A stretch of DNA of 64,000 bases from Frigoriflavimonas asaccharolytica (lineage in GTDB: Bacteria; Bacteroidota; Bacteroidia; Flavobacteriales; Weeksellaceae), in assembly GCF_013294015.1 (NCBI RefSeq), contig NZ_JABSNO010000008.1, forward strand, positions 1 through 64,000, written 5' to 3'. Shown here in pieces: positions 1-64,000 of this stretch; position 1 is the first letter of the stretch; the number at the start of each line of letters is the position of its first letter. The notes under the pieces are model-generated. The model was not told the origin of the DNA. It did not search any database and worked only from the letters and a program-made list of their open reading frames with translations. The position numbers were made by a program, and so were the translations under genes.

Positions 1-749
1 TCTTTAGGTGTTTTAGAAGTGGAAGTCTTGCTGGGAGTTGTTTTTTTTTCATCCTCAGGATTATATACATTTACATTTTGCGAGGCATGAGTTTTCCCAA
101 AATATTCCGCAGTTACATAATACTCGTGTTTTTTCTTTTCATCTTCTCTTTTATTTGCCAGAGCAATATAAGTATTAAAAAGTGTGAAATCCCAGCGAGC
201 ATTGCCTCTTGCATCTACAGTGATAGGTGGAGATTTTGTGATGAATTGATTTTTAGAATTGTGACCATTTTCTACTTCATCATCTTCCCACAATTTGAAA
301 ACGATGCTGTGCAATGCTAAATTTTGGCATTTTGCAGTTGCACTCGATCTATCCATATAGTGTAAAGTTTTAGTGATTTTTGAACCATCTTGATAGGAAA
401 GATCAATTCCTAAAATTTCTTTTTCTTGGGACACAGACTGATCCTTTTTCTGAGGTTGCACAAAAATTGCCATAGGTTCTTTACCTTCGGCTTCGTGCAA
501 ATAGCCTTCAATTTTATAAGAAAACTTGTGCGCATTTGGTCCAAAAGTGAAATAATTTATTCCTTTCTTTTTTATCCCAGTACTTCTATATCCATCATCT
601 GTTTTTAAATACAATTCCCAAGTAACCAAAGATTGATTTCTTTGTGAGTGTGGTGTTTCTGGATACCATTCTACAACATTATAATAAGTTTTTACTCCAA
701 CTTTTGGATTTTCATCTCCTTTAATTCTATAAACTCCTCCTTTAGACAT
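1..749 (-). CDS. Putative T6SS cargo/effector A, N-terminal part (runs off left edge)
   Basis: An open minus-strand frame starts with ATG at 749 (MSKGGVYRIKGDENPKVGV) and is still open at base 1, so at least 249 residues are present and the C terminus is outside the window. No signal peptide is seen. The visible part looks like two beta-rich modules: one around residues 40-100 (WELYLKTDDGYRSTG) and one around residues 110-225 (ILGIDLSYQDGSKITKTLHY), followed by a Lys/Thr/Ser-rich linker at the cut edge. The same module pattern can be traced by eye in the effectors at 9474-11030 and 13186-14073. It follows a LysM protein and a DUF4280 PAAR-like protein on the same strand. The toxin part, if any, would be in the missing C terminus. 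Its role as cargo is inferred from context only. Confidence 0.7.
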   Translation of the reverse strand, partial: MSKGGVYRIKGDENPKVGVKTYYNVVEWYPETPHSQRNQSLVTWELYLKTDDGYRSTGIKKKGINYFTFGPNAHKFSYKIEGYLHEAEGKEPMAIFVQPQKKDQSVSQEKEILGIDLSYQDGSKITKTLHYMDRSSATAKCQNLALHSIVFKLWEDDEVENGHNSKNQFITKSPPITVDARGNARWDFTLFNTYIALANKREDEKKKHEYYVTAEYFGKTHASQNVNVYNPEDEKKTTPSKTSTSKTPK

Positions 750-768
750 AATTTTAAATTTTTAGAAT

Positions 769-1536
769 TTACCAAGCATGGCGGTTCCCACTTTCTTCAA
801 TCTCTTCCTGAAAATCCTCGAAATCCATAATAGGATTATAAATATGCTGTTTTCTCGCATCCGCATTTTTCACATTACTTTTCCCGGCTTCGCTTTGCTG
901 CCCGTGTTTCATAATGGTTATTTTTCCGCCAACTCCACATTGCAATTCGGAAATTTCTGTGATGCAATTTTTGCCCATCACCTTAACTTTATCGTATGTT
1001 TTTGTCCATTTTCCAACTGGTGCGTATGAACAAGGTAGATAGCCGCCAGAAGTAGGTTGCAATTTGCAATTGCCAAATGGCATTGCCGGTGGATCTAGCA
1101 TGACATCATCTTCTGTAACGGCAAGATAATCTGCTTCTCCTTCGGCATCATTCCAATAATGCTTTTGGTGAGAAGTAACTGTAAATTTCGGGAACTTGAA
1201 ACCCTGGTCGCATTTGCACATACCTTTTTGAATGACGAAATATTTGCCGTCGTGCTCGCTGGATGAAGATTCAGATTTTTCTTCCTTTTTTTCTTCTTCT
1301 TTAGATTCTTCTTCTTCAGATTGTTGTTCTCCTTTTTGAGTATCTTCTTCATCCATAGAATCTTTACCTTCATCATAACCGCTCATAGGATTTAAATCAT
1401 CGGCAACATTACCCTGCTTTGAGCTTGATTGTGCAACAAAATCTCCACCAAAATATGGCGAAGAAATTTTGGAATCCCCGTTTTTTGGTGGCGTTTTTAA
1501 ACCTTCAAATTTTTTATCTTTACCTAAATCTTCCAT
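769..1536 (-). CDS. DUF4280 (PAAR-like) protein A with acidic linker
   Basis: The C-terminal ~150 residues form a DUF4280 domain: an early C-x-C (MCKCDQGF), then GNCKLQP, PCSYAPVGKW, CITEISELQCGVGG and a KHGQQSEA tail. DUF4280 proteins are considered PAAR-like caps for the T6SS spike in Bacteroidota. The first ~100 residues are extra: a Lys/Ser/Gly-rich stretch, then a low-complexity run of Glu, Lys and Ser (roughly residues 65-95). I chose ATG at 1536 (MEDLGKDKKFEG). A longer frame from 1590 would overlap the preceding LysM gene by 50 nt, while 1536 lies 4 nt after that gene's stop at 1541. It lies between the LysM protein and effector A, 19 nt from the latter. Confidence 0.85.
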   Translation of the reverse strand: MEDLGKDKKFEGLKTPPKNGDSKISSPYFGGDFVAQSSSKQGNVADDLNPMSGYDEGKDSMDEEDTQKGEQQSEEEESKEEEKKEEKSESSSSEHDGKYFVIQKGMCKCDQGFKFPKFTVTSHQKHYWNDAEGEADYLAVTEDDVMLDPPAMPFGNCKLQPTSGGYLPCSYAPVGKWTKTYDKVKVMGKNCITEISELQCGVGGKITIMKHGQQSEAGKSNVKNADARKQHIYNPIMDFEDFQEEIEESGNRHAW

Positions 1537-1540
1537 GATC

Positions 1541-2572
1541 TTAAATTTTTGATACTGTAATCTTGTGCTTTCTGTATAGTTCTCCTTCATGTATTAATGC
1601 AATTCCCGCTTGGATCTTCTCCAATTGCTTGGTCAATTTATGCGTTGTGTATTTTAATTCTACCAAACCCGTCATTACTTCTTCAACCTCATCATTCAAT
1701 CTTCTGCCTTGCAATAGTTGTTGCAGAGAAACTTCTTCCATAACTTCCCCTTTCAAGACGGTTTGAATTTCTTCTTCATTTATATGATGAAATTCTATAT
1801 TAAAATTACAATTTAATGGGAAAGAATTTTTGACTAAATAGAAATTTTCTTTCCAAGTATTCTGCTTGTGAAACCAACTTAAATTTGGAAACAATATTTG
1901 ATACAAAAAAGTTGAGTTGATTTGTTTTTCGAAATATTCCTGATTAGATAGATTGCTAGCAAATCGATCTACATATTTCTGTGCAACTTCTCCGATATGA
2001 AAATCTTCTATATCTTTCCTTTTCTCTTGAAAAACTTTCTGAATATTCTCAAATTGGTACATCTTTGCAATATTTCCCTCGGGATATACTTCAAATTGCA
2101 ATGGCGAGATGCTTTCTGCACAAGCAATAGACAATTCGCTCATTTTATCATCAGGCTTTTCTCCATTGTTCAAAAAATTAGAACTTTTAATAGAGGCAAC
2201 TAAAATTTTTAATTGATTTTCCTTCTTTTCCTCCAGTCTGATATTTACTGTATAAGAAATTTCTACCGCATTTTCAAAATCACTTTCGTAGGATTCTATA
2301 ATTTTATAATTTTCCGCATAAAAGTCCTGCGAAATATTTTTTGCTGGTATTGCTTCTGCTATTTCCTTATTTATTTGCGCAACACTTTTAAAATTTTTAG
2401 GAATTATAATTTTTTCTACACCAATGAGGGAATTGAAATACAGCAAACCATTTTTTTCGCAATTAATATTGTGAAAATCTCGAACTTCATCTTCACTCAT
2501 ACCCAATTTTTGCCCTATTTTGGCAAGAGTATCGTCAGTTTTGACATCGTAAATAATTATTGAATCTCCCAT
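1541..2572 (-). CDS. LysM domain protein, T6SS cassette A accessory/adaptor
   Basis: The protein has 343 residues. Residues ~6-60 form a LysM module (YDVKTDDTLAKIGQKLGMSE ... IIIPKNF) with the usual start and Asn-rich loop. The rest is a mixed alpha/beta region without a domain I can name: a beta section (~residues 95-160), a helical section (~160-235) and a C-terminal helical tail (~290-343, HKLTKQLEKIQAGIALIHEG). There is no signal peptide, so it should be cytoplasmic. The middle region resembles, in order of motifs, the LysM-less protein at 11649-12638, which also stands right before a DUF4280 gene. I infer a loading or adaptor role for the neighbouring cargo. It could equally be a baseplate-like part. 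Confidence 0.8.
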   Translation of the reverse strand: MGDSIIIYDVKTDDTLAKIGQKLGMSEDEVRDFHNINCEKNGLLYFNSLIGVEKIIIPKNFKSVAQINKEIAEAIPAKNISQDFYAENYKIIESYESDFENAVEISYTVNIRLEEKKENQLKILVASIKSSNFLNNGEKPDDKMSELSIACAESISPLQFEVYPEGNIAKMYQFENIQKVFQEKRKDIEDFHIGEVAQKYVDRFASNLSNQEYFEKQINSTFLYQILFPNLSWFHKQNTWKENFYLVKNSFPLNCNFNIEFHHINEEEIQTVLKGEVMEEVSLQQLLQGRRLNDEVEEVMTGLVELKYTTHKLTKQLEKIQAGIALIHEGELYRKHKITVSKI

Positions 2573-2589
2573 ATTCTGAATTATTAAAA

Positions 2590-2680
2590 AGAAAATTCCT
2601 TTTAAGTAAAATTAAGTAAAAAAAGGAACGCTTTTTCAAAAACAACAGAAATTAATGAAATTGTAGTAGTTCTACTACAA
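2590..2680 (-). promoter_or_regulatory. Upstream region of the LysM cassette A with a 20-nt palindrome
   Basis: A perfect inverted repeat lies at 2661-2680: TTGTAGTAG, a 2-nt centre, CTACTACAA. With only 2 nt between the arms it cannot form a good hairpin, so it looks like an operator for a dimeric regulator. On the minus strand a TAATTTTA box (about 2605) with a TTTTTG upstream gives a weak Bacteroidota-type promoter candidate before the start at 2572. A further inverted repeat (TTCCTTTT / AAAAGGAA) lies between these and the gene. Confidence 0.4.
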
Positions 2681-2715
2681 AATACGATTTTATACATTAA
2701 ACACTTTTTTATTTC

Positions 2716-2744
2716 AAAAAAAAATGCGATAGAATCTACCGCAT
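2716..2744 (-). terminator. Rho-independent terminator after tssE
   Basis: Read on the minus strand: ATGCGGTAG, loop ATT, CTATCGCAT, then at least eight T. The arms are 2724-2732 and 2736-2744 with one mismatch. It lies 34 nt after the stop of tssE and separates the tssH-tssE transcript from cassette A. Confidence 0.8.
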
Positions 2745-2777
2745 TTTTATATTATTTAGTTATTTTTCGAATATCTT

Positions 2778-3218
2778 CTAATCGATAGACATAGGACTAA
2801 GAAAAATTTCTGTGGAAAAATTAAATGCTTCACCAGTTGAATCTAGTTTTGCATTAATTATTATCTTCACTTTCTTTTTCACTTCCGTAAATCCTTTGGT
2901 TTCGTAGTTATGCTCTACAAATTTTATAGATGCAGATACGATTGCATTTACAAGGCGAGGTTCATACTCATCTATTTGTCTCTGCAAACTTTTTACGAAA
3001 ATATTTTCCCACATTGCAGAAGTAACGCCATTATCAAATTCTACATTCCAGACATCGTTACCATAGTTTTCATCACATCTATTTTCTCCTTTTTTGGTAA
3101 TAATCAGCAACATTATATTTTGCGCAATGCTTTCTCCTACTCCACAAGTATCTATATGGCCGCCGTTGCTCATCATGGACATCGGATTTAGTGGCATTTT
3201 ATAATTCTCGTTTTCCAT
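2778..3218 (-). CDS. tssE: TssE/gp25-like T6SS baseplate protein
   Basis: The 146-residue protein carries the gp25/lysozyme-like baseplate fold of T4: GESIAQNIMLLIITKKGENR, then the Y-G-N-D-V-W segment and ISKSL-type helix (VKSLQRQIDEYEPRL), then a beta hairpin with INAKLDSTGE near the end. These are the family hallmarks (E-S-I ... K-G-E-R ... Y-E-P-R). TssE is a wedge component of the T6SS baseplate and acts in the cytoplasm on the inner-membrane complex. It follows tssH and the lytic transglycosylase on the same strand, 9 nt after the transglycosylase stop region, so it is probably cotranscribed, and a terminator follows. Confidence 0.88.
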   Translation of the reverse strand: MENENYKMPLNPMSMMSNGGHIDTCGVGESIAQNIMLLIITKKGENRCDENYGNDVWNVEFDNGVTSAMWENIFVKSLQRQIDEYEPRLVNAIVSASIKFVEHNYETKGFTEVKKKVKIIINAKLDSTGEAFNFSTEIFLSPMSID

Positions 3219-3227
3219 TATATTTTA

Positions 3228-4172
3228 TTATTTTTTAAGAGAAGCTGCTAAAATTTTGTATTTATTGATGATGAAAGTATCCATTAATTCTTTTGGTAGA
3301 AGTAAAGTAGTTTCGCCTCTTTCGCGTAGATTTTTTTCGATTCCAGGATTTAAAACTAAAATTTCGCTTTTACTGATTTTCAAATATTCTGCAATCACGT
3401 CTAAATTGTGCGCTCCATTGATACTTGTTTGAGCTAAATCTGGATTGAATTGAGATGTAGGCACACTTGCAATTGCAGCTTTTTTACTTTTTGGAATCTC
3501 TTTTTTTACAGCGTTTTTCTGTATTTTGGGAGTTTTATAATAATCTTGAAGTACAGCTTCTAGTTCACCTGTTGCAAAACTGGCGTTTAGGTATTTTTGA
3601 ACATGATTTTGTGTTTCTGCTGGTAAAAAATTTTTAAAATCAGTATAATTTTTAGATCCTGCTTTAGTCATTGCTTTGCTCACATTACCTTCACCGCAAT
3701 TATAAGCCGCAACAACAGTTACCCAATTTTGATATTTATTGTACAGATTGATTAGCGAATTAGTGACCGCTTTTGTACTTTTATACATATCATTCCGATC
3801 TTCATCTGTGAGGCCATAATCGTTTGCATGGCCTACCATAAATTGCCAAACACCGGAAGCACCTGCTACAGAAATAGAATTTCGATCTAAATGAGATTCT
3901 ATAATCGCAAGATTTCGCATGTGTTTCGGAATTCCTCTACTGCTAAAAGAGTACTCTATAAAACGAACCAATTCTTTGTTGTTCTTTATAATATTTTGAT
4001 ACTTCCGAACGCTTTGTTCGGAAGTATCTGTTGCACTCAAACGTTGTGCAAACAATTGTGTAGAACAAAATAAACCAATAAAAAATATAAAATATTTAAA
4101 AATAAAATTCTTCAAAATTATGTATAAAAATTGATTACTTAATTTCCCAAACCAGTTCCTTACTTTCTGCAT
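3228..4172 (-). CDS. Lytic murein transglycosylase (SLT domain) with C-terminal LysM
   Basis: The protein has an N-terminal hydrophobic export signal (NFIFKYFIFFIGLFCSTQLFA), an SLT/MltD-like transglycosylase core with the catalytic Glu in the NLAIIESHLDRNSIS segment, GASGVWQFM and AAYNCGEGNV motifs, and a LysM-like end (HNLDVIAEYLKISKSEILVLNPGI cut short here). It should cleave peptidoglycan in the periplasm. The ATG at 4172 overlaps tssH by 38 nt and would place 19 residues before the signal; a TTG at 4115 gives a normal signal peptide and is the more likely start. Next to tssH and tssE it probably opens the wall for the T6SS apparatus. Confidence 0.85.
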   Translation of the reverse strand: MQKVRNWFGKLSNQFLYIILKNFIFKYFIFFIGLFCSTQLFAQRLSATDTSEQSVRKYQNIIKNNKELVRFIEYSFSSRGIPKHMRNLAIIESHLDRNSISVAGASGVWQFMVGHANDYGLTDEDRNDMYKSTKAVTNSLINLYNKYQNWVTVVAAYNCGEGNVSKAMTKAGSKNYTDFKNFLPAETQNHVQKYLNASFATGELEAVLQDYYKTPKIQKNAVKKEIPKSKKAAIASVPTSQFNPDLAQTSINGAHNLDVIAEYLKISKSEILVLNPGIEKNLRERGETTLLLPKELMDTFIINKYKILAASLKK

Positions 4173-6618
4173 TCCAATCTACAGAAATATTTTCGCCGGC
4201 TTTCACTTCCTCACGTACAATTCTTTTTGAGATAGGACGTGCAATTTGCGAACGAATGACACCTGTGATTTGTCTTGCTCCATACTTACTGCTAAAACCA
4301 TTTAAGGCCAATTCTTTTACTGCAGCATCTGTAATATCGAAAGTCATTCCCAATCTTTGCAAAGCATTGCGCAATGGTTTCAATTGAATTTTGAAAATAT
4401 TTTCTGCCATCGCTTCTGTGATCGGAGAAAATGGAATAATTTCTGTGATTCTTGCTAAAAACTCAGGGCGAAAACGGCCAGAATCTGTCATAATTTTCAT
4501 TAATGATTTTGCACCTGGAATTTCATTTCTTTCAAAATGCTCTACAATTTGGTCGCTACCAATATTGGATGTAAATAATATTAATGAATTACTAAAATCA
4601 CCTTCTTTACCTAATTTATCATGAATTTTCCCTTCGTCCATTATTTGAAGAAAAACATCAAAAACCGAGGTGTGTGCTTTTTCAATTTCATCAAATAAAA
4701 CTACAGCATAAGGTTGCTGACGAATTTTATTAACTAAAACACCACCTTCTTCATAACCTACATATCCAGGAGGCGCACCATAAAGCAAAGCCGCAGAATG
4801 TTCTTCTTTAAATTCTGACATATCAAAACGGATCATCGCACTTTCATCATTAAATAAAAGTTCTGCCATAGATTTTGCCAGTTCGGTTTTACCAGTTCCA
4901 GTTGGTCCGAGTAAGAAAAATGAACCGATTGGTTGCCCAGGTTTGTTCAATCCACTTCTATTTTCTATGATGGCATCGGCTAAAGTTTTCAGCGCATGAT
5001 CTTGTCCGACTACTCTTTTCTTGAGTAAATCTTCCATATTCATCAGTTTTTCTTTCTCACCTGATTGAATTTTTCCGATCGGAATTCCAGTTTTGGACGC
5101 CATCACAGCAGCCATTTCTAATGTGCCTACTTTTTCACGTTTTACGGAAGCGTGTTTTATTAATTCTTCAAAAGTTTCATTAATGATTTTTTTTATTTGA
5201 GTAACATCCATAGAATTATCTAAAACATGTTGCTCTGATAAAGAACCCCAAAGAATTGGGCTCAATTTATTTTGTAACAATTGAAAATTCCACAGTAATT
5301 CATCAATCAAAAGTGGGTCATCTTCTGGCGTTTCTTTAATAATCTCTTCGTAATTTTCTTTCCATTTTTGAAGTTCACCTTCCGAAAGTTCGTCTAACAT
5401 TTTGATGGAAGCCATCGTTCTATCTAATAAATCTATAGCAGAATCTGGCAATTTTTTACCTTTAGAATATCTTTTAGCCAGCTTCACGCAATCACCCAGA
5501 CTGTTTTCATCTACATCTACGCCATGATGTTCTTTATAACTCTCCAGAATTTTCTTCATCATTTTCACACAAGCTGCTTCTTCTGGTTCTTCAACCGTCA
5601 AAACTTCAAATCTTCTGTCAAATGCGCGTTCTGGTTCGATAATTTTTCTATATTCTTCTTGCGTTGTAGCACCTATTACGGTGATTTCTCCACGCGCTAA
5701 TTCTGGTTTTAATAAATTAGCCACATTTCCTGCACTACCTTTACTATCTAAAAGCGAATGAATTTCATCAATAAAAAGAACGGCTTTATTTATCTTTTTA
5801 CATTCATTAATTACTTTTTTCAAACGGTCTTCTATTTCACCTTTGTAAGAAGTTCCGGCTAAAAGAGCACCTGTGTCTAGTTCTAATAATGTCGCTTCTT
5901 TTAATAATTCCGGTACGTTTCCAATATTAATTTCTGAGGCAAAACCTTCTAATAATGCAGTTTTACCAACGCCTGGTTCACCTACAATAATTACATTGGG
6001 TTTCGTTTTTCGGCAAAGAATTTCTACCAATTGACGCAATTCTTTGTCCCGACCGACGATGGTTTCTATTTTTCCATCAGCTGCCATTTTCGTCATATCT
6101 ACACAATATGCCGTAATTGCAGGAAAAGATGATTTGGAATCTTGAAAACCAGATAAAAGATTATTCGCTTGATTATTTATTTGCTTACTTTCTCCTTGAA
6201 AATGATTTAAAATTTCATGTTCACGTAAGGGTAAAGATTTTAATTCTTGTGCAGTATAAGCTACATTTGCTTTGGTAATGGCTGTAAGAATGCACAAAGG
6301 ATTCACCTCATCTAAGCCTAATCTCAAACGCATTTCATCTGCTTCTTCTAAGATTTTGTCGATTTTTTCATCTGGCGTTGGTTCGGAAGGAAGATTTCCT
6401 GTTTTTGGGTATTCTTCTATTCTAACGTCTGCCCAATCATAAATATAGGCGGGATCTTTATCTATTGAACTTAAAAATTCGCGTAAGCCGATGTCTTTAT
6501 GCATCAATGCTTGCAGCAAATGGGAACCGCCATAAGTGGCATTATAATTTTCTCTTGCTATAGATTGCGCGATATGAATTAGTTGCTTCGCAGATTCGTC
6601 GGTTATTAGTACGCTCAT
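4135..6618 (-). CDS. tssH: T6SS sheath-disassembly ATPase TssH (ClpV-type AAA+)
   Basis: The 827-residue protein has the Hsp100 layout: Clp_N repeats (~1-140), first AAA+ domain with Walker A GEPGVGKT (213-220) and Walker B VLFIDE (280-285), a middle region (~400-490), and a second AAA+ domain with GPTGTGKT (571-578), VVLFDE (639-644) and a ClpB D2-small tail. In T6SS, TssH/ClpV unfolds the contracted TssB-TssC sheath; both sheath genes are in this window. ClpB is the alternative, but the tssE neighbour and the sheath genes favour TssH. A TATATTTG box lies 33 nt before the start. It heads the tssH-SLT-tssE transcript. Confidence 0.9.
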   Translation of the reverse strand: MSVLITDESAKQLIHIAQSIARENYNATYGGSHLLQALMHKDIGLREFLSSIDKDPAYIYDWADVRIEEYPKTGNLPSEPTPDEKIDKILEEADEMRLRLGLDEVNPLCILTAITKANVAYTAQELKSLPLREHEILNHFQGESKQINNQANNLLSGFQDSKSSFPAITAYCVDMTKMAADGKIETIVGRDKELRQLVEILCRKTKPNVIIVGEPGVGKTALLEGFASEINIGNVPELLKEATLLELDTGALLAGTSYKGEIEDRLKKVINECKKINKAVLFIDEIHSLLDSKGSAGNVANLLKPELARGEITVIGATTQEEYRKIIEPERAFDRRFEVLTVEEPEEAACVKMMKKILESYKEHHGVDVDENSLGDCVKLAKRYSKGKKLPDSAIDLLDRTMASIKMLDELSEGELQKWKENYEEIIKETPEDDPLLIDELLWNFQLLQNKLSPILWGSLSEQHVLDNSMDVTQIKKIINETFEELIKHASVKREKVGTLEMAAVMASKTGIPIGKIQSGEKEKLMNMEDLLKKRVVGQDHALKTLADAIIENRSGLNKPGQPIGSFFLLGPTGTGKTELAKSMAELLFNDESAMIRFDMSEFKEEHSAALLYGAPPGYVGYEEGGVLVNKIRQQPYAVVLFDEIEKAHTSVFDVFLQIMDEGKIHDKLGKEGDFSNSLILFTSNIGSDQIVEHFERNEIPGAKSLMKIMTDSGRFRPEFLARITEIIPFSPITEAMAENIFKIQLKPLRNALQRLGMTFDITDAAVKELALNGFSSKYGARQITGVIRSQIARPISKRIVREEVKAGENISVDWNAESKELVWEIK

Positions 6619-6650
6619 ATAATATTTATTATGTTGTAGATGATGTACAT

Positions 6651-6658
6651 CAAATATA
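6651..6658 (-). promoter_or_regulatory. -7 box TATATTTG upstream of tssH
   Basis: Minus-strand TATATTTG matches the Bacteroidota TAnnTTTG consensus exactly and sits 33 nt before the tssH start codon. No clear -33 TTTG was seen. Confidence 0.6.
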
Positions 6659-6816
6659 GTATTTTTTAGGGAAATATGATTGAATATTATTTCCGAAAAT
6701 CTGATTTCGTAGCATCACGTTTTACATAAGGACTTTTCTAGTAATAATAAATTCTTAGAACAAAGTTTACAATAAGTAGGTAATTAAATCTAAGTAGGAA
6801 GAATTTGGGAATAAAG

Positions 6817-6841
6817 AAAAGGTGAAACTTAACTACCTTTT
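6817..6841 (-). terminator. Weak hairpin after the cassette B lipoprotein fragment
   Basis: Arms AAAAGGT (6817-6823) and ACCTTTT (6835-6841) form a 7-bp stem downstream of the cassette B genes on the minus strand. The run after it is only TTTTC-like, so termination is uncertain. The rest of 6619-6904 shows no other gene. Confidence 0.35.
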
Positions 6842-6904
6842 CAAAGACTTGATTCATAAATACTCAAAATTTACTTCAGTAAGATAATGATTCACTAAAA
6901 TTTC

Positions 6905-7111
6905 TTAGGTACAGTAGTTTTGGTTGATGCGCAACATGTACATAGGTTCTTGAGGATAACGCTTTACGTTTTCCATTACTTTTGCGGCAATGTTGTCTGA
7001 GGTAATGTTGTTTGTCATATCTTTATTTGTATTGGTATTTTGTCCGCATCCCTGCAAACCCATCAAAAACAAACTACACAAACCTATTTTTTTTATTGTT
7101 AAAATAACCAT
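6905..7111 (-). pseudogene. Truncated copy of the cassette B lipoprotein gene
   Basis: This 68-codon frame has a clean lipoprotein signal (LFLMGLQGC, lipobox L-Q-G-C) followed by 46 residues identical to the start of the mature lipoprotein encoded just upstream at 7116-8153. At the DNA level 6912-7048 matches 7960-8096 at 136 of 137 bases. The copy ends at a TAA where the intact gene has TAC; beyond the stop the frame still reads EILVNHY, like EILVNDY in the intact gene, before similarity fades by about 6860. The signal-peptide part differs from that of the intact copy. It is best read as a broken second immunity-like gene. A short expressed lipoprotein is possible. Confidence 0.75.
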
Positions 7112-7115
7112 TATT

Positions 7116-8153
7116 CTATTTTATCATCTCTAAATGAATCTCTTCTTGTCCTTTATAATCTTGAGGCATGTAGAGATATGTTCTTGGAAATTCTCCTCTA
7201 ATCTTTCCGTTTTCAGTAGGGTACTCAAAGTAAAGCACAGATTTTCCTCTAAGAAAGCGATCTGTATTAGGACTACTTGGAAACTTGAAATAGATGATTC
7301 TTCCGTTGCCATAAAATTGTACTTCATAATTTTCTATAGGTTGAAAGGTTTTATCTTTAAATTTTAAACTTTCCTTATATTCGTCCCAAGTTTCTTGGGT
7401 GTATTTTACGTCCCAATAGTTTGATTGGGCTCTTCTGAGTAATTGACCAAATTCTGCTTGTGCTTTAGCATCAGCATCTTCATCTTCAAATATTTTTTGA
7501 ACATTTTTGTAATAAGCCAATACTTTTTGTTTCAGTTTGTTTTGATCTAGTTTTCTTAAATCAACTCCCTTGCTCCAGCCTTCATTCTCGTAAGGGACTT
7601 GGGCATTAAAACTAAAGGTGTATTCATAAAATGGGCTGCCTGCTGCGGGTAGTTTATTATCTTCAAACCCTGGGCTTTGATGAACCATAATGGTTTGCTC
7701 ATCTTTCATTTGGTAGTTTTTCCAATCGTTCACTTTTATTACTTCTATAGAAACGCTGCTGCCACCTTCTAAATTCTTAAAAAAGGGTTTATCTTCGCCA
7801 TAAGCTTTTTGCAATAAATCTCCTATTGGATACATACGTACCGTTACAGTCTGCCCGCCACTTTTGAGAATAGCTTCATTAATATAGATAGGTGTAGCAA
7901 AAGCACCCAAATCATAGTTATTTTCAACGGGATAGTCGTTTACTAAAATTTCGTAAGTGCAGTAGTTTTGGTTGATGCGCAACATATACATAGGTTCTTG
8001 AGGATAACGCTTTACGTTTTCCATTACTTTTGCGGCAATGTTGTCTGAGGTAATGTTGTTTGTCATATCTTTATTTGTATTGGTATTTTGTCCGCAACAT
8101 ATCAATTGCATAAATAAGAGGCTATAGATAAAGGCGTTTTTTATTATTTTCAT
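7116..8153 (-). CDS. Lipoprotein of cassette B, putative immunity protein
   Basis: The 345-residue protein starts with a hydrophobic signal and a Cys-Cys lipobox (FMQLICCGQN), so it should be a membrane-anchored lipoprotein facing the periplasm. I do not recognise a named domain. It shares a family signature with the lipoprotein at 16089-17036: Y-P-x-E-P-M-Y ... N-x-x-x-C ... an E-ILKSGGQTVTVRMYP motif (PKSGEQVLTVEIYP in the other), and a similar helical middle. Each of these two lies directly after a large effector-like gene (here 5 nt), the usual order for toxin-immunity pairs. Immunity is inferred; an accessory role is possible. Confidence 0.75.
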   Translation of the reverse strand: MKIIKNAFIYSLLFMQLICCGQNTNTNKDMTNNITSDNIAAKVMENVKRYPQEPMYMLRINQNYCTYEILVNDYPVENNYDLGAFATPIYINEAILKSGGQTVTVRMYPIGDLLQKAYGEDKPFFKNLEGGSSVSIEVIKVNDWKNYQMKDEQTIMVHQSPGFEDNKLPAAGSPFYEYTFSFNAQVPYENEGWSKGVDLRKLDQNKLKQKVLAYYKNVQKIFEDEDADAKAQAEFGQLLRRAQSNYWDVKYTQETWDEYKESLKFKDKTFQPIENYEVQFYGNGRIIYFKFPSSPNTDRFLRGKSVLYFEYPTENGKIRGEFPRTYLYMPQDYKGQEEIHLEMIK

Positions 8154-8158
8154 TCGTT

Positions 8159-9538
8159 TTATTTTTCTTTGCTAAAATCGCTAAACACGGGTATTTCTTC
8201 GCCAGGAATTACAAACCCTGGGATAAACTCAATTAAGTAAGGCTTGCTATTACCCGCATCATCGGTGCCACCAGAGATTTCTATATTTTTTGATTTCTTT
8301 TTAACAATAACAAGCACAGTACCCATTAAACCAGAAAAAATGTAGTTGTCTCTATATACAGGCATGGCAAGGTTGCTGCTTTTGATGGCTTTTTCATAAA
8401 GATCTTCTGAAATTTTAGTGCTTGACATTTTATCTACAAGATTGCTTACAGCAGCAGCAGTGGCAGTACTGGTACTATAATAATAAGTGCGTTCAAAATA
8501 CAGCGTACCTTTAATTTCTGCAATGGCTGTGGCATTAACGCCTACATCTGCAAATTCTTTACCAGTAAAATCTTGTAGAAAATCTGGCACGTAATAATTC
8601 AGTTTACTAAATTTTACAGTCTTCACTAATTTAGCATCTAACTTTAAAAAAAGATCAATGCCTTGTTTTTTGCCATAAGATACTTGGTTTTTAAAAGGTT
8701 CGTCTTTTTTGCGCTGGCTTTCCGGTGTATATGAATTTTTTCCATCAAAAAGACTCAAACTTTGTTGAAAAAGATCTGCTTTTACAGTTATATGTGCATC
8801 AATAAATCCATCGAAGGTTAGGGTTAATATAGCAGAGGCACCTAGTAAATCTTTTATTTTTTTTTCAAAATAAGATATAACTCTGTTTTCTGCATAATAG
8901 GCAAGTTCTCTAACGTCTCTTACGCTTTTAACACTTACAGTTGGTTTTTCTTTAGGTGCATTTTTATCCTTTGGTATTGCTTTTTTAGCATGTCCGTAGA
9001 TCGTTTCTATAGTTCCCGCAACACCAGCAACACTCTGAAATTTATCAAATATACCCTGTATTCCTGTTACATTAGCAAAAAAATTACCTAAAGTCCATTC
9101 TTCGTTTCGTTGTATTGCGAAAAGTGGCGCAGCACTTAGGGTATATTCCAGTACAAAACCAATAGTTTCATCTTCATATTTTTTGAAGGCAGCACCAGCG
9201 TTTATAGCTATTTGCGGAGCAATAAATTTGTACCCTCCTTCTTTGTTTTCATAAGTATTTGCCCCTGCAAGCGAAGAAGCTAAACGTGTATATTTATAAA
9301 TTTTTTGAATTTTAGTTGCTATAACACCAAGGTTTTTTCCTCGTGTTAAAATTAGTAAAAGAATGTCTATTATTAAACTAACTACAACTCCTGATCCAAT
9401 AATGGTTTTGGCTACCCATTTGTATTCATCGGAATAGGGAATTATAGTAGGGTTCTTTCCGTCTTTATCAAAATCATAATAAGCATGAAAGCCCACGGCA
9501 AAATCTTCTGCGGTAGCTTCCAGATAAGCTTTTACCAA
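8159..9538 (-). CDS. Putative effector B, C-terminal part (downstream of frameshift)
   Basis: This frame has no ATG start; the first codon at 9538 is TTG inside the preceding reading frame, and the protein begins in the middle of what looks like a continuous domain (VKAYLEATAEDFAVGFHAYY). It holds a strong hydrophobic segment near residues 42-68 (SGVVVSLIIDILLLILT) and a C-terminal half of alternating-hydrophobicity strands (TLTFDGFIDAHITVKADLF, GIDLFLKLDAKLVKTVKFS) that parallels the end of effector C. I read it as the second half of a ~957-codon gene running from 11030, split by one frameshift within 9474-9550. A membrane-acting toxin is a guess from the hydrophobic and beta pattern. Confidence 0.7.
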   Translation of the reverse strand: MVKAYLEATAEDFAVGFHAYYDFDKDGKNPTIIPYSDEYKWVAKTIIGSGVVVSLIIDILLLILTRGKNLGVIATKIQKIYKYTRLASSLAGANTYENKEGGYKFIAPQIAINAGAAFKKYEDETIGFVLEYTLSAAPLFAIQRNEEWTLGNFFANVTGIQGIFDKFQSVAGVAGTIETIYGHAKKAIPKDKNAPKEKPTVSVKSVRDVRELAYYAENRVISYFEKKIKDLLGASAILTLTFDGFIDAHITVKADLFQQSLSLFDGKNSYTPESQRKKDEPFKNQVSYGKKQGIDLFLKLDAKLVKTVKFSKLNYYVPDFLQDFTGKEFADVGVNATAIAEIKGTLYFERTYYYSTSTATAAAVSNLVDKMSSTKISEDLYEKAIKSSNLAMPVYRDNYIFSGLMGTVLVIVKKKSKNIEISGGTDDAGNSKPYLIEFIPGFVIPGEEIPVFSDFSKEK

Positions 9539-11030
9539 AATCTTTTGTTCCTATTCCCATAAAAATATCTACAGCATACTTTAAATATCTTTCTATAAAT
9601 TGGTTAAAGGCATCAATTTCATCTTTTAATCCACGTTGCAGATTAACTTCAATATCTTTATAAAAAATCTTGTTACCTTGCAATTTTCCTAAAATGTCAG
9701 GGCCATATTGTTGTAAAAAACTTTGCTTTGCAAAATCTGACAGACGCGTTTTAGGATTTCCCCATTGAAAATGAAAAGACCAAGCTAAATCTGGATAAAC
9801 TACCAGCGGAATAAAATGTCGGTACCGGCATGTTTCAATATTCACTATTGTATCTTTATAAATAGAGTGCAATAACAAAGGGTTGTACAATGCCAAAAAA
9901 TTTAAATAATCTATGTTTTCGCTATCCAAAAAAATATAAGGGTATTTTAATTGAAAACTTAATTGAGGAGTTTTCGCCTCATTATATTCTGGATCAACAT
10001 CCAACAATAATTCTTCTTTAATTTTTTTTACATCAATTACAATTCCTCCATGCGGAACCTTTTCATTATCAATAGTTGCATCTTGATCTGGAAGTTTGGA
10101 TTGGTATTTATCTAAATTACGACAATGTTCTGTGGTTAATTTCGCAAGTAAAACCTCTAATTTCTTTCCTTTTTTCCCAGCAATAACTGTAATATTTGGC
10201 TTGTCATCTAATGATTTCTTTTCAGTTTTTTCATCAAATATTACAATTGGCTCTTTACTATTTTCTAATAGATAAGATATTTCTGTGTACTTACAAGGTT
10301 CATATTTTTGAGTAAAATAAGATTCTGCACTTATAACAACTGGACTAATATTATTTATATCTACTTCAGAATTTTCGGTTTCTAAAATAGATTTTAATGT
10401 TAATGAAGGGCCATTGTAAAGTACTTCATTCATATATAAAATTTGAAAACTTAATTTAACTTCACCTTTTGCATAAACTTCTTGCGCAAAACCGATCAAA
10501 GAAACATCAAAATAGTGATCGTCTCCCATGGGTGATTCTTTATACAGTTTTCCATCTAAGAATATTCTTATTATAAGACTAATACCTTTAATACCTTTTC
10601 CTTGGATAATATCTATTCTTGCAATATGATTTGAAACTTTTGATTCAGAAATTTCTTTCTCCTGAAAATCTAACCACACTGCATTTTTTATTTCTGGAAT
10701 AGCAATTATATTTAGCAAAACGGTACTTTGCCTTACTCCCTTGTACTTTGTGAAAATGCTTAATACGACAGGCTCTTGAACACTTCCTGCATTGCCTCCA
10801 TAAAGTTTCATTTCCACTTTTGTTGACCCAGAATAATCATTTTTATCTAAATACTTATTCTTCGTATTATCATATATAAACCATTGTATTTCATGCTCAT
10901 TTTCTAAATTCGTTTGCACAAACAAAATTTGTTTGGGGCTTTTATCATCAATAAATGATACAATTGTTTTTGGTGTACCAATATCTACACCTATACTTTT
11001 TGTTTCTAAATAAATTATAGCTTCAGACAT
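9474..11030 (-). CDS. Putative effector B, N-terminal part (upstream of frameshift)
   Basis: ATG at 11030 lies one base past the DUF4280 stop. The 518-residue frame has beta-rich modules at ~45-120 and ~120-215 like those of effector A, then a segment with CKYTEISYLLEN and PIVIFDEKTEKK (about 255-285) that matches CGFSKILIKEG and IPIIIFDENGNK in effector C, then ETCRYRHFIPLVVYPDLAWS (about 405-425; GTCRYPNQLAKVRIFPEIKW in C). The last ~20 residues (SLSGSYRRRFCRGLSCLL) are unlike the rest and come from reading past a frameshift. The true protein probably continues into 8159-9538. No enzyme motif was recognised. Confidence 0.75.
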   Translation of the reverse strand: MSEAIIYLETKSIGVDIGTPKTIVSFIDDKSPKQILFVQTNLENEHEIQWFIYDNTKNKYLDKNDYSGSTKVEMKLYGGNAGSVQEPVVLSIFTKYKGVRQSTVLLNIIAIPEIKNAVWLDFQEKEISESKVSNHIARIDIIQGKGIKGISLIIRIFLDGKLYKESPMGDDHYFDVSLIGFAQEVYAKGEVKLSFQILYMNEVLYNGPSLTLKSILETENSEVDINNISPVVISAESYFTQKYEPCKYTEISYLLENSKEPIVIFDEKTEKKSLDDKPNITVIAGKKGKKLEVLLAKLTTEHCRNLDKYQSKLPDQDATIDNEKVPHGGIVIDVKKIKEELLLDVDPEYNEAKTPQLSFQLKYPYIFLDSENIDYLNFLALYNPLLLHSIYKDTIVNIETCRYRHFIPLVVYPDLAWSFHFQWGNPKTRLSDFAKQSFLQQYGPDILGKLQGNKIFYKDIEVNLQRGLKDEIDAFNQFIERYLKYAVDIFMGIGTKDFGKSLSGSYRRRFCRGLSCLL

Positions 11031-11031
11031 A

Positions 11032-11523
11032 TTAATTAGATTTAAAAATTATTTCAACTTCTTCCTCTTTATCTTCCAATTCCACAAAAGGCAGTAACTC
11101 CGCTAAGACCTCTTTATTTGCATTCTTCAAATTCTGCACAGAAATTTCTGCAATCTGACCGTGATTTATAATGGTGATACAATCTTGTCCGCCAATTGGG
11201 CAAGTTGCTTTGCTGTCTTCTAATAGTGCTTTTCCATTATTATCTTGCAATGTAATTTTCTCATAAAAACCACTCCACGTTGATACTACTATTTGGCAAG
11301 GCTTAAAACCACCTCCTGGTATGGGTTGCATTTTGCAAGGCCCAAAAGTGTTTTTTTCAAAATTAGAAGCACCCATGTCCTTGTTTGTAGCCATGAGTTT
11401 TGTGCTACCTTCTTTATCATTGATGTATCTTTTGCTTTGGGTAAGAACTTTCAATTTATCTGGTGTAGTTCCAAAATTGCACTTGCAAAGTGCGCCTTGG
11501 CAAACTAAATGTTTTTCGCTCAT
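11032..11523 (-). CDS. DUF4280 (PAAR-like) protein B
   Basis: The 163-residue protein is almost wholly one DUF4280 domain: CQGALCKCNFGTTPDKLKV at the start, FGPCKMQP, GFKPCQIVVSTWSGFYEK, then CPIGGQDCITIINHGQIAE and an acidic tail. It is very like the DUF4280 protein of cassette C (12687-13178). The six conserved Cys suggest metal or disulfide binding at a spike tip, as known PAAR proteins bind zinc; that comparison is an inference. It is directly followed by effector B, so the pair is likely loaded together on the T6SS spike. Confidence 0.9.
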   Translation of the reverse strand: MSEKHLVCQGALCKCNFGTTPDKLKVLTQSKRYINDKEGSTKLMATNKDMGASNFEKNTFGPCKMQPIPGGGFKPCQIVVSTWSGFYEKITLQDNNGKALLEDSKATCPIGGQDCITIINHGQIAEISVQNLKNANKEVLAELLPFVELEDKEEEVEIIFKSN

Positions 11524-11648
11524 TTAATTACTCATCGTACAAACATTCTATAATTAATTTTTAATATTTCAACTAAGATAATTTTTTTATTTTATTTATA
11601 AAGTAAAAAATCCTTAATTTAGTCCAATAGTAAGCAAGAAGTATATAA

Positions 11649-12638
11649 ATGAAAGAAAAAGTTCTAGACAAAAATGAAGTAAGAAGAAGATTGAATGGCA
11701 TGAGAATTAATCCAGATGGATTAGAAGCTCGGAAATACGGTGTTTCCATCAAATATTTTGATAGTGAAGAATTAAAGCCGCAAAAAAGGATGGATTATGA
11801 AGCAATCGTTGAACTTAATGTAACGCAAGGAAACGGAGAGATCAGCATTAACAAAACCAATTTATTTTTTAACCAACATGAGCCAGATTTTATAAATGAA
11901 ATTTTAGCAGAATCTATCTCAAAATCACTTTATCCTGTAAAAGTTTTTTATAATGAAAAAGGCATTGCTGCAAATAACATCAATAACCATGAAGAAATTT
12001 TAAATAGATGGCAAGAACAGAAGAATAAAATTCTTGAAAAATATAAAAGCGCCGATTTGGATGATTTTTTTAATGTTTTTGAAAAGAAATTAGAAAATAA
12101 GCAGCACGTGGCGAAAAGTATGAATTACGATTGGTTTTGGAATTTATTTTTCCATCCTGTGCTAATAAATTATGGTGACAGAAGAAGCGTGAAAAATGAA
12201 ATGTACTTGGCTGTAATCTCTTACCAATATCCACTTCGTTTTACTGGAACTCAGATTATAGAAAAAATCCCAACAGATTATCATTCCTTTAAAGTGGAAT
12301 TTAATAGTGATGAAATTAAAGCGCCCACTTACTTCTACCCCAAAAATGCCGAAGAAGATCTTACCTTATGGATGTCTCTAAAAGTTCATTTTGATTCCGA
12401 TGTCTACCACCATTTTCCGATGCATATCAGAGCCTATTTTGAAATTTATTCTAAAGATTGGGAAGGCAAAAAAATTATAAGCCGTAGAATAGAATTTACA
12501 ATGTACCAAACCAATTCCGAAATCTATAAAACTAAAGTGTTAAGCGAAAAGAGTCCTTTTATAACTGGTGGTTTAATTAAATTACCGCCGAATAAATGGG
12601 GTTTTGATAATTTTGAACAAATTGAAAATGATTGGTAA
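11649..12638 (+). CDS. LysM-less accessory protein of T6SS cassette C
   Basis: The 329-residue protein has no signal peptide and no domain I can name. Its order of motifs resembles the non-LysM part of the protein at 1541-2572: a beta section (YEAIVELNVTQGNGEISI), ISKSLYPVKVFYNEKGIA (ISPLQFEVYPEGNIA there), a charged helix (ILNRWQEQKNKILEKYK), a ...FFNVFEKKLENK helix and a W-x-x-LFFHP segment (LYQILFPNLSW there). Both stand directly before a DUF4280 gene. I infer a shared adaptor or chaperone family for DUF4280-linked cargo. It is divergent from cassette B, with 125 nt between. Confidence 0.75.
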   Translation: MKEKVLDKNEVRRRLNGMRINPDGLEARKYGVSIKYFDSEELKPQKRMDYEAIVELNVTQGNGEISINKTNLFFNQHEPDFINEILAESISKSLYPVKVFYNEKGIAANNINNHEEILNRWQEQKNKILEKYKSADLDDFFNVFEKKLENKQHVAKSMNYDWFWNLFFHPVLINYGDRRSVKNEMYLAVISYQYPLRFTGTQIIEKIPTDYHSFKVEFNSDEIKAPTYFYPKNAEEDLTLWMSLKVHFDSDVYHHFPMHIRAYFEIYSKDWEGKKIISRRIEFTMYQTNSEIYKTKVLSEKSPFITGGLIKLPPNKWGFDNFEQIENDW

Positions 12639-12686
12639 CGGCTTTTTCAGTAATTTTTATTAACTTTATCTCAAATAAATCACAAA

Positions 12687-13178
12687 ATGGCATTAAAGGA
12701 AAAAGTAGTTCAGGGCGCACTTTGTCTCTGCAAATACGGCACAACGCCCGATAAACTAAAAGTGCTTACGCATACAAAATATTACCTGAATGATCATGAA
12801 GGCACAAAAAAATTGGCTGCCACTCACAAAGATATTGGCGCCACTACCTTTGAAAAGAATACTTTTGGTCCATGCAAAATGCAACCAACACCAGGAGGTT
12901 TTAAACCCTGCCAAATTGTACTTACAGCTTGGACAGGTTTTTACGAAAAAGAAAAATATTCACCACCAGATGGTTATATTTTATTGGAAGATAGCAAAGC
13001 AACATGCCCGATTGGAGGACCCGATTGTATTTCTATTCTGAAATCTGGACAAATGGGAGAACCTACCAAAAAGAATTTGCAAAATGCTGATGAGGAATTG
13101 CAATCGCATGTGAATCCTTTGGTGGATATGGCAAATATTGATAAGAAAGATCCGTACTCTCATCTGAATATAAATTAA
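12687..13178 (+). CDS. DUF4280 (PAAR-like) protein C
   Basis: The 163-residue DUF4280 protein has the same Cys pattern as protein B (GALCLCKYGTTPDKLKV, FGPCKMQPTPGG, PCQIVLTAWTGFYEK, CPIGGPDCISIL) and starts MALKEKVVQGAL. It lies 48 nt after the accessory protein and just ahead of effector C. Close likeness to protein B indicates that cassettes B and C came from one duplicated ancestor. Expected role: sharpen the T6SS spike and carry the downstream cargo. Confidence 0.9.
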   Translation: MALKEKVVQGALCLCKYGTTPDKLKVLTHTKYYLNDHEGTKKLAATHKDIGATTFEKNTFGPCKMQPTPGGFKPCQIVLTAWTGFYEKEKYSPPDGYILLEDSKATCPIGGPDCISILKSGQMGEPTKKNLQNADEELQSHVNPLVDMANIDKKDPYSHLNIN

Positions 13179-13185
13179 TTGTTAA

Positions 13186-14073
13186 AAAAAAATAGGAAAA
13201 ATAATTGGTTGTAAGTATAACGATGGTAGTATTATTGTAATTGGCTATAGGAGAGGTAAACCAGCAAAGTTAAATCAGACCAATCCTAAACCAGAACAAG
13301 AGTCCCTTATTCAAAAAGATCAAACTGTCATTCTTGAATCAAATCAAAGTGCTGCTACGTTTTATGTAGATAAATCATGTTTTGACGATGGAGTATTGCC
13401 TTCTAAAGATGTCAATTGGTCTGTTGTATACCAGGAAGCCTTTGCAAACGCTATAAATGGCAAAACAAAGGATGGCAAAATAAATTCAAAATTATGGGGT
13501 TTGCATGGCGGCTCAAAAAGTTTTGATTTTTACGGAATGGATAAAAATTACAAAACAGGAACTGATATAAATATTACAGGCATTGGTTACAATTCTTTGT
13601 ATTACGATGGTTATTATCAGAAAGTTTTTATATTCACTGATGACCCTTCAAAAAGCTTCACCTTTTATATAATTCCAGTTTCTACACCAGCAATTACCTT
13701 TGCATATTTTGAAAATAGTGAAAACAATTATCAATATGGCGATGTCGTAAAATGCAGTGTGCATTTTCATAATATTTATTCGGAAAAATCTCAGGATGTA
13801 TGCGCTCAATATTTCATAGTTGAGAATAATGGTGAAAATAAAAAATTTGGTCTGGAAGAGACAACGGAGGATATTGATTTATCACAAATAAAAGACGCAA
13901 GTGTTTGGGCAAGTGCAGTTCATATTATGCCTGATATGGAATCTTATTATGGCAGAGGTGCAAATCAAAAATTAGAAAATACAGTTTTGATCGATTATGA
14001 GAAATGGAGAAAAGGAGAAGTTGAAAAAAAGGAGTTTTCAGTAATCGCAGTTATTTATCGGGATAATATATAG
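13186..14073 (+). CDS. Putative effector C, N-terminal part (no clear start, frameshift at the end)
   Basis: The frame is open from 13186, right after an in-frame TAA at 13183, to a TAG at 14071. There is no ATG near the 5 prime end; the first usable start is TTG at 13396 (225 residues), yet the ~70 codons before it read like protein (GSIIVIGYRRGKPAKLN, then a Ser/Gln-rich linker). The product has beta modules matching effector B and A: LWGLHGGSKSFDFYG and ITFAYFENSENNYQYGD. It lies 7 nt after the DUF4280 gene. The stop at 14071 comes right at an (AT)3 run; one more AT unit would join this frame to 14120-16099. I treat it as the front half of a broken effector gene. Confidence 0.6.
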   Translation, partial: KKIGKIIGCKYNDGSIIVIGYRRGKPAKLNQTNPKPEQESLIQKDQTVILESNQSAATFYVDKSCFDDGVLPSKDVNWSVVYQEAFANAINGKTKDGKINSKLWGLHGGSKSFDFYGMDKNYKTGTDINITGIGYNSLYYDGYYQKVFIFTDDPSKSFTFYIIPVSTPAITFAYFENSENNYQYGDVVKCSVHFHNIYSEKSQDVCAQYFIVENNGENKKFGLEETTEDIDLSQIKDASVWASAVHIMPDMESYYGRGANQKLENTVLIDYEKWRKGEVEKKEFSVIAVIYRDNI

Positions 14074-16099
14074 ACCTGTAATTTCGAATAAAATAGAAAT
14101 TATTTTAATTAAAAATTTTTTGAATGAGCCGACAAGTGATGTTGTTCAGTATGAACCATCGATATTAGGAGTTACCGATCTTGATGATAAAAAAAATTCA
14201 ATCTCAAGTCGCATAAAAGTAAATGCAGATTACATGAGTGAGATTCTTGAAAGAAATGAACAGATAAAAAATAATCAAATTCAATATATTGGAGATATAA
14301 AATTTAAACACAGAGAATCTGATCCATGTGGATTTTCAAAAATATTAATAAAAGAGGGTGATGATGAAGATTCTGTGTCAAAGGGGAAAAGAATACCAAT
14401 AATAATTTTTGACGAAAATGGAAATAAAAACCAAAAATTTACCGATGATACGGAAAATTTCTATGATGTAGTAGCGGGAGAAAGTATAAAGAAAATTATT
14501 ATTACACTTGATAATTTGCAAAATAAGAATGTGTTTTGTAACGGAGTAATGTTACCTGAAAAATCAAAACACGACATAAGAGAGAATGTATTTCAAATGA
14601 ACAAAGTTACATATCCTTTTAAAAATAAGAAAGGTCATTATGTTGTCGATAGAGATTATAGTAGTATTGATAAGATTGATTATGATTATAGAAAAAGCAC
14701 TGTGGAATCTATTGATATATCTAAAAAGCAAGGATTAATTTTGGGCAAAGATTATGAATTTAAGGGAGAAAATAAACTTCAATTAAATTTATCATATATC
14801 TACAATAAACATATGTTAGAAGATTCACCAATACGTACTTGGGGTTTAGCAATAGGTGAATTAGCAGAAGGCATTATGGATCAAGTGTGGATGTTTAATT
14901 ACTTTTTTTTGACGGAATCCAAAGCTCAAACATATTTTGTACCTATTGGAACATGTCGGTATCCAAATCAATTAGCAAAAGTCCGAATATTTCCCGAGAT
15001 TAAATGGGAAGTTTTTATCTTGATTAAGCCGAAAGATGATTCTGACTTTTACACTTATTCTGGTATGCCTGAAGGTAATACTGAAAATAAGCAAAAAATA
15101 AACTTAAAACATTTCAATAAGGCTATCAAAGCAACTAAAACTGGTAAAATAGATTCACCGAAATATGGGGGAGAATTACATATAAAATGTACAGTTGATA
15201 ACAAGCTTTATGATTTGGGAATAGCACTACAAAGCAATCTAAATAAGATTATAGAGAAAATTACTACAATTAAAGATATTTTAGATTCCATTTGCCATAG
15301 AAATGTAGCAACGGATTTACAAAAAGATGCAAAAAAAGTTTTACCCAAAGTTAGTAAAGCAATCTCATCACCAGTTTTTTTAGAATTTTCATTACCAACA
15401 ATCAGAATAGGTGGGGAGTGGAAATTTGACGTTCCAGATGTAGCAAGCCCTGAAGTAAAATGTATTGGATCACTTAAAATTGGATTTGAACCACTTATTA
15501 AAGCAAAAGGCGGGATTGATCTTTTAGCATTAGCATCTAAAATTCCGCCAGTGGGAGCTGTATTAACGGCACTTGATTATCTAGAGACAGCATTAGGTTG
15601 GGTCGCAAAGAAAACTGGTGTGCAAGTGAGTTGGGAATTAATATTTAATCTATATGCAAAAGGTGAAGTGAAATATTCTAATACCATTGATTTTCTCAAT
15701 CCTAAAGGATCAAGTAGTGAACTGAAATTAGGGATATTTATTGGGATAGAATTTGGGTTTACAATAAAAGCTACAATATCAAAAGTAATATTTGTCGCTG
15801 GAGATAAGAATGGTGTAGATGGGAAGAAAATAGATAGCACTAAAAAAGTTGGTTTTGAAGGAGTTTTGACAGCAGAGGCAGAAACTGGGTTTGAAGGAAA
15901 AGCAATTGATGGTTTTGACAAACAGGGAAGGTATGTTCAATTTAAGTTAGATTATTTGGGTATCACTTTAAAAGTAATTGGTAAGCTTACTATTTATAAT
16001 AAAACCGGTCAACCTGGCAAGAAAGGATTTAATATTAAGAAAAATATAGTCGATCGTTACGACGAAATTTTAAAAACAGATAAAATGTATGTGCTATAA
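14045..16099 (+). CDS. Putative effector C, C-terminal part (downstream of frameshift)
   Basis: The frame is open from 14045; the first plausible start is TTG at 14120 (659 residues), but similarity to effector B begins earlier, so it is likely a continuation of 13186-14073. Matches to B in order: CGFSKILIKEG, IPIIIFDENGNK, GTCRYPNQLAKVRIFPEIKW, then a C-terminal region of alternating hydrophobic strands (KLGIFIGIEFGFTIKATISK, LDYLGITLKVIGKLTIYNK). A hydrophobic section lies near residues 460-495 (LASKIPPVGAVLTALDYLET). No catalytic motif was found. It ends overlapping the lipoprotein start by 11 nt, a tight toxin-immunity style junction. Confidence 0.72.
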   Translation, partial: SQLFIGIIYRPVISNKIEIILIKNFLNEPTSDVVQYEPSILGVTDLDDKKNSISSRIKVNADYMSEILERNEQIKNNQIQYIGDIKFKHRESDPCGFSKILIKEGDDEDSVSKGKRIPIIIFDENGNKNQKFTDDTENFYDVVAGESIKKIIITLDNLQNKNVFCNGVMLPEKSKHDIRENVFQMNKVTYPFKNKKGHYVVDRDYSSIDKIDYDYRKSTVESIDISKKQGLILGKDYEFKGENKLQLNLSYIYNKHMLEDSPIRTWGLAIGELAEGIMDQVWMFNYFFLTESKAQTYFVPIGTCRYPNQLAKVRIFPEIKWEVFILIKPKDDSDFYTYSGMPEGNTENKQKINLKHFNKAIKATKTGKIDSPKYGGELHIKCTVDNKLYDLGIALQSNLNKIIEKITTIKDILDSICHRNVATDLQKDAKKVLPKVSKAISSPVFLEFSLPTIRIGGEWKFDVPDVASPEVKCIGSLKIGFEPLIKAKGGIDLLALASKIPPVGAVLTALDYLETALGWVAKKTGVQVSWELIFNLYAKGEVKYSNTIDFLNPKGSSSELKLGIFIGIEFGFTIKATISKVIFVAGDKNGVDGKKIDSTKKVGFEGVLTAEAETGFEGKAIDGFDKQGRYVQFKLDYLGITLKVIGKLTIYNKTGQPGKKGFNIKKNIVDRYDEILKTDKMYVL

Positions 16100-17036
16100 A
16101 AATATTATAATAATGTTATTGTTTCTATTTAACAATATTCAATGTCAAAAACAAAATAAAAAACAAATGGAAGACGAAATTATTTCGATAAAAAAAGAAT
16201 GGATCGCTAAAGACATTAAAAGCTATTCCACTCATCCTCTGTATTCTGTACAGGTGAATAAAAGCAAATGTCGGGTTGTAATTCGGTGTAATGATCTTCC
16301 GCATTGGTTGCCTTTAACTGAAAATGCGGATGAAAGCATGACGCTGTTTTTAAACGACTACATTCCGAAATCCGGCGAGCAGGTTCTGACTGTAGAAATT
16401 TATCCTTATGAAGGTGTACAATATTTGCCGGCAGATGCTGTTGCCGATATTCGTCTTCAGTTTGCTGAAGATAAAATGACAACTCCCATTACTGAAATTG
16501 AGCATTTACAGGAACAGTCATTACCGGAAAATATTGGTGATAAAAAATTGAATTTTTACGAAATGAAATTTTTATTTAAAGCCAAAGTGCCTTTTGATTT
16601 TAGTAATGATTTGAATTCTGCTCAAGATTTAAAAAATGTTTCTGATATAGAAAAAAAAGTCGTTGCTAAATATAACGATCTTAAAACGATGATGGAAACT
16701 GGAAAAGGTATTGAGTTTGTTAAGAATTTTAAACATAATTTTAAATCTTCTAGTTACTTATATTCAAGTAAAACCGAACTATTAAGTACCTTAAATAAGG
16801 AAGATGACAATGATTTAATATTATTTTGTACCAAAATTGGTGAATTTCGAAAAGTTCCGGATTTTCAAAACTATGAAATTATGTATGGTTTTGGAGGTAA
16901 AGTAGTTATGCTTCAAAACAATAAAAATAAAAAAACGATGTTTGATATTTTTGTGGGTGGAGAATTTGAAGATCCTTTCTGGTACACCATTTATCTTTAT
17001 ATGCCGAGCGGAAGTAATGAATTACAAATATGGTAG
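16089..17036 (+). CDS. Lipoprotein of cassette C, putative immunity protein
   Basis: The 315-residue protein has a short hydrophobic signal (IIIMLLFLFNNIQC) with a poor lipobox ending in Cys20 or so, predicting a lipoprotein. It is a paralogue of the cassette B lipoprotein at 7116: HPLYSVQVNKSKC, a two-residue-shifted YIPKSGEQVLTVEIYP block and a similar beta-helix order. It overlaps effector C by 11 nt and the next gene by 7 nt, so all three are translationally linked. Lipid anchoring would put it in the periplasm, which fits protection against a membrane- or periplasm-acting toxin. Immunity is inferred from position. Confidence 0.75.
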   Translation: MCYKNIIIMLLFLFNNIQCQKQNKKQMEDEIISIKKEWIAKDIKSYSTHPLYSVQVNKSKCRVVIRCNDLPHWLPLTENADESMTLFLNDYIPKSGEQVLTVEIYPYEGVQYLPADAVADIRLQFAEDKMTTPITEIEHLQEQSLPENIGDKKLNFYEMKFLFKAKVPFDFSNDLNSAQDLKNVSDIEKKVVAKYNDLKTMMETGKGIEFVKNFKHNFKSSSYLYSSKTELLSTLNKEDDNDLILFCTKIGEFRKVPDFQNYEIMYGFGGKVVMLQNNKNKKTMFDIFVGGEFEDPFWYTIYLYMPSGSNELQIW

Positions 17037-17539
17037 ATACCAATACAATTTTTACATTAGATTGGACAGGAGCTGTTTCACCAAACGATATACAAATATC
17101 CGTTGATGCAACTGAAGGTATGCTTTTTTTTAAAAATATTGACTGGGAATCTGAATGTATAGACCAAAATGAAGCCAGAGCAGGAAATACCAGCAAGATA
17201 TATAATGAAGGTTTCTCACTTATGTTTCAACAAAAAATTCAGCAAAAAAAACTATTAATTTTTCCTATAAATCCTTTTGAAATCAGACGCGGGCAAAGTA
17301 ATAAGGTCAAGTTTCTGATTTTTTATTATTGGAAAGAAGAGGAGAAAAATTCATGGTTGACGCGATTTATTACAAAAAAACCAACAAGTGAAATTGACTG
17401 TGAAAGCCATTTAGCAGATGTCAACTTTGAAAATTTACATTCTATTATTTCAAATTTTTTAAATGAAGATTATTTTGCTGTTGTTAATATCGTGAACCAT
17501 TGTTATCCTTATTTTAGTGATGATCCATCTGAATTGTAA
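17030..17539 (+). CDS. Unknown 169-residue protein, last gene of cassette C
   Basis: No signal peptide, membrane segment or known domain is seen. The protein is acidic with several aromatic residues (FLIFYYWKEEEKNSW) and Cys at three sites. Its ATG overlaps the end of the lipoprotein gene by 7 nt, and a terminator follows, so it belongs to the cassette C operon. Cassette B has no counterpart. It could be a second immunity factor or a cytosolic accessory; nothing in the sequence decides this. Confidence 0.7.
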   Translation: MVDTNTIFTLDWTGAVSPNDIQISVDATEGMLFFKNIDWESECIDQNEARAGNTSKIYNEGFSLMFQQKIQQKKLLIFPINPFEIRRGQSNKVKFLIFYYWKEEEKNSWLTRFITKKPTSEIDCESHLADVNFENLHSIISNFLNEDYFAVVNIVNHCYPYFSDDPSEL

Positions 17540-17558
17540 AATTTCCGAATAATTAAAA

Positions 17559-17582
17559 AAACCAACTGCGAAGAGTTGGTTT
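17559..17582. terminator. Bidirectional terminator between cassette C and tssC
   Basis: A perfect 9-bp stem AAACCAACT / AGTTGGTTT with loop GCGAAG; A-run on the left and short T-run on the right. It lies between convergent genes ending at 17539 (+) and 17609 (-). Confidence 0.8.
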
Positions 17583-17608
17583 GTATCAATTAATTAAATT
17601 TAATCCTT

Positions 17609-18976
17609 CTATTCCTGTTGATATTCAGATTCCCACTCATTTCCATCATCACCTTTGTGACCATCCAGTTTTATTACAAAACTTTTTGTTGGGAAATAAG
17701 GCGTCATTCTGATGTCTAGCCAAACTCTGTCCTTGTTTACTTTATCTTGCTCAAAACGAACAATTTTAAACTTCTCGATCAATTTGTCTGCACCTTTTAC
17801 ACCGTCTAAGAACGTTACGATTTGTTTTCTAAGGTCATCTTCATTTCTTGGTGTCCAGTTTTCAAAAGCTCTTCTGTTTAGGAAATCTAAAAGTACTTTC
17901 GTCACGTAATCAAATACACGCACTACAGAATACGTTTGTAAACCTATATTGTCTCCAGTAAATAAAGTTTTGGCAGAGAATGCCATAATTTTACCATATT
18001 CGCTAACCATAGGAACTAATCCCATTTTTTCTAGTTGAGAAATTTCACTTTTCTTTAAGTCAAATTTTACAGCATCTACTTCATTAATGTTACCATGCTT
18101 TTTACCAGCAGATACTTGAGACATTAATGTTTTGTGGATTTTTCCAGCTAATGAAGTAGAAGGTGGAAGATCTATATTTTCCTCTTCCCCTACTTCTTCT
18201 GCTCTACCTCTACCAACTAGCCAGTTAGTAGTCATTATTACATTACTTCTATGTAATTCGCCACCTGTAAGATTGGCAGAATGGAACATATCTACAACGT
18301 CATCTGGTTTATCTAGATTTGCAAAATCCGTCACCATCATCACTTTATTCTCATTACAGATTTTCGCCCATTTTTCCACCACTTTGTTTGATCCTAAATA
18401 ACCTGGCAAAGCAAGAATAGAATAACTATCACGAAGGTCTAGACGGTCATAATTTTGTTTAAATTCGTCTGCAATAGCCTCTACAAATAACGGATTATCT
18501 AAATCTGTTAATTGGTCCATAGAAGCATTTACGATACTTACGTTATCTACCTTATCTAGTTCTGTATTTTTGTAAAACTGAGCTACTGTTCTGTAGTTGG
18601 TTTCCATTTCACGAGTACTATCTAAAGCATTTTTTAAATTACTTTTAAGATTTTTCTCTGCAGATAGAGCTTTGTCTTTACAAGATTCGCCCATTTCTTC
18701 TGCTGTAGCTTCACTATCTAGCAATGAAATCCACAGATTCAATTTCTGAAGAAGATCTTTTCTTTCTGTGTCTTTATTGTGGTCGTTTAGGAAAATTTCT
18801 TTCCTCGCTTTACGGGAAGGATTCATGTTGGCAACGCCGTCTACAACGGTTTCTATAAAATTAAAACCGCCAACTTTGTTCAATTCCTCTAAAGCATTCT
18901 CTCTGCGTTGCTGGCTACTTTGTTGTTGCTGGCCTTGCTCGTTTTGGCTTTCTTGTTGTTTGCTATTTTCCATCAT
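17609..18976 (-). CDS. tssC: T6SS contractile sheath large subunit TssC
   Basis: The 455-residue protein has the TssC/VipB layout: a Gln/Glu-rich start, LDxxL-type helix (QLTDLDNPLF), ILALPGYLGS and MVTDFANLDKPDDVVDMFHS, then a C-terminal domain ending in ...FVIKLDGHKGDD. It should pair with TssB to form the sheath that contracts and drives the spike out. It is shorter than the ~500 residues of proteobacterial TssC, which fits the Bacteroidota subtype. Two start Met codons are adjacent at 18976 and 18973. It follows tssB by 1 nt and is cotranscribed with it. Confidence 0.93.
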   Translation of the reverse strand: MMENSKQQESQNEQGQQQQSSQQRRENALEELNKVGGFNFIETVVDGVANMNPSRKARKEIFLNDHNKDTERKDLLQKLNLWISLLDSEATAEEMGESCKDKALSAEKNLKSNLKNALDSTREMETNYRTVAQFYKNTELDKVDNVSIVNASMDQLTDLDNPLFVEAIADEFKQNYDRLDLRDSYSILALPGYLGSNKVVEKWAKICNENKVMMVTDFANLDKPDDVVDMFHSANLTGGELHRSNVIMTTNWLVGRGRAEEVGEEENIDLPPSTSLAGKIHKTLMSQVSAGKKHGNINEVDAVKFDLKKSEISQLEKMGLVPMVSEYGKIMAFSAKTLFTGDNIGLQTYSVVRVFDYVTKVLLDFLNRRAFENWTPRNEDDLRKQIVTFLDGVKGADKLIEKFKIVRFEQDKVNKDRVWLDIRMTPYFPTKSFVIKLDGHKGDDGNEWESEYQQE

Positions 18977-18977
18977 T

Positions 18978-19430
18978 TTAGTTATCGTTTTTCAATTCAT
19001 TAGCCACATCTTTCAAAACATCTACTAGCGCATTTCTTGTAGTTTCATCTTGCAAAATTTTCTTTAAAATCTTATTATTTTTTAATTGTCTTAAGATTTT
19101 ATTGTATTGTTCTTGCTCAATACTTAGTTTTTTTAAATATTCAGAATTTTGAGTAATACTCTTTGGTGTAAAATCACCTACGTTATTAAATCTAAATTCT
19201 TCATCTACAATAGTTCCATCTTCTGTTTCATGCTGCACACTTACAGTAGGCTTAAAATGTTTAAAGACATCTTCTACAGTTTTTAATCCTTTCACCACTT
19301 CTGGCGCAAAAGGCTCTTCTTCTGTAAGTTTACTTACGATCATTGATCTGTTTTCCTGAATATGAGATATTGCTTCGTTAGCGTCAACTTTCACTTCGCT
19401 ACCTCCAACACCATAATCAAACATTGCCAT
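18978..19430 (-). CDS. tssB: T6SS contractile sheath small subunit TssB
   Basis: The 150-residue protein is a typical TssB/VipA: a short N-terminal beta section, EEPFAPEVVKGLKTVEDVFK, a helix-breaking strand (EFRFNNVGDFTPKSI) and a C-terminal coiled helix (QYNKILRQLKNNKILKKIL). It polymerises with TssC. ATG at 19430 is preceded by 262 nt with no gene, so the tssB-tssC transcript starts here; a TATCTTTA box near 19475 is only a weak promoter candidate. Confidence 0.92.
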   Translation of the reverse strand: MAMFDYGVGGSEVKVDANEAISHIQENRSMIVSKLTEEEPFAPEVVKGLKTVEDVFKHFKPTVSVQHETEDGTIVDEEFRFNNVGDFTPKSITQNSEYLKKLSIEQEQYNKILRQLKNNKILKKILQDETTRNALVDVLKDVANELKNDN

Positions 19431-19651
19431 AATTTATATTTTTAATGTTAATACTTAAAGTTTTAAAGATAAATATTTTTTTTAATAGTTTATCGTTTTA
19501 TTTTAAATAATGTATGACTAAATTGAAAAATTCACATTGCAGATAGATTGAATTCACACGAAACTAAAAGTTTTGTAGTTACTATTCAAGAAAAGCTAAA
19601 TTATTTTTTTTACGATTTATCAAAGATTTGAAAAATTAGTATTTAAAAAAA

Positions 19652-19676
19652 AATTAGAATGATAATTCATTCTAAT
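19652..19676 (-). terminator. Terminator after the FAD oxidoreductase
   Basis: Minus strand: ATTAGAATGA, 4-nt loop, TCATTCTAAT, then at least nine T. The stem has 10 perfect pairs (19653-19662 with 19667-19676) just after the stop at 19693. Confidence 0.85.
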
Positions 19677-19692
19677 TGAGAAATTTAATAAT

Positions 19693-20730
19693 TTAAGTAA
19701 ATCTATTTAAATCTACATCTGGTAACAATTCTTGTCCAAATTCTATGTGGTTGTAGAGATGATTTGAAAAATAATTACCATTTAAAATACCGCGCGCTCC
19801 TAGACCATTTAAAATATGAAGATTTTTAACCCTAAAATGCGATCCCAAAACTGGACGTCTATCTTCCATGGTTGGTCTGTAGCCAAAATTTATTTCTAAA
19901 ATTTGAAATTCGTAAGGATAAAACTCTTTCAATCCATCAATGAGCTGCTGTCTTGCTGCATCGTCTATTTGATTTCCCGTACCTTCTGGATCGTAAGTTC
20001 CGCCGTAATAATACATATTATCTTCTAAATGATATAGAAAATGCTTCTTTTTAATAATAACGTTTTCAGGTATAGCCTCAGAAAGTTGAACCTTTATAAA
20101 ATGACCTTTGTTCGGTATAATAGGAATTTTGCTAAAATAGGGATTAGATTTAACAGCAATTCCTTCACAAAAGACGATGTTTTTGTAAGTAAAATCTTTG
20201 TAAACATTGTCCATTACTTCAATTTTAGCAAAGTCAAACTTTTCTTCAATCAAATAATTTTGAATCTTTAAATACCTAAGAAAGTCTGTAAAGAAATTTT
20301 GAACATCAATTCTACCAGAATTTAAAACTACACCTGTTTCAAAAGGATTTTCCACTATTTGCAGCGCATCAAATTCTTCACTTAAATACGCTTCTAAATT
20401 ATTAGAGATAATTTTTCTTTGCCAAATATCTCTTTCCTTCTCATCATGAAAAATCCTATGAATTGCATCTTCTACGAAATAATTTTTAGGTAAATATACA
20501 GATATTTGATCCATTGTAGTCTTCAAGGAATCTATTTGCTCATCTGCTAGCCAAAATGCACTAAACCTTTTCAAAACAACAGGATTGATAATACCTGCAG
20601 AAAAATGCGAAGCACTTTTCTTACTTTCTGAATAAAGTACAAAAGTTTTTTTGTTTAAAATTAATTGATGTGCAAAAAATAATCCTGCATACCCATCTCC
20701 AACAATAATATAATCTACGTGTTTTTTCAT
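19693..20730 (-). CDS. FAD-dependent amine/glycine oxidase-like oxidoreductase (DAO fold)
   Basis: The 345-residue protein starts with a dinucleotide-binding fold (DYIIVGDGYAGLFFAHQLIL, G-x-G-x-x-G) and has the DAO-family layout: a conserved GIINPVVLKRF early, a second FAD contact with NGLGARGILNGNYF near residue 320, and YYYGGTYDPEGTG in the middle. Expected to oxidise an amine or amino-acid substrate using FAD in the cytoplasm; the substrate is unknown. It lies downstream of gldN, separated by 51 nt that hold a terminator. Confidence 0.8.
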   Translation of the reverse strand: MKKHVDYIIVGDGYAGLFFAHQLILNKKTFVLYSESKKSASHFSAGIINPVVLKRFSAFWLADEQIDSLKTTMDQISVYLPKNYFVEDAIHRIFHDEKERDIWQRKIISNNLEAYLSEEFDALQIVENPFETGVVLNSGRIDVQNFFTDFLRYLKIQNYLIEEKFDFAKIEVMDNVYKDFTYKNIVFCEGIAVKSNPYFSKIPIIPNKGHFIKVQLSEAIPENVIIKKKHFLYHLEDNMYYYGGTYDPEGTGNQIDDAARQQLIDGLKEFYPYEFQILEINFGYRPTMEDRRPVLGSHFRVKNLHILNGLGARGILNGNYFSNHLYNHIEFGQELLPDVDLNRFT

Positions 20731-20759
20731 AAAAAAACCTGAATAAAAATATTCAGGTT
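20731..20759 (-). terminator. Terminator between gldN and the FAD oxidoreductase
   Basis: On the minus strand, CCTGAATA, loop TTTT, TATTCAGG and then seven T. It is the 3 prime end of the gld operon and its T-run reaches the start codon of the next gene, so read-through, not a separate promoter, may feed the oxidoreductase. Confidence 0.85.
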
Positions 20760-20781
20760 GATATTAATTAATTAGAATTTT

Positions 20782-21717
20782 TTAGTAATTCCACAATTCG
20801 TTTTCCATTGCTAAAATTTGTCCTTTTATTCTATTGCTTTCTTCCAATTGCTCATCAGCATTTTTTGGAATATAATCTGCAATTTTACCATCACCAGTTC
20901 CATTAGATGATTTGTAAATGATAGAACTAAATCTTCTTGCATTAATTAGATCATCAAAATTTAAATCAGCAGCAGAGTTATTTTTATTATATACTGCGTT
21001 ATTTGCTAGTAATTCTCTAGCGTCTGGATAGAAAATCCAGAAAAGATCTATTAATTCATTTGCACCTAATAATGGATTACCTTGAGAATCAACTCTTCCC
21101 ATTACTGCAGGATCTGGTCCCATTGCAGCAATTCCTAATGGTCTATATTTCATTTGACCATCACGAACATCGATAAACCACATACCCATCATCTTTAACA
21201 TTTTAACCTTATCACTTGTAGTAACAACTAAATCTGTATATTGATCTATTTCTGCTTGCGTTGGAGTTCTTCCTTCTTGGATGATATCAACTAGACCATC
21301 ATCAACCCTTTTACTAACGAGTCTCTTATTAATTTCTTCAATTGATAATCGTCTCGTGAAATTTTCATCATCATATACTTCAGCAATCTTGCCAGATTTT
21401 GCACCATCTAAAAGTACAGTATATAAAGATTTTGTTTGATTAGAAAAACCGCTTTTATTATCATAATAGAATGGCTGATTAATTTTATCATTTAAATCTA
21501 TTACTTCCCATACATAGATACTTTTTCTAATATCTTTTTCATCTACGTATCCATATTTCAATGGTGTAATTTTATTGGAAACCATACTGTCTCCAACAAT
21601 TCTCATATTATCATTTTGCAGTTTTCTATATTCTTCCGGAGAAGAAGCGTTAAGAATAGTCTGTGAAAATGCAAAACCTGCAATTAAGACTAATAAACCA
21701 CTAATATACTTTTTCAT
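20782..21717 (-). CDS. gldN: GldN, gliding motility / type IX secretion protein
   Basis: The 311-residue protein from ATG 21717 starts with a signal peptide (MKKYISGLLVLIAGFAFSQ). A longer frame to 21765 overlaps gldM by 20 nt and is unlikely. GldN is a periplasmic ring component that works with GldK at the type IX secretion outer-membrane ring. Recognisable family features are PFYYDNKSGFSNQTKSLY and FWIFYPDARELL. It is the last gene of gldKLMN and ends before a terminator. Confidence 0.9.
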   Translation of the reverse strand: MKKYISGLLVLIAGFAFSQTILNASSPEEYRKLQNDNMRIVGDSMVSNKITPLKYGYVDEKDIRKSIYVWEVIDLNDKINQPFYYDNKSGFSNQTKSLYTVLLDGAKSGKIAEVYDDENFTRRLSIEEINKRLVSKRVDDGLVDIIQEGRTPTQAEIDQYTDLVVTTSDKVKMLKMMGMWFIDVRDGQMKYRPLGIAAMGPDPAVMGRVDSQGNPLLGANELIDLFWIFYPDARELLANNAVYNKNNSAADLNFDDLINARRFSSIIYKSSNGTGDGKIADYIPKNADEQLEESNRIKGQILAMENELWNY

Positions 21718-21745
21718 GTTTATGAATTTTATAATTAAACTAAAT

Positions 21746-23332
21746 TTACAGTACGCTAATACCAACTGTTGAAATGTTTTTCAAAGGACCACTTAATCCA
21801 TTTGCTGTAGCTTCTATATCAAGTATTAAAACGTTGTCACCACTTCTTAAACCATCTGTATAAGCTCCCAATGATTGTAATGAATTACCACTTACATAAG
21901 TAGCAGCTCTACCAGCAACTTTTAATTTGAAACCTGTAACAGTGAAAGTAACTGGAAAATCAAAATCTGGAATTGTAGCAGTAACAATTTGATTTTTAAT
22001 AGAAGAAGCAGGTACGCTTATGTACGTTTTACCTCTAATTTGTCCTTGTGGAGGTGGTACATTTTTAATTCTGTAAGTGAACATTTGAGACTGATTTCCT
22101 TTTGGACCAGAACCAGATATCGTCATATTTACGACAGTACCAGTACCAGGTCTAACACTCCATTTACCTGAACTACCACTTACACTTGCACCCGGTGCAG
22201 ATAAAGATAATTTTTTGTTATCTACTCCTAAAATAGAACCAGAAATTGGATTATCTAATCCTCTGTATAGTACATTCATTTTGTCTGCAGAAAGCATTGC
22301 TCCTGTTTCATACATCACTTCTCTTGGTCCAGCAATTACATTGTATTTGTGGGTATATGGGAAATTTTGAATAGATCCATCAGACATAGAAACATCTATC
22401 GAACCTGCAAAAGATTTTTCACCGACAGAACTTGTGTTTAAAGGTAAAAATCCTTTTCCATTTTCTTGTCTACTTACTCCTTTTATATTAATTTTATTAG
22501 AGTTAGAATAAGAACCTAAATATACTTCTGCAGTAGCAGGTGTTCCTACTTGAACATCTACTGGTGCTTTCACCACTGCATCATACATATTAAATTTAAT
22601 AGTAGCATCTACTTTCTCTTGCAACATTAAAGCTAAAGCATCTGATTGTACGTTTCTAGCATCATTTTGGATAATTTCTAAATTCGATACGGCAGCAATA
22701 AGTGGCTGATGATAAAATTTATTTTGCATCCATGTTTTATCATTATCAGCTTTACCACTTCCTGGATACGTTGTGATAAGCGATTGTTTAGCTCTATCTA
22801 CTAAGTTTTTGTACTGAGTATTACCACCAAATGTTTGATTAATATAATTTCTTACATCATCAATCTTTGCTTTTAGTGCTTTGGTTCCTTTAGAGTCTGT
22901 ATTCTCGTCCCCATCAACAAAGAAATACTCCATTACTGCTTCATTATTATTAAGAGCAGAAAAATTATCTTCTAAATTAATTTTTTTACCTGTCTTTTTA
23001 TCCTTCTCAAAAAAGTCAGAATTATCTTTCAATGTAGTTTTAACAATTTGAACATCAGATACGAGCGCATCGATCTTACCTTTCAAAACTTTATATTGAG
23101 CTAAAGGCGTTGCGTATGTGTCTGGAACGGCTGCAGCTTTAGCTTGTAAAGTTTTTTCGAAAATGTCTGTATTTCTACTTTCAGTAAGTGTTCTTGTATC
23201 TTGTAATGATTGAGTTGATTCATAATAAGAACGGATTATCTCTGCATCAATATTTAACGCCAACATCGCGATGAATACGAGGTACATCAAATTGATCATT
23301 TTCTGACGTGGAGTCTGTTTTCCTTGTGCCAT
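21746..23332 (-). CDS. gldM: GldM, type IX secretion motor subunit
   Basis: The 528-residue protein has one N-terminal membrane helix after a positively charged start (QKMINLMYLVFIAMLALNI) and a long periplasmic part of stacked domains. The helix contains the conserved Glu-like acidic residue needed for the GldLM proton-driven motor (NIDAEII). It lies 48 nt after gldL and is followed by gldN; the gldL-gldM pair forms the inner-membrane motor that drives gliding and type IX secretion. Confidence 0.92.
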   Translation of the reverse strand: MAQGKQTPRQKMINLMYLVFIAMLALNIDAEIIRSYYESTQSLQDTRTLTESRNTDIFEKTLQAKAAAVPDTYATPLAQYKVLKGKIDALVSDVQIVKTTLKDNSDFFEKDKKTGKKINLEDNFSALNNNEAVMEYFFVDGDENTDSKGTKALKAKIDDVRNYINQTFGGNTQYKNLVDRAKQSLITTYPGSGKADNDKTWMQNKFYHQPLIAAVSNLEIIQNDARNVQSDALALMLQEKVDATIKFNMYDAVVKAPVDVQVGTPATAEVYLGSYSNSNKINIKGVSRQENGKGFLPLNTSSVGEKSFAGSIDVSMSDGSIQNFPYTHKYNVIAGPREVMYETGAMLSADKMNVLYRGLDNPISGSILGVDNKKLSLSAPGASVSGSSGKWSVRPGTGTVVNMTISGSGPKGNQSQMFTYRIKNVPPPQGQIRGKTYISVPASSIKNQIVTATIPDFDFPVTFTVTGFKLKVAGRAATYVSGNSLQSLGAYTDGLRSGDNVLILDIEATANGLSGPLKNISTVGISVL

Positions 23333-23379
23333 TGTTTTTGTTTAGTTTAATTAATAATTTGATTGGTACGCCGCGGAAA

Positions 23380-24090
23380 TTATGATTTCATTGCAGTGAG
23401 CATACCACCATAAACTCTATTTAAACTATTCAGATTACCTGTGAGGCCATCTAATTCTGCATTGAATTTTTCTGAGTGTTCTGCAGATTTTTCTAAATCT
23501 GTAATATACTTAGCATTTTGCTCCATTTGGCTTCTGCCATTTTCTACTTGTAGAGCGTACAATTTATTCAAACTATCCATATGATTTGCAGCAAGATTTA
23601 ATTGGTCATTATATTTATGAGTAGAAGCAGAAACATCTACAGTTTGATTAATTTGGTCTACAGAGGTAGAAAATTTATCAATACCTGTTCTTAATCTCTC
23701 GAATAAATTTACATCTAGTTTAGCATCTTCCAACATCTTGTCTAGTTTAGTAGATAGAGATGTTTCCATTTCAGACATGAAGTCCATTTGCTTAGCTTGA
23801 ACGCTTGCCATATTTGCATGAACTGGATTTGGGTTAGCATTTCTATCCAATAATTCTGGATAAACATTTTCCCAAGCATAAGATTCTTCAGATTTTGGTG
23901 GGTCAAATGCAAATATCACAAAGATAAATGCCTCTGTAACTAATCCTACAGTAAGTGCTAAATTTCCTGTGATAGGACCAATAGCGAAGTGGGTAATTTT
24001 GAATAATGCACCTATAATTACAATTGCAGCACCAAATGAATAAATGAAGTTATATATTCCTTCTTTTGATGTAAAGATTCCTCTAGCCAT
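23380..24090 (-). CDS. gldL: GldL, type IX secretion motor subunit
   Basis: The 236-residue protein has two N-terminal membrane helices (FIYSFGAAIVIIGALFKITH and ALTVGLVTEAFIFVIFAFD) and a long cytoplasmic coiled-coil tail. This is the typical GldL layout. A Lys/His between the helices and a Glu in the second helix form the proton path with GldM. It stands between gldK and gldM in the usual order. Confidence 0.92.
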   Translation of the reverse strand: MARGIFTSKEGIYNFIYSFGAAIVIIGALFKITHFAIGPITGNLALTVGLVTEAFIFVIFAFDPPKSEESYAWENVYPELLDRNANPNPVHANMASVQAKQMDFMSEMETSLSTKLDKMLEDAKLDVNLFERLRTGIDKFSTSVDQINQTVDVSASTHKYNDQLNLAANHMDSLNKLYALQVENGRSQMEQNAKYITDLEKSAEHSEKFNAELDGLTGNLNSLNRVYGGMLTAMKS

Positions 24091-24126
24091 AATGTTTAGT
24101 ATTATTAGTTTTTAAAAAATAGTTTG

Positions 24127-25548
24127 TTAGTTTGTTCTTCTTTTTGGTTTTACCGCAGCTTCTGGAATATCTTGTATTGTTCTAAAACCAATATAACTTC
24201 TTGCAGAATCTTTTCTTTCCCAATCTCTATTACCTGTCATCAACATTGCTCCTATATCTTTCCAAGAACCTCCTCTTACAGATTTCTTCGTATCTGCTTG
24301 TCCTTTTGTAGAAGGATTCATAGAATTTGTCATTTGGTAAGAAGAATTGTTGAATTCTGATACCGTCCATTCAGAAACGTTTCCTGCCATATCATATAAT
24401 CCAAAACCATTCTTTCTGAATTTTTTTGAAGGACCTGTAAATGCATAAGTTCCTTTTTTCTCGTCTTCTAAATAATTACCACGAGTTGGCTTAAAGTTTG
24501 CAAGGTAGCAACCTCTATCATCCATTAAATAAGGACCTCCCCAAGGAAAAGTTGCATTTTCTAGACCACCTCTTGCTGCATATTCCCATTCAACTTCAGT
24601 TGGTAGACGGAAATTCAAAGGACGTTGTTTTTTCTTTTTCAAACTTTCGTTGTAATCAGATTTCAACTTAGATCTAAAAGCACAATATGCTCTAGCTTGA
24701 TCCCAAGTTACACCAACAACTGGATAGCTTTTGTAAGCATTGTGCCAGAAATATTGTTCGAACATTGGCTCATTGTAAGAATAGCTAAAATCTTTCACCC
24801 AAACAGTTGTATCTGGATATACTGCTAAACTTTCTCTTTTTATATAGTTCGCACCTCTTTCTTTATTTTGAATAGCTGATCCAAAATCTTCCCATTGGTA
24901 AGAATATTTTAATTTACTTGCGTCGATCATTTTCTGACCGTTAAATCTGTCTGAAGCTGGAAGATACATAGATTCTACTACTTCTGCATACTCTACATCT
25001 GGGTAATTTTTCGTACTCCAATGCAAAGGTTGTTTCCAATCTAATTTCTTAGAAGCATCGTAACCATCTCTTGATCCTTGATTTTCTAAATATTCTTCGT
25101 AAGGAGTTAAATTACCTTGATTTGCGGTGTTATCAATATAAGCATAATCTGTAATACTTTTACCTTTACCTTTTCCACTACCGAAGCCATCACCTGCAGC
25201 TTCTGCAAGAAGCGTACGAGCTATAGAATCTCTCACATAGTTTACAAACACACGATATTCAGCGTTGGTAGTTTCTGCTTCATCCATAAAGAATGAGGAA
25301 ACAGTAACTGTTGTCAATGGCGCTTTTTCCGATGTGTTCGTTCTATCTTCATCAGCAAGACCTGCTACAAATGAACCAGAAGGAATGTAAACCATACCAT
25401 AAGGCCTTTCGGCAACAAATGATCTAGATTTCTCTCTTGGAATTAATTCTCCTTTGGTACCTGGCTTGCCAGCAGAAGAGTTGCTTCCACCACAAGATAC
25501 GATTAGACCTAGAGACGTTGATAGTAATAATAGAAATATCCTTTTCAT
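24127..25548 (-). CDS. gldK: GldK, outer-membrane lipoprotein of type IX secretion
   Basis: The 473-residue protein starts with a lipoprotein signal (LLSTSLGLIVSCGGSN), then a sulfatase-modifying-factor/FGE-like domain (residues ~55-450; YIPSGSFVAGL, RLPTEVEWEYAARGG, GLYDMAGNVSEW, VRGGSWKD). GldK forms the periplasmic ring with GldN. It heads gldKLMN; a TATATTTA box near 25575 could be its promoter. Upstream is glmS on the same strand. Confidence 0.93.
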   Translation of the reverse strand: MKRIFLLLLSTSLGLIVSCGGSNSSAGKPGTKGELIPREKSRSFVAERPYGMVYIPSGSFVAGLADEDRTNTSEKAPLTTVTVSSFFMDEAETTNAEYRVFVNYVRDSIARTLLAEAAGDGFGSGKGKGKSITDYAYIDNTANQGNLTPYEEYLENQGSRDGYDASKKLDWKQPLHWSTKNYPDVEYAEVVESMYLPASDRFNGQKMIDASKLKYSYQWEDFGSAIQNKERGANYIKRESLAVYPDTTVWVKDFSYSYNEPMFEQYFWHNAYKSYPVVGVTWDQARAYCAFRSKLKSDYNESLKKKKQRPLNFRLPTEVEWEYAARGGLENATFPWGGPYLMDDRGCYLANFKPTRGNYLEDEKKGTYAFTGPSKKFRKNGFGLYDMAGNVSEWTVSEFNNSSYQMTNSMNPSTKGQADTKKSVRGGSWKDIGAMLMTGNRDWERKDSARSYIGFRTIQDIPEAAVKPKRRTN

Positions 25549-25653
25549 GTTATTATTTATAATTAAGGCGTAAATATATAATTTTTTTAAGAAACTTTTA
25601 AGATTTTTTTCACAAAACGTAAAAAAAATTATAAAATTTTATTTGAGGTTAAT

Positions 25654-27507
25654 TTATTCTACAGTTACCGATTTTGCCAGGTTTCTTGGCTGATCTACAT
25701 TTGCTCCTCTGTAAACTGCTATGTAGTAAGCAAGTAGTTGTAATGGAACGGATGCTACAATTGGAGAAAAACATTCTGAAGTCTCTGGAATCTCAATTAC
25801 ATAATCTGCCATTTCACTTACTTGAGTATCTCCCGTGTTAACAACTGCTAATACTTTTCCCTTTCTAGCTTTTATTTCTTGAACATTGCTCACAATTTTA
25901 TCATAGTGTCCTTTTTTGGGCGCAATGATTACAATCGGCATGTTTTCATCTATTAAAGCAATTGGGCCGTGCTTCATTTCTGCTGCAGGATAACCTTCTG
26001 CATGGATGTAAGAAATCTCTTTTAATTTTAGAGCTCCTTCCAATGCTGCTGGATAATTATAACCTCTACCCAAATATAGGAAGTTTTGAGCGTTTACAAA
26101 ATCTTTTGCGATATTTTTTACTAAATCGTGAGTAGATTTTAGTACTTCTTCAATTTTCTTTGGTAAATGATCTAATTCCGTGATCAATTTCATGAATTCA
26201 CCATTGCTTAAGCTACCATTGTGCTTGCCTAATTTCAATGCAATGAGAGAAAGTATCGTTAGTTGCGCTGTAAATGCTTTTGTGGATGCTACACCTATTT
26301 CTGGTCCTGCATGCGTATAAGATCCCGCGTCTGTGATTCTGGCGATAGAAGAATCTACCACATTACAAATACCATAAATGAATGCACCTTTTTCTTTTGC
26401 TAATTTTAAAGCTGCCATAGTATCTGCGGTTTCTCCAGATTGAGAAATTGCTATAACTACATCTTTGTTTCCAATGATAGGATTTCTATATCTAAACTCT
26501 GAAGCATATTCTACCTCAACGTTAATTCTTGCAAATTCTTCAATTAAATACTCACCAATTAATCCTGCATGCCAAGAAGTACCACACGCTATGATGATGA
26601 TCCTATTTGCATTGGTAAATTTCTCTAGATGATCCCATATTCCAGCCATTTTGATAATGCCTTCTTCTACGATCAATCTACCTCGCATAGTATCATGAAT
26701 AGATTTTGGTTGCTCAAAAATTTCTTTTAGCATGAAATGTTCGTAACCGCCCTTTTCAATTTGCTCCAAGCTTAATTTTAATTCTTGTATCGCTGGTATT
26801 ATTTTAGAATTATCTACAATAGAACGTATGTCTACACCATTTTCTAGGGAAATAGTTGCCATATGACCTTCTTCTAAATAAATTGCTTCTTTGGTAAACT
26901 CTACAAAAGGCGATGCATCTGATGCGATGAAATACTCTTTATTTCCTAAGCCAATTGCTAATGGAGATCCTAATCTACCCACAACTAAAACTCCAGGAAA
27001 ATCTTCGTGCATCACAGTAATTGCGTAGGCTCCATACACTTCATTTAAAGCAAATCTTACGGCTTCTGGAAAGTCCAGATTAGCATCCAACTCCATAAAG
27101 TATTGGATAAGATTTACCAAAACTTCTGTGTCTGTTTCGGATTTAAACGTGTAGCCTTTTTCAGTAAGCATTTTTTTAATGGTATCATAATTTTCTATGA
27201 TTCCGTTATGCACCAATGCAATTTTACCATTATTAGAAATGTGCGGATGAGAATTTCTATCCGATGGAACTCCGTGTGTTGCCCATCTTGTATGTCCCAT
27301 TCCGACAGATGCTGTTCCTTTTAAATTTTCTGATATTGCTACCAAATCATCAACTTTACCTTTCGTTTTTGCGGTTGAAAAGTTTGCATTTTTATTTTCC
27401 AAAACAATTCCTGCACTATCATATCCTCTATATTCTAATCTACGAAGACCATTTATTACTATTGTATAAGCATCTTGAAAACCAGTATATCCTACTATTC
27501 CACACAT
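25654..27507 (-). CDS. glmS: Glutamine-fructose-6-phosphate aminotransferase (isomerising)
   Basis: The 617-residue protein begins MCGIVGY with the catalytic Cys1 glutaminase site, followed by RWATHGVPSDRNSHPH, and has two SIS sugar-isomerase domains (~290-430 and ~465-605; GTSWHAGL, SQSGETADTMAAL, PRNLAKSVTVE at the end). It makes glucosamine-6-phosphate for peptidoglycan and lipopolysaccharide. It lies 21 nt after the DUF4270 gene and is probably in its operon. No glmS riboswitch is seen in that short gap. Confidence 0.96.
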   Translation of the reverse strand: MCGIVGYTGFQDAYTIVINGLRRLEYRGYDSAGIVLENKNANFSTAKTKGKVDDLVAISENLKGTASVGMGHTRWATHGVPSDRNSHPHISNNGKIALVHNGIIENYDTIKKMLTEKGYTFKSETDTEVLVNLIQYFMELDANLDFPEAVRFALNEVYGAYAITVMHEDFPGVLVVGRLGSPLAIGLGNKEYFIASDASPFVEFTKEAIYLEEGHMATISLENGVDIRSIVDNSKIIPAIQELKLSLEQIEKGGYEHFMLKEIFEQPKSIHDTMRGRLIVEEGIIKMAGIWDHLEKFTNANRIIIIACGTSWHAGLIGEYLIEEFARINVEVEYASEFRYRNPIIGNKDVVIAISQSGETADTMAALKLAKEKGAFIYGICNVVDSSIARITDAGSYTHAGPEIGVASTKAFTAQLTILSLIALKLGKHNGSLSNGEFMKLITELDHLPKKIEEVLKSTHDLVKNIAKDFVNAQNFLYLGRGYNYPAALEGALKLKEISYIHAEGYPAAEMKHGPIALIDENMPIVIIAPKKGHYDKIVSNVQEIKARKGKVLAVVNTGDTQVSEMADYVIEIPETSECFSPIVASVPLQLLAYYIAVYRGANVDQPRNLAKSVTVE

Positions 27508-27528
27508 AATTTTATCTAAATTTAATTT

Positions 27529-29064
27529 TTATTTACTTCCGTAGGTAATATGCAATTGTATTCTCTGCGGATTTGTTGCATCTGTACCAACCAAAACTAA
27601 TCTATTTGGTGTAAAAGCTCTGCTTGTAGAACTATATCTCACTAAGCTTCCTACTGAATCAACTAAAAAGCTTCCCATATGGACGATAAAATCTTCATTA
27701 GCAAGTTCTTTTTCAACAATTTCTTTCAAGGTAGTTGTGATAGTGAAATCATAATACGCTGGATTTTTATCTGTATCGTAAGCTTTTACTAAACTAAATC
27801 CTGGAGCAGCATTTAACGATGAAACTTCTGTTAAGAATGATGTTGCACCATTTTTCAGAAAAACAAAATTGCTGGGTTTGGTGTAATTATTATTCCACAC
27901 ACTATTATCTGTGTATATTCTAACTTTTGCAGAGATAATCCCTATTTTTTCATTTTGAACTTTATTTTTCAATAAAGCTATGGTCGCTGGTGGAATTCTA
28001 AAACCTACACTTGGTCCACCCATTCCTTGTGGATATAATTTTTTATCTCCAGTGTTGGTGTTGATAGTTGCTAAAGCATCTGCTACAATTGTACCTGTTC
28101 TATTGTAAGAGAATTGGCCCACGTGCGAACTTAATGAGGTTCCCATGGTAAGATTAAAAGTTTGCGGGACTCTTGTAGTTACTGTACCCGATACCAGATC
28201 ATTTTGGTAATAAATAATTATGTTTGCACTAGCAGGATTGATCGCAAATAAGTAACCATCATTTTCTACCACAGATACTTTCACACCTTTAAAATATCTA
28301 ATAAAGTTATAAGCATCTTTCAAATCTAAGCTTCCTGCTTTGTCAATAATTTTACTTTGAAAATATGCAGCATTAAGTGGAATTCTTATACTTGGATCTA
28401 CGTTAAAAATATCGCTACTCCCAGTATTATTCGTGATTTTTGTGGATTTTACGGTACCATCAAATAATTTAGTTCCTAATAAAGTACTTGTAGCAATATT
28501 TTCGTCTGAATAATACTCATCTGTACTACTTTTTAGAAAATCAGATACTTCATGTACGTTGATATTGAATAAAGTTTTATCACTACCAAGTTTTGTTTTT
28601 CCATATTTATATAGTGGATAGCTGTTTACCACTTTTGTAGCAGCAATTGCACCAGGATAAGTAATAGATGTAGTGGTAGTTGTTAGAGAATCTGAAGCAT
28701 ACAAACCAATTGGCATTTGAAAATCTAAAACTACAGAATCTACAATCGCGTTGGTACCGAATGTTGGGGAATACTCTTGCATTCTTAGTTGCGTAGTGTA
28801 GGCAGCTTTTTGAGTACCAAATACTCCTTCTGCAAAAGCACCAATCTGCGCAAATCCTAATTGCGAAGCATCACTACGGATAGAATCATTATTATCGATA
28901 TTATATGCTATCACATCAAAAAGTTCCACATTTGCATTAGAACCTTCGCCGGCAAATAATTGCTCACCTAGATTATCTGCATCCGATTCGCAATTATACA
29001 AAAATAAGCTTCCACAAAATATGATAGAAGCTATGTAAATAATTTTTTTAAAATCTTTAATCAT
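27529..29064 (-). CDS. DUF4270 lipoprotein
   Basis: The 511-residue protein from ATG 29064 has a lipoprotein signal (YIASIIFCGSLFLYNCESD) and a long beta-rich DUF4270 region (QLFAGEGSNANVELFDVIAY at the start, ATNPQRIQLHITYGSK at the end). An upstream ATG at 29091 overlaps the preceding gene by 20 nt and is less likely. DUF4270 proteins are surface or periplasmic lipoproteins of Bacteroidota with no firm function. The gene sits between the GT5-like gene and glmS, an arrangement I recall as common in this phylum. Confidence 0.85.
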   Translation of the reverse strand: MIKDFKKIIYIASIIFCGSLFLYNCESDADNLGEQLFAGEGSNANVELFDVIAYNIDNNDSIRSDASQLGFAQIGAFAEGVFGTQKAAYTTQLRMQEYSPTFGTNAIVDSVVLDFQMPIGLYASDSLTTTTTSITYPGAIAATKVVNSYPLYKYGKTKLGSDKTLFNINVHEVSDFLKSSTDEYYSDENIATSTLLGTKLFDGTVKSTKITNNTGSSDIFNVDPSIRIPLNAAYFQSKIIDKAGSLDLKDAYNFIRYFKGVKVSVVENDGYLFAINPASANIIIYYQNDLVSGTVTTRVPQTFNLTMGTSLSSHVGQFSYNRTGTIVADALATINTNTGDKKLYPQGMGGPSVGFRIPPATIALLKNKVQNEKIGIISAKVRIYTDNSVWNNNYTKPSNFVFLKNGATSFLTEVSSLNAAPGFSLVKAYDTDKNPAYYDFTITTTLKEIVEKELANEDFIVHMGSFLVDSVGSLVRYSSTSRAFTPNRLVLVGTDATNPQRIQLHITYGSK

Positions 29065-29071
29065 CGATAAT

Positions 29072-29845
29072 TTAATTATATATTTTTTCAATTAGTTCTA
29101 TGTCTATATATTCAGATTTTTCTCCGTCTATTTTGTTAAACATATCATCTAGTTCTTTTTCTAAAAATTCGTCACCTTTAATTACTAAATCTACGTTTTT
29201 CATAGCATCTTTCACAAAACTTTGAAAAGTTGGATTTTCCATATCCTCGTAACCTTCGATATTATCGAATTTGAGAATAGATTCCATTTTCTTTTCTAGC
29301 GGTGTATTAGTTTCATTGAAAACAGAGAGAATCATCTTTGTATCGTTGAAATAAGAATCGTTTTTGTAGTACGTCTTTAGGTACAATGGGATGAAACTTG
29401 CCATCCAACCGCTCAAGTGAATTACATCGGGAACCCAATTCAATTTTTTTATGGTTTCTATTACTCCTCTTGCAAAGAAAACTGCACGTTCTCCATTATC
29501 AATAAAAGGCGAACCATCTTCTTCAAAATAATACTGCTTTCTTTTAAAATACTCTTCGTTATCTATAAAATATACTTGCAACCTTTCACCTGGTAAGGAA
29601 GCAACCTTTATGATAAGAGGTTGATCTAGATCATTGATAATAATATTCATTCCAGACAGACGGATAACTTCATGAAGTTGAAACTTTCTTTCGCTTATCA
29701 AGCCAAATCTGGGCATGAAAACACGAACATCATTACCTTTGGAATACATCTTCAATGCCATATCGTGCACCGTTTGGGCAATACTGCTTCCTTCTTGATA
29801 TGGATACAATTCTGTGGTAATATATAGAATTTTCTGATTAGGCAT
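29072..29845 (-). CDS. Half-length GT5 glycogen/starch synthase-like protein
   Basis: The 257-residue protein matches only the N-terminal Rossmann domain of GT5 glycogen synthases: ILYITTELYPYQEGSSIAQT, RVFMPRFGLISERKF, and DVIHLSGWMASFIPLYLK. The usual K-x-G-G-L ADP-glucose motif near the N terminus is absent (here Q-E-G-S-S) and the C-terminal GT-B domain is missing, so normal synthase activity is doubtful. It is followed by the DUF4270 gene (overlap region) and divergent from panC. Confidence 0.75.
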   Translation of the reverse strand: MPNQKILYITTELYPYQEGSSIAQTVHDMALKMYSKGNDVRVFMPRFGLISERKFQLHEVIRLSGMNIIINDLDQPLIIKVASLPGERLQVYFIDNEEYFKRKQYYFEEDGSPFIDNGERAVFFARGVIETIKKLNWVPDVIHLSGWMASFIPLYLKTYYKNDSYFNDTKMILSVFNETNTPLEKKMESILKFDNIEGYEDMENPTFQSFVKDAMKNVDLVIKGDEFLEKELDDMFNKIDGEKSEYIDIELIEKIYN

Positions 29846-29885
29846 TTGGTGTTTTTTACGTATAAAAGAGAATTCTTCTATTTTG

Positions 29886-29893
29886 CAAAATTA
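29886..29893 (-). promoter_or_regulatory. -7 box TAATTTTG before the GT5-like gene
   Basis: Minus-strand TAATTTTG fits TAnnTTTG and lies 40 nt before the start at 29845. It would drive the GT5-DUF4270-glmS unit. Confidence 0.5.
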
Positions 29894-30029
29894 CAAAAAA
29901 ATACGATAATATTATTTTATTAACATAGTTTAATACTATAAGACGGAAATTTGGTGTTATGACAATAAAAAAAATTGCTTTAATTATAATTTTTATATTA
30001 CTTTTATAAACTTTTTTTAAACAGTTGAC

Positions 30030-30878
30030 ATGCAAATATTCTACGATCACAATTCTCTACAAAGTTTCATTAAATCTCAAAGAGAGCGCAATGCTACAAT
30101 CGGTTTTGCGCCTACAATGGGCGCACTACATGATGGCCATTTATCTCTATATGCTAAAGCTAGGCAGGAAAATGATATTGTAGTAGCTTCCATTTTTATA
30201 AATCCTACGCAGTTTGATAATGTAAAGGATTTGCAAAAATACCCCAGAAATTTTGATAAGGATATCCAAATTTTGGAAAATTCTAGTTTAGTTGATGCTG
30301 TATACATACCTTCTGATAAGGATATTTACCCAGAAGTAATGGAAAGAAAAAAATATGATTTTGGAGGTATAGAAAAAGAAATGGAGGGCGAATTTCGCGA
30401 AGGCCATTTTGATGGTGTAGGAACCGTGGTAGAGAAGTTATTTCTACAAGTACAACCAAATACCGCTTACTTTGGCGAGAAAGATTATCAACAATTGGCA
30501 ATTGTAGAGCAATTGGTAGAAATTAGAGATCTACCTGTTAAAATAATTGGCGTACCGATTTTTAGAGAAAAAAATGGTTTGGCAATGAGTTCTAGAAATG
30601 TAAGATTATCCGAAACACAAAGAGAGTCTGCAAAAATAATTTACGAAACTTTGCTAATGATTGAAGAGTGGTTTAGAGTAATCACAATACCGGAAATTAT
30701 AGAGCGTGTTTCTAAAATTTTTGAAGATGAAGAAGGAATGGTTTTAGAATATTTTAAAATTGCGGATGAAAAAACCTTGAAAGAAACAGATTTTTTTTAT
30801 AAAGATAAAAACTATCGTGCCTTTATCGTTGTATTTGTAGATGATGTAAGGTTGATAGATAACATCCATCTCTCTTAA
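30030..30878 (+). CDS. panC: Pantothenate synthetase
   Basis: The 282-residue protein has the nucleotidyltransferase signature TIGFAPTMGALHDGHLSL (His pair), the substrate motif ASIFINPTQFDN, FGEKDYQQLAI and GLAMSSRNVRLS. It joins pantoate and beta-alanine with ATP to make pantothenate for coenzyme A. It stands alone, divergent from the GT5-like gene, and ends at a strong terminator. Confidence 0.96.
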   Translation: MQIFYDHNSLQSFIKSQRERNATIGFAPTMGALHDGHLSLYAKARQENDIVVASIFINPTQFDNVKDLQKYPRNFDKDIQILENSSLVDAVYIPSDKDIYPEVMERKKYDFGGIEKEMEGEFREGHFDGVGTVVEKLFLQVQPNTAYFGEKDYQQLAIVEQLVEIRDLPVKIIGVPIFREKNGLAMSSRNVRLSETQRESAKIIYETLLMIEEWFRVITIPEIIERVSKIFEDEEGMVLEYFKIADEKTLKETDFFYKDKNYRAFIVVFVDDVRLIDNIHLS

Positions 30879-30890
30879 AATAAAAAAAAA

Positions 30891-30916
30891 TGCTCTGTGA
30901 AAACAGAGCATTTTTT
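30891..30916 (+). terminator. Terminator after panC
   Basis: TGCTCTGT, loop GAAA, ACAGAGCA and TTTTTT. The 8-bp stem (30891-30898 with 30903-30910) lies 13 nt after the panC stop. Confidence 0.9.
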
Positions 30917-30937
30917 CTTTTAAAAATAATTAAAAAG

Positions 30938-31010
30938 TGACCCGGCTGGGATTCGAACCCAGGACCCATACATTAAAAGTGTATTGCTCTACCAGCTGAG
31001 CTACCGAGTC
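30938..31010 (-). tRNA. tRNA-Lys(TTT)
   Basis: A full 73-nt cloverleaf on the minus strand: acceptor GACTCGG / CCGGGTC, D-arm GCTCAGCTGGTAGAGC, anticodon loop CTTTTAA (TTT), T-arm GGTTCGAATCC. CCA is not encoded. Identical to the copy at 31191. Confidence 0.97.
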
Positions 31011-31067
31011 GGATAATTTAATGAATGATAAAATTATTTTTAAAAATTTTATCTACTATTCTGCTTG

Positions 31068-31150
31068 TGCCTGCGACTGGACTCGAACCAGCACATCTAT
31101 AAGAAACCACCCCCTCAAGATGGCGTGTCTACCAATTTCACCACACAGGC
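31068..31150 (-). tRNA. tRNA-Leu(GAG)
   Basis: An 83-nt class II tRNA on the minus strand: acceptor GCCTGTG / CGCAGGC, anticodon stem CCATC / GGTGG with loop TTGAGGG (GAG), a variable arm around TTTCTTATAGA, and T-arm GGTTCGAGTCC. Confidence 0.95.
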
Positions 31151-31190
31151 AAAAAAAAAGTCCCGAAATACGAAACGATTTTTGTTAAAG

Positions 31191-31263
31191 TGACCCGGCT
31201 GGGATTCGAACCCAGGACCCATACATTAAAAGTGTATTGCTCTACCAGCTGAGCTACCGAGTC
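31191..31263 (-). tRNA. tRNA-Lys(TTT), second copy
   Basis: Identical in its 73 nt to the tRNA at 30938-31010, minus strand. The three tRNAs (Lys-Leu-Lys) lie in one minus-strand cluster with short spacers, so they are probably one transcript. Confidence 0.97.
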
Positions 31264-31366
31264 GGTCTACTATAATTAAAGATTGTATCTTGTTTTAGAG
31301 TGGTGCAAAGATAAGAGTTTTTTTAAAATCTCAAAATTTTTTTACAACTTTGTGCAAAATAAAAAT

Positions 31367-31885
31367 ATGATAATTTCACTGGTTGGTTATATGGGAAGTG
31401 GCAAATCACACATTTCCAAATTATTAAGTACAGAATTGCACTATAAATTGCTAGATCTGGATAAAGAAATTTCTTTAAAATTAAAGGAAACAATCCCCGA
31501 AATCTTCCAAAATAATGGCGAAATCTATTTTCGGAAGCAAGAAAAAGAGATTTTGCACCAACTTTTGGAAGAAACTGAGAACAGTATTTTAAGTGTAGGT
31601 GGTGGAACTCCTACTTTTTATGATAATATGGATGCCATCAACAAATATTCTACAAGTTTTTTTCTGCGTACAGATATCAAAACCTTGACCGATAGAATAT
31701 CAAAAAATAAAGAGCGAAGACCACTTTTGGCAAGAATTCCCGATGAAGATTTGCCGGAATTTATTGCAAAACATTTATTTGAAAGAAATTCATTCTATAG
31801 CCAAGCCAACTTTATCATTGATACGAAAGATAAATCTCCCGAAGAATTGGTGAAAGAAATTATTTTGAAAGTGCATGGGTATTAA
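31367..31885 (+). CDS. aroK: Shikimate kinase
   Basis: The 172-residue protein from ATG 31367 (MIISLVGYMGSGKS) has the P-loop GYMGSGKS, the shikimate-binding DLDKEI motif, SVGGGTPTF and the ERRPLLARI lid. A longer frame from 31283 reaches into the tRNA spacer and is unlikely. It phosphorylates shikimate in aromatic amino acid synthesis. Its end overlaps the convergent S4 gene by 4 nt. Confidence 0.94.
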   Translation: MIISLVGYMGSGKSHISKLLSTELHYKLLDLDKEISLKLKETIPEIFQNNGEIYFRKQEKEILHQLLEETENSILSVGGGTPTFYDNMDAINKYSTSFFLRTDIKTLTDRISKNKERRPLLARIPDEDLPEFIAKHLFERNSFYSQANFIIDTKDKSPEELVKEIILKVHGY

Positions 31886-32313
31886 TCTTCCTCTTCGCTA
31901 AAGAAGTGATCCCAATTGGTAAAATCTCCTTCTTCCCCATCATTGTCTTCTTCAGAAGTAAAGCCGTCAATAGACCTACGATCTTTTTTTGTAGGTCTAC
32001 CTTCACCTTTTATTCTGTAGTAGTTTTGTTGATCTTTTCTAGATTTTAATAATTCATATTGTTCTACTTCCGTCTGATCTACGATGTGCAGCGGTACTAA
32101 TTTAGCACCCAAACGGCTTTTGGGTATATCTAAAACTTTAATTTTATAATCTATTTGATTTTTTCTAATCTTTAAAACATCGCCCTGTTTTACTTCTTTA
32201 GAAGACTTTACCACCTTGTCTCCAATTGAGACACGATTTTTCTTCACTTCTTCTGTTGCTTTGGTTCTGGTCTTATAAAACCGAATACTCCATAAAAATT
32301 TATCTATTCTCAT
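31882..32313 (-). CDS. S4-domain RNA-binding protein (Hsp15-like)
   Basis: The 143-residue protein has an S4 RNA-binding domain in residues 1-60 (MRIDKFLWSIRFYKTRTKAT) and a charged C terminus with GRPTKKDRRSIDGF and an acidic tail. Hsp15-like proteins bind stalled 50S subunits with peptidyl-tRNA. It converges with aroK (4-nt overlap) and is divergent from a lipoprotein gene. Confidence 0.9.
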   Translation of the reverse strand: MRIDKFLWSIRFYKTRTKATEEVKKNRVSIGDKVVKSSKEVKQGDVLKIRKNQIDYKIKVLDIPKSRLGAKLVPLHIVDQTEVEQYELLKSRKDQQNYYRIKGEGRPTKKDRRSIDGFTSEEDNDGEEGDFTNWDHFFSEEED

Positions 32314-32322
32314 TTTTTTTTA

Positions 32323-32330
32323 TACTTTTG
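32323..32330 (+). promoter_or_regulatory. -7 box TACTTTTG before the lipoprotein at 32370
   Basis: TACTTTTG matches TAnnTTTG and lies 40 nt before ATG 32370. Confidence 0.5.
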
Positions 32331-32369
32331 CTCATTGAAATTTTTAGCAATTTAATTATAAATTTAGAC

Positions 32370-33101
32370 ATGAAGAAAATACTTTTATACATAATGTTTG
32401 GTGGTGTGCTATTTACATCTTGTAAAACAGACGAAGATCTTACGGTTGCAGACGAGGTTGTAGATATAGCAACACAAAATACTTATGATGATCAGGCGGC
32501 ACAAAAATACCTCACAACAAATTATTTTGATTCTCAAGGGAAAATAGTTGCCTACAGCGATACAGATACTTCTGATGATAATTACCCTTCATTAAGCACT
32601 TATAACGTAACAACTTTGCCATCTGGTGTTGTAGTCGTAATGATACCTACCGCACAACCATCGCCTGGTAAAACCATCAATAGTGAAGATGTTTTGAGAC
32701 TGACTTCTATATCTAAAAGTGTAGTGGCTAAGAAAGTAAATGACATCCCAACTTTTACCACATACCAAGATTTTATCAATACCATCAATACTGGTGTTCC
32801 AGAGGTTGATCCTTTTTATTTTTACGCGAAAAATAGCATTCTGAACGGCAACGCAAGAAGCTATTTTGAAATAGAAGGATTTCAAGAAGGGATTAAATTG
32901 TTTAAAAGCTACGAAATCCCAGACGTAAACAATTATAATATGCAAGGTGTAATCATTGTCCCTTCTAGAGCAGCTTTTGCTAGAGATAGTAATGCGTTGG
33001 ATGCATTGATTAGCGGACAAGTATTAAGTTTTGTAGATAGAAGTTTTATCTTCAATGTACAAGTTTATAAAACTACAACGAGAACAACTGCTCAGTACTA
33101 A
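32370..33101 (+). CDS. Putative lipoprotein of unknown function
   Basis: The 243-residue protein from ATG 32370 has a lipoprotein signal (LLYIMFGGVLFTSCKTD). The mature part has repeated beta strands with no domain I recognise. A frame starting at 32226 runs through the divergent S4 gene and is an artefact. A TAnnTTTG box and a bidirectional terminator frame it as a single-gene unit. Confidence 0.8.
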   Translation: MKKILLYIMFGGVLFTSCKTDEDLTVADEVVDIATQNTYDDQAAQKYLTTNYFDSQGKIVAYSDTDTSDDNYPSLSTYNVTTLPSGVVVVMIPTAQPSPGKTINSEDVLRLTSISKSVVAKKVNDIPTFTTYQDFINTINTGVPEVDPFYFYAKNSILNGNARSYFEIEGFQEGIKLFKSYEIPDVNNYNMQGVIIVPSRAAFARDSNALDALISGQVLSFVDRSFIFNVQVYKTTTRTTAQY

Positions 33102-33124
33102 TACCGTTTAAAAATAAAATAAAA

Positions 33125-33160
33125 AAGGTCGTTGATTAATTTCAACGACCTTTTTTTTGT
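33125..33160. terminator. Bidirectional terminator after the lipoprotein
   Basis: AAGGTCGTTGA, loop TTAATT, TCAACGACCTT with T-run after and A-run before (33121). It serves the lipoprotein (+) and the glutamate synthase-like gene (-). Confidence 0.9.
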
Positions 33161-33178
33161 ACTAATATTACCGATTGT

Positions 33179-34705
33179 TTAAAAATTTGTTACAGATTCT
33201 TTACTTTTCGCTCCCAAAATATCGGGAAAATACAAGTCTGAAAGATGCTCAAATTCATCACCACGCATAAACATGTTGGCATCTATTTCATCATAAGATT
33301 CTTTTCCTGCTGCAGCAATTAATTCATTGCAAGTGTGCAGCGTATTTTTGTGGAAATGATAAACTCTTTCACTTTTATCAGTAACGTCTAGACCCTTTAC
33401 AAGCATTTTATCTTGTGTTGCAACTCCAGTTGGGCATGCATTGGTATTACATCTAAGAGCCTGAATGCAACCTAAAGCAAACATAAACCCTCTTGCATTG
33501 TTGCATAAATCAGCTCCCATAGAAAGTGCTCGCAAAATATCTAATGGCGTGAGAACTTTTCCACTTGCAATAATCTTAATTTTTTTGTGTAGATCATTTT
33601 TTTCCAAAGTTCTATTCACAAAAATAAGCGCAGGTTCTAAAGGCATTCCTACTCCATCGGAAAATTCTGGTGGCGCAGCTCCTGTTCCACCTTCTGCTCC
33701 ATCTACGGTAATAAAATCTGGATAAATATTCATTAAATTCATCTCCTCGCAAATTTCTTCAAATTCTCTCACTTCTCCTATGCATAATTTGAATCCAACA
33801 GGTTTTCCGCCGCATAAATCTCTTAAATGTGCCACAAAATTTAGCAAACCTTTGGCATCAGAAAATGCGGAGTGAGATGGTGGAGAAAGCACAGTTTCTC
33901 CCGCTTTTATATGTCTTATTGCTGCTATTTCTGGAGTATTTTTAATGGCTGGCAAAACTCCTCCATGTCCTGGCTTTGCTCCTTGAGAAAGCTTGATTTC
34001 AATTAGCTTTACATTTGGCAAAAGTGCATATTTCTTAAATAATTCTGCATCAAAATTACCTTGCTCATTTCTACAACCAAAATATCCTGTACCTATTTGC
34101 CAACACAAATCTCCACCACCTTCTAAATGATAAGGTGAAACACCACCTTCTCCCGTATTGTGGAAAAAACCGCCTTTCTTTGCCCCTTTGTTTAAAGCAA
34201 CTTGTGCTCTATCACTCAAAGATCCAAAACTCATTGCAGAAATATTAAAAAGAGATGCATGATATGGTTGCGAGCATTGTTCATTACCAATCCAAACTCT
34301 TGGCAGCTCTTCAGAAGTTTTTTTTGCATATATGGAATGCTTTATTCCTTCGTATTTTCTGTGATTAATTTCTAATTGAGTACCAAAAGGGACAGTATCT
34401 CCCAAATTTTTCGCTTTCCTGTATGCTGCAGATCTTTGGTTTCGTGGAAAAGGTTTTCCGTCGGTTTCCCTTTCTATAAAATATTGCTGTAATTCTGGGG
34501 AAATCCCTTCAAAAATGTATCTGAAGTAACCAATAACCGGGAAATTTCTAAGAATAGCATGCTTGGACTGTGTAGCATTAAAAATACCAAGTGCGTAAAT
34601 TAATGTCAAAACTACCGGTATCCACCAATAATTATTTAATAAAACAGCAATAGCCCAGCAAACAACAACTAAAATTGCGCCCCATGATAAAAATTTATCT
34701 CTCAT
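33179..34705 (-). CDS. FMN-binding glutamate synthase-like protein (GltS domain)
   Basis: The 508-residue protein has an N-terminal membrane segment pair (residues ~7-42) and a glutamate synthase FMN domain: ISAMSFGSLS, HNTGEGGVSPYHL, VKLIEIKLSQGAKPGHGG, TVDGAEGGTGAAP, and a Cys triad CIQALRCNTNACPTGVAT typical of the 3Fe-4S region. The glutaminase and small-subunit parts are absent, so it is a stand-alone GltS-like protein; its donor is unknown. It is flanked by mtaB and a terminator. Confidence 0.88.
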   Translation of the reverse strand: MRDKFLSWGAILVVVCWAIAVLLNNYWWIPVVLTLIYALGIFNATQSKHAILRNFPVIGYFRYIFEGISPELQQYFIERETDGKPFPRNQRSAAYRKAKNLGDTVPFGTQLEINHRKYEGIKHSIYAKKTSEELPRVWIGNEQCSQPYHASLFNISAMSFGSLSDRAQVALNKGAKKGGFFHNTGEGGVSPYHLEGGGDLCWQIGTGYFGCRNEQGNFDAELFKKYALLPNVKLIEIKLSQGAKPGHGGVLPAIKNTPEIAAIRHIKAGETVLSPPSHSAFSDAKGLLNFVAHLRDLCGGKPVGFKLCIGEVREFEEICEEMNLMNIYPDFITVDGAEGGTGAAPPEFSDGVGMPLEPALIFVNRTLEKNDLHKKIKIIASGKVLTPLDILRALSMGADLCNNARGFMFALGCIQALRCNTNACPTGVATQDKMLVKGLDVTDKSERVYHFHKNTLHTCNELIAAAGKESYDEIDANMFMRGDEFEHLSDLYFPDILGAKSKESVTNF

Positions 34706-34825
34706 AATTATATATTCTTTAAAATTAAATTGACCCTAAAATTAATGATATTAAAAAGAATAAAAAAATTCAAGTAGATTTATATAAAATATAGTTGAAG
34801 AATTGAAATCGAGTATCTAAAGTTA

Positions 34826-36175
34826 TTAGGCGTTTGCAAGGAAGTTTGAGAAGGAAGCTTCAACAGATACATTTCCAGATATCCCTATATTTTTTAATAA
34901 AACTTGCTCTATTTCATTACAAAAATTTGCATCAAACTGTTTTTCTACGCGTACATAATTTTCTGTGAAACCGTACATCATGCCATCTCGATTTTCATTT
35001 TCCCACAAAACTGGTAGCGTATTTCCGATTTGAGTTTGATAGAATTCCATTTTTTTCTTCTCAGAGAGAATTCTCAACATTTTATTGCGTCTCTTTCTTT
35101 CTGGGATTGGAACAACACCTTCAAAATCTACAGCTTCGGTATTTTCTCGTTCGGAATAAGTGAAAACATGCAAATAAGTGATGGGTAAATTTTGAATAAA
35201 TTGATACGTTTCTAAAAATAATTCTTCCGTTTCGCCTGGAAAACCTACAATTACATCTACACCAATAGCAGCATTGGGCATCAATTCTTTTATTTTAAAA
35301 ACTCTATTATAAAATAAACCCGACAAATATCTTCGTTTCATTTTCTTTAGCAAATCATCACTTCCACTTTGCAATGGGATATGAAAATGCGGCACAAATC
35401 TTTTGCTGTTGGCTACTAATTGTATGCTTTCATCTTTCAATAAATTGGGTTCTATAGAAGAAATTCTTAACCTTTCGATACCTTCTACCTCATCCAAAGC
35501 TTCAATTAAATTGAGAAATGTGTGTTCATGTTTTTTATTTCCGAATTCGCCTTTGCCATAATCACCAATATTTACGCCTGTCAAAACGATTTCTTTAATG
35601 CCTTTTTTGGCAATTTCTGAAGCATTAAGAACTACACTTGCAATGGTATCGCTGCGGGAAATTCCTCGTGCTAAAGGAATTGTGCAATAGGTACATTTGT
35701 AATCGCAACCATCTTGAACTTTCAAAAAAGCGCGGGTTCTATCTCCAAAAGAATAGCTGCCCACAAAAAAATCTGTTTCCTCTATTTCACAAGAATGTAC
35801 GGTTCCAAAATTATTAGTTTTTTCTAAATCGTTGATATAAGAGAGAATATTAAATTTTTCTTTTGCTCCTAAAACCAAATCTACACCAGAAATTTTAGAA
35901 ATTTCTTCGGGTTTTAGTTGTGCATAGCAACCAACGATGATTACCAAACCATCTGCATTGCTTTTCATCGCTCTTTTTACGTGCTGCTTGCATTCTTTGT
36001 CTGCGTTTTCGGTAACCGAACAAGTATTGATTACATAAATATCTGCCACCTCATCAAATGTAGTCTTCTGGAAACCAGCATCTTGCAATTGCCTAGAAAT
36101 AGTAGAAGTTTCTGCAAAATTGAGTTTGCAACCGAGGGTGTGAAATGCGACTTTTTTTGAGATAAATTTTTCCAT
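34826..36175 (-). CDS. mtaB: tRNA t6A37 methylthiotransferase
   Basis: The 449-residue protein has the methylthiotransferase layout: UPF0004 N-terminal domain with HTLGCKLNFAETS, CYAQLKPEE, radical-SAM CDYKCTYC (the Cx3Cx2C motif) and a C-terminal TRAM region (around residues 380-440). It adds a methylthio group to t6A at tRNA position 37. A TAAATTTG box lies only 12 nt before the start, implying a very short 5 prime leader. Confidence 0.94.
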   Translation of the reverse strand: MEKFISKKVAFHTLGCKLNFAETSTISRQLQDAGFQKTTFDEVADIYVINTCSVTENADKECKQHVKRAMKSNADGLVIIVGCYAQLKPEEISKISGVDLVLGAKEKFNILSYINDLEKTNNFGTVHSCEIEETDFFVGSYSFGDRTRAFLKVQDGCDYKCTYCTIPLARGISRSDTIASVVLNASEIAKKGIKEIVLTGVNIGDYGKGEFGNKKHEHTFLNLIEALDEVEGIERLRISSIEPNLLKDESIQLVANSKRFVPHFHIPLQSGSDDLLKKMKRRYLSGLFYNRVFKIKELMPNAAIGVDVIVGFPGETEELFLETYQFIQNLPITYLHVFTYSERENTEAVDFEGVVPIPERKRRNKMLRILSEKKKMEFYQTQIGNTLPVLWENENRDGMMYGFTENYVRVEKQFDANFCNEIEQVLLKNIGISGNVSVEASFSNFLANA

Positions 36176-36186
36176 AATCGAAGATG

Positions 36187-36194
36187 CAAATTTA
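36187..36194 (-). promoter_or_regulatory. -7 box TAAATTTG before mtaB
   Basis: TAAATTTG on the minus strand, 12 nt before the ATG at 36175; transcription should begin a few bases upstream of the codon. Confidence 0.55.
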
Positions 36195-36220
36195 CGAAAG
36201 AAAATAGAATGGAAAAAATA

Positions 36221-36571
36221 TCATTCGTTTTTCAGCAACTTGTCATAAATCTTTAAAAATCTCAATAAATTTTCCGAAAAAACTGTCAAATTTTGGAACT
36301 GATTTTCCATATATTCGTTTTGCGGAAAAGATAATTCTTCTAATTCGCATGCTATATTTTGCAAACTATTTTCCGATTTTTTAATTGAAAGCGAAACATT
36401 CTTCAACTGTTGCTGTTGCTTTTCCAACATGCTATTTTGGATTGCAATATCATTTTTAATATAAAATATTGCAAGCCTGTGTTTTTTCCTATCCAGTTTA
36501 AAAATAAAGAAAAATACGACAAGAAAAATTACTAAAAAAAGAAATGAAGAAATAAAGAATAGCAAAATCAT
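36221..36571 (-). CDS. Unknown small membrane-anchored coiled-coil protein
   Basis: The 116-residue protein has one N-terminal membrane helix (LLFFISSFLFLVIFLVVFFF) and a heptad-like helical rest (LEKQQQQLKNVSLSIKKSEN). No domain is known to me. It starts 19 nt after the next upstream gene's stop, so the two may be cotranscribed. Confidence 0.7.
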   Translation of the reverse strand: MILLFFISSFLFLVIFLVVFFFIFKLDRKKHRLAIFYIKNDIAIQNSMLEKQQQQLKNVSLSIKKSENSLQNIACELEELSFPQNEYMENQFQNLTVFSENLLRFLKIYDKLLKNE

Positions 36572-36590
36572 AAATAAAATATATCGTAAT

Positions 36591-37628
36591 TTATTTTTTA
36601 TTTTTAAACCTTCTTCTTAAGATAATGAGCACAAACAGGAGGGCTGCAACAACAATCATATAAGGGAGTGCTATTAAAATAATCATTAAAAAGGTCGGAA
36701 GAAATCCAAATATACTTTCAGAAACTTCATAAGGACTTTTCTTTTTTATTTCTACATTAAAATTTTGAACTTGCACATTTCTAGAAAATTCATCTATTAA
36801 TTTGTACCACTTTTCGGGCGTAGCAATTAAGTTAGAAAAATTAAAATTCTCTTCTCTTTCACCATAAGTAACAATTAAATTATCTTTTGGACTGGGTGAA
36901 AAATTCAACTTGAAACCTTTTGCCATCGTTGTGTTTTTATTCCATTTAAATTGGAAACCGTTTGATAAACCATGTATGTCTTTTTCTTTCAGACCTTGCA
37001 TCATTTGAATGTAAAACTCGCCTTTTTCTATCGGCTGTTTCCAAACGCTACCAGATTCTAGAAGATAAATGAAAGCGTTATAATTATCTGAATTATAACC
37101 TTTTGTGATTTTTCCATCATTGGTTTCTACTATAAAATATCCTTCTACAATTTTTGTTTCTTCTGGTAAAAAAAACATTTCCCACACCAACCAATTATCA
37201 GAAAAAGACTGTATTCTCTCAAAATTTTCGTCGGAAAATTTAGTCTTTAAAAGAGTACATTCTTTTCTATTGGAAAATATTTTGAATTGGCTGAGAGAAT
37301 CTAAATAAACCTGATTTAAATTTGAATTTCCACCACTATAAATTCCGTTCACAGGATATCCCATCTTAAATTTCAGCGTTTCTTTCGCGGTATTTTTCAT
37401 TCTGCACCAAGCTTTCACCACGGCAAAACCAGGATAAAGCTGCATGTAAATCTTTTCGTTTTGCATCTGCACCTTTTTGAAGGTCGCAGCATCTTTGGGA
37501 TACATCATCGTGAAAACCGTTCCACCTGCATTCCAAATACCTGGTTGCGCAGCGTTTGCAGAGATTTTTTGAATAAAAAATGTTAGCAAACATAGTGTAA
37601 AAAATATTTTTTTGTAAAATTCAATCAT
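36591..37628 (-). CDS. Unknown exported membrane protein
   Basis: The 345-residue protein has a signal peptide (FTLCLLTFFIQKISA), a beta-rich periplasmic region and a C-terminal membrane helix (IVVAALLFVLIILRR) with a positive tail. It resembles in layout the DUF4424-type proteins, but I cannot confirm that. It is followed by the small membrane protein at 36221. Confidence 0.7.
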   Translation of the reverse strand: MIEFYKKIFFTLCLLTFFIQKISANAAQPGIWNAGGTVFTMMYPKDAATFKKVQMQNEKIYMQLYPGFAVVKAWCRMKNTAKETLKFKMGYPVNGIYSGGNSNLNQVYLDSLSQFKIFSNRKECTLLKTKFSDENFERIQSFSDNWLVWEMFFLPEETKIVEGYFIVETNDGKITKGYNSDNYNAFIYLLESGSVWKQPIEKGEFYIQMMQGLKEKDIHGLSNGFQFKWNKNTTMAKGFKLNFSPSPKDNLIVTYGEREENFNFSNLIATPEKWYKLIDEFSRNVQVQNFNVEIKKKSPYEVSESIFGFLPTFLMIILIALPYMIVVAALLFVLIILRRRFKNKK

Positions 37629-37939
37629 CTCCTTTAGCTTAAATTATGATATTTACAAAAATGATCTATTTAGCAATGACAATCAATTCGGCAATTGCCT
37701 TATTATTAGATAAATTGAAAGTTGCAATAGATTTTTGAATCTAAATAAATACGCAAAATATTTAAGCATTTAAAAAATAGATAAATATTGACGAGATTGC
37801 GGAATGGATAATGTAATTTTCGATTTTTAAGAAATTATCGCAAATGAGGGTGAAAAATTTTGATACTATTTTGCTCAAAAAATAAATTATTGAGCATAAC
37901 TTCAATTTTTTGAAACTATTAAAAAAATTAGTCGTATAT

Positions 37940-38305
37940 ATGCGTATGGAATGTAAAGTGACCTCTTTTATGCATGATTTGAATTCTCTAGATATAGAGA
38001 ATTTGAAAAAATGGTTTGATGAACATAGCAAAATATGGATTCCACCAATGGCAGAAGTGGAAGGTGGACGAAGAATCATCGCTCTTTTCCGTACTATTTT
38101 TCGCAAATACAATCATATAGAATGGAAAGCTTCCGAAATTTTCAACCTCGGAAAAGGCCGTTTTTTCTACGAAACTGTTTCTCACGGAGATATGAAGCAA
38201 AAAGGAGCATACAAAAATCAAATTTGTACCATCATAGAATTTGCAGAAAATGGCACCATCCGATATTTATCCGATTATTTTAAGGATACTTCTTGTTTTG
38301 GGTAA
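37940..38305 (+). CDS. SnoaL-like / nuclear transport factor 2-type protein
   Basis: The 121-residue protein from ATG 37940 has a start helix (DIENLKKWFDEHSKIWIP), PPMAEVEGGRRIIALFRTIF, and the beta-sheet core IEWKASEIFNLGKGRFFYE and TIIEFAENGTIRYLSDYFK. This is the SnoaL-like cone fold; function is unknown. A TTG upstream at 37910 gives a longer frame that I rejected. The preceding stretch 37629-37939 shows no gene. Confidence 0.75.
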   Translation: MRMECKVTSFMHDLNSLDIENLKKWFDEHSKIWIPPMAEVEGGRRIIALFRTIFRKYNHIEWKASEIFNLGKGRFFYETVSHGDMKQKGAYKNQICTIIEFAENGTIRYLSDYFKDTSCFG

Positions 38306-38325
38306 AATTTGTTAAATAATTATTT

Positions 38326-38434
38326 GGGCGTGCCTTTTTTAAATTTTTTGCAAAATTTTAAAAAATCGGTATCCGGTTCCCACTTTTTTCTTCCGCTAGG
38401 CTACAGAAAAAGAGTTCCACCTACTGCCTCACGC
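38326..38434. repeat. Structured noncoding repeat-like element
   Basis: The element starts GGGCGTGCC and ends CTCACGC, so its ends form a 5-bp inverted pair (GCGTG / CACGC). Inside lies a hairpin of ACTTTTTTC (38382-38390) with GAAAAAGAGT (38406-38415) around the loop TTCCGCTAGGCTACA. It is less AT-rich than its surroundings. A frame at 38309-38554 running through it looks non-coding. It resembles, from memory, a family of intergenic elements with such ends in Bacteroidota genomes; a genome-wide search would be needed. Confidence 0.45.
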
Positions 38435-38570
38435 AAAGGTTCTATTCCCAAAAATTTATTTCAGTCTCAAAAAATCATACTTCACAACATAAATCTGCCT
38501 TCTTTTATTTTTGGGGAAAATCAAGCTCCTCAAAATGAATTAACCGAAATTTAAAATATTCAACTAATTC

Positions 38571-38590
38571 AGACATTTATAAAAATGTCT
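38571..38590. promoter_or_regulatory. Inverted repeat upstream of the phosphorylase gene
   Basis: AGACATTT, 4-nt centre, AAATGTCT. It lies 24 nt before the -7 box, so it could be an operator; it is followed by a T-rich run, so it could also be a weak terminator. Confidence 0.35.
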
Positions 38591-38613
38591 TATTTCTTTT
38601 TTCCTAAAAACTA

Positions 38614-38621
38614 TATATTTG
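38614..38621 (+). promoter_or_regulatory. -7 box TATATTTG before the phosphorylase gene
   Basis: An exact TAnnTTTG match, 26 nt before ATG 38647. Confidence 0.6.
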
Positions 38622-38646
38622 CATTTGTTACCGAAAAAATAAACAA

Positions 38647-40323
38647 ATGGATTTCATAAATTTTAAGATGCCTTATAGCATCAACGAAAAATACACCAAA
38701 AAAGTCGCTTATTTTTCGATGGAATTTGCTATAGATCAGGCATTGAAAATTTATTCTGGCGGTTTAGGCTTTTTAGCTGGCTCTCATATGAGAAGTGCTT
38801 TCAACCTGAAACAAGATTTAGTAGGAATTGGAATTTTGTGGAAATACGGATATTACGATCAAACAAGAAATTATGATCAGACTTTGCAACCAAGCTGGAC
38901 CGTAAAAGATTATACATTTCTACAAGAAACCAATATCAAATTTCAAATTGAAATACACAGTTCCCCAGTTTGGGTAAAAGTGTACTACCTTGCACCAGAA
39001 GTTTTTAATTCTGCACCAATGTTTTTCCTTTCTACAGATGTGCCAGAAAATGATCATATCTCCAAAACTATTTGTCATAAATTATACGATGCCAATGAAT
39101 CTACAAAATTAGCACAGTATATCCTATTGGGAAAAGGCGGCGCAAAATTATTAGATGAAATGAATTTCGAGAGAGAAGTTTATCATTTAAATGAAGCACA
39201 CGGACTTCCTGCTGCATTCTATTTATTAAAAAAGTACAATGGAGATTTGCAAAAAGTAAAAGAAAAGTTGGTTTTCACCACGCATACTCCAGAAGAAGCT
39301 GGGAACGAAAAGCATTCTATAGATTTAGCATACAATATGTCTTATTTTTCTGGAATGCCAAAAAATGAAGTGAAAAATTTAGAAAATGGCAAAGATCCTT
39401 CTATGTTCAACCACTCTCTATGCGCTCTCAAAATGGCAAGAATTTCCAATGGTGTTTCTAGACTTCATGGCATAGTTTCTAATGAAATGTGGAATAAATA
39501 TGATGGGATTTGCGAAATAAAATCTATCACGAATGCACAAGAATTCAAATATTGGGCAGATCATCAATTATATAAAGCGAAAGAGGAAAAGAACAATGAA
39601 TCTTTTGATAAAAGAAAAAATAAGATAAAGAAAAGATTTTTCAAAACTGTGGCAGATCAATGCGGGAAAATATTTGATCCAGAAGTATTAACAATCGTTT
39701 GGGCAAGAAGATTCGCAGGGTATAAAAGAGCAGATTTACTTCTACACGATAAAGAAAGATTTTTAAAACTATTAAATAATCCTGATCGTCCTGTACAGAT
39801 TATTTGGGCAGGAAAACCATACCCGATGGATTATACAGCAATATCTACTTTTAATAATTTAGTACATGAAAGTAGAAACATTAAAAATATGGCGGTTCTT
39901 ACAGGGTACGAATTAGCCCTGAGCAAATTGATGAAACAAGGTTCTGACGTATGGTTAAACAATCCACGAGTTCCACGCGAAGCATCTGGAACTTCTGGGA
40001 TGACGGCCGCGATGAATGGATCTGTAAATCTTTCCACAGATGATGGTTGGATTCCAGAATTTGCAAAGCATGGAGAAAATTCTTTCGTTGTAGAAAAAGC
40101 AGACTACCATAATATGAATATTGCAGAAGTAGATCAATATGACATGAATGCTCTATTTGATATTTTGGAAAATGAAATAGTGCCAACTTATTACGATAAC
40201 AAAAAGAAATGGCGAAAAATTACACAAACGGCAATGGACGATGTAAAAACAAACTTTAATAGTGATAGAATGGCGGATGAATATTATAAAATAATCTACC
40301 AAAATCAATTGCTAGAAGCGTAA
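38647..40323 (+). CDS. Short alpha-glucan phosphorylase family protein (GT35)
   Basis: The 558-residue protein belongs to the short GT35 family: VAYFSMEFAIDQALKIYSGG, FTTHTPEEAGNE, VWARRFAGYKRADLLL, IWAGKPYPMDYT, and NNPRVPREASGTSG then MTAAMNGSVNLSTDDGW. The usual phosphorylase reads G-x-x-M-K in this last block, the Lys holding pyridoxal phosphate; here residue 453 is Thr. It should act on alpha-1,4-glucans, but whether it is a PLP phosphorylase is open. It is a single gene with its own promoter and terminator. Confidence 0.85.
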   Translation: MDFINFKMPYSINEKYTKKVAYFSMEFAIDQALKIYSGGLGFLAGSHMRSAFNLKQDLVGIGILWKYGYYDQTRNYDQTLQPSWTVKDYTFLQETNIKFQIEIHSSPVWVKVYYLAPEVFNSAPMFFLSTDVPENDHISKTICHKLYDANESTKLAQYILLGKGGAKLLDEMNFEREVYHLNEAHGLPAAFYLLKKYNGDLQKVKEKLVFTTHTPEEAGNEKHSIDLAYNMSYFSGMPKNEVKNLENGKDPSMFNHSLCALKMARISNGVSRLHGIVSNEMWNKYDGICEIKSITNAQEFKYWADHQLYKAKEEKNNESFDKRKNKIKKRFFKTVADQCGKIFDPEVLTIVWARRFAGYKRADLLLHDKERFLKLLNNPDRPVQIIWAGKPYPMDYTAISTFNNLVHESRNIKNMAVLTGYELALSKLMKQGSDVWLNNPRVPREASGTSGMTAAMNGSVNLSTDDGWIPEFAKHGENSFVVEKADYHNMNIAEVDQYDMNALFDILENEIVPTYYDNKKKWRKITQTAMDDVKTNFNSDRMADEYYKIIYQNQLLEA

Positions 40324-40346
40324 ATTCATCTTTTTTAATACAAAAT

Positions 40347-40382
40347 AGGCAACCAAATTTACTTTTAGTTGCCTTTTTTTTA
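40347..40382 (+). terminator. Terminator after the phosphorylase gene
   Basis: AGGCAAC (40347-40353) pairs with GTTGCCT (40368-40374), followed by about eight T. Confidence 0.85.
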
Positions 40383-40394
40383 TTTTATTTACTA

Positions 40395-40859
40395 CTACTT
40401 CATTTGTTTTACAGCAATTTCGTAGACATTTGCGTGTTTTAGATATTTTGCTCTTTCTCTGGTAGTTATAGATTCAAATTCGCCATTTTTCAATACTAGA
40501 ACTGGATCTTCCGCTGTTTCCAATTTAAAATCTGCAAAATATTGCTCTTCTGGACTGGAAGTTCTAGCTTCTACATCTTTCTCATGAATTTTTCCGGCAA
40601 ACTCTTGAAATTCTGCATCTGTGGAGTGTATAAATCTATATTCTGAACCAGCACTTGCATGAAAATATTTTTTATCTGCAATTAAATTAGCTTCAGAAGA
40701 TATCTGTGGATTGTCATTTCCATCTTTAAAAGCTACTTCTACCAATTCACCATTGTTTTCACTTGCATATATATTGGCATCTTCATAAGAAGAAAAACCG
40801 GTTTTCAAAGTATAATCTTCCAATTCATACTCTCTCAATTCTTGATGTTGATCGCTCAT
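40395..40859 (-). CDS. Unknown 154-residue acidic cytoplasmic protein
   Basis: No signal peptide, membrane helix or known domain. The start MSDQHQELREYELEDYTLKT is acidic, and the protein has many Glu, Asp and aromatic residues. It converges with the phosphorylase gene and is divergent from the S9 peptidase. I see no clue to function. Confidence 0.65.
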   Translation of the reverse strand: MSDQHQELREYELEDYTLKTGFSSYEDANIYASENNGELVEVAFKDGNDNPQISSEANLIADKKYFHASAGSEYRFIHSTDAEFQEFAGKIHEKDVEARTSSPEEQYFADFKLETAEDPVLVLKNGEFESITTRERAKYLKHANVYEIAVKQMK

Positions 40860-40958
40860 ATTTTATAATTTTAAAAATTAATATTTATAAATTTAGCATT
40901 AATAAATTATATATTGAATGATTGCTAATTAATTATGAAATGTTTTTCAAGAATTTTA

Positions 40959-40966
40959 TATATTTG
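40959..40966 (+). promoter_or_regulatory. -7 box TATATTTG before the S9 peptidase
   Basis: An exact TAnnTTTG match, 21 nt before ATG 40987. Confidence 0.6.
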
Positions 40967-40986
40967 AGTGATTTACAATTTTAACT

Positions 40987-43116
40987 ATGAAAAAAAATAT
41001 TTTCCTATTTCTTATCGCTTTTACAGCACAAAATTTCTTTTCTCAAGAAATTACTTTTCAAAAAATCTATACAGGATATTATTACGGAAAAAATATTGCC
41101 GGCATAAAATCTTTGAACAATGGTGAAACTTATGCAACCATAGAACCAACGGGAATTGCAAAATATGACTACAAAACTTCTACAAAATCTGGTAATATTG
41201 CAGACGGAAATTTTGAGAGTTATGAATTTTCTAAAGATGAAGCTAAAATTTTATTACAAAAAGAAAGCGAACAAATCTACAGACACTCATTTTTAGGAAA
41301 ATTTGATGTAAAAGATTTAAAATCTGGCAAAACAATTCAAATTAATAATGGAAATTTCATCCAAGAGCCGAGCTTTTCTCCAAACGGAACAAAAGTGGCG
41401 TTCATTATGGACAACAATTTATATTATCAAGATTTAAATTCTGAAAAAATAACTCAAATAACCAAAGATGGATCAAAAAATAAAATTTTAAATGGTCTTG
41501 CAGATTGGGTTTACGAAGAAGAATTCGGCCATGCAAAACAATATGAATGGGATGCTGCTGGAAATGCAATCGTGTTTGTGAAATCTGACGAAACCGAAGT
41601 TCCAGAAATGTATATCCCAATTTATGGTAAGCAGTTGTACCCATCTGAAATGCGCTATAAATATCCGAAAGCGGGCGAAAAAAACTCTAAAGTATCAGCG
41701 TATTTGTATCAGCTAGATTCTCAAAAAACAATGATGGTCAATCTTGGGGAATTTAAGAATTATTATATTCCAAGCGTTATTAGAACGGCAAAAGCAGACG
41801 AAATAATCCTCATCACTTCTTTAAGAACACAAAACGCATCAGATGTTTTAAAAGTAAATACAAAAACAGGAATTGCAAAAAAATTATTCACAGAAACCGA
41901 CGAAAAATGGATTGATACCGATAATGTAACCATGGAATTTTTGGACGATAATTCTTTTATTTGGGGAGCAGAAAGAGACGGTAATCGCCATTTGTATTGG
42001 TATAACGAAGATGGAAGCTTGAAAAAACAAATCACAAAAGGAGATTGGGAAGTAACAGATTACTACGGTTACAACCCAAAAACAGAAGAAGTTTTCATAC
42101 AAACTACAGAAAAGGGAAGCATCAACAAAGTGGTTTCTAAAGTAAGTTTGAAAACTGGGAAATCTCAACTTTTATCTAAATCTGAAGGGAATAATTCTGG
42201 CGATTTTAGCAAAAATTACAACTATTTTATAGAAACATCTTCCTCAGCGAAAATGCCTTACGTTTATACCTTAAAAGATGAAAACGGAAAAACTTTGAAG
42301 GAACTTCGCAATAATGACGAAGCTTTGAAAAAAATAAAAGCCGATGGTTTTGTAGAAAAAGAATTTTTCACGATTCCAAATTCTGTGGGAGATCAAATGA
42401 ATGCGTGGATCATCAAACCAAAAAACTTTGATAAGAATAAAAAATATCCCGTTTTTATGTATCAATATTCTGGACCAGGATCTCAAACTGTTGCCAATTC
42501 TTGGGATTATGGAAACACGGTTTGGTTTAATATGTTGGCGCAAAAAGGCTATGTAATTGTTTGTGTAGATGGACGTGGAACAGGCTACAAAGGCACAAAA
42601 TACAAGAAATCTACCTATATGAATTTAGGTAAATACGAAATTGAAGATCAAATAACAGCGGCAAAATGGTTGGGAAATCAATCTTATGTTGATAAAAGTA
42701 GAATCGGAATTTTCGGTTGGAGTTTTGGCGGATATATGGCGAGTTTGGCTATGACGAAAGGTGCAGATGTTTTCAAAGCGGGAATTGCTGTTGCGCCAGT
42801 TACGAATTGGAGATATTACGATAGCGTTTATACAGAACGATTTTTGCGTACACCACAAGAAAATCCAGCTGGTTATGATACCAATTCACCAACAGAGTTT
42901 GCAAAAATGATGAAAGGAAATTTCCTTTTAATCCACGGAACTGCGGATGATAATGTACATTTTCAAAATTCTATGGAATTTTCGGAAGCGCTAATTCAAG
43001 CCAACAAACAGTTTGAATTTATGGCATATCCAGACAAAAACCACGGAATTTATGGCGGATTTACAAGACCGCAATTGTATCAGAAGATGACGGATTTTAT
43101 TTTGGAGAAACTTTAG
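40987..43116 (+). CDS. S9 family peptidase, dipeptidyl peptidase IV-like
   Basis: The 709-residue exported protein has a signal peptide (NIFLFLIAFTAQNFFS), a beta-propeller DPP4 N-terminal part (~25-480) and an alpha/beta hydrolase part. The catalytic triad is visible: Ser579 in GWSFGGYMA, Asp654 or 655 in HGTADDNVHF, and His686 in DKNHGIYGG. Expected to release X-Pro or similar dipeptides from peptides in the periplasm. It fits with the three POT peptide importers downstream. Confidence 0.93.
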   Translation: MKKNIFLFLIAFTAQNFFSQEITFQKIYTGYYYGKNIAGIKSLNNGETYATIEPTGIAKYDYKTSTKSGNIADGNFESYEFSKDEAKILLQKESEQIYRHSFLGKFDVKDLKSGKTIQINNGNFIQEPSFSPNGTKVAFIMDNNLYYQDLNSEKITQITKDGSKNKILNGLADWVYEEEFGHAKQYEWDAAGNAIVFVKSDETEVPEMYIPIYGKQLYPSEMRYKYPKAGEKNSKVSAYLYQLDSQKTMMVNLGEFKNYYIPSVIRTAKADEIILITSLRTQNASDVLKVNTKTGIAKKLFTETDEKWIDTDNVTMEFLDDNSFIWGAERDGNRHLYWYNEDGSLKKQITKGDWEVTDYYGYNPKTEEVFIQTTEKGSINKVVSKVSLKTGKSQLLSKSEGNNSGDFSKNYNYFIETSSSAKMPYVYTLKDENGKTLKELRNNDEALKKIKADGFVEKEFFTIPNSVGDQMNAWIIKPKNFDKNKKYPVFMYQYSGPGSQTVANSWDYGNTVWFNMLAQKGYVIVCVDGRGTGYKGTKYKKSTYMNLGKYEIEDQITAAKWLGNQSYVDKSRIGIFGWSFGGYMASLAMTKGADVFKAGIAVAPVTNWRYYDSVYTERFLRTPQENPAGYDTNSPTEFAKMMKGNFLLIHGTADDNVHFQNSMEFSEALIQANKQFEFMAYPDKNHGIYGGFTRPQLYQKMTDFILEKL

Positions 43117-43169
43117 AAAAGAATCAAGAACCGAGAAACAAGATTCAAGATTAAAAATGTAACGCACGC

Positions 43170-43215
43170 ACTTTGTCAAAGTTCTAAAGCGTGAAGAAAA
43201 ATACTTTGACAAAGT
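43170..43215. repeat. Inverted repeat between the S9 peptidase and the lipoprotein
   Basis: A perfect 12-bp stem ACTTTGTCAAAG (43170-43181) with CTTTGACAAAGT (43204-43215) around a 22-nt loop that includes AAAGCGTGAAG. A short T-run follows. Just before it, GAATCAAGAACC and CAAGATTCAAGATT form an imperfect direct repeat. The unit looks like a dispersed intergenic repeat and may also act as a terminator for the peptidase gene. Confidence 0.6.
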
Positions 43216-43233
43216 TTATTTTAAAATAATGAA

Positions 43234-43722
43234 TTGATGAAATTTAAATTATTCAGCCTTATTATTCTGTCAATCATCTTCTCTTGTAAAAATGAGAAAT
43301 TAAAAAAAGTTTCAAATGATGATTATAAAAGATGGGACGAACTTGAAATAGAAACCAGATATCAGACTTTAACCATTTTTAAATTCTCTGATTCCGCAGA
43401 ATTTATTAATGTAAAGTATGATAAAGGAATTTACGAAATACCACCAAAATACAACAATAAAAAAATTGAGAAAAAGGTAATTCTTTTTACAAAACAAGAA
43501 AGGGACAGTTTAAGTAAATATATATTTCAATCAGTAATAAAACCCAGTTTTACAAATACATCTGCAACTGATTATGTAGGCAATGTCAGTCTCAAATTCA
43601 AAAGACATAATATGAATTTAATTTGTGAATATTATTCTGTTGGAGATTGGACAGAAATATCTGAAGAAACTAAAAAAATTTTTAATATTATTAATAGTAA
43701 AGTTGAGATTTCAAAACAGTGA
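43234..43722 (+). CDS. Small putative lipoprotein of unknown function
   Basis: The 162-residue protein has a lipoprotein signal (LFSLIILSIIFSCKNEK) and no domain I recognise. The mature part is charged and mixed alpha/beta (FKFSDSAEFINVKYDKGIYE). It stands between the S9 peptidase and the DUF819 gene. Confidence 0.7.
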   Translation: MMKFKLFSLIILSIIFSCKNEKLKKVSNDDYKRWDELEIETRYQTLTIFKFSDSAEFINVKYDKGIYEIPPKYNNKKIEKKVILFTKQERDSLSKYIFQSVIKPSFTNTSATDYVGNVSLKFKRHNMNLICEYYSVGDWTEISEETKKIFNIINSKVEISKQ

Positions 43723-43798
43723 AAGATTTTTTTAAATTTATCATAAACGATAGAAAATAACTCAATAAACGTAATTCAATTATCAACATAAAAAACTT

Positions 43799-45088
43799 AT
43801 GGAAGAAAAAACAATCATACAACCAATTTTCACAGAAAACATCATCGTTTTCGGGATTTTAGCCGTTTGTTTGGCTTTAATTTTCTATACCTCATCGCTC
43901 AAAAGCTGGAAGAAATTTTATTCCATATTTCCTGCACTTTTGTTGTGTTACATGGTTCCCGCAGTTTTGAATACCACAAAAATAATAAGCAGCGAAACCG
44001 AAGAATACGAGCAATTATATCATGTAGCTTCTCGGTATTTTTTGCCTGCTTCTCTTCTACTTTTATGTTTAGGTATCGATTTGAAAGGACTTTTCAATCT
44101 TGGTTGGAAACCAATTGTAATGTTTCTGTCCGGAACTTTGGGCGTTGTAATTGGCGGACCGATTGCTTTGCTATTGTTTAGCCAAATAAGTCCAGAAACG
44201 GTTGCAGGAGAAGGTTCGCAATCTATTTGGCGTGGACTTTCTACGCTTGCTGGAAGTTGGATTGGAGGTGGTGCAAACCAAACTGCAATGTTGGAAATTT
44301 ACGGCTACGATAAAACTCTATACGGCGGAATGATTCTCGTGGATATTGTAGTTGCGAATATTTGGATGGCGATTTTGCTATTTTTAATTGGTAAAAACGA
44401 AAAAATAAACAAATGGTTGAAAGCAGATAATTCTGCAATTGCAGATTTGGTGAGCCGAGTAGAAAATTATTCTTTAAGCGTACAAAAACAACCCACTTTG
44501 AAAGATTATATGGTGATGATGGGAATTACCTTTGGAGGTTTGGCGCTTTCTTACTTTTTGGCAACTTGGGTTTCAGAAGCTTTAAGCAGCCATCCTACTT
44601 TTAGCGATCCGAAATCTTTTTTCAATTCTTTTACATCAAGTTTTTTGTGGTTAATTTTATTTTCTACTATAATCGGAGTACTATTGTCCTTAACAAAACT
44701 GAGAAAATTAGAAGGAAGTGGTGCAAGCAAAATCGGGAGTTTGTTCATTTATATTTTGGTAGCAGTAATTGGATTGAGGATGGATATTATGCAAATTTTT
44801 GATAATCCACTTTTAATTGTTTTAGGAATGGTTTGGATGCTGGTTCACGTAATTATTCTGTTTGCGACTGCAAAAATCATTAAAGCACCATTCTTTTTCA
44901 TAGCGGTTGGAAGCAAAGCAAATATTGGCGGAGCAGCTTCTGCGCCAGTTGTAGCAGGTGCTTTCAATCCAAGTTTGGCACCAGTTGGAGCATTATTGGC
45001 AATTTTAGGATATGTGGTTGGTACATTTGCAGCATTGGTTTCTGCAATGATGATGGAATGGGTAACTATTAATTTTATTTTGAATTAA
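43799..45088 (+). CDS. DUF819 family membrane protein
   Basis: The 429-residue protein has about ten hydrophobic helices, with LAGSWIGGGANQTAM and AVGSKANIGGAASAPVVAGAF as clear family motifs. DUF819 (YjcL-like) is an uncharacterised permease family. The AGSWIGGG and ANIGGAAS loops look like ligand-binding re-entrant regions; transported ligand unknown. Confidence 0.88.
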   Translation: MEEKTIIQPIFTENIIVFGILAVCLALIFYTSSLKSWKKFYSIFPALLLCYMVPAVLNTTKIISSETEEYEQLYHVASRYFLPASLLLLCLGIDLKGLFNLGWKPIVMFLSGTLGVVIGGPIALLLFSQISPETVAGEGSQSIWRGLSTLAGSWIGGGANQTAMLEIYGYDKTLYGGMILVDIVVANIWMAILLFLIGKNEKINKWLKADNSAIADLVSRVENYSLSVQKQPTLKDYMVMMGITFGGLALSYFLATWVSEALSSHPTFSDPKSFFNSFTSSFLWLILFSTIIGVLLSLTKLRKLEGSGASKIGSLFIYILVAVIGLRMDIMQIFDNPLLIVLGMVWMLVHVIILFATAKIIKAPFFFIAVGSKANIGGAASAPVVAGAFNPSLAPVGALLAILGYVVGTFAALVSAMMMEWVTINFILN

Positions 45089-45118
45089 AAAAAAATCCAA
45101 AAAACTTTTAAAAAAAAC

Positions 45119-45126
45119 TATATTTG
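45119..45126 (+). promoter_or_regulatory. -7 box TATATTTG before POT transporter 1
   Basis: An exact TAnnTTTG match, 77 nt before ATG 45203, leaving a leader of about 70 nt. Confidence 0.5.
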
Positions 45127-45202
45127 CTTAATGTTAACAATTTGTTAATTTGTATCACAATTGTAATTTCTAAAAATTTCACCCTTTTAAAAAAAATTTA
45201 AA

Positions 45203-46792
45203 ATGAATTTAAATCAAGACGAAGCACTGATAAAACACCTTGCAAAAGAAGGAATCGACGATAAGATGGTGATGGGACATCCTGCATCATTATTTCTTTT
45301 GTTTTTTACAGAAATGTGGGAGAGGTTTAGTTATTATGGCATGCGTGCTTTGTTAACATTATTTTTAATCTCTACAATTACAGATGGAGGTTGGGGTTGG
45401 TCTAACGAAGATGCATTACAATTATATGGTTGGTACACTGGGTTAGTTTACCTTACACCACTTTTAGGCGGTATCATCGCAGACAAACTTACTGGCTATA
45501 GAAAAGCAATTTTAATAGGTGCTTTAATAATGACTTTGGGACATGCTTCTATGGCTTTAGAAGGTTTTTCTACCAATTTTTTCTTTTTAGGTCTAGCCTT
45601 AATGATTCTTGGAAACGGAATGTTCAAACCAAATATTTCTTCCATGGTTGGTCAGTTATATCCTGATAGCAGTGCAAAAAAAGATTCTGGTTACACGATT
45701 TTCTATATGGGAATTAATGCAGGTGCTTTTTTAGGAATGATGCTTTGTGGTTACATCGGCGAAAAAGTCGGTTGGCATTATGGTTTCGGACTTGCAGGAG
45801 TTTTCATGTTCTTCGGAATGTTGCAGTTTTATTTTGGGCAAAAGATATTTGGAATCATAGGAAGCACGCCTTCTAAAAACGAAGAGATTGCAGAAATTTA
45901 TGAAGAAGAGGAAGTTGCTCATGATGGAACAAGCAAAGCAGGAATCGTGAGAGATCGATTGATTGTAGTAGGAGTTTTCATGATTGCGAGTTTATTTTTC
46001 TTCTTCGCTTTCGAGCAAGCTGGTGGTTCTATGTCTATTTTTGCAAAAGATTATACGCAAAGAACGCTAGACGGAAATGCAGGGCTGATCTTCAAATGGA
46101 TTGATACTTTGCTTACCATTTTTCCAATTTTAATTGTGACTTATGTCTTATATTTATTAGGAAAACAAGTTGCAAAAAAATATCCTTTAACCATATTATT
46201 CACAGCAATCTCATTTGTTATCATTTGGGGATTAGGAATTTGGAAAATCAATAGAGAATTCAACCAAGAAAATGCAGAAGTTGCAGCATCTTGGTTCCAA
46301 ATATTAAATTCATTTTTCATCATCACATTAGCTACTTCTTTTAGCAAATTCTGGGAAAAAGTATGGAATCCATCCGGACCTATTAAATTTGCATTAGGAC
46401 TTCTACTTGTTGGTTTTGGTTTCGTATTTTTAGCCTACGGAAGTATGAGTATTCCTATTGGAGCAAAAGTGGCTTCCGTAAGTATGATATGGCTAATATT
46501 AGCTTACTTTTTTCATACAGCAGGCGAACTTTGTCTATCCCCAGTTGGATTGTCGTATGTAAGTAAACTTTCTCCAAAAAAACTCGTTGGATTATTGTTT
46601 GGTCTGTGGTTTACAGCATCTGCGATAGCTAATTTTATTGGAGGATTTGTAGGTTCCTATATTGATAAGATTACAGAAACTTATGGCATGTCTACTTTCT
46701 TTTTATTTATCGGCGCAGTTCCTGCTTTTGCAGCAATCTTGTTAATTTTATTTAATAAAAAATTAGTGAAAATGATGCATGGAATAAATTAA
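45203..46792 (+). CDS. POT family peptide MFS transporter 1
   Basis: The 529-residue protein has the POT signature ETMWERFSYYGMRALL-type block (TEMWERFSYYGMRALLTLFL), the GGIIADKLTGYRKAI loop, GNGMFKPNISSMVG and FYMGINAGAFLGMMLCGYI, then a C-terminal SPVGLSYVSKLSP. It imports di- and tripeptides with protons. It has 12-14 helices and lies 115 nt after DUF819. A terminator follows. Confidence 0.93.
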   Translation: MNLNQDEALIKHLAKEGIDDKMVMGHPASLFLLFFTEMWERFSYYGMRALLTLFLISTITDGGWGWSNEDALQLYGWYTGLVYLTPLLGGIIADKLTGYRKAILIGALIMTLGHASMALEGFSTNFFFLGLALMILGNGMFKPNISSMVGQLYPDSSAKKDSGYTIFYMGINAGAFLGMMLCGYIGEKVGWHYGFGLAGVFMFFGMLQFYFGQKIFGIIGSTPSKNEEIAEIYEEEEVAHDGTSKAGIVRDRLIVVGVFMIASLFFFFAFEQAGGSMSIFAKDYTQRTLDGNAGLIFKWIDTLLTIFPILIVTYVLYLLGKQVAKKYPLTILFTAISFVIIWGLGIWKINREFNQENAEVAASWFQILNSFFIITLATSFSKFWEKVWNPSGPIKFALGLLLVGFGFVFLAYGSMSIPIGAKVASVSMIWLILAYFFHTAGELCLSPVGLSYVSKLSPKKLVGLLFGLWFTASAIANFIGGFVGSYIDKITETYGMSTFFLFIGAVPAFAAILLILFNKKLVKMMHGIN

Positions 46793-46820
46793 ATTGTAGC
46801 TTTTCCTTAAAATATATTTA

Positions 46821-46849
46821 AACCATCGATTTATTCGATGGTTTTTTTT
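46821..46849 (+). terminator. Terminator after POT transporter 1
   Basis: AACCATCGA, loop TTTAT, TCGATGGTT and a run of T. It lies only 9 nt before the next start codon. Confidence 0.9.
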
Positions 46850-46857
46850 AAATTCGT

Positions 46858-47859
46858 GTGGTGGAAATTTCCGAAGACTTATTGTTTCAATCTGCAAAGC
46901 AAATTATTTCTCTAGCAAGAGAAAAAGTTTTTCGTGTTGCAAATTCTACTTTGTTGCTTACCTATTGGCAAATTGGGCAACTCATTGTAGAAGATGAGCA
47001 AAAAGGTAAAGAACGCGCAGAATACGGAAAATACACTTTGAAAAATCTGTCTAAAAAATTAAGTTTAGAATTTGGTAAAGGCTTTGATGAAAGTAATTTA
47101 AGAAATATGCGTTCGTTTTACCTAGCATTTCCAATATGTGACGCACTGCGTCACGAATTGAGTTGGACACATTATCGGATGCTACTAAAAATAGATTTAC
47201 CTAAAAAAGTAAATTATTACATTGAAGAATCTGTTCAAAATAATTGGAGTTCTCGAGATCTCAAAAGACAAATCAATTCTCTCGCTTTCGAAAGGGTTTT
47301 AGAACACAAAAAAACGCCCGTAGAAAACATTCAAAGCATTTTAAAAGATCCTTACATTTTTGAATTTTTAGGACTTAATCAAAGTGAAAAATTTTCAGAA
47401 AAAGATATAGAAACAGGAATTATAGATCATATTCAAAAATTTTTACTTGAATTTGGGAAAGGTTTTGCTTTTGTAGCAAGACAGCAACACATTTCAACCG
47501 ATACCTCGGACTTTTATATAGATTTGGTTTTCTATAATTATATTTTAAAATGTTTCGTCATCATTGATCTAAAAACTGGTGAACTTTCTCATCAAGACAT
47601 CGGACAAATCGATATGTATGTAAGAATGTACGATGATTTGAAACGAAATGAAGGAGATAATCCTACCATCGGAATTTTATTGTGTTCGGAAAAAGACGAA
47701 ACAATAGTAAAATACTCAGTTTTAAATGATAAAAACAATCTTTTTGCAAGTAAATATTTGCTTTATCTACCGAAAGAAGAGGAATTAAAACAAATAATAG
47801 ATCAAGATAGAATACGTTTTGAATTAGATCAAATAGATAAAAAATCTCAACAAAATTAA
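46858..47859 (+). CDS. DUF1016 (YhcG-like) PD-(D/E)XK nuclease-domain protein
   Basis: The 333-residue protein has the DUF1016 N-terminal helical part (ARQ-type, LLTYWQIGQLIVEDEQKGKE, LRNMRSFYLAF) and a C-terminal nuclease-like fold: GKGFAFVARQQHI, DFYIDLVFYN and CFVIIDLKTGELSH, with Asp, Asp and Lys as in PD-(D/E)XK. I chose GTG at 46858, just after a terminator; no ATG is close. Its site between POT genes, and its own terminator-flanked start, suggest an inserted gene. Substrate unknown. Confidence 0.85.
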   Translation: MVEISEDLLFQSAKQIISLAREKVFRVANSTLLLTYWQIGQLIVEDEQKGKERAEYGKYTLKNLSKKLSLEFGKGFDESNLRNMRSFYLAFPICDALRHELSWTHYRMLLKIDLPKKVNYYIEESVQNNWSSRDLKRQINSLAFERVLEHKKTPVENIQSILKDPYIFEFLGLNQSEKFSEKDIETGIIDHIQKFLLEFGKGFAFVARQQHISTDTSDFYIDLVFYNYILKCFVIIDLKTGELSHQDIGQIDMYVRMYDDLKRNEGDNPTIGILLCSEKDETIVKYSVLNDKNNLFASKYLLYLPKEEELKQIIDQDRIRFELDQIDKKSQQN

Positions 47860-47872
47860 TACAACTTAAGAA

Positions 47873-49384
47873 ATGAATCTAACCCTCGAGGAAATTCAAG
47901 ATTTCAAAGGTAAATATCCAAGACAAATTTGGAGTTTATTTTTTTCGGAAATGTGGGAGCGTTTCTGTTTCTACGGAATGCGTGGAATGCTTATTTTCTT
48001 TATGATTTCAGAATTAAAACTCAACGAAAGCGAAGCCAATCTACAATATGCAGCTACACAAGCTTTTGTTTACGCTTTTACTTTCGTAGGTGGGATTTTT
48101 GCAGATAAAATCCTTGGTTTCCGGAAATCTCTTTTTTGGGGTGGTTTATTAATGATTGTTGGAAGCATGATTCTTGCCACAAATCCTCACGATTTTTTCT
48201 TTTTGGGAATTTCTTTTACCGTTGTAGGAACAGGTTTTTTCAAACCAAACATTTCTACCATGGTTGGGAAATTATACAAATCTGGAGATAACAGAACCGA
48301 CGCTGGTTTTTCACTTTTCTACGCCGGTATCAATTTAGGAGCATTTTTGGGTGGCTACTTTTGTATTGCAATCGGAAAAGGCGAAATGTTCGCCAATTTA
48401 ATTCCCGAAGACAAAAGATGGAATGTGGCTTTTGGCTTGGCTGCGGTTGTGATGGTTATTAGTTTGATTAATTTTATTTTCACGCAAAGAAGATTGGGAC
48501 CAATCGGTTTACAACCTTTAAAAATGTTGAAAAACGGACAACAAATCGCCATAGAAAAATGGAAAGAATATGGAGTGTACGTGCTGTCACTTGTTTTTGT
48601 TCCATTAATTATGATCATGGTTTCCAAACCAGAATATACAGATTATTTCATGTATACAATTGGACCATTAACGTTGATTTATTTATTTTACGAAATGTCT
48701 TTGGTAGAAAAAATCGAAAGAAACAAGCTATTTGCAGCTTTAATTTTCATTATCTTCTCAATTGTTTTTTGGGGAATTTACGAGCAAAGTGGTGGTTCTT
48801 TAAGTATTTTCGCAGCGCATAATTTAAACAATGACTTGCTTGGTTTAGATCCGAATGGCGTAAATAATTCTGGTGGTGCATTCTTTATTTTATTGGTAGC
48901 TGTGCCGATTGGTTTAATCTGGATTTGGCTCAATAAGAAAAAATTAGAACCAAATACCATCATCAAATTCGGTTTAGGATTTCTATTTTTAGGCTTAGGA
49001 TTCTACGCCATTTTTGCCACCAAATTTTTTGCAAATCTTCAGGGTGTTACTTCTTTAAGTATTTTCACGGGAGCATTATTTATCATTACATTGGGAGAAA
49101 TGTGCCTTTCGCCCATCGGACTTTCAATAATGACGAAACTTTCTACAGAAAAACTGCAAGGAATGATGATGGGAATGTGGTTTCTAGCTTCTGCGTACGG
49201 ACAATATTTAGCAGGTTTGATAGGTGCGAATATGGCTACTGCAAGAGAAAACTCATCAAATTTAGAAAAATTAAATGCTTATACGGAAGGTTACAAAGAT
49301 TTGGGACTCTACGCTGTAATTGCAGGTGTTTTACTCATCGCTATTTCGCCGCTTGTGAAAAAATTAATGAGCGATGTAAAATAA
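47873..49384 (+). CDS. POT family peptide MFS transporter 2
   Basis: The 503-residue protein starts 13 nt after the DUF1016 stop. It has SEMWERFCFYGMRGMLIFFM, the GGIFADKILGFRKSL loop, GTGFFKPNISTMVGKLY, FYAGINLGAFLGGYF and SPIGLSIMTKLS. It should import short peptides. It is the most divergent of the three here. Confidence 0.92.
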   Translation: MNLTLEEIQDFKGKYPRQIWSLFFSEMWERFCFYGMRGMLIFFMISELKLNESEANLQYAATQAFVYAFTFVGGIFADKILGFRKSLFWGGLLMIVGSMILATNPHDFFFLGISFTVVGTGFFKPNISTMVGKLYKSGDNRTDAGFSLFYAGINLGAFLGGYFCIAIGKGEMFANLIPEDKRWNVAFGLAAVVMVISLINFIFTQRRLGPIGLQPLKMLKNGQQIAIEKWKEYGVYVLSLVFVPLIMIMVSKPEYTDYFMYTIGPLTLIYLFYEMSLVEKIERNKLFAALIFIIFSIVFWGIYEQSGGSLSIFAAHNLNNDLLGLDPNGVNNSGGAFFILLVAVPIGLIWIWLNKKKLEPNTIIKFGLGFLFLGLGFYAIFATKFFANLQGVTSLSIFTGALFIITLGEMCLSPIGLSIMTKLSTEKLQGMMMGMWFLASAYGQYLAGLIGANMATARENSSNLEKLNAYTEGYKDLGLYAVIAGVLLIAISPLVKKLMSDVK

Positions 49385-49470
49385 AATTACTATTTTTATA
49401 AATTATAGATTACAAACCACCATTTTCTTCTAAAAAGAAAGTGAAAATTATTTTTAAATTATTTTAAGAT

Positions 49471-51567
49471 ATGAATAAAACAGACCAAGACAATTTTTTT
49501 GATAGCAAAGTTCTCGGACATCCTTCCGGACTTTTCGTATTGTTTTTCACAGAAATGTGGGAAAGATTCTCTTACTACGGAATGCGCGCTTTGCTCGTAT
49601 TATTTCTAGTAAGCTCCTTCGGTTTGGGAGGTTGGAATTGGCCAAGAGAACATGCTTTAGCATTATATGGAACCTACACAGCTTTGGTTTATCTTACCCC
49701 AATCTTAGGTGGATTTCTTGCAGATAAATATATAGGCTACAGAAAAGCCGTTGTAATTGGAGCATTAATAATGACACTTGGCCATGCATCTATGGCGATT
49801 GAATCTGCTCATATTTTTCTTTATATAGGTATTGCGTTATTAATTATTGGTAATGGATTTTTCAAACCAAACATGACGTCCATTATTTCTCATATGTATA
49901 AAGATTTTCCGGAGAAAAAAGATGGTGCTTATACAATTTTCTACATGGGAGTAAATGCCGGAGCATTTTTAGGAATTCTTTTATGTGGCTATCTCGGAGA
50001 GAAAGTTGGTTGGAGCTATGGTTTTGGATTAGCTGGAATATTCATGTTTCTTGGGATGCTACAATTTTATTTCGCCCAGAAAATATTTGGAGATATTGGT
50101 ACAAAACCAGTGGTTACAGAAAATATTGCAGATAATGCAGCAAACAAGTTGGAATTTGAGGGAGATAAAATCAACCATTTTACAACTTTAGACAAAATTT
50201 TGGTTGGAATTACTGCTGTAATAGGAGTTTCCTGGATAATCAATGATCCTATTGCAAAAGTTACTGGTCAAGGTTTTCTAACATTTGGCGGAGAAGATTA
50301 TTCCAATGCTTACATTCTAGTTGGACTTTTCGCTTTCTTATTTTTATTAATAAGTAGAATAATGCGCTACCATAGAATAATACGAGATAGGATGATTGCC
50401 ATTATTTTGTTTGCAATCTTTACAGTAATGTTTTGGATGTGCTTTGAGCAAGCTGGAGGATCTATGACGATATTTGCCAATGATTATACACAAAGAATAA
50501 TGTCTGGTACATCTGCTACCATTTTTTTAATTGTAAATATTTTGATAACGGTAGTTCCTGTATTAATTATCACTTGGGTTTTGTTTCAATTATTTCGCAG
50601 AACTTACAAGAAATATTTATTAGCTAATATTATTTTAGGTTTCAGTTTTGTAATTATTTGGGGAATAATTTTCTGGATGATTAATAGAGATTTGAACTCA
50701 AATTCTTATGTTGTGGAATACAGCACCATAAAAAGTGCACAAATAGATGAAAAAACGAAAGAGCAAGTAAAAGATGAGAAAACTGGAGAATTGGTTTTTG
50801 ATTATACAGCCATCACAGAATCTACGAAAGTAAATCCTACCGATGAAATCGTGAAAAATACATTAACGATTATTGATCCAGATAAATACACCGTTGGAAA
50901 TAAAATCAACATTATTGATGTAGATAAAAAAGGTTCTTACATTTATTTAAACAAAGAAAAGGAAGCCAGAATACGCGCAGAAGATGTAAAGAATAAAGAA
51001 GAATCTTTAATCGTTCCTGCAACTATTTCAAAAATAAAAGAGAATGAAGTAGAAATTCCAGCAACATGGTTTTTAATTTTAAATTCACTTTTCATCATCG
51101 CCTTTGCACCAATGTTCTCGAAATGGTGGGAAAGTAAATACAATCCTGCTGCATCCGTAAAATATGGTCTCGGTTTAGTACTTTTAGGTATAGGTTTTGG
51201 TGCACTAGCAATGGGATCTATGGGCATAGAACAAGGCGCCAAAGTTGCTTCTGTGAGTTTAGTTTGGCTCGTAATAGCATACCTTTTCCATACATTAGGC
51301 GAACTTTGTTTATCTCCAGTTGCACTTTCTTATATCAGTAAATTGGTTCCTGGTAGAATGATCGCAATTATGTTTGGTATTTGGTATATTGCAATCGCAA
51401 TTGGTAACAAATTAGCTGGAACTTTAGGTGGACAGATTGATAAAATAACAGAAAGTTATGATCTTACAACCTTCTTTTTAATCTTTACGATAGCACCAAT
51501 TGTGTTGGGATTGATAGCAATGGCTTTAAGTCCGTTGATCAAAAAATTAATGCACGGCGTAAAATAA
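49471..51567 (+). CDS. POT family peptide MFS transporter 3, with a large insert
   Basis: The 698-residue protein shares the POT core with the others (TEMWERFSYYGMRALLVLFL, FYMGVNAGAFLGILLCGYL, SPVALSYISKLVP) but has about 120 extra hydrophilic residues at ~411-530 (DEKTKEQVKDEKTGELVFDY, then charged strands). The insert sits just before the TWFLILNSLFIIAFAP helix, where animal PepT1 and PepT2 carry their extracellular domain. It ends at a terminator. Confidence 0.92.
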   Translation: MNKTDQDNFFDSKVLGHPSGLFVLFFTEMWERFSYYGMRALLVLFLVSSFGLGGWNWPREHALALYGTYTALVYLTPILGGFLADKYIGYRKAVVIGALIMTLGHASMAIESAHIFLYIGIALLIIGNGFFKPNMTSIISHMYKDFPEKKDGAYTIFYMGVNAGAFLGILLCGYLGEKVGWSYGFGLAGIFMFLGMLQFYFAQKIFGDIGTKPVVTENIADNAANKLEFEGDKINHFTTLDKILVGITAVIGVSWIINDPIAKVTGQGFLTFGGEDYSNAYILVGLFAFLFLLISRIMRYHRIIRDRMIAIILFAIFTVMFWMCFEQAGGSMTIFANDYTQRIMSGTSATIFLIVNILITVVPVLIITWVLFQLFRRTYKKYLLANIILGFSFVIIWGIIFWMINRDLNSNSYVVEYSTIKSAQIDEKTKEQVKDEKTGELVFDYTAITESTKVNPTDEIVKNTLTIIDPDKYTVGNKINIIDVDKKGSYIYLNKEKEARIRAEDVKNKEESLIVPATISKIKENEVEIPATWFLILNSLFIIAFAPMFSKWWESKYNPAASVKYGLGLVLLGIGFGALAMGSMGIEQGAKVASVSLVWLVIAYLFHTLGELCLSPVALSYISKLVPGRMIAIMFGIWYIAIAIGNKLAGTLGGQIDKITESYDLTTFFLIFTIAPIVLGLIAMALSPLIKKLMHGVK

Positions 51568-51590
51568 TTATTATTTAAAAAAACATTATC

Positions 51591-51630
51591 AACTTTGCCA
51601 AAGATTATTCCTTTGGCAAAGTTTTTTTTT
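51591..51630 (+). terminator. Terminator after POT transporter 3
   Basis: AACTTTGCCAAAG, loop ATTATTC, CTTTGGCAAAGTT and seven or more T (51591-51623 stem). Confidence 0.9.
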
Positions 51631-51701
51631 AAAGTAAAGTATTTTCATTTGGTATTAATTTTGAATATCAAGAAAACTATTCTCATTTAGAAATTTTATC
51701 C

Positions 51702-52235
51702 ATGAAAAAAATCTCAATTCTTTTTATACTTTTATCGTTCACCACCGCTTTTGCACAGGTAAATTGGATGACGTTAGATGAGGCAGTTGCAGCACAAAAA
51801 ATAACACCCAAAAAAATTGTAATAGATTTCTACGCTGATTGGTGTGGACCTTGCAAAATAATGGACAAAAAAACATACGGAAACGAAACAATTTCTCAAA
51901 TTTTAAATGAAGATTATTACGCTGTAAAGTTTGATGCAGAAGGCAAAGATGATGTAAATCTGTACGGCAGAAAATTTACAAACCCCAATTACAAAAATAA
52001 AAAGAGTAAAAATGCTATGCATGAATTTACGCAATATTTAAATGTAGTTGCTGTACCAAGTTTGATTTTTTTAGACGAAAACGCTAATCCTATCACCATT
52101 TTACAAGGCGCGCTTACCGCACAAGAATTAGAGCCTTATCTACCATTTTTTGCGAGTGATGCATACAAAAAAGTAAAATCTCAAGAGCAGTGGGAAAGTT
52201 ATCGCAAAAAATTTAAATCATCCATTAAAGAGTAA
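51702..52235 (+). CDS. Exported thioredoxin-fold protein
   Basis: The 177-residue protein has a signal peptide (ISILFILLSFTTAFA), a thioredoxin active site Y-A-D-W-C-G-P-C and the cis-Pro loop (VAVPSLIFLD). It should do thiol exchange in the periplasm or act in a similar redox role. It stands alone between the POT genes and recG. Confidence 0.9.
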   Translation: MKKISILFILLSFTTAFAQVNWMTLDEAVAAQKITPKKIVIDFYADWCGPCKIMDKKTYGNETISQILNEDYYAVKFDAEGKDDVNLYGRKFTNPNYKNKKSKNAMHEFTQYLNVVAVPSLIFLDENANPITILQGALTAQELEPYLPFFASDAYKKVKSQEQWESYRKKFKSSIKE

Positions 52236-52569
52236 AATATAGATTGGTGAAAATAAAAATCAATTTTTTATGATAATCAATTTTGAACTTCTAAAATAGG
52301 GTGAGATTTTCTAAATTTCATTTAAATTTATAATTAGATCATTTTTATTAAATTCATAGAAATCAACCGCAATCTTGAATGTCAATATTTAAATCATTTT
52401 CAGCATCAATGTATATTCTTCATGTTGATTAATTCAATAAATTTAAATCATTATTTATATTTAAATGAGGTCTGAGCCAATTTACATTCTTGTTCACGAA
52501 TTATTTTAAAATTAAATTTTTTAAAGTCAAACAAAATTCCGAAATTGACCAAAAATATCTAATTCAAAC
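52236..52569. other. Gene-free AT-rich stretch before recG
   Basis: I see no gene, tRNA or strong terminator in these 334 nt. ATTTAAAT occurs several times (e.g. near 52387, 52440 and 52458), and ATCAATTTT is directly repeated near 52258 and 52277. Confidence 0.6.
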
Positions 52570-54654
52570 TTGACCCACTCTACTTCCATAGAATTCTTGA
52601 AAGGCATTGGTCCAGATCGTGCAAAATTGCTGCGAGATGTACTCCATATTGCAACTGTTGGGGATTTTTTAAATTATTTCCCGATAAGATATTTAGATAA
52701 AAGCAAAATATACACTGCAGCTGAACTGCACGAAAATCTTCCGGAAGTACAATTAAAAGGCACAATTTCAAATCTTCAAGAAATTTCTTACGGCGCAAAA
52801 AAAAGATTATCTGCACAATTTCAAGATGAGACTGGAAGCATTAATCTTGTTTGGTTCAAGTATTCCAAATGGTTGAAAGATCAAATTGTAGAAAATAAAT
52901 CTGTTTTTATTTACGGATCAATCACAGTTTTTAACCAAGCCTTTTCTATGGCGCATCCAGAAATTGAAGTAGAAGATTTGGAAACACAACAGAAAACTTG
53001 GCTACCAATTTATTCTAATTCAGAAAAATTAAGTAAAAGAGGCATAAATCAAAAATTATTTCAAAATATTTTAAAGAATATTACGCTTCAAATTCCAATT
53101 TTAATTCAAGAAAATCTCCCCAACTATTTTTTGAAAGCATTAAATTTAATGTCTCGACAAGATGCTTATCTCAATGTTCATTTTCCAAAAGATGAATTGA
53201 CATTGAAAGCAGCCAATCGCAGGTTAAAATTTGAAGAAGCTTTTTTTTTCCAATTGGGATATGCCTTGAAAAAGCAAAACCACCACACCAATGCTATAGG
53301 AAATCCATTCCCGATTGTAGGCGATTATTTTAATAATTTTTTTATAAACCACCTACCTTTTGATTTGACTGGTGCACAAAAACGCGTACTTAAAGAAATA
53401 CGTGGAGATATGCGAAAATCTATCCAAATGAATAGGCTTTTACAGGGCGATGTAGGATCTGGAAAAACGATGGTTGCACTTCTCACGATGCTGATTGCAT
53501 TAGACAATGGATTTCAAAGTTGCCTAATGGCACCTACAGAAATTCTCGCACAGCAACATTATAATGGAATTTCCGATCTATTGGAAGGTACTGGAATTAC
53601 GATTTCGTTATTGACTGGTTCTGTAAAGAAATCTGCTAGAAAACCTATTCATGAAAATCTTTTGAATGGTGATTTAAAAATTTTGGTAGGTACTCACGCA
53701 CTTTTAGAGCCAATTGTTCAATTTAAAAACCTCGGTTTGGCAATAATTGATGAACAGCATAGATTTGGCGTGGCACAAAGAGCAAAATTGTGGGCTAAAA
53801 ATAAAATTCCACCACATATTTTGGTAATGACGGCAACTCCAATCCCGAGAACTTTAGCCATGAGTTTTTATAGCGATTTGGATGTATCTGTAATTGATGA
53901 AATGCCAATTGGTAGAAAACCGATAATTACAGCACACAGAAGAGAGAAAGATAGGGTTTCGGTTTATAATTTTTGCCGAGACGAATTAAAAAAAGGAAGG
54001 CAAGTCTATTTCGTATATCCATTAATTGAAGAATCTGAAACATTAGATTATAAAAATTTAGGAGATGGATATGCACATATTGTAGAACATTTTCCAGAAT
54101 ATAAAATAGGATTTCTCCATGGCAGAATGAAGCCTGATGAAAAAGATGCTGCCATGCAAAAATTTGCTAGAGGCGAGACCCATATTTTGGTTTCTACCAC
54201 TGTGATAGAGGTTGGAGTAAATGTACCAAATGCATCATTAATTATTATCGAAAGTTCCGAAAGATTTGGTCTTTCCCAATTGCATCAGCTTAGAGGTAGA
54301 GTTGGGCGTGATTCTGAACAAAGTTATTGCATTTTGATGACATCTGACAAACTCACCAATGAAAGCCGAAAACGCATCAAAACAATGGTAGATACAAATG
54401 ATGGCTTCAAAATTTCTGAAGTAGATTTAGAAATTCGCGGACCAGGAGATTTGCTTGGCACGCAACAAAGCGGAGTTTTGGATTTTAAAAAATTAAATTT
54501 AGCAGAAGACGCAATTTTGATTGCTGAATCTAAAAAAGCGGTAGAAAAATTAATAGAAAAAGATCCGTTTTTAAATCATGTTGATCACAAAGATTTAAAA
54601 ATTTATTACAAAAATTACTACAGCGGAAAAATAAAGTGGGGAAAAATTTCTTAA
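52570..54654 (+). CDS. recG: ATP-dependent DNA helicase RecG
   Basis: The 694-residue protein has the RecG wedge/OB region (LKGIGPDRAKLLRDVL, then an OB fold to ~150), the helicase core with LLQGDVGSGKT (Walker A), IIDEQHRFG, TATPIPRTLAM, RGRVGRDSEQS and GPGDLLGTQQSG. It remodels stalled replication forks. The best start is TTG at 52570; no ATG fits the conserved N terminus. Confidence 0.95.
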   Translation: MTHSTSIEFLKGIGPDRAKLLRDVLHIATVGDFLNYFPIRYLDKSKIYTAAELHENLPEVQLKGTISNLQEISYGAKKRLSAQFQDETGSINLVWFKYSKWLKDQIVENKSVFIYGSITVFNQAFSMAHPEIEVEDLETQQKTWLPIYSNSEKLSKRGINQKLFQNILKNITLQIPILIQENLPNYFLKALNLMSRQDAYLNVHFPKDELTLKAANRRLKFEEAFFFQLGYALKKQNHHTNAIGNPFPIVGDYFNNFFINHLPFDLTGAQKRVLKEIRGDMRKSIQMNRLLQGDVGSGKTMVALLTMLIALDNGFQSCLMAPTEILAQQHYNGISDLLEGTGITISLLTGSVKKSARKPIHENLLNGDLKILVGTHALLEPIVQFKNLGLAIIDEQHRFGVAQRAKLWAKNKIPPHILVMTATPIPRTLAMSFYSDLDVSVIDEMPIGRKPIITAHRREKDRVSVYNFCRDELKKGRQVYFVYPLIEESETLDYKNLGDGYAHIVEHFPEYKIGFLHGRMKPDEKDAAMQKFARGETHILVSTTVIEVGVNVPNASLIIIESSERFGLSQLHQLRGRVGRDSEQSYCILMTSDKLTNESRKRIKTMVDTNDGFKISEVDLEIRGPGDLLGTQQSGVLDFKKLNLAEDAILIAESKKAVEKLIEKDPFLNHVDHKDLKIYYKNYYSGKIKWGKIS

Positions 54655-54657
54655 GTG

Positions 54658-55464
54658 TTACACCTCGCCCATTACCATCATCTGTTCCATAGTTGGAGTT
54701 TTACTTCCTCCTTCCTTTTCTAAAGTGATGCCAAAAGCTTGCGCATTTTTTACAGACTTCATACTATGTACTTTCTTTCCATCTGCCACGTACATTCCCA
54801 AATCCACAGGTTTACCATCTACAATTGCCCAAACTTGATACTGTTTTCCTTCTGGTGGAGTTGGCAAATTGCCAGATTCAAAATATACATTTTCAGATCC
54901 ATCCCAATAAATGTGTGCAACCATATCTGGGTGTTTTTCCACACCATTCAATTGTATCTTGTTCGCATTTAGAAGCATCGTGTTCTGATTCGCAAGAAAT
55001 TCAACTTCTTTTTTATTCAAAGAATTTTGAGTTTCTGCTGCAACTAAAGATTGTTCCATCTTTTGGTTACTGTACATTGTCCAACCAAAGGTCATTAACA
55101 AAACTACAGATGCTGCAGCTAACCATGTAGTAACATTGCTTCTTCCTTTTACAATATCAGGTGAAATCTGTTTTACATTCAGTTGGTGAGTGGGGATATT
55201 ACTATTTAAGATTGGTGTTTCTTCTATAGGAGCACTTGTTGCAAAATTTAACTTTGCGAAAATTTCAGATTTTAAATGCTGAGGAGGCTCAACGGAATTT
55301 GAATCTGCTAAAATCTCTAAAGTATTTTCCAGCTCATTAAGGGCTGATTTAACCTCTGCATTATTTTTAGAAATACATTCTAAAATAGAATTTTCCTCTT
55401 GAGAATTATTCCCCAAAAGATGATTTTCTAAAATTCCAGATTGTATGTAAGCTTTAATATCCAC
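54658..55464 (-). CDS. Anti-sigma factor (RskA-like) with one membrane helix
   Basis: The 268-residue protein has a helical N-terminal part (~1-105), one membrane helix (LAAASVVLLMTFGWTMY, ~114-130) and a C-terminal RskA-like domain (HIYWDGSENVYFES, GKQYQVWAIVDGKPVDLGM). It should hold the ECF sigma factor at the inner membrane. It starts 3 nt after the sigma gene stop and is cotranscribed. Confidence 0.9.
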   Translation of the reverse strand: MDIKAYIQSGILENHLLGNNSQEENSILECISKNNAEVKSALNELENTLEILADSNSVEPPQHLKSEIFAKLNFATSAPIEETPILNSNIPTHQLNVKQISPDIVKGRSNVTTWLAAASVVLLMTFGWTMYSNQKMEQSLVAAETQNSLNKKEVEFLANQNTMLLNANKIQLNGVEKHPDMVAHIYWDGSENVYFESGNLPTPPEGKQYQVWAIVDGKPVDLGMYVADGKKVHSMKSVKNAQAFGITLEKEGGSKTPTMEQMMVMGEV

Positions 55465-55466
55465 TA

Positions 55467-56024
55467 TTAAAAATTATTTTTATATTCACTTAAAAGCGTT
55501 CTTAACTCTTGAAATGCAGCTCTTGTCCTCGTTTTCACGGTTCCTAAAGGTATTCCTAGGTTTTCAGATATCTCTTCTTGAGTGTAACCCTCAAAGTACG
55601 CTTGTTTTATAACAACACTATAATCAGCTCTCATTTGATCTACAACATTCTTTACTTCTCCAAAATTATGAATCTGTTCAGTTGTAAGCTGTTTGCTGTC
55701 ATTTACGAAGTCTGGAATACTTTGGTTTTTAAGATTGTTTTTATAAGCTTTTGATCGTATTCTATCTATTGCAGAGTTTCTAGCAATATTAAGCATCCAA
55801 GTATATATTGTTCCTTTTTCTACATCAAAAGATTGGATGTTGTTCCAAATTTTCACAAATACGTCTTGTAAAACTTCATTAGCTTCATCTTGAAACAATA
55901 CTACTTTTAATATAGTCCCATACAATGCTCCAGAATAGTTGGTGTATAAATAATTAAATCCACTCTCTTCTTTATTTAAAAGGAGTTTAACTATTTCAGG
56001 CTGGGAAAGTACAGTTTTTTGCAA
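55467..56024 (-). CDS. ECF-type RNA polymerase sigma factor
   Basis: The 185-residue protein has sigma-2 (residues ~22-95; NEVLQDVFVKIWNNIQSF, TWMLNIARNSAIDRIRS) and sigma-4 with a helix-turn-helix (EGYTQEEISENLGIPLGTVK). It should direct transcription of an envelope or stress regulon under the control of the next gene. A TATATTTG box is 21 nt before the start. Confidence 0.95.
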   Translation of the reverse strand: MQKTVLSQPEIVKLLLNKEESGFNYLYTNYSGALYGTILKVVLFQDEANEVLQDVFVKIWNNIQSFDVEKGTIYTWMLNIARNSAIDRIRSKAYKNNLKNQSIPDFVNDSKQLTTEQIHNFGEVKNVVDQMRADYSVVIKQAYFEGYTQEEISENLGIPLGTVKTRTRAAFQELRTLLSEYKNNF

Positions 56025-56044
56025 TGCTATTATTGTATTGACAT

Positions 56045-56052
56045 CAAATATA
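56045..56052 (-). promoter_or_regulatory. -7 box TATATTTG before the ECF sigma gene
   Basis: An exact TAnnTTTG match on the minus strand, 21 nt before ATG 56024. It would drive the sigma/anti-sigma operon. Confidence 0.55.
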
Positions 56053-56214
56053 ATTTAAATTTACACAACAGCAAAAAAAAACATGCTTTTTATAAATAAA
56101 AAACCAATTCTTGCAATCCAAAAAAATTAATATTGCGTATTTAGTTATGAAATCAAATTAATTTCTATCTATTTTGTAATAAATATTTAAATTTTGTTTT
56201 ATATCAAAACCAAT

Positions 56215-56345
56215 TTAGTAGAATTAATCCACGTGGTGTTGTTTAAATTATTTCCGATGAAGCAACATCATGGTTTTTCATAGTTTTTTATTTTTAATGG
56301 GAGTGCCATTCAAATCTGTTTTTGAATGGCATTTTTCATTTTTTA
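56215..56345 (+). ncRNA. Candidate structured small RNA with terminator
   Basis: Two hairpins lie in the gap between the ECF sigma gene and recO. Stem 1: GTGGTGTTGTTT (56233-56244) with AAGCAACATCAT (56260-56271), 12 pairs including G-U. Stem 2: TGCCATTCAAA (56304-56314) with TTTGAATGGCA (56321-56331), 11 perfect pairs, then TTTTT and further T. The T-run is on the plus strand, but no plus-strand gene precedes it, so the transcript would be its own RNA. The rest of 56025-56353 shows no gene beyond a 9-codon frame at 56257. Confidence 0.45.
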
Positions 56346-56353
56346 GATAAAAA

Positions 56354-57043
56354 TTATTCAAAAATTTGTTTCAAGATTTCTAAGGATTTTGGCTCTCGAA
56401 AATCTGTAAGGTGGCATTTAAAATAGATAAGCAAAGAATCTAAAAAAAGTTTTTTTAATTTCGATGGTATTTTGACAGTAAAAATATCCTCAGAAACTGC
56501 CAAAATTTTGTACAGTGCTGAAATTTCTCTATTAAAAATAGGATGAGAAATATCATTTTCAAAATTTCCAGATTCAGGATTTAAGAACTCCTCTGAAGAT
56601 AATAAAGGATCAAAGCCTAGAATTTCTAATAAACTATATAGAAAAATAAGATGAGATTGATAATTGTTTGCGCGCAGCTCTTCTAAGAAATTTTCTAATG
56701 CCTTATAAATATAGACATTCTTATTTTCTAATTTTAAAATTTGATTAAGAAAATCTGCGACAAAAAATAGTATTGCGTTTGCTTGTACTTTCGTATTTAA
56801 ATCTCTGTTGACTATTAATTCTAAGCGAGAAATATGTGATAAAGAACCGCTTTTGAAATTATTATTTATGGTAAGTTGGAGTTCATTTAATGGAAGCAAA
56901 TATGCTTTTTTCTTGTTTTTAGAACTATAAATTCCTTTAAGAAAAAATGTTTGAAATCCGTTTTCTTTAGTGAAAAAATGCAACACAGCGTCGTTTTCAC
57001 CAAATTTCACGTAAGAAAGTAAAAAACCTTGCAGGTTGTGCAT
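56354..57043 (-). CDS. recO: DNA repair protein RecO
   Basis: The 229-residue protein has the RecO OB fold at the N terminus (GFLLSYVKFGENDAVLHFFT, IYSSKNKKKAYLLPL) and the helical C-terminal part. RecO mediates RecA loading in recombinational repair. Its ATG overlaps the porZ stop (TAATG), so the two are translationally coupled. Confidence 0.9.
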   Translation of the reverse strand: MHNLQGFLLSYVKFGENDAVLHFFTKENGFQTFFLKGIYSSKNKKKAYLLPLNELQLTINNNFKSGSLSHISRLELIVNRDLNTKVQANAILFFVADFLNQILKLENKNVYIYKALENFLEELRANNYQSHLIFLYSLLEILGFDPLLSSEEFLNPESGNFENDISHPIFNREISALYKILAVSEDIFTVKIPSKLKKLFLDSLLIYFKCHLTDFREPKSLEILKQIFE

Positions 57044-59319
57044 TAATTTACTACTGCAATTTTCACAGTTGCTTTAGAAGTTGCATCATCATTGGTCATC
57101 AACATAAAATACACTCCAGAAGCTACTCTTTTCCCTTTTTGATTATTGAGATTCCACTCATAAAATCCGCCTCTTGCTATTGCAGAATGCACTAAATTTC
57201 CTGCAGCATCCGTAATTCTTATATTCGCTTTATTTGCTAAACCTCGAATGGTAACATTCCCACGAAATTGAGATTGAACTACTGGATTGGGGTAAACGGT
57301 CACATTATTAAATTCCGACGTAACACCAGCTACATCTCCTTGATAAACTACAATACCATCAAAAGTTACGAAATAAACTTTTCCCGTCTTCTCGTCTATT
57401 TGTATATCTGTAACAGTATTTGTAGGTAATGGAGAATTTTCTTTGGTAAATTGTTTCAAGGTTTGCTGACCATCTTCGCTTAGATAATAGACTCCACCTC
57501 CATCTACAGATACCCATTTGTGATTTCCAGAATCTACTGCTATTTGCAAAACTACGTTATCTCGGAAAAGCTCTTCTCCAATTCCGTTTTGTGTAATGAT
57601 TACAGGTTCCGTTTGCGGAGAAAGATCCGTAAGTGCAGATTCAAAATTAGGCAAAATACGCAATCCAAGTCTTGTTCCTATCCAAACATCATCATTAAGA
57701 TCTATTGCAACGGAAACTATACCATTAGCTGGTAAATTATTTGCAAGTCGAAAAACTTTTGTTGGCACATTTGTACTTGCAGGATTAGTACCATATTTTT
57801 TTATTACAAGACCACCATCTGCTGCAAATGGTGCAGGTATAAATATATTTCCATCTTTCGTTACCGGTTTTAGCACACCTGAAACGGTAGCAACGGGCAC
57901 CAAGCTAAAATCATCAATTCCTTGATTGTAGAGATAATAACCCGTACCTAAAGGAGAGTTTTCTATTGCAAAAACTGTCGCAAACAGATTATTATTTTCA
58001 TCGTACGTTAATCCAATTGGCCTATTTAAATAATTATTTGATGCATCATTACTTTTATATCTTTTCACAAAAGCATCATTTTCCATTTTGTAAATCCCTT
58101 TGTCGCCGGCAAAATTATGATTAGTGAAAAAAACTTGACTAGGATTTGACGGATTTGGCACTACATCCATCACATTGAAAAGAATAGGATTGTTCACAAA
58201 ATATTGAGGATAAATCCATTTTGTACCATCAAAATGATAATAGCCAAAATCTCTATATATTGGTCCGTTGTAACTTACCAAACCACCCGTAGAAACCCAC
58301 AACTGATTATTTAATATCGATAATTTGTAAGATGCATTATTGTACGGTCCATCTGGTTTGTAAAATTTGCTGTCTAAATCCTTAACTCCAGAAAGTTTTG
58401 TACCACCATACAATTTTCCTAAAACAAAGTTTGCAGTATTGCAATCTTCTGCAAATGTTACGTTAGTTTGCGCTGTACCAGTGTTACTGTATACAAAAAT
58501 TCTAGTTTTGTCTGTAATGATAATTTTACTGTCTTTTACTTCGACATCGTTTATTTCTGTAAACGATGCAGCTAACGTAGAAAAAGTTGCTCCATTTTCG
58601 TAATAAACAGTGTTTGGAGTTGCAAAAGCTAAAGTTCCATTGGATACTGCTTGCGTGAAGTTACCCGTGAATAAAGTAGTCCAAGTGGTAAAAACTGGAA
58701 ACGTGACATTCAAATCGTGTGAAAGCAGTCCATTTGCTGTTGCAGAATATATCTTATCACCTTTTATAGTAGCTTCTTTACTAGCTATATAGGAACTTCC
58801 AGTGTTAAAAAATGCGGTAGCTCCAAATTCTTTTTTTTCTAGATTGAAAATAGAAACTCCATAATTAACAGATACAATCGCAGAATTTCCCACTATAGAA
58901 ATATGATTTATTTTTTTATCTCCATTAAATCCTTGTGCTACCGGAATATCTACTACATAAGTAATTCCTTCTGGTGAAATAATATCCATTGCACCAGATG
59001 TATAGCCTATCAAACCTATTTTTGTTGTTGGGTTATAATCAAATGCTGTTATTTTTACTTCATGCAAACCGTTTGTTTTGGACAATTTGGTAATTTCTCC
59101 ATTTGCTATATCGTAATAAAACAAACCGTTTTCTGTAGCAGCGATTAATTTTGTATCATCCTGAGATATCTTCAAAACATTATTATAGGAAAAAAGATCT
59201 TTCCATTTTTTTGAAGATATATTTTGTCCAAAAACTAATGCACTACAAGCTAGAAGCAAGACAGTGGAGAATATTTTTCTATAAAATAAATTAAAATTCA
59301 ATTGATGATGCATATACAT
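57043..59319 (-). CDS. porZ: PorZ-like type IX secretion protein with sorting domain
   Basis: The 758-residue exported protein has a signal (IFSTVLLLACSALVFGQ), two beta-propeller regions (~25-300 and ~310-640; ATENGLFYYD, DDVWIGTRLGLRI, GNHKWVSVDGGGVYYL) and a type IX secretion sorting tail (VTVYPNPVVQSQFRG to SGVYFMLMTNDD). PorZ is a surface-attached part of the type IX attachment complex. The PorZ call rests on this propeller pair, the tail and the recO neighbour. Confidence 0.8.
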   Translation of the reverse strand: MYMHHQLNFNLFYRKIFSTVLLLACSALVFGQNISSKKWKDLFSYNNVLKISQDDTKLIAATENGLFYYDIANGEITKLSKTNGLHEVKITAFDYNPTTKIGLIGYTSGAMDIISPEGITYVVDIPVAQGFNGDKKINHISIVGNSAIVSVNYGVSIFNLEKKEFGATAFFNTGSSYIASKEATIKGDKIYSATANGLLSHDLNVTFPVFTTWTTLFTGNFTQAVSNGTLAFATPNTVYYENGATFSTLAASFTEINDVEVKDSKIIITDKTRIFVYSNTGTAQTNVTFAEDCNTANFVLGKLYGGTKLSGVKDLDSKFYKPDGPYNNASYKLSILNNQLWVSTGGLVSYNGPIYRDFGYYHFDGTKWIYPQYFVNNPILFNVMDVVPNPSNPSQVFFTNHNFAGDKGIYKMENDAFVKRYKSNDASNNYLNRPIGLTYDENNNLFATVFAIENSPLGTGYYLYNQGIDDFSLVPVATVSGVLKPVTKDGNIFIPAPFAADGGLVIKKYGTNPASTNVPTKVFRLANNLPANGIVSVAIDLNDDVWIGTRLGLRILPNFESALTDLSPQTEPVIITQNGIGEELFRDNVVLQIAVDSGNHKWVSVDGGGVYYLSEDGQQTLKQFTKENSPLPTNTVTDIQIDEKTGKVYFVTFDGIVVYQGDVAGVTSEFNNVTVYPNPVVQSQFRGNVTIRGLANKANIRITDAAGNLVHSAIARGGFYEWNLNNQKGKRVASGVYFMLMTNDDATSKATVKIAVVN

Positions 59320-59337
59320 TTAATAAAAATTACAATA

Positions 59338-59345
59338 CAAAAGTA
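59338..59345 (-). promoter_or_regulatory. -7 box TACTTTTG before porZ
   Basis: An exact TAnnTTTG match on the minus strand, 19 nt before ATG 59319. It would drive porZ-recO. Confidence 0.55.
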
Positions 59346-59400
59346 ATGAAAGAATATTTGTAGTTTAAAATTAAAATTTTTGGGCTTTGTACAGAAAAAA

Positions 59401-60180
59401 TTATCCGTAGATTTCGTCTAAAATTTTCGCTAAACGCAAGCCACCTTTTTGCAATTGGTTTTTTACAACTGGCAAATAAACATAGGAATATTTGTACGAT
59501 AGTTTTTCATCCATCTTCGCAGAAGAATATACTGTTGCAGCCAATATTTGAGATTCGTAAACCCAATCTAAAACGCTGCCTTTTTGCAATTCTACTTTCT
59601 GGCTTTTATTAGCATACGGCAAATTATCTGTTAATTCTGTATAGCTCATTCCAAAATCGTCTATCATATCGCCATCCCAAACTCTGTGCAAATTGCTGCT
59701 TTTACCAAACCAACTTACTTTTATATCATTGCCACCTTTATCTTCTTCATGCCCAACGTGCAATGGTTGATGCAAATCTCCCACAAAGTGAATAAGCATT
59801 TTTAAGTAAAACTTTTGATCTTCTAAACTGGTATTTTTATCTTTTAAAGTTGCAACGCAAAAATTAATAGCTTGATACAAATCTCCTTCAGGATTCTTCG
59901 TTGCCTCATTGTATTTTTCATTTTCTTTGAAATTTACAAAATGCCAAGAATAGAATTTTTTGTAGCGATCGTCAGATTTTATTTCATCACCGAATGTAGA
60001 CATATTTGCTAAAGATTCATAATTGGTGATTTTGTTTATTTTGCGAAGCGTTCTATGCTTTAGATTATTTGCAGCCACCTCTCCTATCACTCTGTGCCCA
60101 GTTTGAGACCACGCAAAGACCATTTGAGTACTAAAAAGGACTATGAAAATAGAAGATATTTTCTTGAAAAATTTATTCAT
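59401..60180 (-). CDS. S1/P1-type zinc nuclease, exported
   Basis: The 259-residue protein has a signal ending before Trp (STQMVFAWSQTGH); the new N-terminal Trp is a known zinc ligand in this family. Other ligand motifs are visible: GHRVIGEVA, HFVGDLHQPLHVGHEEDKGG and NLHRVWDGDMIDD. It should cut single-stranded nucleic acid outside the cell or in the periplasm. It starts 6 nt after the stop of the phytase-like gene. Confidence 0.93.
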   Translation of the reverse strand: MNKFFKKISSIFIVLFSTQMVFAWSQTGHRVIGEVAANNLKHRTLRKINKITNYESLANMSTFGDEIKSDDRYKKFYSWHFVNFKENEKYNEATKNPEGDLYQAINFCVATLKDKNTSLEDQKFYLKMLIHFVGDLHQPLHVGHEEDKGGNDIKVSWFGKSSNLHRVWDGDMIDDFGMSYTELTDNLPYANKSQKVELQKGSVLDWVYESQILAATVYSSAKMDEKLSYKYSYVYLPVVKNQLQKGGLRLAKILDEIYG

Positions 60181-60186
60181 ATTAAA

Positions 60187-61308
60187 TTATTTATTTATTT
60201 TAAAAAGTAAAATTTGAGTAATCTGATCATTAGAAAAATTATTATCAGATATTAATAATAGTGTTTGATCACCATTTGGCAATTTTGGACCGAACGTTAT
60301 GCCTTCTATATTATCTGTAAAAATACCTAAACTGTCTAAATTGAGCACCAACTTTTTAGTACTTACGATAGAATTTTTATCCAAAGATTTTTGCGCTGTT
60401 TTTAAATCAAAAGAATATATTTTAATCGTACAAGCTTTAGTACCTACAGAATAAGATCTTTCTACAGTAAGAAATTTATCTTTTTCATACATCAAAATTG
60501 CGGAAACGCCATTGACAGAAAAACCTTCTTTTGGGTTTGGTTCTTTTGCAATAGCATCAATAGGATAAAAATATTGATTGGTATTTTGTTTCGTTTTTGT
60601 ATCGAATTCAAATATTCTTAAAATTCCACCGGCATTTGTTGTTGCCCTTTCTCCATCTTCGTATAATGGTTCTTCTACGTTTGTATAAATTTTTGAAAAA
60701 TCATTATTAAAAGTTATCCCTTCCAAAACACCATTTCTTCTCGGCCCTTTTTCATTTGCAGACATCTCCAAAATTTTAGGAATGTCATACTTCTGTTGAA
60801 AGTCCCCGTTCAAGTTCATTTCAAAAAGTGACGGATTTTGCAAAATAAATTTTCCATCTTTCTGTATTCTCTCGCCTTCGCTAGACCAAGTGATGGTTTT
60901 TGTTTTTGGGTTGTAGCGCAAATCTTCGGGATCTGCGGATTTCAAAGGATCTATATTTCTATTTATAAAATATTCTTGATTCTCATTTTTCAAATAAATC
61001 ACTTTTTGAAAAGACACATTATCAATTTTATTTTCTTTTAAAATGATTGATGCTTCGTAAACTCTTGCCTTATTTTCTTCTGCTCTATCATCGGAAATAA
61101 TAAAATATTTATCATTTTTTCCCTCATAGTCAATTCCAGACAAGCCACCTACCTTCGTTTGTTGAAAGCTAGTTTCAAAGGGAATTTCGTACACATCCAG
61201 AAAACTGAGTGTTGGCGTGGAAGTTCTTGGAATCGAACTGCAATTTAATAGCGAAAAAAGCAGAAAAACTGGAAAAACGAATTTTGTATATCTTTTGAAA
61301 AACTTCAT
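60187..61308 (-). CDS. Phytase-like esterase lipoprotein
   Basis: The 373-residue protein has a lipoprotein signal (FVFPVFLLFSLLNCSS) and the beta-propeller domain of the esterase-like activity of phytase family: GGLSGIDYEGKNDKYFIISD, DPEDLRYNPKTKTITWSSEG, NGVLEGITFNNDFSKIYTN and NIEGITFGPKLPNGDQTLLL. Substrate unknown, probably a phosphoester. It is upstream of the S1/P1 nuclease in one operon, which suggests phosphorus scavenging. Confidence 0.88.
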   Translation of the reverse strand: MKFFKRYTKFVFPVFLLFSLLNCSSIPRTSTPTLSFLDVYEIPFETSFQQTKVGGLSGIDYEGKNDKYFIISDDRAEENKARVYEASIILKENKIDNVSFQKVIYLKNENQEYFINRNIDPLKSADPEDLRYNPKTKTITWSSEGERIQKDGKFILQNPSLFEMNLNGDFQQKYDIPKILEMSANEKGPRRNGVLEGITFNNDFSKIYTNVEEPLYEDGERATTNAGGILRIFEFDTKTKQNTNQYFYPIDAIAKEPNPKEGFSVNGVSAILMYEKDKFLTVERSYSVGTKACTIKIYSFDLKTAQKSLDKNSIVSTKKLVLNLDSLGIFTDNIEGITFGPKLPNGDQTLLLISDNNFSNDQITQILLFKINK

Positions 61309-61331
61309 TTTTAATTTAAAAATAATTCTTG

Positions 61332-61339
61332 CAAATATA
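61332..61339 (-). promoter_or_regulatory. -7 box TATATTTG before the phytase-like gene
   Basis: An exact TAnnTTTG match on the minus strand, 24 nt before ATG 61308. Confidence 0.6.
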
Positions 61340-61394
61340 AAGATATGTTGTAGAATATTATGAAAAATGAATATTAATTACGCAATAATTTTCA

Positions 61395-61402
61395 TAAATT
61401 TG
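61395..61402 (+). promoter_or_regulatory. -7 box TAAATTTG before dapA
   Basis: An exact TAnnTTTG match, 22 nt before ATG 61424. Confidence 0.55.
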
Positions 61403-61423
61403 AATCCATAATTAATAATAAAA

Positions 61424-62305
61424 ATGAATACACTAAAAGGAGTAGGAATTGCTTTGGTAACGCCTTTCAACGAAGATTTGTCTGTAGATTTTGAATCTCT
61501 TTCAAATTTGATAGAATATAATATAGAAAATGGCACCAATTATTTGGTTGTTTTGGGTACAACTGCAGAAGCTGCAACACTTTCTACAGAGGAGAAAAAA
61601 CTTGTTGTAGAGCACGTCATCAAAATAAATAACGGCAGACTTCCATTGGTTTTAGGAATTGGTGGCAATGATACTTTGGACGTGAAAAAGCAAATAGAAA
61701 ATACCGATCTTACTGCATTTACGGCTATACTTTCTGTTTCTCCTTACTACAACAAACCCAGTCAAGAAGGCTTATATCAACACTATAAAATGCTTGCTTC
61801 TACAGGCAAAAATATTATTTTATACAATGTACCAAGCAGAACTGGGCAAAATATGGAAAGCCAAACTACATTGAGATTGGCAGCAGATTTTTCTAATTTA
61901 ATAATGATCAAAGAAGCTGCGCCAAATATTCTACAATATTTTGATATTCTAAGAAAAAAACCTGCAAATTTCCAATTGGTTTCTGGCGATGACGAATTTA
62001 CTTTACCCGTAACTTTAGCAGGTGGCAACGGCGTAATATCTGTAATTGCACAAGGATATCCTAAAGAATTTTCTACAATGGTACAACTTGCTTTTGAGAA
62101 AAAAGTAGACGAAGCCTACAAAATTCACAATCAATTGGTGGATATTACTAGAATGATTTTCGAAGAAGGAAATCCCGGTGGAATAAAAACAGTACTTGCA
62201 GAGAAAGGCTTAATAAAAAATTATTTGAGATTGCCACTCATTCCTGCATCAGAAAAATTGCAAGATAGAATTAAGCATGAAATGAAGAGAATTTCTTCTC
62301 ATTAA
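61424..62305 (+). CDS. dapA: 4-hydroxy-tetrahydrodipicolinate synthase
   Basis: The 293-residue protein has the dapA TIM-barrel features: GVGIALVTPFNEDLSVDF, YLVVLGTTAEAATLS, ILYNVPSRTGQNM with catalytic Tyr134, and IMIKEAAPN with Schiff-base Lys163. It makes the first committed step to lysine and diaminopimelate. A GNAT gene follows 11 nt later. Confidence 0.95.
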   Translation: MNTLKGVGIALVTPFNEDLSVDFESLSNLIEYNIENGTNYLVVLGTTAEAATLSTEEKKLVVEHVIKINNGRLPLVLGIGGNDTLDVKKQIENTDLTAFTAILSVSPYYNKPSQEGLYQHYKMLASTGKNIILYNVPSRTGQNMESQTTLRLAADFSNLIMIKEAAPNILQYFDILRKKPANFQLVSGDDEFTLPVTLAGGNGVISVIAQGYPKEFSTMVQLAFEKKVDEAYKIHNQLVDITRMIFEEGNPGGIKTVLAEKGLIKNYLRLPLIPASEKLQDRIKHEMKRISSH

Positions 62306-62316
62306 TTGTAAAAAAA

Positions 62317-62814
62317 ATGAAAATTGCACTAGCTAAAGAAAGCGATATTTTAGAAATTCAAAAAATTGCAACCCAATCTTGGCAAGAAAATTATCAAAAC
62401 ATAATTTCCCAAGAGCAAATAGATTACATGCTTCATTTAATGTATAATGAAAAGGAGTTGCAAAATCATTTTCAAAATGAGAATTACTCCTATTTTTTCA
62501 TAGAAAATGAATCTGAAATGCGAATTGGAATAATGGGTGTAGAAATAAATACTGAGGAAAAAAGCACAAAACTTCATAGACTTTACCTTCTGAAATCTGA
62601 GAAAGGAAAGGGTTTTGGTAAACTCGCAATAGAATTTCTGAAAAATTGGGTAAAAGAAAAAGAAAACTCTAGGATAATATTAAACGTTAATAAATTTAAT
62701 CCTGCCAAGGAATTTTATTTAAAGAATGGATTCTCAGTTTATTCTGAAGGTATTTTTGACATTGGAAACAGTTTTGTAATGGACGATTACTTGATGGAAT
62801 TTGTTTTAAGCTAA
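62317..62814 (+). CDS. GNAT family N-acetyltransferase
   Basis: The 165-residue protein has the GNAT fold: a start strand MKIALAKESDILEIQKIA, the acetyl-CoA-binding LHRLYLLKSEKGKGFGKLAI and an end motif AKEFYLKNGFSVYSEG. Substrate unknown. It is 11 nt after dapA and likely cotranscribed. Confidence 0.9.
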   Translation: MKIALAKESDILEIQKIATQSWQENYQNIISQEQIDYMLHLMYNEKELQNHFQNENYSYFFIENESEMRIGIMGVEINTEEKSTKLHRLYLLKSEKGKGFGKLAIEFLKNWVKEKENSRIILNVNKFNPAKEFYLKNGFSVYSEGIFDIGNSFVMDDYLMEFVLS

Positions 62815-62943
62815 ATTTAAATATTTAATTTTTACACTTTATTATTCGATTTTTATATAAATGGAATGTTTTCTTGCTAAATAATTATATAATATGTAAA
62901 AATTGTTTTAGATTTACATTTTTAAAAATTAAACCATTCATCT

Positions 62944-63501
62944 ATGAAAATCTATTTAAAATTTGATTTTAATACGATTTGCAAAAAAGTATTGCAAGAA
63001 AAACTGGATACAAAAAACCTAAAGCACAGAGTTTTAAGCTTTGGAGAAGTAGATTTTCTAGAGCACGTCTCAAAAGAAGATTTAGCAGATCTTGCTTCAG
63101 ATTTTGCAGAATATGGTATAGAAATAATTGAAGATCAGAAAACTGCACTCGTGCAAAAAATTAAAGACACCCTAGTAAACATGGTGTTTTCTGATGAAGA
63201 TATTCATGTAAAATCATCTGTGTATTTAGCAGAAAAGCTTAACCATAGTTATGGCTACCTTTCAAATTTATTCTCAGAAGTCACGTATACTTCTATAGAG
63301 AATTACCTTATCATGCAAAGAATTGAGCGTGCAAAACAATTAATTGTTAATAATAAACTCACGCTTACAGAAATTTCTTACAAATTGCATTATTCTAGCG
63401 TAGCACATTTGAGCACACAGTTCAAAAATACGACAGGTATTACGCCTTCGCAGTTTCAAAAAATTATCTCTAAAAGAAGAGATATTGCCAATAAATCTTA
63501 A
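62944..63501 (+). CDS. AraC-type transcriptional regulator
   Basis: The 185-residue protein has a C-terminal AraC double helix-turn-helix (~95-180; KSSVYLAEKLNHSYGYLSNL, LTLTEISYKLHYSSVAHLST, TGITPSQFQKI). The N-terminal ~90 residues have no known sensor domain. It lies 15 nt before a response-regulator gene and is probably cotranscribed with it. Confidence 0.88.
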   Translation: MKIYLKFDFNTICKKVLQEKLDTKNLKHRVLSFGEVDFLEHVSKEDLADLASDFAEYGIEIIEDQKTALVQKIKDTLVNMVFSDEDIHVKSSVYLAEKLNHSYGYLSNLFSEVTYTSIENYLIMQRIERAKQLIVNNKLTLTEISYKLHYSSVAHLSTQFKNTTGITPSQFQKIISKRRDIANKS

Positions 63502-63516
63502 TTTCAATTTTACATT

Positions 63517-63963
63517 ATGAATAAAGAATACATCCATATAATATTAGCAGACGACGATGAAGACGATAGATTATTCTTCACAGATGCATTTGAAGAGTTG
63601 AAAATTAGTACAAAAGTACAAACCTATAATGATGGGTCTGAATTGATGGATTATTTGAATAGTGAAGATGCCATATTACCAGAAATTTTATTCTTAGATC
63701 TAAATATGCCGAAAAAAAACGGCCTAGAATGTTTGGCTGAAATAAAAGCAAACGAAAAATTTTCTGATGTAGCCATTGCTATTTATTCTACATCATCTTC
63801 GGAGGAACATATACAAGAAACTTTTGTGAGCGGTGCCAATATTTACATCAAAAAGCCAAACGATTTTGAAAAATTGAAAAAAGTGCTTTCAGATGTAGTC
63901 ACAATCAACTGGCAATACCAAACTTCTGGTTTAAACAAAGACAATTTCCTTTTAAGAATCTAA
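63517..63963 (+). CDS. CheY-like response regulator, single receiver domain
   Basis: The 148-residue protein is a receiver domain alone: acidic pair ILADDDEDDRLFFTDAFEEL, phosphorylation site LFLDLNMPKKNG (Asp in the middle), the Thr/Ser switch YSTSSSEEH and the conserved Lys in ANIYIKKPNDF. It resembles the Rcp1-type family. No output domain is present. No kinase is seen in the window. Confidence 0.93.
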   Translation: MNKEYIHIILADDDEDDRLFFTDAFEELKISTKVQTYNDGSELMDYLNSEDAILPEILFLDLNMPKKNGLECLAEIKANEKFSDVAIAIYSTSSSEEHIQETFVSGANIYIKKPNDFEKLKKVLSDVVTINWQYQTSGLNKDNFLLRI

Positions 63964-64000
63964 AAAATTTCCAAAAATATTGAAGAAAAATTTTTCTTTT

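Follow-up and report, generated by a model that had tools for sequence, protein, structure and literature searches.

In the window, which is the whole 64,000-nt stretch of DNA that was analysed, the gap between recO and an ECF sigma factor gene appears to hold, on the plus strand, a gene for a small RNA of some 190 nt that derives from a 3′UTR and is made when the neighbouring sigma factor is active; we give this reading moderate confidence. Comparison with relatives shows that the 3′ part of the candidate corresponds to the 3′UTR (linker and terminator) of their msrB-fasciclin operon, and suggests that the RNA tail of a lost operon now acts on its own as a small regulatory RNA. An earlier note on this DNA had taken two hairpins in the gap, a 12-bp stem and an 11-bp stem with a T-tail, for a candidate small RNA that might or might not be linked to the sigma factor. 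The small RNA survives in the form of the linker and terminator, but the 12-bp stem has no known homologue and does not rise above chance. The sigma-linked version is the best-supported reading, through a sigma-type promoter motif shared with the divergent operon of relatives and a conserved 3′UTR-terminator module that has been kept (Table 1).

Table 1. Features of the sigma locus in the window
Feature	Position	Strand	Basis
Anti-sigma factor gene with RskA_C domain	54658..55464	-	domain match
ECF sigma factor gene, SigK-like cassette	55467..56024	-	Pfam Sigma70_r2/r4
Housekeeping-type promoter of sigma gene, TTG-N19-TATATTTG	56045..56074	-	TAnnTTTG in 63/63 loci
Candidate ECF-sigma promoter, CCAAA-N13-CGTA	56118..56139	+	motif class common to relatives' divergent strand
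Predicted small RNA	56147..56342	+	inferred; start from motif, end from terminator
Hairpin 1, 13 pairs with G-U, function unsupported	56232..56272	+	folding
Conserved U-rich linker, proposed seed for start-codon contexts	56275..56303	+	conservation, complementarity
Intrinsic terminator, 11-bp perfect core 56304-56331, U-rich tail	56299..56342	+	homologous to relatives' fasciclin-operon terminator
recO, convergent neighbour of predicted RNA	56354..57043	-	

The locus, its hairpins and its promoter motifs

On the minus strand the genes run porZ, recO, gap, ECF sigma gene, anti-sigma gene, and the 330-nt gap carries both stems on the plus strand. The stems lie where the earlier note placed them, with no plus-strand gene ending nearby: the nearest one upstream, recG, ends at 54654, and the stop of the convergent anti-sigma gene is 3 bp away. 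Between the stops of this convergent pair (52570-55464) there is no plus-strand terminator, and with a spacing of 3 bp antisense read-through is likely. An S1/P1 nuclease gene (59401-60180, minus strand; Pfam E 3.5e-63) lies upstream of porZ. The succession of an ECF sigma gene and an RskA_C anti-sigma gene is that of a SigK-RskA cassette. RecO is about 52% identical to its counterparts in Chryseobacterium and Kaistella, of which the window organism is, on sequence grounds, a relative. The downstream neighbours of recO differ in five named relatives from these two genera, so that conservation ties the element to the sigma gene and not to recO. At the Rfam gathering score the whole window gave three tRNAs only, and no family matched the element.

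Stem 2 has a core of 11 perfect pairs between 56304-56314 and 56321-56331 (TGCCATTCAAA/TTTGAATGGCA), widens outward to 16 pairs over 56299-56336 and runs into a T-rich tail. It thereby has the GC-containing stem and U-rich tail of an intrinsic terminator, and among the sites listed it is the sole plus-strand terminator-like site from recG to recO. The G-U exceptions that had been reported are confirmed, since stem 1 comprises 13 pairs including G-U and the outer extension of stem 2 likewise contains G-U. Compared with shuffles, folding of 151 nt gave z = -5.8 on the plus strand, most of this signal being due to stem 2, and z = -3.8 on the minus strand; the RNA body minus stem 2 gave z = -2.25, with 9 of 500 shuffles folding equally well. 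Stem 1 alone is not unusual: hairpin 1 has an energy of -15.4 kcal/mol, and the plus strand of the window has 22 sites at which 50 nt fold to -15 kcal/mol or below. Hairpin 1 and the 5′ 80 nt are without known homologues, which weighs against the small RNA reading. On the minus strand hairpin 1 resembles a gene of four relatives that we take, by eye, to be alpha/beta-hydrolase-like (35-37 nt, 84-89%); this likeness did not extend further and was taken as chance. A 26-aa ORF from 56271, which overlaps the terminator, was not taken as a gene, nor were antisense ORFs that start in the linker (12 codons in the window, 5 to 16 in four relatives).

The motif TAnnTTTG, of the Bacteroidota housekeeping promoter type, occurs within 200 nt upstream of the sigma gene in 63 of 63 sigma loci; PMC9723704 gives this consensus. 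From its copy in the window the sigma mRNA should start beyond both hairpins. This promoter, together with the lack of a U-tail to stem 2 on the minus strand, makes it extremely improbable that the element belongs to the sigma transcript as a minus-strand leader or attenuator, even though the minus strand also folds better than shuffles.

A second motif, YYAA-N14-CGTA, lies on the strand divergent from the sigma gene within 1,400 nt in 57 of the 63 loci and within 360 nt in 44. Its exact form, CYAAA-N13-CGTA, has 50 matches on both strands of 3.43 Mb, from which about 0.002 would be expected on one strand of this gap. The reversed control has 141 matches; the motif is not enriched genome-wide, which counts against the small RNA reading and leaves position as the sole evidence for a promoter. 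A fasciclin gene elsewhere in the genome (C2:58762-59446) has CTAAA-N13-CGTA directly upstream, and is likely, from this arrangement, to be another member of the sigma regulon.

The msrB-fasciclin operon of relatives and its conserved tail

We compared 63 loci with the best homologues of the sigma gene (48 + 15, window included). As these were chosen by best score, they represent part of the family genomes that bear a homologue (192 of 320). At 58 of the 63 loci the strand divergent from the sigma gene bears a gene for a fasciclin protein (Pfam E 3.7e-37 in one of them), often with msrB, which encodes a SelR domain, ahead of it. The five loci without fasciclin in the captured flank are those of the window, G054, G074, G077 and G122, the last of which is cut by a contig edge and has msrB. 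Unlike the 58, the window has no fasciclin gene adjoining the sigma gene; msrB is missing there as well, and what is kept is a copy of the promoter motif and the 3′ tail of the operon. Other fasciclin genes of the same genome are found at C6, with 77% identity to a syntenic one, and at C2, where identity is 62% and the motif lies upstream. Fasciclin or msrB remnants were not detected in the 135-nt core in the window, 210 and 294 of 300 shuffles, respectively, reaching the score. A profile of the relatives' 3′UTR matched the window (E 0.00043), and a profile of the fasciclin coding end gave nothing significant in it.

At 16 loci of genus g27 a linker (consensus TTTCATAGTTTT.ATTTTTAATGG) and then the terminator come after the fasciclin ORF. 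Positions 56276-56340 of the window correspond to this element, the linker in the tail being TTTTCATAGTTTT..ATTTTTAATGG. A covariance model of 11 relatives from which the window and G074 had been left out, and whose E-values are rough, gave the window element 53.0 bits (E 2.5e-8 in 64 kb) and G074 61.1 bits. The second-best match in the window (30879-30934, minus strand) reached 22.5 bits (E 0.026); this site is an ordinary terminator just after a tRNA gene, without a linker. In an alignment of 13 rows, window and G074 included, 129 of 129 cells of the terminator stem are paired and 8 of 10 pairs have changed on both sides, a level of covariation reached by 0 of 500 shuffles. A covariation search in relatives was one of the checks that the earlier note had proposed, with lack of a plus-strand transcript and of conservation of the stems to count against an RNA; stem 2 proves to be conserved, and for stem 1 no homologue was found. 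A plain DNA search of 296 family genomes gave weak matches in 50, useful only against the sigma positions.

Could the terminator instead serve to end read-through from recG, with no separate RNA gene? Among the sites listed, none of terminator type lies on the plus strand from recG to 56299, but the terminator descends from the fasciclin operon and the promoter motif lies in between, and we consider this very improbable.

The tail has also outlived its ORF in other genomes. In G074 (L047) the fasciclin gene is cut to a C-terminal remnant (alignment score 109, against a mean of about 21 for shuffled pairs), with promoter motif and module intact. An inverted repeat (AAGACGCA...TGCGTCTT), possibly the product of a template-switch mutation, frames the remnant, which lies between motif and module. 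In G054 (L039) two sigma-type promoter motifs frame a hairpin and terminator unit before a gene that we take, by eye, to be ferritin-like; this unit is possibly another RNA gene at the same place.

A search of the 320 family genomes was carried out with the first model, which included the window, and gave matches at E <= 0.01 in 65 of them. The 19 strongest matches (>= 63 bits) comprise 15 cassette fasciclin genes, the window, G074, and two further fasciclin genes, in G171 and G128, genomes that lack a close sigma homologue. Among the weaker matches is a second class of the module, at the 3′ end of a gene for a small secreted protein; it occurs in 8 genomes from several genera (G004, G022, G034, G044, G052, G066, G074 and G099; loci L192, L194, L196, L200, L203, L204, L205 and L013). 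A ferritin gene follows in seven of these eight loci, the eighth being cut short, and a glycosyltransferase gene precedes in five within the available flank. The small secreted protein gave no Pfam match and resembles Spy/CpxP, as judged by eye. In G017 (L198) that glycosyltransferase gene (54%) is followed by the module, and a match to the small protein is absent. Other weak matches of the model look like ordinary terminators (e.g. L190, L195 and L201).

We tentatively suggest, as a broader and more doubtful proposal, that these elements belong to a family of RNA modules not described before, within this family of Flavobacteriia. Such a module would combine a start-codon-complementary seed with a covarying terminator at the 3′ ends of stress genes, and could persist after loss of its ORF, becoming a free-standing sRNA gene; this seems to have happened three times or more (window, G074 and G017). 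The module, and not the protein, may then be what selection keeps, as a FopS-like repressor arm of the ECF sigma factor. If this is true, an sRNA gene was born when a protein gene was lost before its regulatory 3′ end, and intermediates of the process are found in living relatives.

Constraint on the linker and complementarity to start codons

The first 24 nt past the stop, which contain the linker, have a pairwise identity of 0.905 over the 16 loci with gaps counted, and the 21 ungapped linker columns a mean of 0.95. The corresponding values are 0.519 for 14 four-fold sites, 0.61 for third positions in the final 60 codons, and 0.90 and 0.92 for codon positions 1 and 2; DNA past the terminator mostly falls to 0.2-0.6. 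As a control, the same stretch at 22 fasciclin loci of other genera gave 0.59 (0.46 over 18 nt), four-fold sites 0.40 and third positions 0.55. Identity in the linker is thus far above that of synonymous sites, unlike in the control 3′UTRs, which argues that the linker is conserved as an element of its own. Two marks of a 3′UTR-derived sRNA, a terminator shared with a parental mRNA and conservation beyond the synonymous sites of that mRNA, are present in relatives; the window has lost the parental ORF.

These observations bear on whether the gap is simply a deletion scar, in which the operon was lost from the middle, its promoter and terminator have yet to decay, and the transcript has no function or only shields recO from sigma-driven read-through. 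What remains is indeed the promoter and terminator of the lost operon, the 135-nt core holds no ORF remnant or other homologue, and a terminator facing recO has an obvious use; moreover, the comparison set has a single genome of the window's genus and thus no close relative in which constraint after the loss could be seen. Nevertheless the linker, dispensable for promoter and terminator alike, has been preserved in the window save for a 2-nt insertion, next to fasciclin codons that have become unrecognisable. It is constrained in relatives past synonymous sites, and it has been kept in two other losses (G074 and G017). We regard a scar as unlikely, if still a serious alternative. Against the small RNA reading stands G054, in which promoter motif and terminator are kept and the linker has diverged, which speaks against a strictly conserved seed.

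The complement of the linker, AAAATAAAAAACTATGAAAA, is a typical start-codon context of these bacteria. Seventeen linker-match loci were examined, namely four cassette tails, one of the second class and 12 others, and all 12 matches outside modules lie over the start of an ORF (89 to 502 codons) on the opposite strand. The window's own genome has 55 sites with at most three mismatches to the linker complement, as against 38 for the reversed control. Among the best 30 of these sites with loci, one is that of the window, and in 19 of the 29 others the ATG opens an ORF of 50 codons or more. The sole other perfect match (20/20 complement; L140, G000:C26:38801 region) lies at the start of a gene that we take, by sequence resemblance, to be ammonium-transporter-like (amt-like). 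Predicted pairing of the linker amounts to -9.4 kcal/mol with the sigma gene, -10.4 with the C6 and -16.2 with the C2 fasciclin gene; values for ten start regions were -14 to -24 kcal/mol, a range that has no decoy set and is not used as evidence. Two points tell against the small RNA reading here. The excess of 55 over 38 is modest, and any U-rich stretch with CAU would favour A-rich start codons. The sole perfect partner outside the locus, the amt-like gene, is frameshifted after about 75 codons in the assembly.

Complementarity to the start context, taken with the precedent of FopS and GibS, leads us to propose a sigma-dependent sRNA that blocks start codons. When the ECF sigma factor is active, transcription would run from about 56147 to the terminator, and the U-rich linker UUUUCAUAGUUUUUUAUUUUUAA would remain single-stranded. 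It could then pair with the A-rich start-codon regions of mRNAs (AAAAUAAAAAACUAUGAAAA-like) and block the initiation of translation, through which the sigma factor would gain a repressing arm. In relatives the fasciclin mRNA would have this module as its 3′ end, or the module would be released from that mRNA by cleavage. If this is true, an ECF sigma factor of Flavobacteriia has acquired a noncoding arm.

Constraint on the linker could also serve mRNA stability or protein binding instead of pairing. The linker would in that case be bound by an RNA-binding protein or stabilise the 3′ ends of mRNAs, and the RNA of the window a decoy or a stable by-product. The element does occur at the 3′ ends of intact mRNAs, and the window's genome encodes one RRM_1 protein; in Bacteroides the RRM protein RbpB binds FopS RNAs, according to extracts of PMC11697453. 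The linker nevertheless closely complements start-codon contexts, which a protein site need not do, and we think such a role improbable, though less so than recG read-through.

Comparison with known systems

CpxQ is a 3′UTR-derived stress sRNA from the 3′ end of cpxP, and MicA and RybB are sigma-E sRNAs. The predicted RNA would share with them control by a stress sigma factor or origin from a stress mRNA, a terminator shared with the mRNA, and likely translational repression. A relation in sequence was not found, the module of a relative scoring 17.1 bits against RybB (gathering 40). Matches to RybB, MicC and L10 were below the cut-off, L20_leader on L203 scored 34.3 bits against a gathering score of 58.7, and all were taken as chance; Rfam searched by E-value gave nothing usable for the element and two relatives' modules.

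The fasciclin domain is also present in MPT83. In the mpt83-sigK-rskA cassette mpt83 is a target of SigK, and it has been lost in Nocardia, according to extracts of PMC7509140. The loci compared here have the same combination of an ECF sigma factor, an RskA_C anti-sigma factor and an adjacent sigma-target fasciclin gene. They differ in the window, where the fasciclin gene has been lost or moved, and promoter motif and 3′ module remain.

Closer in taxonomy are the Rfp sRNAs of Flavobacterium psychrophilum, which belongs to the same class of bacteria. Some of them have non-housekeeping promoters (Rfp36 with SM4, Rfp11 with SM6, in the parts of PMC9723704 consulted), a likeness of description and not of sequence. 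At the level of search results, the literature gave no account of such an RNA in Chryseobacterium-like bacteria.

The nearest parallel is with FopS and GibS of Bacteroides (RF04319, BTncRNA_FopS). The window element is not a member of that family by score (18.6 bits, E 2.2, gathering 56), nor are the relatives' modules (L203 18.2 bits; L169 no match row). FopS RNAs are multicopy, whereas this genome has one strong match to the module (65.7 bits), the next (37.7 bits) being without the seed. The promoter motif in the window is of ECF type and that of FopS housekeeping, and target pairing is here predicted only. The two FopS and GibS papers, as far as their extracts go, describe sRNAs whose pairing sites lie about the start codon; initiation is blocked in vitro by FopS-10, which RbpB counteracts, and a 3′UTR is the source of FopS-14 (PMC11697453, PMC7366714). 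One FopS member is thus 3′UTR-derived, like the RNA proposed here, and an RRM protein there has a possible counterpart in the one RRM_1 gene. Both share one plan, for FopS as given in PMC11697453: the RNA is short, comes from the Bacteroidota, and has an unstructured stretch with UUUUUCAU that complements start-codon regions, ahead of an intrinsic terminator. If our reading is true, start-codon-complementary sRNAs are a wider theme of the Bacteroidota than FopS and GibS.
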